Positions 1 to 26,038 of a DNA stretch of 26,038 bases are shown in pieces. The notes beneath the pieces are model-generated. The model was given only the letters and a program-made list of their open reading frames with translations, searched no databases and had not been told where the DNA came from. The stretch lies in IMG/VR virus record IMGVR_UViG_3300046167_000091, positions 1-26,038 of that record; one strand, 5' to 3'. A program made the translations under genes and the position numbers. Each line of letters opens with the position of its first letter. Position 1 is the stretch's first letter. This DNA comes from a virus.

Positions 1-1074
1 CAAGCTAGGGACATCATGTGGCAAACGCTCCTAGAGTTAGGTCACGATGTAATCACAGGTTCTCACATTAACAACTTACAGCTTAAGTTAGTCAATGGAG
101 CCACGATTACGCTTAAGGGGGCAGATAGGCCAGAGACTATGCGTGGTGTCTCCTTGAAGTTTCTGGTGATGGATGAGTACGCAGATATGAAGCCTGACGT
201 ATGGGAGCAGGTCTTACGTCCAGCGTTGGCAGACCAGAAGGGACACGCGATGTTCATAGGGACACCTATGGGACGTAATCACTTCTATGAACTCTATAAG
301 TATGCGGAGATGGGTGATGATGAGACATACTCAGGTTGGCACTTCACAAGCTACGATAACCCATTACTCGACCCTGATGAAATTAATGTCGCCAAGAAGT
401 CAATGTCTTCTTACGCCTTTCGTCAGGAGTTCATGGCGTCCTTTGAGGCTGTTGGCTCAGAGATGTTTAAGGAGGACTGGGTACACTACGGTGAAGCCCC
501 GGAAGCAGGGGACTACTACATAGCCATTGACCTCGCAGGCTTTGAGGAAGTAGGTAAGAAGAGGACGAAGAGTTCTAAGTTAGATGAGACAGCAATCTCT
601 GTAGTCAAGGTTGGTGACAACGGAGACTGGCACGTAGAGAACATAGTTTACGGACGTTGGACCTTAGATGAAACAGCGATGAAGATATTCCAAGCAGTAA
701 GGGATTACCAGCCTATCTCGGTAGGTATTGAGAGGGGTATAGCAAAGCAAGCGGTAATGTCACCTTTGATGGATCTTCAGAGGAAGTATGGGAAGTACTT
801 TAGGGTAGAAGAGTTAACCCACGGTAATAAGAAGAAGACAGACCGTATTATGTGGGCGTTGCAAGGGCGCTTTGAGAACGGTGTAATAAGCTTGAACAAG
901 GGGGAGTGGAACGCTAGATTCCTAGATCAACTCTTCCAGTTCCCTGATCCACTAACACATGATGACTTAGTGGACTCTTTGGCTTACATAGATCAATTAG
1001 CGACCATCCCTTATGGGATCCATGAGTTCATAGAAGATGAGCTTGAAATCTTAGATATTGTAGCGGGATACTAA
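1..1074 (+). CDS. terL: Terminase large subunit, 5' end cut off by the window
   Basis: This is the motor ATPase and nuclease that packages DNA into the prohead by docking on the portal. The frame is open from base 1, so the first ATG (base 16) is not the real start. The Walker A motif and the first part of the ATPase lie outside the window. Counting from that ATG, a Walker B segment is seen at residues 49-54 (FLVMDE) and a coupling-type GTP motif at 82-84. The nuclease half follows: AIDLAG with Asp171, GIERG with Glu238, and HDDLVDSLAY with Asp316/Asp317, in the usual order for the RNase H-like terminase nuclease. The stop is two bases before the portal ATG, the common terL-portal order. The assignment comes from these motifs and the neighbour. 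Confidence 0.95.
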   Translation, partial: QARDIMWQTLLELGHDVITGSHINNLQLKLVNGATITLKGADRPETMRGVSLKFLVMDEYADMKPDVWEQVLRPALADQKGHAMFIGTPMGRNHFYELYKYAEMGDDETYSGWHFTSYDNPLLDPDEINVAKKSMSSYAFRQEFMASFEAVGSEMFKEDWVHYGEAPEAGDYYIAIDLAGFEEVGKKRTKSSKLDETAISVVKVGDNGDWHVENIVYGRWTLDETAMKIFQAVRDYQPISVGIERGIAKQAVMSPLMDLQRKYGKYFRVEELTHGNKKKTDRIMWALQGRFENGVISLNKGEWNARFLDQLFQFPDPLTHDDLVDSLAYIDQLATIPYGIHEFIEDELEILDIVAGY

Positions 1075-1076
1075 TT

Positions 1077-3155
1077 ATGAAAGACACCCTATATAGCCCA
1101 GATCCTCTGATGATAGATGAGTCCCTAGAAGACTGGGTGATGACTAAAGCAGAGGACTGGCGAGATAACTACGAGAGTAACTACGCTGAGAAGTTTGATG
1201 AGTACTATAGACTCTGGCGTGGTATCTGGGCATCAGAGGATCAACAGAAGCAATCAGAGCGCTCACGCATAATCAGCCCGGCTCTCCAGCAGGCCGTGGA
1301 GTCTAATGTTGCTGAGATGGAGGAAGCCACCTTTGGTCGTGGTAAGTTCTTTGACATCCAAGATAACTATGGAGACAAGGATTCTCAGGACATACTCTAC
1401 CTAAGGAACAAGTTAACTGAAGACTTTGAGAACACTAAGGTACGTAAGGCTGTCGCTGAGTGCTTAATCAACGCAGCAGTCTTTGGAACCGGGGTGGGTG
1501 AGATAGTCTTAGAGGAAATCAAAGAGATGGCCCCGGCTACTCAGCCTATGATGGATGGTCAACTACAGGCTGTAGGTGTCAACATTACAGACAGGGTAGT
1601 CGTTAAGTTAAAGCCTGTGATGCCTCAGAACTTCCTTATTGACCCTGTAGCCACATCCATTGAGGATGCTATGGGTGTAGCCATTGATGAGTTTGTAAGT
1701 CCACATCTAGTGGAGCAACTACAGGAGCAAGGGGTCTATAGGGACACCTATGTAGGCACAGCGTCCACAGACACAGACTTAGAGCCTGACCATGAAATCT
1801 CTGTATACAGTGATGACAAGGTTCGCCTAACGAAGTACTACGGCTTAGTCCCTAAGCAACTCTTAGATGAGGCCATGGATGATGAGGATGAGGAGGTAGA
1901 AAACCTAAGCTCCTCAGATGACAACAGTAGTTACGTAGAGGCTGTGGTAGTTATAGCTAACGGTGGTGTCCTCCTGAAGGCTGAGGCTAACCCCTACATG
2001 ATGCAAGACAGGCCTGTGGTAGCATTCCCATGGGACGTAGTACCCTCTATGTTCTGGGGTCGAGGTGTGTGTGAGAAGGGCTACAATAGCCAGAAGGCTT
2101 TGGATACTGAGCTTAGGGCTAGAATAGATGCTTTGGCTCTCACGATACATCCTATGTTAGCCATTGATGCCACTAAGTTCCCACGAGGGGCCAAGCCTGA
2201 GGTACGCCCCGGCAAGACTATATTAACCAATGGAGATCCTCGTGAAGTCTTACAGCCGTTCAACTTTGGTCAAGTGGGTCAGATCACGTTCGCCCAAGCA
2301 GCCTCCCTGCAACAGATGGTACAACAAGCTACTGGAGCAGTTGACTCAGCAGGACTCTCTGGTGCTGTTAATGGTGAAGCTACTGCCGCTGGTATCTCTA
2401 TGTCTCTTGGCGCTATTATTAAACGTCATAAGCGCACCTTAATTAACTTCCAACAGTCCTTCTTGATCCCCTTTGTCACTAAGGCTGCACATAGGTACAT
2501 GCAGTTTGACCCTGAGAACTACCCTGTGAAGGACTATAAGTTCAACGCTACATCAACCTTAGGTATCATAGCTAGGGAGTATGAGGTTACACAGCTTGTA
2601 CAACTCTTGCAGACTATGCAGCAGGATAGCCCTGTGTACCCTGTGTTGCTCCAGAGCATCGTAGATAACATGAACCTGAGTAACAGGGAAGAACTGATAG
2701 CCTCTATGCAGCAAGCGCAGCAGCCTAACCCTGAGGCTCAACAGGCAGCACAGCAAGCACAACAGGCGCAGCTTGAGTTCCAGCAGTCTCAGACAGCAGC
2801 GTTGGCTGCACAGGCTCAGGAGTCACAAGCGAGAGCACAGAAGTACTCTGTCGAAGCACAGCTTGAGCCTCAAGAGGTTGAGATTAAGAAGATTGAGGCT
2901 ATCACTAGAAACCTCCAAGCGGGTGACCAAGACGACAAAGAGTTTGAACGTAGGCTCAAGGTTGCTGAGGTTGTCCTAAAGGAGACTGAGCTTCAGGATA
3001 AGAAGAATGCTACTGAGTCTAAAGCAGCGGGGATTAAAGAGAAGGCTGAAGTAGACCTCCTTAACTCTCTAATGAGGGACGAAGGAGCCACCCCGGACAC
3101 CCCTAAGGGGCCTAGAGGTCCTGATGTAGGTACACCACCTCAGGGGGGCGTGTAA
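1077..3155 (+). CDS. Portal protein (head-tail connector)
   Basis: Portal proteins form the ring at one capsid vertex through which DNA enters and leaves and onto which terminase and tail bind. The product is 692 residues, larger than T7 gp8 as I recall it (just over 500). The first 500 residues look globular and include a stretch typical of podovirus portals (SRIISPALQQAVESNVAEME near residue 62, then a GTGVGEIVLEE segment). From about residue 543 the chain becomes extremely Gln/Ala-rich, followed by charged, coiled-coil-like sequence, and it ends in a Gly/Pro-rich tail. Such a tail would suit the long helical barrel some portals extend into the capsid, but that is inference. The start is two bases after the terminase stop, and the stop abuts the next ATG directly. 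Position and composition support the call; I cannot assign a portal subfamily. Confidence 0.88.
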   Translation: MKDTLYSPDPLMIDESLEDWVMTKAEDWRDNYESNYAEKFDEYYRLWRGIWASEDQQKQSERSRIISPALQQAVESNVAEMEEATFGRGKFFDIQDNYGDKDSQDILYLRNKLTEDFENTKVRKAVAECLINAAVFGTGVGEIVLEEIKEMAPATQPMMDGQLQAVGVNITDRVVVKLKPVMPQNFLIDPVATSIEDAMGVAIDEFVSPHLVEQLQEQGVYRDTYVGTASTDTDLEPDHEISVYSDDKVRLTKYYGLVPKQLLDEAMDDEDEEVENLSSSDDNSSYVEAVVVIANGGVLLKAEANPYMMQDRPVVAFPWDVVPSMFWGRGVCEKGYNSQKALDTELRARIDALALTIHPMLAIDATKFPRGAKPEVRPGKTILTNGDPREVLQPFNFGQVGQITFAQAASLQQMVQQATGAVDSAGLSGAVNGEATAAGISMSLGAIIKRHKRTLINFQQSFLIPFVTKAAHRYMQFDPENYPVKDYKFNATSTLGIIAREYEVTQLVQLLQTMQQDSPVYPVLLQSIVDNMNLSNREELIASMQQAQQPNPEAQQAAQQAQQAQLEFQQSQTAALAAQAQESQARAQKYSVEAQLEPQEVEIKKIEAITRNLQAGDQDDKEFERRLKVAEVVLKETELQDKKNATESKAAGIKEKAEVDLLNSLMRDEGATPDTPKGPRGPDVGTPPQGGV

Positions 3156-5867
3156 ATGGATGATTTAGCCCTCTTAATGCTTCTAGAGAAATTTAAGAAG
3201 CGCTTAAACAAGGTAGACGCTCGTACAGCCAAAGTATACAAGGACGGTGAGAGAGGCCCTCAGGGGCCACAGGGGCCTCAGGGGATCAAAGGGGAGGGTA
3301 CACAAGGCCCTAAGGGTGAACAAGGCTCACAGGGTCCTCAGGGGCCTCAGGGAGCCAATGGTTCCGATGGTTCCTCGGGTGTCGATGGGAGCGATGGTGA
3401 AGACGGAGTATCTATTGTAGATGCTGAGTTTGCTGCTGACGGTGACTTAGTGTTTACCCTCTCTGATGGTTCTGAGTTATCTGTAGAGATGCCTTTGGAC
3501 TCTAGTGGTGAGAAGAGTAACATCTTCATAAGCCAAGGGGGCGGAGGTAACTCAGGTGGCTCAGGTGGTGGTAGTATCGACATTGAGGAAAACATAGACT
3601 CAATTATTGAATCACTTGATCCTCGTTACATCAAGAAGGCTGGTGATACAGGGATTCAAAGTCTGTACTGGACAAAAGACCAGTCACTAGGTACTGATGG
3701 GGTCAACTTATTTACACTTCGCCCCAGTGCTGTGGACTATGTTGGGGATTACACTGAGGATGACCATGTAGCCACTAAGAAGAATGTCGATGATGCTATT
3801 GACAACATTGAACTGCTTGAAGGGCCAGAGGGTCCTGAGGGGCCGCAAGGCATACAAGGTGACAAAGGTGACAAAGGTGACACGGGAGACCAAGGATTAC
3901 CGGGGCCAACAGAGGTGTCCTCTGACGCTAACAACACAGCGGTACTCGGCACCGATGGTAAAATCTTTGTACCGGAGCCTATCAGTACGCCTAGCTTAGA
4001 CCTTCAGTGGTTCTTTCAAGATAATACCCGAGGGGAGCCAACTCCTAACTACTTCAGGACAGACCAGCGAGAGATTAACGACATTACTACGCTTGATCTA
4101 TCTTGGGTTTCGTTTGCTAACAGAGAGGTGGCTAACCTTCTAGGTGAGCTTAGGCAGGGCGATAAGATATACATACAGCAAAACAACGCTGAAGCTAACT
4201 ACGCTAACTTTGACATAACTGGCGACCCTATAGACAATGATACTTACTGGACTATTCCAGTCAATGCCTATGATGGTGGCGAACGTTTCTCTGTAGACGC
4301 AGGCTGTGTATTCCTATTCTGGCGATCTGCTTCTGAAGGTGGCACAGGAGGCGGAGGCTCTGATGAGAACGCATTGTCCTTTGCTAAGGGTGCAGGTCTA
4401 GCGGTAGAGCAAGGCTTACTGGCAGCAGACGGTCAACCCGCTAAGACGGTACTAGCCGTTGGCCCTACGAACACAGGTAAAGTCCAAGGCTGTAGCTTAG
4501 GCGCTGGTAACGTGGTCGAGGTCTACGCCAGTGGTGCTGACTACAACAACGCTACCGTGCTGTACCGTGAGTTCATGGGCGCAGGTGAGCCTATCTGCTT
4601 TACGGGTCTGAGTACCGGCGCAATCATAACGTCTACTCAAGGCTTCTATGGGATGAGCGAACAGTTAAACGGAAGTTACGAAAGCCCCATGCCTCTGCTA
4701 AGTCTAGGCTTGGCGTTTACAAGTACGTTTGTTTACTGCTTCCGAAACTCTAACAACTCCCCCGGCGCGGGTAACAGCACAGGGCAGATCACGATTATTA
4801 ACGGTGCGCTCCCCTCTACGGTGACATTCACTAGAAACGGCAACGAAGTTGGAGGTCAAGCCCCTAGAGACTTAGCCCCATTTGAGGCTTGCTACTACTA
4901 CAGTGACGCTAACGGCGAGTTCTTAATCGAAGCTACAAGCCCTGTCATGGCGTGTGTTCAAGCCTACATGGGATCTAACCCGCCCTTAGAAGTCGGCGAT
5001 GCGGGGGATAGTGCTCAACGATTCTATGACGCACGACTCGTTATGCCGCTGACTAATGACGGTATGACATGGCCGCGATCTGGATTCGTGAGTGCACCAT
5101 TTGCAGGTACGGAGTCTAAGTATTACGTGCGCGACGGTGTGACTGGAGACTTCCCAACGGTAAGTCCCGGCTCTCCCGTAGACTTCGACGCTGGTGGCAG
5201 CACAGGCGCAGCCGACCAAGACTACGAGCCAAGGGGCTGTACACGCCTAAGGGTAGCAGGTCTAGTATCAGCCTACTCTGGTGCAGACTCAGCGGGTCTT
5301 GAGGCATCACCTATGATGCCTGTAAGCGCTATGTCTCAGGTTGTAGCTCAACCATTCTTCATTGCTGACAACGGTGACGGAGGTAACTCAGGTGTTGCCA
5401 TCGGAAGTCCTTACGAGGGAACCGCTAAGGTTTACGAGTGGAACACAGCGACAGGCGTTGCTGACTTAGCCTACACAGTACCGCTAGGCAGAGGCACCAC
5501 AGGGCAGGGTATAGCCCCGGCAACACCGGAGGATCAATACATCCCTTGTGCTGGCATGGTAGCTAATGAACCAACACTCGATGCGGATCCCTCAGTGGTT
5601 CAGCTAGTAGGCGAGTTAAACCCCGGCTATATCGTAGCTGATGTGCCTATTACGGTGGTTGCTCAGAACGGCCTGCCTACCCTCGTTCCTGATATTCGTT
5701 CACAGAATGGCACAACAACTACAGGTATTGTATCGGACGATGACGAGACTCTGATGCTTGGCTGGACGCCAGCGCAGAAGAAGGCCGAGATCACTGAGGA
5801 TGCCGATGGATTTACCCGCAAACGAGTACTAGATAACACAGGAGCAGTAACGTGGCCCCTAACTTAA
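3156..5867 (+). CDS. Collagen-like fibre or capsid-appendage protein
   Basis: A 903-residue protein with two collagen-like Gly-X-Y tracts, at about residues 31-84 (one interruption near 46-48) and 223-250. Such tracts usually form trimeric rods in phage fibres. Between them lies a predicted compact segment and a flexible Gly/Ser linker (about 127-147), then a short region with the fibre-like phrase DDHVATKKNVDDAI. A second Gly-rich hinge is near residue 400. The last 500 residues are a large globular region rich in Gly, Ala, Thr and aromatics, with no lysine-rich or membrane segments, and I do not recognise its fold. The gene starts directly after the portal stop, so it is probably a virion component made with the head genes. 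It may be a head fibre, a tail spike or a side fibre; the sequence does not decide. The modular layout is clear but the exact role is not. Confidence 0.75.
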   Translation: MDDLALLMLLEKFKKRLNKVDARTAKVYKDGERGPQGPQGPQGIKGEGTQGPKGEQGSQGPQGPQGANGSDGSSGVDGSDGEDGVSIVDAEFAADGDLVFTLSDGSELSVEMPLDSSGEKSNIFISQGGGGNSGGSGGGSIDIEENIDSIIESLDPRYIKKAGDTGIQSLYWTKDQSLGTDGVNLFTLRPSAVDYVGDYTEDDHVATKKNVDDAIDNIELLEGPEGPEGPQGIQGDKGDKGDTGDQGLPGPTEVSSDANNTAVLGTDGKIFVPEPISTPSLDLQWFFQDNTRGEPTPNYFRTDQREINDITTLDLSWVSFANREVANLLGELRQGDKIYIQQNNAEANYANFDITGDPIDNDTYWTIPVNAYDGGERFSVDAGCVFLFWRSASEGGTGGGGSDENALSFAKGAGLAVEQGLLAADGQPAKTVLAVGPTNTGKVQGCSLGAGNVVEVYASGADYNNATVLYREFMGAGEPICFTGLSTGAIITSTQGFYGMSEQLNGSYESPMPLLSLGLAFTSTFVYCFRNSNNSPGAGNSTGQITIINGALPSTVTFTRNGNEVGGQAPRDLAPFEACYYYSDANGEFLIEATSPVMACVQAYMGSNPPLEVGDAGDSAQRFYDARLVMPLTNDGMTWPRSGFVSAPFAGTESKYYVRDGVTGDFPTVSPGSPVDFDAGGSTGAADQDYEPRGCTRLRVAGLVSAYSGADSAGLEASPMMPVSAMSQVVAQPFFIADNGDGGNSGVAIGSPYEGTAKVYEWNTATGVADLAYTVPLGRGTTGQGIAPATPEDQYIPCAGMVANEPTLDADPSVVQLVGELNPGYIVADVPITVVAQNGLPTLVPDIRSQNGTTTTGIVSDDDETLMLGWTPAQKKAEITEDADGFTRKRVLDNTGAVTWPLT
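3246..3403 (+). repeat. Collagen-type Gly-X-Y coding repeat, first tract
   Basis: The DNA is a degenerate 9-base repeat of the GGx-CCT-CAG kind, giving Gly-Pro-Gln triplets and then Gly-Ser-Asp/Gly-Glu-Asp triplets. There is a break in the Gly register near residues 46-48. Repeats of this kind change copy number easily by slippage. Confidence 0.85.
3822..3905 (+). repeat. Collagen-type Gly-X-Y coding repeat, second tract
   Basis: About nine Gly-X-Y triplets (GPEGPEGPQGIQGDKGDKGD and on). It includes an exact 9-base tandem unit, GGTGACAAA, at 3858-3866 and 3867-3875, followed by a partial third copy. Confidence 0.85.
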
Positions 5868-5883
5868 CCAAGGAGAACCAAAG

Positions 5884-6072
5884 ATGTTAATGACAGCAGC
5901 AGACCTAAAGAATCTCATTAATCAAGTCAATGAGGCATTCAAGGGGCAATTTACTCGTTTGTCAGATTTAGAGACTAAGTTAGCTGAACTAGAGGAGAAG
6001 GTAAATGAGCAAAGCAGGCCAAAAGGTGCTCCAAAGGTAAGAAAGGTAAATAATACCAAAGAAAACACTTGA
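5884..6072 (+). CDS. Small coiled-coil protein, unknown function
   Basis: A 62-residue product. Residues 3-43 show a heptad-like pattern (LKNLINQVNEAFKGQF, then LETKLAELEEKV) that predicts a coiled coil, and the last 18 residues are basic and probably disordered. AGGAG at 5871-5875 stands 8 bases before the ATG at 5884, which favours that start over the in-frame ATG at 5890. The stop codon TGA (6070-6072) lies inside the -35 box of the promoter that follows. Small coiled-coil ORFs are common between phage structural genes. I do not recognise a family and infer no function. Confidence 0.75.
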   Translation: MLMTAADLKNLINQVNEAFKGQFTRLSDLETKLAELEEKVNEQSRPKGAPKVRKVNNTKENT

Positions 6073-6097
6073 CATTTACCTCAGAATATGTTATAAT
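6069..6097 (+). promoter_or_regulatory. Consensus sigma70 promoter ahead of the capsid genes
   Basis: TTGACA at 6069-6074 and TATAAT at 6092-6097 are both perfect hexamers separated by exactly 17 bases, the optimal spacing, in an AT-rich patch. Transcription should begin near 6104-6105. The leader then carries AGGA (6127-6130) for the gene starting at 6135. It should give host RNA polymerase a strong independent start for the two small genes, the scaffold and the major capsid gene, up to the terminator at 8401. Confidence 0.85.
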
Positions 6098-6134
6098 ATA
6101 ACGTAAGATAAACACATAAAGAAGCTAGGATGAT

Positions 6135-6380
6135 ATGAAACCTGAACTAGAGAGATACTTCAATGTATACTTTGACCTCTTTAACACCGAGGGTTGGAAG
6201 CAACTCACGGAAGAGTTTGGATCAAATGGTAACGTGATTAACTCTGTGGAGGCAACCAAAGATACTAACGATATGTATTTTAGGAAGGGACAACTTAACG
6301 TAATAGCTCATTTAATCAACTTAGAATCCTCGGTAGAGCAAGCTTACGAGGAAGCCAAAGAATCCAATGAAGATGATTAA
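6135..6380 (+). CDS. Small conserved-type phage protein, unknown function
   Basis: An 81-residue acidic protein. Recognisable features are an N-terminal helix (ELERYFNVYFDLFNTEGWKQ), a central NVINSVEATKD segment, the phrase MYFRKGQLNVIAHLINLE, and an acidic C-terminus ending in EDD. From memory, similar small proteins occur near head genes of marine T7-like phages, but no function is known to me. It is the first gene after the consensus promoter and has AGGA four bases upstream. It overlaps the next gene by 8-14 bases, which suggests coupled translation. Confidence 0.82.
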   Translation: MKPELERYFNVYFDLFNTEGWKQLTEEFGSNGNVINSVEATKDTNDMYFRKGQLNVIAHLINLESSVEQAYEEAKESNEDD

Positions 6381-6582
6381 GGTATACGACTTTAAGTGTA
6401 CCGAGGGTCACTACTTTGAAGAATTTGTAGAAGAAGGTACTACAACCAGTAGGTGCGGTTGTGGTGCTAACGCTACAAGGGTCGCTTCTGCAACACCATG
6501 CGTACTCGACGGTGCCTCTGGGGATTTCCCCGGTAGACATGCGAAGTGGGTACGAGAACATGAGCAAGCAGAGCGTAAATAA
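6367..6582 (+). CDS. Small zinc-ribbon-like protein (FmdB-type)
   Basis: A 71-residue protein, or 69 if translation starts at the second ATG (6373). It begins with a Cys-x3-His pair (C11, H15 in KCTEGHYFEEF) and continues with a C30-G-C32 knuckle (SRCGCGANATR), a layout resembling the FmdB-type zinc-ribbon family. The usual four-cysteine ligand set is incomplete, so His15 or another residue would have to take part. The second half (LDGASGDFPGRHAKWVREHE) is a phrase I associate with phage members of this group. Both candidate starts lie within the end of the preceding gene. The role in phages is unknown; a DNA or protein-binding accessory role is only a guess. Confidence 0.75.
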   Translation: MKMIKVYDFKCTEGHYFEEFVEEGTTTSRCGCGANATRVASATPCVLDGASGDFPGRHAKWVREHEQAERK

Positions 6583-6640
6583 AACTCCACAACCGTTAGG
6601 CGGAGAAGGTGAAATAATATGGCACGAGCACAACTCGTAG
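6560..6640 (+). CDS. Possible 26-residue overlapping ORF
   Basis: An ATG inside the end of the zinc-ribbon-like gene opens a 26-residue frame (MSKQSVNKTPQPLGGEGEII and six more) that fills the gap and ends 22 bases inside the scaffold gene. The composition looks protein-like and the frame bridges two genes, but the upstream Shine-Dalgarno match is weak and the length is tiny. It may be chance. Confidence 0.25.
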   Translation: MSKQSVNKTPQPLGGEGEIIWHEHNS

Positions 6641-7416
6641 ACGAGCGTTCGGAAGAAGAACTCAACAGTGAAAACGTAGACACACTAGACACAGAGGATA
6701 CTTTAGAGTCTCCAGAGGAGGTAGCTCAAGAAGAACCTAGTGTACCAGAGAAGTATCAGAACAAGTCCTTGCAAGAGGTTGTTCAGATGCACCAAGAGGC
6801 TGAGAAGCTCCTAGGTAAACAAAGCTCTGAAGTTGGTGAACTACGTGGTGTTGTAGACGACTACATCCAGACACAACTCGCACAACAACAAGCACCTGTA
6901 CAACAGCAAGAAGAAGACGATACTGACTTCTTTGTTGATCCACAGGCCGCAGTTAGTAGGGCAATTGAGAACCACCCTAGCATTAGAGAAGCTAATCAAG
7001 TCACTCAGAACTACAAGAAGCAAACAGCTTTGTCGCAGTTACAGAGTAAGCACCCTGAGATGAGCAGTATTGTCCAAGATGCTAGCTTTGCTGAGTGGGT
7101 TAAAGCCTCTAAGATTAGGACTCAATTGTTTGTACAAGCAGACCAGCAGTATGATTACGATGCCGCTGATGAACTGTTCTCCCTCTGGAAAGAGAGAGCC
7201 TCTGTTGCAGAACAGACGGTAGCAGTTGAGAAGCAAGCGCGTAAGCAACAGGTTAAGTCTGCGAGTACAGGTAACGCCCGAGGAACAGGCCAAGGTTCAC
7301 GTAAGAAAGTATATCGTCGTGCTGATATTATTAAACTTATGAAGACTGATCCCGACCGTTACGCAGCTTTGTCAGAGGAAATCTTTCAAGCTTATGCAGA
7401 CGGGAGGGTCAAGTAG
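6619..7416 (+). CDS. Capsid assembly scaffolding protein
   Basis: Scaffolds guide coat protein assembly into proheads and are then expelled. The 265-residue product has the usual profile: a strongly acidic, disordered N-terminus (residues 1-45), a Gln/Glu-rich helical middle (DYIQTQLAQQQAPVQQQEED near 82-101), a helical region around DPQAAVSRAIENHP, and a basic C-terminal end (RKKVYRRADIIKLMK from about residue 228). A basic C-terminal helical segment is the coat-binding element in scaffolds such as that of P22. It lies directly before the major capsid gene, the standard order. GGAGAAGG at 6602-6609 gives the ribosome site. Similarity by sequence is weak in this family, so the call rests on composition and position. 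Confidence 0.87.
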   Translation: MARAQLVDERSEEELNSENVDTLDTEDTLESPEEVAQEEPSVPEKYQNKSLQEVVQMHQEAEKLLGKQSSEVGELRGVVDDYIQTQLAQQQAPVQQQEEDDTDFFVDPQAAVSRAIENHPSIREANQVTQNYKKQTALSQLQSKHPEMSSIVQDASFAEWVKASKIRTQLFVQADQQYDYDAADELFSLWKERASVAEQTVAVEKQARKQQVKSASTGNARGTGQGSRKKVYRRADIIKLMKTDPDRYAALSEEIFQAYADGRVK

Positions 7417-7438
7417 CCTAATCTAAAGGAGATTTATT

Positions 7439-8392
7439 ATGGCGACTCAAACTTATCCCGGTACAGTAGGCGGTGGCTCCATTGTCAATAAGACAGCCGC
7501 AGCAACATTCATCCCTGAAATCTGGAGCGACGAAGTAATCGCAGCATACCAGAAGAACCTGAAGATGTCACCTCTCGTTAAGAAGATGTCAATGACAGGT
7601 AAGAAGGGCGACTTAATCCATGTACCTAAGCCCATCCGTGGTGCTGCTTCCGCTAAGGTTGCTGACACGGCTGTTAACATCCAAGCAAACGTAGAAGGTG
7701 AGTTGACAATCGCAGTTGATCGTCACTTTGAGTACTCACGATTCATCGAAGATATTGTAGAAGTTCAGGCCCTCACGAGCCTACGTCAGTTCTACACTGA
7801 AGACGCTGGTTACCAACTAGCTGTCCAAGTTGACACTGACCTAATGAACTGTGCTACAGGTTTCGGAGATGGAACCCGAGTAGTTGCTCCATCGACTGCT
7901 TCTGACTGGACTAACTCTAACAGCTATGAGTTCGTAGATGCTGCTGGTCTAGCACTGTTCGGTACTGGTACTCCCGGTGCGTTCAACGACGAAGGCTTCC
8001 GTACAGCCATTAAAATCTTAGATGATGCTAATGTGCCTATGGATAACCGTTGTCTTGTGATCCCTCCTGCTGCCCGTAAGGACATCATGGGAATCGACCG
8101 TTACGTATCTAGTGACTTCGTTGGTGGCCGTGGTGTTGAATCTGGCCTCATCGGTAACCTCTACGGTGTTGACATTTACGTATCATCTAACGCTCCTACG
8201 CTGACTACTGGTGTTCGTGGATGTGTATTCTTCCACAAAGACGCCATTGTTCACGCAGAGCAGATGAGTGTACGTTCGCAGACTCAATACAAGCAAGAAT
8301 ATTTGAGCACTCTGTACACCGCAGACACTCTGTACGGTATCGAAACATATCGTCCAGAAGCGGGTTTGATCTTGGCTGTCTCTGACGCCTAA
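7439..8392 (+). CDS. Major capsid protein
   Basis: A 317-residue protein, presumably with the HK97 coat fold and forming the icosahedral shell. The N-terminus (TFIPEIWSDEVIAAYQKNLK) matches the start common in podovirus and other phage coats. It is followed by a segment like the spine helix and E-loop (GDLIHVPKPIRGAASAKVAD, near residues 58-77), then AGYQLAVQVDTDLM and, later, a coat-like CLVIPPAARKDIMG stretch near residue 205. The gene follows the scaffold, has a near-perfect Shine-Dalgarno (AAGGAG, 7426-7431, seven bases from ATG) as expected for the most abundant virion protein, and is followed at once by a strong terminator. Its size is in the usual range for T7-like coats. Confidence 0.93.
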   Translation: MATQTYPGTVGGGSIVNKTAAATFIPEIWSDEVIAAYQKNLKMSPLVKKMSMTGKKGDLIHVPKPIRGAASAKVADTAVNIQANVEGELTIAVDRHFEYSRFIEDIVEVQALTSLRQFYTEDAGYQLAVQVDTDLMNCATGFGDGTRVVAPSTASDWTNSNSYEFVDAAGLALFGTGTPGAFNDEGFRTAIKILDDANVPMDNRCLVIPPAARKDIMGIDRYVSSDFVGGRGVESGLIGNLYGVDIYVSSNAPTLTTGVRGCVFFHKDAIVHAEQMSVRSQTQYKQEYLSTLYTADTLYGIETYRPEAGLILAVSDA

Positions 8393-8400
8393 GACTACTC

Positions 8401-8427
8401 AGGGGGCCTTCGGGTCCCCTTTCTTCT
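8401..8427 (+). terminator. Rho-independent terminator after the capsid gene
   Basis: The stem GGGGGCC (8402-8408) pairs with GGTCCCC (8413-8419) around a TTCG tetraloop, with one G-T wobble and an extra A-T pair at the base (8401/8420). It is followed by a T-rich run, TTCTTCT. It should limit or reduce read-through from the promoter at 6069 into the fibre genes, keeping capsid output high. A near copy lies on the other strand at 23945-23980. Confidence 0.9.
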
Positions 8428-8452
8428 CCCCCTGTTTCTCAGGAGTCCTTCA

Positions 8453-10261
8453 ATGGCTACAACGATTATCACAAAGAATGGATCAGGTGCTCCCGCAGCA
8501 GGCGACTTAGTTCAGGGTGAACTTGCGGTAGACTTAACAAATCAAACTTTATATTCAAAAGATTCTTCAGGCAACGTCTTCAAAGTAGGTGACACCGGTG
8601 GTGGTTCTCCCGGCACCTTTACTGATTTGGTTGCTACAGACAGCTTTACTTCCCCCGGCATCGACGACAACGCTACGTCCACGGCTATCACGATTGATTC
8701 CGGTCAGGACGTGGGTATTGGTACCGACGATCCTAGACAAAAGCTTGTAGTGTCTTCTTCGGACAACGGCTTCGAGTTTGACCCTAACGCCTCTACAGGC
8801 AACCGACTGCTGTCGTACAGCCGTGCTTCGGGTCAGTATTCAGATATGAACATCAAGGCAAGTACGTTTCAGATAGACACAGGCGCCACGGGAACCACCT
8901 CAGCGATGACCATCGACGCCTCAGGAAACGTGGGCATTGGTGCTGCCCCAGACACGACTGGATTCGGCGGTACGTTTAAGTATCTAGGACTCAACGGTGG
9001 TTCTGGTAATGGGGCATTTAACGGACAAACAACAAGCACTACTGTGAACAGTGTAGCGGCTCAGTACATGGGAAGCACTACCGGTACTAGCGGTTATCAA
9101 ATCCTTGGCGGTATGCATGTCGCCAACGGCGCAAGCAGTGCAGCAAACGCAGAGGGCGCTCTGGTCTTCTATACTGCTACAGGCGGCTCTCTTGCCGAGC
9201 GTATGCGTATCGACGACTCAGGAAACGTGGGTATTGGTACGGACGATCCTAACCGCACTCTCACGGTGTCTAGTGCATCGGGCGTACCTGCCGAGCTTAT
9301 CAGCAGCAGCACTAACTCTCTGTTAGCTTTCTTCGATGCCAACACTGGAGTACGTCCAAGTCTTGGCTCAGATGGTAGTGATTTAGTATTCAACGCCAGT
9401 GGCGAGCGTATGCGTATCGACTCCACAGGAAATGTGGGCATTGGTACTACAAATCCTGCTGCTTCAATCGATGTAAATACAACAGCACAGGCACCTAGTC
9501 CTAGCACGTTTAATGGTATGCTAGTTGGACAAGAAAGCGGCACTATGGCTGTGGGTAGTGGCGTTGGCCTTGGCTTCAAGATGCGAAACTCGTCTGGAGG
9601 TAGTGTCGGGGGAAACAGTGTAGGTGCAGCTATCTACGGCGTTCAAGCGACAGCCGGAGTAAACCAAGGTGAGCTAACCTTCCATACCCGACAGGACAAC
9701 TTAAGCCTAGACGAGCGTATGCGTATCGACGCCACAGGAAACGTGCTGGTTGGTACTACTTCCGCAATGGCTCAAGGTGGCGGCGGCCCGTTAAGTGTCT
9801 ATTCAACCGCAGGATCTCAACTAATCTTAGGCAAATCCAGTGGCGCTCCATCCATTAGTTTTGGTTCTACAACTACCCAATATGGATTGATGGAGGGGCA
9901 ATCTGGCGGTGGATTTAAGTGGTACACAGGCAATGGGTCGATGGTCACAAGAATGACCCTTGACAACTCAGGCAACCTAACAGCCACAGGCAACGTCACA
10001 GCCTACTCAGACGAGCGACTCAAGGACAACGTTGAAACCTTAGACGGAAGCAAGGTCTACGACATGCGCGGCGTGAGCTTCACTAAAGACGGTGAGGCAG
10101 GCAGCGGTGTTATTGCTCAGGAGCTACAGATGGTTGCCCCAGAGCTTGTACACGAGGGTGAGGAATACCTGAGCGTGGCCTATGGCAACTTGGTGGGCTA
10201 CCTGATTGAGGCAGTCAAAGACCTCAAGGCTGAGGTGGAAGAACTCAAGAGGGCTAAGTAA
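8453..10261 (+). CDS. Tail fibre with C-terminal S74 self-cleaving chaperone
   Basis: A 602-residue trimeric fibre or spike that should contact the host. The N-terminal segment (GAPAAGDLVQGELAVDLTNQ, residues 12-31) is a common phage fibre start. The shaft carries several copies of a SGNVGIGT-type unit, often preceded by ERMRIDxxG (copies at residues 249, 318 and 421). The last 86 residues (517-602) form the S74 intramolecular chaperone: YSDERLKDN supplies Ser519 and Lys524, the same Ser-x4-Lys spacing as the endosialidase dyad, so cleavage should fall after Ser519. The end (YLIEAVKDLKAEVEELKRA) is the family's coiled-coil tail. AGGAG at 8441-8445 precedes the ATG. The stop overlaps the next start as TAATG. 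Confidence 0.92.
   Translation: MATTIITKNGSGAPAAGDLVQGELAVDLTNQTLYSKDSSGNVFKVGDTGGGSPGTFTDLVATDSFTSPGIDDNATSTAITIDSGQDVGIGTDDPRQKLVVSSSDNGFEFDPNASTGNRLLSYSRASGQYSDMNIKASTFQIDTGATGTTSAMTIDASGNVGIGAAPDTTGFGGTFKYLGLNGGSGNGAFNGQTTSTTVNSVAAQYMGSTTGTSGYQILGGMHVANGASSAANAEGALVFYTATGGSLAERMRIDDSGNVGIGTDDPNRTLTVSSASGVPAELISSSTNSLLAFFDANTGVRPSLGSDGSDLVFNASGERMRIDSTGNVGIGTTNPAASIDVNTTAQAPSPSTFNGMLVGQESGTMAVGSGVGLGFKMRNSSGGSVGGNSVGAAIYGVQATAGVNQGELTFHTRQDNLSLDERMRIDATGNVLVGTTSAMAQGGGGPLSVYSTAGSQLILGKSSGAPSISFGSTTTQYGLMEGQSGGGFKWYTGNGSMVTRMTLDNSGNLTATGNVTAYSDERLKDNVETLDGSKVYDMRGVSFTKDGEAGSGVIAQELQMVAPELVHEGEEYLSVAYGNLVGYLIEAVKDLKAEVEELKRAK
8700..9760 (+). repeat. Fibre-shaft coding repeats
   Basis: An 18-base unit, GAGCGTATGCGTATCGAC, occurs exactly at 9197-9214, 9404-9421 and 9713-9730, each followed by a similar GGAAAyGTG block. 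A GTGGGTATTGGTAC-type block with GACGATCCT occurs near 8710 and 9229. The identity of codons as well as residues suggests recent internal duplication or recombination within the shaft. Confidence 0.85.
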
Positions 10262-11205
10262 TGACGCTTTCTAGTAGCGGCTCTATCAGCATATCTGACA
10301 TACAGGCAGAGTTTGGTGGTAGTAATCCTGCAAGCCTGAGCGAATACTATGGCGCGTCTGCAGGTATACCAACCAGCGGGACAATAGCCATTGATGATTT
10401 CTACGGCGCTTCCGCAACAACTGTAGTTCAGTTAGACGTTTACGGTGCGAGTGGAGGTGAAATCACCATCACCAGTCCCCAAGGAGGGCAGGGTTTTGGA
10501 GGCTCTATACGCTGGGTAGGTGAAATTGATCCGGGGATTAAGTTATGGCTTGCAGCAGGAGCTAAAGGTACTAACGGTAGCACTCTTGTAGGGAGCGGTG
10601 GTGGCGCAGGTTCTGAAGTCTACATTAACAACTCATGGTCGCAACCGCTGGCTATAGCTGGTGGTGGAGGAGGCGGAGGTTATCCCGGTCAGTTCGGTGG
10701 GGCAGGTGGTAATGGAGATGCCCGTGGTAGTTCATCTAGATGGAGCGGTTCAGCCAAAGTTAGCGAAGCTATTGGTGGCTCCAACTCTGGAGGAGCTGGT
10801 GGAAACTATGGCCGAGTCGTGGGCGCCACTGGGATAGCTTTCTCTGGAGGGGGTGCGGGTGGTAAAGGTGCAGGAACTTCAGTACACGCTGGCGGCACTA
10901 ACTCAAACGGTAAATTAGCTGGTGGAATAGGTTCAGATTACTCCTATCAAGGAGATGGAGGCGGCTCAGGCGGCGGTGGGGGTTACGGCGGTGGGGGCGG
11001 TGGTGGTACGAACGGTACGTCTTCTGGGGCGGCAGGGGGCGGCAGTAGCTCGTTTACTCAGACGGGATGCGTCAAAACTTCATCCACAGGGTTAGGAACT
11101 AGGAACAATGGTGGATATGTGCGGGTCTATTCCAATGGAGTAGCAGTAAAGACAGTTTCTACCTCGGGTACTTCACCCGCATCAGGTACAGTAACGATAA
11201 GCTAA
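10261..11205 (+). CDS. Glycine-rich tail protein, putative tip adhesin
   Basis: A 314-residue protein. Its first 55 residues contain two copies of a phage tail motif (SISISDIQAEFGG, and TIAIDDFYGAS after an earlier EYYGASAGIP). From about residue 120 onward it is dominated by Gly runs (GGGGGGGYPGQFGGAGG, GGAGGNYG, GGGAGGKGAG, GDGGGSGGGGGYGGGGGGG) separated by short variable loops. That layout recalls the polyglycine-sandwich domain of T-even gp38-type adhesins, in which the loops between Gly strands determine receptor choice. The similarity is structural in style, not proven homology. It is translationally coupled to the S74 fibre (TAATG) and followed by a chaperone-like gene, the arrangement expected of a host-recognition cassette. 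Confidence 0.72.
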   Translation: MTLSSSGSISISDIQAEFGGSNPASLSEYYGASAGIPTSGTIAIDDFYGASATTVVQLDVYGASGGEITITSPQGGQGFGGSIRWVGEIDPGIKLWLAAGAKGTNGSTLVGSGGGAGSEVYINNSWSQPLAIAGGGGGGGYPGQFGGAGGNGDARGSSSRWSGSAKVSEAIGGSNSGGAGGNYGRVVGATGIAFSGGGAGGKGAGTSVHAGGTNSNGKLAGGIGSDYSYQGDGGGSGGGGGYGGGGGGGTNGTSSGAAGGGSSSFTQTGCVKTSSTGLGTRNNGGYVRVYSNGVAVKTVSTSGTSPASGTVTIS

Positions 11206-11214
11206 GGGGAACAC

Positions 11215-11766
11215 ATGAACTACACATACGAAATATTAGACTTTGTACCTGTAGACAGTAGGGCTAGAGTCGTTTTTGAGAAAGAAGGGAGTTTGGCCTA
11301 CTATAAGTTATTTATGTTGGCGTCTTTTGATCCAGAAGAAGTAAAGCAGCAGATAGAAGACTACGCTCCAGTGGTGTTTAACCATTGGAACAAAGCTGAT
11401 ATTGCCCCCACTATTAGCCCTGTAACAGGAAAGCAGAGTGCAACCTTTGAGAAACAGAAGGAGGTTCTGGTAGAAGACCCTGAGCCTGTTACCGACCCTA
11501 TTACTGAGATGAACGTAGAGGTTGTCAAAGAGACAGAAGACGCGATTATCTACACTTACCCCGTAGAAACTAGACCTCAAGAAGACCAAGCTGCCGTGAT
11601 TAGAGGCATGAGAAACTATGAGCTAGGGCTGACTGACTTCCATGCTTTGTCTGATAGAGACATGAGTCCAGAGATGGCGGAATATCGACAGGCTCTAAGG
11701 GACGTACCACAGCAGGCTGGATTCCCACAAAACGTAGAGTGGCCTACAGCTACTATGGAGGTCTAA
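11215..11766 (+). CDS. Putative tail-fibre assembly chaperone
   Basis: A 183-residue acidic protein. The C-terminal 35 residues (MSPEMAEYRQALRDVPQQAG, then FPQNVEWPT) match the pattern of phage tail-assembly chaperones, a YRQALRDxPQQxGFPxxVxWP signature at the end of a variable protein. The first 140 residues are not recognised and are rich in Glu, Val and Thr. Such proteins help fold or assemble fibres and are normally encoded directly downstream of the fibre, as here. GGGGA, starting right after the previous stop, gives a ribosome site. The call rests on the short C-terminal signature and gene order. Confidence 0.7.
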   Translation: MNYTYEILDFVPVDSRARVVFEKEGSLAYYKLFMLASFDPEEVKQQIEDYAPVVFNHWNKADIAPTISPVTGKQSATFEKQKEVLVEDPEPVTDPITEMNVEVVKETEDAIIYTYPVETRPQEDQAAVIRGMRNYELGLTDFHALSDRDMSPEMAEYRQALRDVPQQAGFPQNVEWPTATMEV

Positions 11767-11906
11767 TGAAGACCTTAGTAGCCCTAGCACTCGTGTTACT
11801 CTGTGGATGCTCAGGCACACTACGAGAGAAATCTACGGTGTGCTTGGGCTTCTGTGCTCACACTGAAGTTGAAACTGAAACTCACACAAAGGAAATCAAG
11901 AAATGA
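11766..11906 (+). CDS. 46-residue predicted lipoprotein
   Basis: A small gene with a classical export signal: MKTLVALALVLLCGCSGTL. A basic residue at position 2 is followed by a 12-residue hydrophobic core and a lipobox-like L-C-G-C, so Cys15 would be lipidated after signal peptidase II cleavage. Cys at the -2 position is unusual. The mature part is about 32 residues, has two further Cys (positions 26 and 30) and ends in a charged His/Thr/Glu/Lys stretch. GGAGG at 11757-11761 stands four bases before ATG, the start overlaps the previous stop (TAATG), and the stop overlaps the next start (ATGA), which strongly supports it as a gene. It could be an outer-spanin-like lysis protein or a superinfection-exclusion lipoprotein; nothing decides between them. 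Confidence 0.8.
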   Translation: MKTLVALALVLLCGCSGTLREKSTVCLGFCAHTEVETETHTKEIKK

Positions 11907-12220
11907 ATGCATTTGTTCTACTACTTACCTTAGTCACCTTCTCTACTATGGCTGCTGAGATTTACTTAGATGACGGTAGGGTCGTAGCGTTACCTGTAGG
12001 CTCCAAGGTGTACATAGATGATGGGACTGTATGGACGTTCACTAGGTTCAACGAGGGTGGCTTCGACATTAGACCTTTGACACCTTTGGTGGAGATTACT
12101 GAGGTATGCCCCCAGTCGGGGTTAACCTTTGGTGGCAGCAGTGGCTCCTGTGTAGTAGAAGAGGTCGTAGAGGAGACAGAAGAAGCCTGCGATGGGTTAA
12201 CCTTCGGTGGTGGCTGTTAA
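11903..12220 (+). CDS. Small secreted protein with GLTFGG motifs
   Basis: A 105-residue protein with an N-terminal signal peptide (MNAFVLLLTLVTFSTMAA, probable cleavage before EIYLDD). The mature part begins with a beta-rich unit of the form YLDDGRVVALPVGSKVYIDD followed by TVWTF, a pattern I associate with uncharacterised small marine-phage proteins. The C-terminal third is acidic, has four Cys, and contains GLTFGG twice, the second copy at the very end (DGLTFGGGC). It overlaps the lipoprotein gene by four bases (ATGA), suggesting the two exported proteins are made together at the envelope. The function is unknown. Confidence 0.8.
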   Translation: MNAFVLLLTLVTFSTMAAEIYLDDGRVVALPVGSKVYIDDGTVWTFTRFNEGGFDIRPLTPLVEITEVCPQSGLTFGGSSGSCVVEEVVEETEEACDGLTFGGGC

Positions 12221-12249
12221 GAATACATAGAATCCATAAGGGGTAAGTT

Positions 12250-13485
12250 ATGGCTGTAGGAAGAGACGTAATGGGCGCTGACGGCCTAACTAATGCTCAG
12301 AGGTACGCTAAGAGACAGGCAGATAAGCAGGCTAAAAGAGCTGCTAGTAAGGCGGCGTCTGATGCTAGGAAAGCTGCGGCAGCTAAGGAAGCAGCAGCTA
12401 TGGCTTCTGTGTCAAGCCCTAGTAGTATGTTTGGTGGTCTTATGGGGACAACACAGCAGGTAAGGAACCCACCACCTTCAGACACGCTAGGCTTTGGGCA
12501 TCAACAGACAACGCCTATAAAAACACAGACACCTCCGCCGCCTGCGGCTACTACTCAGGATACATTAGGCTTTGGGCATGAACAGACCACTACGACTCCC
12601 CCGCCTCCTCCGGTTAACGGAGGTATGTTGACTCCTTTAGAGCAACTAGCGGCTGATGGTAATACTAAGGCACAGCAACGAGAACAGGCTGCTGATGATC
12701 TCTACGGTATGTCTAATGCACAGCGAGAGGCGCTTCAAGGGTACTATGACCGTGGAATCATTGATCCAGCGACTAACTTAATTTCTGAGGAGTTCTTACT
12801 CAACCCTGAGAACAATGATGCCTTGTATCAGATGTTCACAGGAGGCTTAGGCTTAGGTAAGAATGACCTACACTCATCGTTAATATCACAGGCGCAAGCT
12901 GGGTGGACTGCTCAAGGGCAAGCTGCGAATCCTTACGATGCAGCGGCAAACGATGGGCTAACCTTTGGTGGTGGTTCTAACGCTGGTGACTACGTTGAAA
13001 CACCCCCAACATACGTAGATCCTCCACCTCCTCCAACTACTGTGGTTGATCCACCGCCTTCTCAGGTAGACCCTGATACACGTAGGCAAGAAGAGCAAGA
13101 CGCTAGAAACAAGGCATTCATGGACTTCTTGAGTAGCCTCGGTTTGAGTTCTTTAGTGGATCTATTTAACGGTATCAATGTTCCTTCAGGAGGTCTAGCG
13201 GGTTCTAATGCTGCTGAGTCTACGTATACACCTTATACACCTGAGGCTTACACACCATCTCAGGTAGACTATAACTCTATGTTAACTACAGCTAACGAGG
13301 TGGGCTATGACCCCTACAGAGGCCTCTATAACGTCCCTGACGCCATGAAGAGCACGGCAGACCAGTTAGGCCTCTTTAGTTACATAAATCCTCCTCAGGC
13401 GACTCCTGCGGCTCCTTACGACCCTATGGCTAATATCACGGTACCTACCATAGACTATACTCAGCTTGCTAAAACAGGAGACTGA
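12250..13485 (+). CDS. Large Pro/Ala-rich unknown protein, probably virion-associated
   Basis: A 411-residue protein I do not recognise. Residues 15-55 form a highly charged Ala/Lys helix (KRQADKQAKRAASKAASDAR). Residues 65-125 and 250-280 are Pro/Thr-rich and disordered, with two DTLGFGH[QE]QT copies (from residues 78 and 104). A folded-looking region spans about 130-220, and a DGLTFGGGS copy starts near residue 235. The C-terminal third is Tyr/Pro-rich with repeated YTPxxYTP. There are no membrane segments or signal peptide. Its place between exported proteins and the tail tube, and its low-complexity make-up, suggest a virion or assembly protein. AAGGGG lies upstream, and the stop is one base before the GTG start of the next gene. 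Confidence 0.8.
   Translation: MAVGRDVMGADGLTNAQRYAKRQADKQAKRAASKAASDARKAAAAKEAAAMASVSSPSSMFGGLMGTTQQVRNPPPSDTLGFGHQQTTPIKTQTPPPPAATTQDTLGFGHEQTTTTPPPPPVNGGMLTPLEQLAADGNTKAQQREQAADDLYGMSNAQREALQGYYDRGIIDPATNLISEEFLLNPENNDALYQMFTGGLGLGKNDLHSSLISQAQAGWTAQGQAANPYDAAANDGLTFGGGSNAGDYVETPPTYVDPPPPPTTVVDPPPSQVDPDTRRQEEQDARNKAFMDFLSSLGLSSLVDLFNGINVPSGGLAGSNAAESTYTPYTPEAYTPSQVDYNSMLTTANEVGYDPYRGLYNVPDAMKSTADQLGLFSYINPPQATPAAPYDPMANITVPTIDYTQLAKTGD
13476..13480 (+). promoter_or_regulatory. Shine-Dalgarno that selects a GTG start
   Basis: AGGAG ends six bases before GTG at 13487. It favours that codon over the in-frame TTG at 13466, which would overlap the upstream gene by 20 bases and has no comparable site. 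The ATG at 13485 opens only a seven-codon frame. Confidence 0.7.
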
Positions 13486-13486
13486 T

Positions 13487-15439
13487 GTGGCTGATACTTA
13501 TAATGTAATCACAGATAACGAGAGAACCTCCGAAGTTGAGGGACTCTTTGGTGCAACAGGGGAAGATAAGTCGAATGCCCCTGACTGGGGTGGCGTTAAG
13601 ACAGCAGAGGAGCTAAGGAGCGAATACGAGGGCGATGCGTACCTAGAGAGTGTCTTCGGCACCTTTGATAACTACTTAGGGTATATGACTGAAGCCAGTG
13701 ATATGCTAGGTAGACAAAACTGGTGGACAGCCGAAGGGGTAGATAAGAGAGGCACCGGGGATAAGATTAGAGAAGATGGGCAAGAGGATATAGGTAGAAG
13801 TCCTGCTCAACAGACGGCCACAGATGACCTCAGACAAGCTGACTCATCCGCTAGGAACAGTGGTTACCAGCAGTGGTTAATGTCGGATGAAAACCAAGCT
13901 CTTATGCAGAAGTACGGCATTGAGCAGAAGTTCACTGATGAGAAAGGTGATAAGTACACTTGGACAGGTAATGGGTACATGCGTACCTATGTTAACAACG
14001 AAGCTCGTATGGGAGGCATGGAAATAGGGAAGGGTTTAATCGCTGCCATGTACGCCTACGGTGGTGGCGCCGTTGCTGCAAATTTATTAGGAGGTACGGC
14101 AGGAGCAGTAGCAGGTACAGCAACATCAGCCCCTATATCTGTTGGGACACCTGTTTACACGGCTGCTGGTCAAGCGGTCACTACTGGTTCATCTATAGCT
14201 TCTTCTTTAGCTTCTGCTACAGGATTAACAGCAGGTACCATTAGTACCGCTGGTGGAGCCATGGTTGGTAGCTCAATAAGCCAACTTATGTTAACAGGGG
14301 ATATAGACCCAACTAAGGTACTCGTTAGTGGTGTAACAGCAGGGATACTTGAGACAGCTAACGCCTTACAAAATATGGACCCATCTATAGTCACCTCTGA
14401 TACTATGGGGTTCTTATACGATAAAGTAGATAAATTATCAGAGCTACTTAACACAGACTACGAGACAGCCTTAGATATAGCCAAAGCTGTATCTATAGGA
14501 GCTATAGAAGGTGACGACTTAGAGGGTATAGTTAAGAGTTCTCTGTCAGTCTTAGGTGCTGATGAGATAACAGACTTCCTGAGTGAAACAGTGGGTCTAG
14601 AGATTCCTAACTTCTTTGAAGAAGGTACGACTACTATTAACTCTAATGCTGTAGAAGAGGCAGCTAGGGTTCTACTCCGGGATGGTATGAACGGAGAGTT
14701 AGACGAAGGTACCTTACTAAGCATGGGCTTAGGATACATCAGGAACGATGGTAGCTTTGCCTTCGCTGATCCTTCCTCTCTGTTTCCCGACAGCGGCGAC
14801 TTTGACATCTTTGATGGTTTCTTTGATGGTTTTGAGAACCCCTTTGAAGGCTTTGACTTTGACCTCAAGGGTGGCGATGGGTTTGGCTTAGACTTCACTA
14901 GTAACGAGGCTCAAGCCTTAGCTGACTCAGACACCTTTGGTGAATACTTTGACCCTAATGATTACGATAATAATGTTATCCTACAGTATGACCAAGGTAC
15001 TGTGGATTCTATCATGGGAATCATAGAGGCTGCTAAAGAGGCTGGGAGAGACTTTGATGACTCTGTGTTGCAGCCTATTAAAACAACGATACAGGAAGCA
15101 GGGTACGCCATTGATGACAATGTATTACAACCTATCAAAGATGGAGCCATAGCTCTCTACGATATGTTACCTGATGTAAGCATAGGTGGTCCTAACCTAA
15201 GTGGGACTAACTTAAGTGGGCCTGACTTACCTAACGCAGACACAGGGGGTTTTGACTTCCCTGATCTTAAATTTGGTAAACCCTTCGGTGACGAGTTAGA
15301 AGGCTTTAATCCTTTTGCTGCTCCTGCTTTAGGTAATGAAATACCTTTGTTGGCTAAGGTTAAGCCTCAGGATGCTTATGATCCTAGGAGAGCAGGATCG
15401 TCTATAGTTTCATCTATGTTTGCGGAGTACTTAGGATGA
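13487..15439 (+). CDS. Large unknown virion-type protein with Gly/Ala hydrophobic region
   Basis: The product is 650 residues from the GTG start. The N-terminal 160 residues are charged and look folded. Residues 183-260 are Ala/Gly/Thr-rich and hydrophobic (GLIAAMYAYGGGAVAANLLG, then ATGLTAGTISTAGGAMVGSS), which could insert in membranes. The region around 430-480 is Phe/Asp/Gly-repetitive (FDGFFDGFENPFEGFDFD). Two related segments contain VLQPIK (DDSVLQPIKTTIQEAG and DDNVLQPIKDGAIALYD), and short NLSG-type repeats come near the end. An acidic protein with an Ala/Gly hydrophobic stretch just before the tail tube genes fits an ejection or tail-associated protein, but I recognise no family. Its last four bases overlap the next start. 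Confidence 0.8.
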   Translation: MADTYNVITDNERTSEVEGLFGATGEDKSNAPDWGGVKTAEELRSEYEGDAYLESVFGTFDNYLGYMTEASDMLGRQNWWTAEGVDKRGTGDKIREDGQEDIGRSPAQQTATDDLRQADSSARNSGYQQWLMSDENQALMQKYGIEQKFTDEKGDKYTWTGNGYMRTYVNNEARMGGMEIGKGLIAAMYAYGGGAVAANLLGGTAGAVAGTATSAPISVGTPVYTAAGQAVTTGSSIASSLASATGLTAGTISTAGGAMVGSSISQLMLTGDIDPTKVLVSGVTAGILETANALQNMDPSIVTSDTMGFLYDKVDKLSELLNTDYETALDIAKAVSIGAIEGDDLEGIVKSSLSVLGADEITDFLSETVGLEIPNFFEEGTTTINSNAVEEAARVLLRDGMNGELDEGTLLSMGLGYIRNDGSFAFADPSSLFPDSGDFDIFDGFFDGFENPFEGFDFDLKGGDGFGLDFTSNEAQALADSDTFGEYFDPNDYDNNVILQYDQGTVDSIMGIIEAAKEAGRDFDDSVLQPIKTTIQEAGYAIDDNVLQPIKDGAIALYDMLPDVSIGGPNLSGTNLSGPDLPNADTGGFDFPDLKFGKPFGDELEGFNPFAAPALGNEIPLLAKVKPQDAYDPRRAGSSIVSSMFAEYLG

Positions 15440-16083
15440 CATATTTAGAAGTAGTAAACAACGTCCTGAGAAGGATACGAGAAGAAGAGGTACCTAGCGT
15501 TGACTCTACTACCTACAGTAAAATGATAGGTGACTTTGTTAACGATGCTAAGAAGATTGTAGAAACCTCTTGGGACTGGTCAGCCTTACGTACTACAGTA
15601 GTGTTCACAACCTCTGAGGATGTCTTTAATTACCCCTTAGAAGATACTAAGGATACTGTGAAGGCTTTGAATGTAATCAACGATACCTCTAACTTCTTCA
15701 TGGACTACCGTACTACTGACTGGTTTGACAATCAGTATTACAACCAAGATCCAGTTAAGGGGTCACCTCAGTTGTACACCTATAGGGGCCTTGATTCTAA
15801 CGGTGACACTCAGATAGATGTATACCCTAAGCCTGACGGTGCTTACGTTGTTAGGTTCAACTGTGTCTTACGTAACGATGAGTTAGTGGCTGACACAGAT
15901 AATCTAATGATTCCTAACATGCCTGTGATTCACCTCGCGGTAGCCTTATCAGCCCGTGAGCGAGGCGAGACAGGAGGTACATCAACAGCCGAGTACTTTG
16001 CTATCGCTGATACTTACCTGTCTGACGCTATTGCTCTGGACGCACAGAAGCACCCTTATGCAACAGACTGGTATACCCCTTAG
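15436..16083 (+). CDS. Tail tubular protein A (T7 gp11-like adaptor)
   Basis: A 215-residue protein that should form the adaptor ring joining portal to nozzle. It begins with the family pattern (YLEVVNNVLRRIREEEVPSV), continues with DFVNDAKKIVETSWDWSAL, the Asn/Asp-Ala-Lys and Trp-x-Trp element typical of gp11-like proteins, then a beta-rich middle with YYNQDPVKGSPQLYTY, and ends in a helical region (HLAVALSARERGETGGTSTA). The length is close to T7 gp11 (196). It is coupled to the previous gene by ATGA and followed by the gp12-like gene, the standard order in T7-like phages. Confidence 0.9.
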   Translation: MTYLEVVNNVLRRIREEEVPSVDSTTYSKMIGDFVNDAKKIVETSWDWSALRTTVVFTTSEDVFNYPLEDTKDTVKALNVINDTSNFFMDYRTTDWFDNQYYNQDPVKGSPQLYTYRGLDSNGDTQIDVYPKPDGAYVVRFNCVLRNDELVADTDNLMIPNMPVIHLAVALSARERGETGGTSTAEYFAIADTYLSDAIALDAQKHPYATDWYTP

Positions 16084-16093
16084 GAGCTAGTGT

Positions 16094-17611
16094 ATGGCCC
16101 AGCCCTTACAAAGTATAAACCTAGTTGCTCCTGCGTTCAAAGGGATCAACACTGAGGATTCCCCGTTAGCTCAGGACCCCTCGTTTGCTGATGTTGCAGA
16201 TAACGCTGTGATCGACAAGCGAGGACGTATTGCAGCACGTAAAGGTCTTGATACGCTTACTAACTATAAGTCAGAGTTAGGTACTGATTACGTACACTCA
16301 ATACACGAGTTCTTCGATGAATCAGGTAATACTGTCGTGTTCAGCATGGGTAACGATAAGATACTCTCAGGAGTCCATGCCTTTGTCGATGAAACGCCAG
16401 CAGGTTACGTCATTGCAGAGAACGACTGGCGCACCGTAAACTTCAATAATGCTGCTTACTTCTTCCAGAGAGGACAAGAGCCACTCATCTATACCGCCAC
16501 AGGTGGCCTTCAGACCTTTGGTGACTACGAAGGACACACGACTCCTACGACTTTGTATTGTAATGAAGCTGCTGCGGCATACGGTAGACTCTGGGTAGTC
16601 GATAGTAACGAAGGTGCACAGATTATCTATTGGTCTGACTTACTCAACGGTACTGATTTCTCTAGTGGCTCCTCAGGCTCTATAAATATTTCTGAGGCGT
16701 GGCCTGATGGTGCCGATAGTGTCGTAGGCATCGCAGCACACAACAGCCTCCTAATTATCTTTGGTAGACGCAGCATCATTGTGTACGAAGGTGCAGAATC
16801 CCCAGCTACTATGGCTATTGTTGACACAGTTCCCGGCGTAGGTTGCATTGATAGAAACTCTATACAGCACATCGGTACTGACATACTCTTCCTAGATGAC
16901 ACAGGGCTTAGGAGCTTTGGTAGAACCATCCAAGAGAAGTCTATGCCTATTAGCGACCTCAGTGGTAACATCAAGACTGAGTTCATTGAGACTCTTGTTA
17001 ACCGACAGGGGCCAGTAGCAACTATTTATTCACCAGAGAATACATTTTACCTCGTGTCGTTCCCCTCTAATAACCTTACGTACTGCTTTGATCTTAAGGG
17101 TAGGACAGAGAACGGGTCGTACAGGGTTACTCGTTGGCCCTCTAGTTATTTCTTCTCCTTTGAGACTCTTGCTAACGGAGAGCTTCTTGTGGGTAACACT
17201 AACGGTCTAAGCATCTACTCAGGATACTCAGACAACGGTAATCCTTATCGCTTTAGGTACTACAGTCCGGGGCTAACCTTTGGTGACCCTTCAAAGCTAA
17301 AGATCCTTAAGAAGCTTAGGCCCACCATTGTAGGCGCTAACTCAGCTACAGTGTTTCTTTACTGGGCCTATGACTTTAGTACTGCGTATAGATCCCAAGC
17401 ATACACTGTAGGTAATCAAGACCCGGCCTTCTATAACATTTCTGAGTTCAACATAGGCGAGTTCACTGGCGGTACTTTGGTTTCCCGAAGGGCTGTTAAC
17501 ACCACAGGAGACGGTAGTGTGATAACAATTGGACTTGAAGCAGACATCAATGGGTTCGCTTTGTCACTACAAGAAATTAACGTACTAGCACTGATAGGTA
17601 AAACATTATGA
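16094..17611 (+). CDS. Tail tubular protein B (gp12-like nozzle)
   Basis: A 505-residue protein expected to form the tail nozzle below the adaptor. Its start (INLVAPAFKGINTEDSPLAQ, then DPSFADVADNAVIDKRGRIA) is characteristic of nozzle proteins in marine podoviruses: a glycine-rich loop, then NA-x-D-x-x-G-x-I-x-x-RKG. The rest is beta-rich, with repeated Trp/Gly/Asn blades (RLWVVDSNEGAQIIYWSDLL; AHNSLLIIFGRRSIIVYEG) consistent with a beta-propeller. AGGAG at 16082-16086 overlaps the stop of the upstream gene and lies seven bases from ATG. At 505 residues it is shorter than T7 gp12 (about 794), which suits a compact nozzle. The next gene starts within its last four bases. Confidence 0.88.
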   Translation: MAQPLQSINLVAPAFKGINTEDSPLAQDPSFADVADNAVIDKRGRIAARKGLDTLTNYKSELGTDYVHSIHEFFDESGNTVVFSMGNDKILSGVHAFVDETPAGYVIAENDWRTVNFNNAAYFFQRGQEPLIYTATGGLQTFGDYEGHTTPTTLYCNEAAAAYGRLWVVDSNEGAQIIYWSDLLNGTDFSSGSSGSINISEAWPDGADSVVGIAAHNSLLIIFGRRSIIVYEGAESPATMAIVDTVPGVGCIDRNSIQHIGTDILFLDDTGLRSFGRTIQEKSMPISDLSGNIKTEFIETLVNRQGPVATIYSPENTFYLVSFPSNNLTYCFDLKGRTENGSYRVTRWPSSYFFSFETLANGELLVGNTNGLSIYSGYSDNGNPYRFRYYSPGLTFGDPSKLKILKKLRPTIVGANSATVFLYWAYDFSTAYRSQAYTVGNQDPAFYNISEFNIGEFTGGTLVSRRAVNTTGDGSVITIGLEADINGFALSLQEINVLALIGKTL

Positions 17612-17841
17612 GCAATTATACACCAACAACAGACTTTGCCTCTAAGGATGCTTTGCCTTCAGGTGATCCAGCTAAGATTATCAAAGGTACTGACTTTACC
17701 GTAGAGTTTGATAACATTGCAACAGCAGTGGCGTCTAAGGCTAACACAGATAGCCCTACGTTCACAGGTGTTGTAACAATTGCTGACCTCAACTTTGTAG
17801 GTACGCTGGATTCAGGGACAATCGACGGAGGTACTTACTAA
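17608..17841 (+). CDS. Small fibre-type structural protein
   Basis: A 77-residue protein. The first half (TDFASKDALPSGDPAKIIKG, then TDFTVEFDNIATAVASKANT) is a pattern seen at the N-terminus of tail fibres, and the second half (SPTFTGVVTIADLNFVGTLD) resembles fibre-shaft sequence ending in SGTIDGGTY. It is therefore like a fibre reduced to its attachment region and one shaft repeat. It is linked to its neighbours by ATGA (17608-17611) and TAATG (17839-17843) overlaps, so it is probably translated in register with the nozzle. Whether it is a minor tail protein or the remnant of a longer fibre is not clear, but no decayed continuation is seen downstream. Confidence 0.78.
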   Translation: MSNYTPTTDFASKDALPSGDPAKIIKGTDFTVEFDNIATAVASKANTDSPTFTGVVTIADLNFVGTLDSGTIDGGTY

Positions 17842-18383
17842 TGGGTCTTGTATCTGATGTAATGGGAGCAATTGTAGGGTCTGATGTTGACCTAGGTGAC
17901 CTCTATAATAACATAGGCACCACAGGACAGCTTGCTCAGGGGGCTGCTGGAGAACTTGCTGCACAGTTGCCGGGGATGACTCAGTTTCAACCCTTCACTG
18001 TTACCAGTGGTACTTCTAATGTTAACATGACACCTCAGGGTGGTTTTAACATAGGTCTCTCTGAGGGCGCTCAGGCACAACAGAATGCCCTGAGACAACA
18101 AGCTAACTACTACATGACTCAGCCTGTTCAAGGAGCTAACCAAACTAACTTAGCAGCTAACCAAGCATTTAATTTAGCTAATGATCCTAACAGGCTTATC
18201 TATGACAGGAGCCAATGCTTACCAAGGATACACTGGCTTACAGAATCAAGCAGGAGACTTATCTTCTCAGTTCTTAGGGTCTGCCCCTGTTGGTGCTCTG
18301 TCTTCTCAGGGAGCAGGACTACAGGCGTTACAGTCAGGTATGGGACAAATGAACCAAGTACCTGCCGGGGCTTATCAGACTAG
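17841..18383 (+). CDS. N-terminal fragment of the broken internal virion gene
   Basis: The first reading frame, with GGAGG (17827-17831) nine bases before ATG. About 124 residues are protein-like (up to NLANDPNRLIYDRS); after base 18213 the frame turns into Cys/Arg/Trp-rich out-of-frame sequence before stopping at 18383. The genuine part includes Gln/Asn-rich GAQAQQNALRQQANYYMTQP. Confidence 0.7.
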   Translation: MGLVSDVMGAIVGSDVDLGDLYNNIGTTGQLAQGAAGELAAQLPGMTQFQPFTVTSGTSNVNMTPQGGFNIGLSEGAQAQQNALRQQANYYMTQPVQGANQTNLAANQAFNLANDPNRLIYDRSQCLPRIHWLTESSRRLIFSVLRVCPCWCSVFSGSRTTGVTVRYGTNEPSTCRGLSD

Positions 18384-18897
18384 AGATGCAGCCTCTACAG
18401 CTTTTGGTGCTGGTCAAGATTTCATGTCAGGCTTAGGTCAATCCACAGCAGGGCGAGAGGCCGACATCTACAATAGAATCAGAGCAACTCAGAGTCCTGA
18501 GGAAGAGCGTCAGCGCATGGCTCTAGAGGAGCGTCTGTTTAACCAAGGGCGCTCAGGTGTCTCTACTAACATGTACGGTGGTACTCCAGAGCAACTTGCG
18601 ATGGCTAAAGCTGAAGGAGAGTCACGTAACCAAGCGTACCTAGCAGCCATGGGTCAGGCGCAAGCAGAGCAGGCTCAACAAGCCACCCTAGGATCGCAGT
18701 TCATGGGATTAGGTAGTTCTCTATCTGGACAAGAGCAGGCATTAAGGAGCGCACAGCAGCAGAGGGCTATACAAGCTTCCGGTGCAGGTCAACAGATGCT
18801 TGCAGGGTGCTCAGGGTATGCAACAGGCGCAACTTGGGTTAGGCGCAGGAGCCGCAGGTCCTCATGGGTCAACTTGGGCAGCAACGACAGGGCCTAA
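18181..18897 (+). CDS. Middle fragment of the broken internal virion gene
   Basis: The second frame. The ATG at 18181 is probably not a real start because the preceding frame is still coding there. Convincing protein runs from about NAYQGYTGLQNQAGDLSSQF (18213 on) to QQMLAG (18807). It is Gln/Gly/Ala-rich with a charged helix (ATQSPEEERQRMALEERLFN). After 18807 the frame becomes Arg/Trp/Cys-rich (VRRRSRRSSWV) and stops, typical of leaving the true frame. Confidence 0.65.
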   Translation: MILTGLSMTGANAYQGYTGLQNQAGDLSSQFLGSAPVGALSSQGAGLQALQSGMGQMNQVPAGAYQTRDAASTAFGAGQDFMSGLGQSTAGREADIYNRIRATQSPEEERQRMALEERLFNQGRSGVSTNMYGGTPEQLAMAKAEGESRNQAYLAAMGQAQAEQAQQATLGSQFMGLGSSLSGQEQALRSAQQQRAIQASGAGQQMLAGCSGYATGATWVRRRSRRSSWVNLGSNDRA

Positions 18898-19259
18898 TGT
18901 CTCAGAACCTTCAGGATGTACTAGCGGCACAGCAGATGGGCGCTGGTCTCGCTGGATCTTCGTTTGGTTTACAGCAGGCACAGCAGCAGCTAGGCTTAGG
19001 TGCTTTGGGTGCTTCTTACTTACCAGAGCAACAGGCTCTAGGAATGCTATCCGCTGCTGCACCTTACGCATCAATAGCAGACGTAGGACGCCGACAGGGT
19101 GCTACTATGTACGGAGAGACTGCAATGTCAGGACTGGATGCTATGATGGCAGGACAGTTGGGACAAGCTAACCTCATCGGTGGAATCGTACCGGGAGTTG
19201 TACAAGGGCTAGGCAACATTGCAGCCACGGGTATCGAAGCTATCGCATCAAAGTTTTAA
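18864..19259 (+). CDS. C-terminal fragment of the broken internal virion gene
   Basis: This is back in the first frame. The convincing part begins at LMGQLGQQRQGLMSQNLQDV. Gln/Gly-rich helices (AQQMGAGLAGSSFGLQQAQQ, QLGLGALGASYLPEQQALGM) follow, then a Gly/Ala/Ile-rich end. The ATG at 18864 lacks a good ribosome site, so independent translation is doubtful. About 18 codons between this and the middle fragment (18808-18861) are coded in a third frame as GAQGMQQAQLGLGAGAAG. Confidence 0.65.
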   Translation: MGQLGQQRQGLMSQNLQDVLAAQQMGAGLAGSSFGLQQAQQQLGLGALGASYLPEQQALGMLSAAAPYASIADVGRRQGATMYGETAMSGLDAMMAGQLGQANLIGGIVPGVVQGLGNIAATGIEAIASKF

Positions 19260-19272
19260 TAGGAGATAACTA

Positions 19273-20565
19273 ATGCCAAGGTTTTCACAACAAGTAATAA
19301 ATGCTTTAGCTAATCCTAGTTACGGTATGCTCACTGGACAAGCTCTCGCCAACACGGGGGAGCGTATGTCTCAGATTCCCGGAAACATTAGAGCAGAAGA
19401 GGAACGTAAGAGGCTTCTACAAGAGCAAGCGTTGCTACGCAAAGCAGGGCAGGAAGGTGTAGCAGCCTTTGGGTCAGGGGACGTTGCGGGTATGAACACC
19501 GCTGGCGCAACAATGGCATCTTTAGGGGACGCTACAGGAGGTTTAGCTCTTGCTCAAGCTGCTAATGATGAAAGAGAAAGACTAAAAGTGGAAGCAGCCT
19601 TTAAAGCAAGGAAGGATGCAATGGTTACTAGGGCGACGACTCTGGGTCTTTCTACTGAGGTTGTCAACTCTATTAGAGCAGCAACGACTGACACAACCTT
19701 AGATGCGTTGGCGGGAGACCTAAGAAAACAAGAGCTAGATTCTCTTCCTCAATTAAGCGATTCTGCCAGAAAGAGTGTGCTGAAAGGCGCAGGATACACT
19801 GAGACGCAAGCAACAGAAATCGTAAATAAAAAACCTTCTAAACAGGAGTTTGAGGCTTACAGGGACCTTCAGAAAGGTGAAGTTGAGATGTACCTAGATT
19901 CATCAGGTAAGCCTGTAACCTATAGGACTACCGAATATGGTATGGTGGTGAAAGATAATCAGATGGTAGACCCAAGTACTCTAGGGTTGACAGAGGCTCC
20001 TAATCAACAGGTCATTAAAAACGTGACCGCAACAATGGGATCAGAGCTTGCTAAACGCGGTGCTGAAGCGTTTGAGGAACTTTACGTACAAGCAGGCAAG
20101 TCTCGTGAAGGGATCATAAGTATTGATAACGTGATGGGCGATATTGATACAATGTTTACAGGAACCACAGCTAACGTAGAGTTAGGGGTAAAGAAGTTCC
20201 TAAACGATATAGGTATTTCTGTAGATCCTAAAGGTGTTATGGCAACAGAAGTCTTCATGGCTGAGTCTGCTAAACGTATTGCTGAGTATATAACTAACTT
20301 AGGTGCTGGTACGGGACTCTCGGACAAAGACTTAGAGTTCACAAGAAAGGTTGTAGCAGGCGATGTCACTTTATCCGCTGATACTATTAAGAGAGTATTA
20401 GAAGAATACAAGGCAGCGGCTATTCGGAAGATAGAAGGTTACAACTCAATTAGGAGCACAGTACAAGGTAGGCTAGGTGAAGAAAACGAAGGAGCTTTAG
20501 ATTTCTATTCAGTTATTACAGTTCCTACCGCAGGCCTTAGTGCGGAAGCTCGACAGTACTTTTGA
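19273..20565 (+). CDS. Putative internal virion or DNA-ejection protein
   Basis: A 430-residue protein. The N-terminal region (NPSYGMLTGQALANTGERMS, then a charged helix EEERKRLLQEQALLRKAGQE) is a layout seen in internal core proteins of marine short-tailed phages. A mainly helical middle follows. Near the C-terminus GAGTGLSDKDLEFTRKVVAG, then LSADTIKRVLEEYKAAAIRK, is a segment I associate with phage ejection proteins. It has no signal peptide or clear membrane segment. AGGAG at 19261-19265 is seven bases before ATG. It follows the broken internal virion gene and precedes two more large proteins, matching a T7-style gp14-gp15-gp16 ejection block by position. The exact role is inferred. Confidence 0.78.
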   Translation: MPRFSQQVINALANPSYGMLTGQALANTGERMSQIPGNIRAEEERKRLLQEQALLRKAGQEGVAAFGSGDVAGMNTAGATMASLGDATGGLALAQAANDERERLKVEAAFKARKDAMVTRATTLGLSTEVVNSIRAATTDTTLDALAGDLRKQELDSLPQLSDSARKSVLKGAGYTETQATEIVNKKPSKQEFEAYRDLQKGEVEMYLDSSGKPVTYRTTEYGMVVKDNQMVDPSTLGLTEAPNQQVIKNVTATMGSELAKRGAEAFEELYVQAGKSREGIISIDNVMGDIDTMFTGTTANVELGVKKFLNDIGISVDPKGVMATEVFMAESAKRIAEYITNLGAGTGLSDKDLEFTRKVVAGDVTLSADTIKRVLEEYKAAAIRKIEGYNSIRSTVQGRLGEENEGALDFYSVITVPTAGLSAEARQYF

Positions 20566-20580
20566 TAACGGAGTAGAATA

Positions 20581-22194
20581 ATGCCTACAAGAGAAGAGCA
20601 CATCGCAGCAGGTAAGAAGGCAGTAGCCGCTAAGGATTATAAAGCAGCTAATGAAATAGCAGCAGCTATAGCTAAAATGGATGCAGCTAATGCTCCTCCA
20701 GATGCTCCTGTCGTTACTCAAGAAGAACCACAGACCTACATAGAATCTGTGGGTCGTAAGTACGCAGCTACAGACTTCCAAGGAACGTTAGATTCCTATG
20801 TGCCTGAGGTGGCCCAGAGACTACAGAGGCGTGTAGAGGGCGGTGGAGAGCCTACGCTTACTCAAACGGCTGCTACAGGCTTATCACAGGCTGCTAGGAC
20901 AGGCGGTGAGCTAACTGTGCAAGCCTTTGCTCCTCTGGTTCCTGAGGGTCTTAAGGAGGCCTTAGGCACCGCTTGGGACACCTTATCTCAATCTGGTTAT
21001 GCTCAGGCAGCTATCTTGGCAGCTTCCTCGGGATTTGAGCAGTACCAGAACTGGGCAAAGACTAATCCCAAAGAGGCAGAGGAGTTTGAGACTACTGTAG
21101 ACATAGCAACACTGTTCTCCCCTAGGCCTGACTTGATAAACCTAGATAAGAAGGTTAGGGCAGCTAGGGCCGCAGGGAATAGACAAAAGATTAACAAGGA
21201 GAAGGAAGCGCTCACTGGACTCCTCACGCCTGAGAACTTAGATGGTCAAGGTAAGACCGCAAGTACAGGATGGATAAACACAGAGAAATGGGTTCCTGAC
21301 GAGTTTGACGAGTCCGTAATTGACGTTGTTCAGACCATACCCGGAATAAAACCGTTTGGTACTGTACATAGTAACTTTAGGATTATTCAGAACCATGTTG
21401 AGAACTCAGCAAAGACCCTTACTAACTACATAAAGAGTCAGAACAAGAAGATAGATACTAAAGAGCTTAGTGATGAGTTTGATTTTGCTCTTGATGATTT
21501 CCAAGGGAGTGATGTGTACAAATTAGCATCTGATGCTGCTCAAAAGCAGTTTGAGAAGTTTGCAAACCTAGCTAGAGATTTGATTATAGAGGAAGGTACA
21601 GACCTTCAAGGGGTTCTAAGGGCGCGTAGAAGATTTGATAAAGCTATGTCGGCGGCTGGTAATACTCTAGATGCTGATGTTGCTACTTATCAAGCACAAG
21701 CAGGTAAGCTAGTTAGGGGAGTAATGAACGATTATCTAAAGAGGAACACGGACGGTGTAGAGGTGCATAACTTATTAGACACGCAGTTTAGATCCTTAAC
21801 GGCTTTGGATCGTCTGGTTAACAAACGTAACGCAGAAGGTAAGAATGCTATTTCTAGGCTCATACAGACCGTTACAGATAAGACAGGCGTGAATATACCA
21901 ACATCTGCTCTATCAGTACTTGCCATAGGAACCACAGCCTTTAGTCCCACAGCAGGAGCAGCTATAGGAGGCCTTGCTGCTGCCGGTTACTTAGGTCAGC
22001 AGATAGCTAGACACGGTAAGACTGCAACTCTTAAGGCCTACGCGGGTTTACTCTCAGCTACCGATAAGGCAATAAAAGTCGCTAAGAAGGCTAATGATCC
22101 TGCGGGTGTTAGTGTTCTAGAGATGGATAGAATGGTAATAGTTGACATGGTTAACGACATTCGTAACTACGAGGATACTAAAGAGAATGAGTGA
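20581..22194 (+). CDS. Putative internal virion protein, membrane-active C-terminal region
   Basis: A 537-residue protein. The start (REEHIAAGKKAVAAKDYKAA, then NEIAAAIAKMDAANAPPDAP) resembles helical-repeat openings often found in large phage internal proteins. A Lys/Arg-rich linker (KKVRAARAAGNRQKINKEKE, around 200-220), a mainly helical core, and a Gly/Ala hydrophobic stretch at residues 441-475 (LSVLAIGTTAFSPTAGAAIG and on) follow. The hydrophobic stretch could insert in a membrane during DNA ejection. GGAG at 20570-20573 is seven bases from ATG. Its end overlaps the next gene by eight bases. A virion role rests on composition and position; I see no enzyme motif. Confidence 0.75.
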   Translation: MPTREEHIAAGKKAVAAKDYKAANEIAAAIAKMDAANAPPDAPVVTQEEPQTYIESVGRKYAATDFQGTLDSYVPEVAQRLQRRVEGGGEPTLTQTAATGLSQAARTGGELTVQAFAPLVPEGLKEALGTAWDTLSQSGYAQAAILAASSGFEQYQNWAKTNPKEAEEFETTVDIATLFSPRPDLINLDKKVRAARAAGNRQKINKEKEALTGLLTPENLDGQGKTASTGWINTEKWVPDEFDESVIDVVQTIPGIKPFGTVHSNFRIIQNHVENSAKTLTNYIKSQNKKIDTKELSDEFDFALDDFQGSDVYKLASDAAQKQFEKFANLARDLIIEEGTDLQGVLRARRRFDKAMSAAGNTLDADVATYQAQAGKLVRGVMNDYLKRNTDGVEVHNLLDTQFRSLTALDRLVNKRNAEGKNAISRLIQTVTDKTGVNIPTSALSVLAIGTTAFSPTAGAAIGGLAAAGYLGQQIARHGKTATLKAYAGLLSATDKAIKVAKKANDPAGVSVLEMDRMVIVDMVNDIRNYEDTKENE

Positions 22195-23968
22195 CCTCTA
22201 TCAGAAACGTAAAGAATACCAAGCTGCGGTTAAACGTAAAGAAAGAGAGTACAGTGAAGCTGCTGTAGAAAACATTAAGAGTGCCGCAGGAGCCGTAATA
22301 CACGATGACGTTAAAGAGGCCGTAAACAACATAGGGGAGCAATGGGACACAGGGACTAATAAGGTTGCCCGAGGAGCCAGAGAGGTCTACCAAGGGGCCG
22401 TAGAGGGCTATAGGGGCAATGTTCCCGGAGCATTCAAGGAAGCAACCCTAGGGGCTTCTAACGTAGTCACAGGGGGCTTACAGGCCCTTATGTCGCCTGT
22501 CTCAGGACCTGTAGAAGCTGCCTTGCCTAACTTAGGTGTAACTGAAGCTGCTATGAAGTACGTGGATGGTACTAAAGCAGGTCAGTTGATGCGTGAGAAC
22601 CCTAGGGGAACTGAAGGTCTCTTTAATTTAGCAGAGATTGCTTCCTTAGGTAGGTTAACACCTAGGGTTTTGAACTCTCTGGCAGACAATGCCCCAACTA
22701 AGATGGAGGGTTTCTACTCTTCACCTAACCCACTAAATAAGGTTACATCGGCAGCTAAAGCTGTGGCACCTAACACAGGTAATATTATAGATCAGCTAGT
22801 CAACCCGTACTCCATGGCTACTCGGGATGTTATAGGTACTGGTCAAGGTAGAAGGAACGAGTACGTTAGTAGGCCTAACCAGAGTGAAACCGCAGCTAAC
22901 ATGCTTGCTACAGGTCACATGGATACTCAGATGAAGGGAGGGATACAGAGAGATAAAGAAACTGTAGCTGGGAGTAGCGCAGAGGCCCAGAGATACATAG
23001 CAGATGAGGTTGACATATCTGACACCGACGGTCTAAAGCGTGGGTTACAACTTGTTGAGGATGCCCCTGATAACGTCTTAGAAGGAGCAGTAGCACACGT
23101 TAGGGCAATACACGGTACAGACAACAGTCCCGGAAATACCTCAGTTGTCATAAGGAAGCCTAACTCAGGTGAGGGCCTAGACGGGGAGGCGTTGGGTACA
23201 GCGACTACTTCAGCCCCTACGTTTGCTGCACTGGCTAATGAAGCACTCATAGCTAGAGCCAAAGTAGCTCTGGGTGACGTAGATCCCCCTACGTTCTACA
23301 AGCGGTACCTGACTGCTGCTAAACATGCTAGTCCAGATAACCTGAGGATCGCAGTAGCCAAGGGTAAACTGCCTAAAAGTGTCATAAGCTCCAAGGGTAC
23401 TGTAGAGAAAGCAGGGTTGCTTAAGAACTACTGGGGAATAGTAGACAAGAAGAATAAGGGTAAGCCTCTAACAGAGAATCAACAACAGATTTATGATTTC
23501 TTTGAGGGAGCACCCGAGGTTAAACTTACGGATAGAGGGAACGGCATTTACTCTTTCCAAGACACTCTAAAGTCTTCAGCGAAGGACCTAGGGGGTATGA
23601 ACGCATGGGGAGCCATAGACGTATACATTGATAAAGTCTACCCAATGTTGTCAGACGGTCACGACATGATGGGTATGAATCCGCCGGGAGGCAATAGTCT
23701 AATCAATATCGTACCTATACGCCCCTTTGACGTAGGAACAAAGACTAAGATACCTAAGGGTGAGAAGACGTTTAAACCTGACATGAGTAAGATTGAAGAA
23801 CTCACGGGGATTAAACAGAACAAAGGTGAGAGTCCTACGGCATACCAAGCTAGGGTCCTTAAGGACTACAGAGGCGACCCAACTCTACTTAACTTCTTAA
23901 GGGCTGGGGAAAACATAGGGTACGCAGGGATGCTCACAGGACTAACAGGAGAAGAAAGGGAGCCATAA
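22187..23968 (+). CDS. Last late gene, putative internal virion protein
   Basis: The product is 593 residues from the ATG at 22187, which overlaps the preceding stop by eight bases. A TTG at 22142 would add 15 residues but has no ribosome site and runs deeper into the upstream gene, so I rejected it. The N-terminus is highly charged and helical (LYQKRKEYQAAVKRKEREYS). An Ala/Gly-rich amphipathic region (VYQGAVEGYRGNVPGAFKEA, then ASNVVTGGLQALMSP) extends to about residue 160. The last 300 residues look like a folded domain with conserved-looking phrases (NAWGAIDVYIDKVYPMLSDG, HDMMGMNPPGGNSLINIVPI). I do not recognise that domain; it could be an effector-like or structural module. The stop codon lies in the loop of the hairpin that closes the late region. 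Confidence 0.75.
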   Translation: MSDLYQKRKEYQAAVKRKEREYSEAAVENIKSAAGAVIHDDVKEAVNNIGEQWDTGTNKVARGAREVYQGAVEGYRGNVPGAFKEATLGASNVVTGGLQALMSPVSGPVEAALPNLGVTEAAMKYVDGTKAGQLMRENPRGTEGLFNLAEIASLGRLTPRVLNSLADNAPTKMEGFYSSPNPLNKVTSAAKAVAPNTGNIIDQLVNPYSMATRDVIGTGQGRRNEYVSRPNQSETAANMLATGHMDTQMKGGIQRDKETVAGSSAEAQRYIADEVDISDTDGLKRGLQLVEDAPDNVLEGAVAHVRAIHGTDNSPGNTSVVIRKPNSGEGLDGEALGTATTSAPTFAALANEALIARAKVALGDVDPPTFYKRYLTAAKHASPDNLRIAVAKGKLPKSVISSKGTVEKAGLLKNYWGIVDKKNKGKPLTENQQQIYDFFEGAPEVKLTDRGNGIYSFQDTLKSSAKDLGGMNAWGAIDVYIDKVYPMLSDGHDMMGMNPPGGNSLINIVPIRPFDVGTKTKIPKGEKTFKPDMSKIEELTGIKQNKGESPTAYQARVLKDYRGDPTLLNFLRAGENIGYAGMLTGLTGEEREP

Positions 23969-23977
23969 GGCCCCCTT
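23956..23977. terminator. Bidirectional terminator between convergent modules
   Basis: AAGGGAGCC (23956-23964) pairs with GGCCCCCTT (23969-23977) around an ATAA loop, with one A-C mismatch. On the minus strand the stem is followed by TTCTTCTCC, a good U-tract, so it best terminates the reductase transcript. On the plus strand only GGTTT follows. The stop codon TAA of the plus-strand gene is in the loop. Confidence 0.75.
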
Positions 23978-23985
23978 GGTTTACT

Positions 23986-25851
23986 CTAGATTTCGCAGTT
24001 GTTCCCAACGCAGGCTAATGTTTGACTACCTTCAGTCATATCACTAGCCTCCTCTATGTCCCAACTGAAGTCCTTAGGGAAACCTTTGGACAACCTTTGG
24101 TACTCCTTGGAATCAATGGCCTCGTAAGGCGCCTGTTGGTAGTTATGGTCTGAGTAAGGTAAGAAGCTAATGCCACTGATCTTATCAAACTTATTGTACA
24201 ACCATTGTCCTACCTCAAGGAACTCAGAGTCACGGTAGTAGCAAGTCATCGAAGGCTTATGCTCACACCAGTAGTCCTGATATATCTCCCACAAATCTAG
24301 CTGCTCCATGGCACCCATCTCTGAGGCCAACACAGCGCACTCAGGAGCCTCCATAGGGAAACTAAATACCTTCGTATTGGGTGACATCACATCGTCCTCC
24401 ACAGGGACTCCTGCGGCCTCTAGGATAGCACACAGGGGGTCATCTGAGGATCCTCGGACACGCCTTATGTAGTGTCGTGAGAATCTCGGGTGAATACCTG
24501 AAGCAGAGTCCACAAGCTGACTAACAGTACCAGAGGGCTTAACAGCAGTAATAGCAGTAGAAGCATTAATGCCAAGTCTGTCAGCATGAGCTTTGTTCGT
24601 AGCCACAGCTTCCTCGCGTAGTGCCTTAAGCCACTTCTTAAGTTTGTCACTGTCTTCCCTCCCTGACAACACTGGATGATCCATGATGCCTGTTAAAGAT
24701 ACACCTAAGAGGGCCTCCTCTTTTGTGTTAGTCTCCCATATCTTACGTAGGTACCTAAAGTTAGTTAGGGTAGCCTGAAGAGTCCCAAGGATAGTTGCAA
24801 CACGTACCTTTCGTTTGAGGTCTGATAGTGTATCGGCTGGCCTGACAACAACTTCTGATAAATTACAGAACTGGTAAGGTCTGAGGATGATTTCTGAACA
24901 CGGATTAGTTCCAAAATCATAGGTAGCATCTCGTCGCTCGTTCTTTGCAGCTTGCTTTTGACTTGCGACTCTAGAGAACATACCTCGTTCACCTGACCTT
25001 GACTCATATAGACTTGTCCACTCGTTTAGGAACGCCTCAAAGTCAGGCTTCTCTGTATAACACGCTGAGTTGTTAGCTAGGCCACGCTGGGGATTATCTA
25101 TCCACCACTGTCCTGACTTGGCTCGTCGGATTCTGTCGTCTGTAAGGTTACTGAGACCGATAAGGGCACTTCTTCGTACCCCTCCCACGACGACGATCTG
25201 TGCAATCTTACAGCATAAATCGTGGCATTCGACAGAACTGAGCCTACGTCCAGCAGAGGCGCGAAAGACCTCAACGGTGAACCTGAACAAATCCTCAAGA
25301 GGCTCTGGCCCAGAAGCTCTACCTCCGAATGTTTTGAGGGGTGCACCCGAAGGTCGTACTCCAGATACGTCCCACTTTGGAACTTGACCACTATAGAGCA
25401 TAGCGATGAGTTCCCTGTACGCCTTGGCCCAGCCAATTTTTGAATCTGATACGTGTATGATACTGTCGGTTCCATGGAAGTCCTCTGCCACCTCTGGTAA
25501 CTTGTGAATATACTGGCGTTCAACACTGAATCCTGCTCCTGTGCCACACATTAGAACATACATGAGTTCATCAAAGGCCTTAGGGTGATCTATAGGCATG
25601 TAACTACAGTTGAACCCTGCAACATTGTCACGATCTAAAGCCTCCCCAGCGGTCATCAGTGCTCGCATGGAGGGCATTACCTCTAGGTTCTCAATGGCCT
25701 TCCGAGCTTCCTTAGCGTCCTTCTCGGGTAGCTTATCGCCCCAGTAGTCTACGTAGCGACCCACTGTTTCTTCCCAAGTCTCCCTACGCTTAAGCTCTGG
25801 TATGTAACGTGCGTACCGTGACTTGTGTATGTACTGTTGATATGCGTCCAT
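23986..25851 (-). CDS. nrdJ: Class II (B12-dependent) ribonucleotide reductase, monomeric type
   Basis: It should reduce ribonucleoside triphosphates to deoxyribonucleotides for phage DNA synthesis using adenosylcobalamin to generate a Cys thiyl radical, needing no separate radical subunit or oxygen. The product is 621 residues. It has the first redox Cys in FNCSY (Cys82), the active-site loop NPCSEI with Asn316, Cys318 (thiyl) and Glu320, its partner Cys329 (FCNLSEV) eleven residues on, the KPSGTVSQLVDSASGIHPRF segment (438-457), and a C-terminal swinging pair Cys614-x4-Cys619. The Cys408/Cys419 and Cys731/Cys736 spacings of the Lactobacillus leichmannii enzyme are matched. It is about 120 residues shorter, partly between the first redox and thiyl cysteines. 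GGAGGA lies nine bases before ATG, and its ATG directly abuts the stop of the upstream gene. Confidence 0.95.
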   Translation of the reverse strand: MDAYQQYIHKSRYARYIPELKRRETWEETVGRYVDYWGDKLPEKDAKEARKAIENLEVMPSMRALMTAGEALDRDNVAGFNCSYMPIDHPKAFDELMYVLMCGTGAGFSVERQYIHKLPEVAEDFHGTDSIIHVSDSKIGWAKAYRELIAMLYSGQVPKWDVSGVRPSGAPLKTFGGRASGPEPLEDLFRFTVEVFRASAGRRLSSVECHDLCCKIAQIVVVGGVRRSALIGLSNLTDDRIRRAKSGQWWIDNPQRGLANNSACYTEKPDFEAFLNEWTSLYESRSGERGMFSRVASQKQAAKNERRDATYDFGTNPCSEIILRPYQFCNLSEVVVRPADTLSDLKRKVRVATILGTLQATLTNFRYLRKIWETNTKEEALLGVSLTGIMDHPVLSGREDSDKLKKWLKALREEAVATNKAHADRLGINASTAITAVKPSGTVSQLVDSASGIHPRFSRHYIRRVRGSSDDPLCAILEAAGVPVEDDVMSPNTKVFSFPMEAPECAVLASEMGAMEQLDLWEIYQDYWCEHKPSMTCYYRDSEFLEVGQWLYNKFDKISGISFLPYSDHNYQQAPYEAIDSKEYQRLSKGFPKDFSWDIEEASDMTEGSQTLACVGNNCEI

Positions 25852-26038
25852 CTATTCTTCTCCTCCGTACCCTAAGGTTTCTAACATGATTGACTGTGCA
25901 CCCATCTGTAGTAGCATGTGTGTTGAATCTGGGTAACCATCGTTGCTCACAACTTGCATTACCTTGTCATCACTGAAGATAACAATGGCTGTCTTAACAT
26001 CTACACCTTCTTCTTCCATCTCGTCTACTGCGTCAGCT
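25852..26038 (-). CDS. Unknown protein, 5' part outside the window
   Basis: The minus strand is open from the window edge to TAG at 25854-25852. The visible 61 C-terminal residues read ADAVDEMEEEGVDVKTAIVI, then a middle with FSDDKVMQVV and DGYPDSTHMLLQMGAQSI, and end in LGYGGEE. The VKTAIVIFSDDKVMQVVS stretch suggests a beta hairpin followed by a helix. The stop is directly followed by the reductase ATG (TAGATG), and the reductase ribosome site GGAGGA lies within the last codons, so the two are probably translated together. I do not recognise a family; a small accessory protein of the nucleotide module is a guess from context. Confidence 0.7.
   Translation of the reverse strand, partial: ADAVDEMEEEGVDVKTAIVIFSDDKVMQVVSNDGYPDSTHMLLQMGAQSIMLETLGYGGEE

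Follow-up and report, generated by a model that had tools for sequence, protein, structure and literature searches.

Among the described systems closest to the locus studied here are two small proteins of phage T4. As presented in excerpts of PMC7677548, Spackle is a small phage protein that is exported to the periplasm, carries a disulfide and targets a component used by incoming virions; its fold is a helical bundle, and the protein it binds is the gp5 lysozyme. The antiholin RI, as outlined in portions of PMC8385771 and PMC6832632, is a small protein that reaches the periplasm by means of a cleavable signal peptide; it works with the lysis genes, responds to superinfection and binds the holin T. 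The phage protein family considered below, termed P1, resembles Spackle, as far as these excerpts portray it, in its small size, predicted export to the periplasm and probable disulfide, but is predicted to consist of a beta domain and a floppy tail rather than a helical bundle. With RI as portrayed in those portions, P1 shares a small size, predicted export and, in its relatives, a setting among lysis genes; unlike the setting of RI, the record examined here is without the holin kind found beside other P1 genes.

The window, by which we mean the whole stretch of DNA analysed, is an entire virus record of 26,038 bases from a tailed phage. Family searches identified genes for a portal, a major capsid protein, an S74-type fibre, a tail-fibre chaperone and an SU10-type adaptor; the minus strand also encodes a B12-type ribonucleotide reductase, whose best match is from a Roseobacter phage (62%). 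A 903-amino-acid ORF at 3156-5867, with collagen-like GPQGPQG stretches close to its N-terminus, is apparently a fibre. At 17841-19259, three overlapping ORFs in different frames correspond to one gene in relatives (a single ORF of 323 amino acids in L083, about 505 amino acids in L011), and the window copy seems to be frameshifted or misread. The P1 gene (P0001) and its neighbor P0002 are flanked by the fibre genes on one side and the adaptor on the other, and the features of this region are as follows.

11766..11906, plus strand: lipoprotein-like ORF, 46 amino acids plus stop, directly 5' of P1.
11903..12220, plus strand: P1 (P0001), 105 amino acids, with a Sec-type N-terminal hydrophobic segment; modeled with AlphaFold2.
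12107..12151, plus strand: first Cys loop of P1, C69-PQS-GLTFGG-SSGS-C83, with the motif GLTFGG at 12119-12136.
12188..12217, plus strand: C-terminal Cys loop of P1, C96-DGLTFGGG-C105, with the motif at 12191-12214 and Cys105 as the final residue.
12250..13485, plus strand: P0002, 411 amino acids, Cys-free, Pro-rich and probably disordered, with three motif copies.
12481..12510, plus strand: P0002 motif copy DTLGFGHQQT.
12559..12588, plus strand: P0002 motif copy DTLGFGHEQT.
12952..12975, plus strand: P0002 motif copy DGLTFGGG.
13487..15439, plus strand: 650-amino-acid partner gene of P0002, with a GTG start picked by eye.
15436..16083, plus strand: tail adaptor gene (SU10_adaptor; PF24175, E=4e-14), the far boundary of the variable locus.

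A preliminary description of this DNA had reported five copies of a short motif in P1 and P0002 (GLTFGG, DGLTFGGG and DTLGFGH forms), and all five lie exactly where it placed them. The consensus it gave, D-x-L-x-F-G, fits four of the five, but the copy at 12119 has Ser rather than Asp in front (SGLTFGG); the copy at 12191, which it put at the very C-terminus, does lie in the terminal region, but one residue more, Cys105, follows it. The two proteins are unrelated, as it had said, in that BLASTP similarity between them is limited to the motif. In 100,000 joint shuffles of P1 and P0002, none equalled the observed copies of D.L.FG (one in P1 and three in P0002) or of [LF][TG]FG[GH] (two and three), the latter pattern having been picked post hoc with the data already seen. 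The motif copies are not explained by composition. A further GLTFG, absent from the earlier list, occurs at 17270-17284 in the 505-amino-acid protein that starts at 16094. We rejected this sequence, GLTFGDP of the nozzle protein, as a sixth copy, since it belongs to a fixed structural piece in which PGLTFGDP aligns with PDMDYGDN of Pelagibacter phage HTVC104P.

The DNA of the copies at 12191-12214 and 12952-12975 is identical at 21 of 24 bases, as had been noted, but this match is ordinary: random encodings of DGLTFGGG with the codon usage of the window average 18.3 of 24, and 6.7% reach 21, so the match is nothing special as a sign of DNA-level kinship. The Thr codons of the motif copies in the large genes described below are mixed (ACC 8, ACA 6, ACG 10 and ACT 6), and the agreement among 23 distinct LTFGG copies, 11.64 of 15 bases, is close to the 11.25 that codon usage by itself would give. 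Because synonymous sites vary as chance predicts, it is the peptide and not the DNA that is conserved, and the small mobile coding element proposed in the preliminary description finds no support. It is, by the same token, highly improbable that the copies arose by recombination, as a duplicated or mobile piece of coding sequence passed between genes with no selected function. Such spread would suit the clearly mosaic nature of the locus and the presence, in an L009-type large gene, of EEEECDPFTFGGGSGC, which is nearly identical to the P1 tail of L004; it is largely refuted by the divergence of synonymous sites to chance level, and it is also at odds with flanks that change while the peptide stays and with an unrelated lipoprotein-like ORF that bears the motif at its extreme end.

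In the AlphaFold2 model of P1 (mean pLDDT 55.6), residues 18-58 are predicted to form a small beta domain, and residues 61-105, with pLDDT below 50, make up a C-terminal tail; the model itself is poor. Both motif copies are in the tail, each enclosed by a Cys pair (C69-PQSGLTFGGSSGS-C83 and C96-DGLTFGGG-C105). The Cys and TFGG residues of the first loop are invariant in 13 aligned P1 sequences, and Cys96, Asp97, the Phe-Gly pair and the last Cys of the C-terminal loop are kept in 26 of 26 aligned sequences (P0001 and 25 relatives of 28-99% identity to it). Profile scans of IMG/VR yielded 37 relatives of P1 with a first profile and 204 with a second, of which the best 80 were sampled. P1 has no relatives in the GTDB genomes searched and no match to a Pfam, NCBIfam or PDB family above threshold; its score against DUF6719 (PF20477) is 16.2 bits, below the gathering score of 27. 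PHROGs returned nothing for P0001 and, for eight of its relatives, a single weak match (L073 to phrog_34256, function unknown, E=0.0008).

Two types of P1 tail were distinguished over 118 distinct contigs: the FG motif characterizes 62 of them and an EF-hand-like sequence the other 56; the distinguishing pattern was composed after reading the sequences, and because the contigs are the best 80 plus earlier matches, the proportions are not population figures. All 61 complete FG-type proteins have at least one motif within a Cys pair (two motifs in 46 and one in 15). Distant members (L072-L084) end in C..DGLGFG[HYPG].C, the same form as the DTLGFGH of P0002. The EF-type tail reads WCxAYxPWxEGLTFxMxxWQRxCDTNxDG or a near form, and in 56 of 56 contigs a DTNxDGxY element is accompanied by a C..G[LFYW][TSN][FW]..C loop, again by a post hoc pattern. 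The EF-type contigs, with their GLTF-containing Cys loop, are L089, L093-L103, L108-L112 and L114-L152, and the gene is often close to an M15 peptidase gene and a terminase gene. A T4-like contig (L106, 3580-4406) carries two adjacent P1 genes on opposite strands with different tail types.

The related Cys loop in all of these EF-type contigs is an argument that the motif serves as a structural or fold-forming loop without a binding function, and FG turns would suit both disulfide loops and flexible linkers. We nevertheless regard this explanation as unlikely, since the large neighboring protein keeps these residues in linear segments, acidic or Pro-rich and mostly Cys-free, which would not be expected to fold.

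One large, highly variable gene occupies the space from P1 to the adaptor, and in many relatives P0002 and the 13487 protein correspond to a single fused version of it, so that the gene is split in the window. The 650-amino-acid protein at 13487 matched no family, and its predicted structure is poor (mean pLDDT 38); it carries DLKFGKP, present in L004 too, which may be another, weak variant of the motif. Versions of the large gene include collagen-like (L018, PF01391), KD-rich, Cys-rich (54-88 Cys) and Pro-rich forms that share recurring N- and C-terminal pieces. The locus (12250-15439 and its counterparts) is hypervariable, with versions swapping between conserved ends in close relatives whose flanking genes are very similar.

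The pattern [LFYV][TGA]FG[GHP] is found in 14 of 23 non-redundant complete large genes, with up to seven copies each, and the stricter [LF][TG]FG[GH] in 12 of the 23; ORFs below 330 amino acids were excluded from this count, and the P0002-like proteins of L080 (311 amino acids) and L073 (203 amino acids), read by eye, have no copy. The nine complete large genes without the motif include all four Cys-rich ones, and the adjoining P1 retains its motif. The motif is thus not obligatory in the large protein, as the Cys-rich and collagen-like versions without it demonstrate. Where present, it stands in differing surroundings: Pro-rich in the window and L004, KD-rich in L005 and L006, acidic in L009 and L027, and at the extreme N-terminus in L036. 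In P0002, the motif flanks consist of 65-82% disorder-promoting residues, compared with 60% for the whole protein. At the slot equivalent to 12481, TLGFGH is kept in seven of nine aligned sequences (P0002 included) and lost in L016 and L080, the L016 motif having decayed to DDFGTT. L004 reads DTLGFGPEQA at the 12559 slot and EGLTFGGG at the 12952 slot, and L017 and L024 have LTFGD instead of LTFGG. The motif, whose absence or lack of conservation in homologues had been named in advance as grounds for dismissing it, is conserved in homologues of both P1 and P0002.

LTFGG and LGFGH/P are forms of a single motif, as judged from sequence comparison, because they swap at the same slot and coexist in one protein. 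The large-gene slot NLNANNGSDSLGFGHEGG of L085 corresponds to NLNANDDSDDFTFGGDSG of L087 (SDSLGFGHEGG versus SDDFTFGGDSG), and the P1 of L154 combines both forms, C-IDQLGFGPEQ-C and a terminal CDDGLTFGGGC. Similarly, DELGFGGAATTKD of L036 stands at the position of GGLTFGGAATTKD of L005. A third kind of protein also carries the motif: at the place of P1, L172 has a lipoprotein-like ORF of 277 amino acids (3077-3889) that ends in TQCDDTLTFGGGC (CDDTLTFGGGC) and is matched by none of three P1 queries in tblastn, and L156 has the same terminal sequence. This ORF, like most P1 proteins, places the motif at its very C-terminal end, where the final Cys closes it, a position that would suit a processing or sorting signal such as a cleavage or anchoring tag on exported phage proteins. 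We consider such a role improbable, given that the motif is internal and repeated in the large genes, that P1 likewise has its first Cys loop inside the protein, and that no transmembrane stretch follows the C-terminal loop.

The motif is almost confined to this locus. The 46 codon matches to [LF]TFGG in 12 whole virus records (351 kb) all fall within P1 or the large gene, as verified with hand-converted coordinates, and the reversed pattern gives one match in the same records. Throughout IMG/VR, CDxFTFGG occurs in 32 contigs, 29 of them of the window's phage kind, comprising 26 P1 contigs of the first profile, two with a distant P1 (L057 and L065) and one with an L009-type large gene (L058); the occurrences in L044, L049 and L053 look like chance. 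For the linear form [DE][DE]x[LF]TFGGG, IMG/VR yields 29 contigs, as against nine for a control with FT in place of TF. At least one queried gene (P1, adaptor, nozzle, holin or XhlA-like) is present in 16 of these 29 and in none of the nine controls. L181, counted among the 16, comes from a different phage with only the holin in common and bears EDDFTFGGG in a Pro-rich protein. A seventeenth contig, L156, is tied to the locus through the L172 protein end, and the remaining 12 look like chance. Chance or low complexity as the source of the motif is ruled out by the shuffles, the confinement in whole records and the scrambled control. The cultured-phage collections searched contain no relatives of P0001, P0002, the EF-type P1, the L172 lipoprotein-like ORF, the L154 P1 or a protein of L175. 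Literature searches with the motif consensus gave no known motif and nothing phage-related bearing on it among the matches listed, and those for the locus gave no description among the matches listed. The conserved short motif is real, no prior description of it was found, and its support exceeds what the preliminary description could know.

The genes around P1 provide a setting for its function. In 30 of 62 FG-type contigs, P1 is followed directly by an XhlA-like ORF and a GTA-type holin, identified as PF11351 (E about 1e-20) in L004 and L057 and by tblastn relationship in the others; in 33 of 56 EF-type contigs, a relative of the M15 peptidase lies within 1.5 kb of P1 (for both counts, duplicate contigs were removed and six rows re-typed by hand). 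The gene order in L131-L133, L136 and L139 is XhlA-like, P1, holin and M15, and in L084 a phage lysozyme lies directly 5' of P1. The frequent presence of P1 beside holin or endolysin genes in relatives suggests that it acts in the periplasm, in lysis or in controlling superinfection. The window record and those of L012, L013, L018 and L019 are without holin and M15 genes (no PF11351 and no PF08291), so that the window phage is linked to lysis only through the P1 family. A holin as the universal partner of the motif is unlikely in view of these five records without PF11351, all of which may be fragments. FG-type P1 also adjoins UvsW-like genes of T4-like phages, and its occurrence there argues for a partner independent of a single virion type. 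In these T4-like loci no neighboring protein bears the motif within the stretches examined. The lipoprotein-like ORF at 11766-11906 (MKTLVALALVLLCGCSGTLREKST...) is beside P1 in many relatives and after P1 in L085-L087. It has a weak match to the Cor exclusion lipoprotein (NF047972; E=0.0048, 16.9 bits), below the curated cut-off of 31. The cor gene is placed after the tail genes, and the placement of this ORF resembles it.

Docking to a common partner, which the preliminary description had suggested, is the best reading of the motif: conservation in both sets of homologues and the occurrence on an unrelated lipoprotein agree with it, and the binding itself is deduced from these patterns. A virion component, the example of a partner given in that description, is a possible candidate. 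The motif, roughly acidic-x-[L/F]-[T/G]-F-G-[G/H/P], probably lets the exported and the large protein grip the same partner, given that it is kept in many related phages. P1, exported as judged from its N-terminal segment, would display it as one or two loops closed by Cys pairs that may form disulfides in the periplasm, the last loop at or next to the C-terminus. The large protein would display it linearly, in one to seven copies set in acidic or Pro-rich stretches that are probably floppy, and its position in the gene order suggests that it is probably in the virion. In the infected cell, P1 could then occupy a site used by the virion protein and so affect lysis timing or superinfection. Because P1 loops are also found in T4-like phages with different structural genes, we consider a host-derived partner, located in the cell envelope, the most likely. 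Several results count against docking: the nine of 23 large genes that are without the motif although the adjoining P1 keeps it, so that the pairing is not obligatory; the changed or decayed copies of L016, L017 and L024; the T4-like loci where only P1 bears the motif; and L175, in which two large genes bear it although no P1 lies just upstream. The full proposal, a protein-level short linear docking motif on two kinds of phage protein with one common partner, may equally well hold or fail.

The near confinement of the motif to two adjoining genes, and tandem copies that reach seven and would suit avidity, could also mean that FG-to-FG cohesion holds P1 and the large protein to each other, or each to its own kind, with no third partner, P1 capping or sequestering the virion protein in the periplasm. 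This is unlikely, however, since P1 loops persist where the large protein is without the motif (nine of 23) and in T4-like loci without a motif-bearing neighbor, and since the motif-bearing large genes of L175 have no P1 just upstream. A more specific version of docking makes P1 and its lipoprotein stand-in periplasmic or outer-membrane decoys. They would fill an envelope docking site and block later ejection, or the motif-bearing protein ejected by later virions would displace P1 and thereby signal superinfection to the lysis machinery. We judge this quite unlikely; if true, it would represent superinfection exclusion or lysis inhibition by molecular mimicry, in which a single peptide opens and closes the door.

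Docking to a common partner, if correct, would place the same recognition peptide on an exported protein and a probable virion protein. Should the motif dock a host envelope factor, it would offer a short handle on the interaction of a large group of uncultured phages with the periplasm and would link an exported, often lysis-linked family of 204 relatives to a fast-evolving tail-adjacent gene. The two P1 loops are small enough for peptide synthesis and use as bait. With respect to the T4 proteins, P1 has no Pfam, PHROGs, NCBIfam or PDB match to Spackle- or RI-like families, and the relationship is consequently a likeness of setting, not membership, to the extent that the cited excerpts allow the comparison. 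The general class of viral short linear motifs offers a second comparison, in that such motifs comprise few residues in floppy stretches, recur in unrelated proteins and vary in copy number, and the FG motif is likewise short, recurrent and variable in copy number, in stretches that are probably floppy. As in that class, the FG motif recurs between proteins without other similarity (P0001 and P0002; the L172 ORF and P1) and is conserved amid varying flanks.
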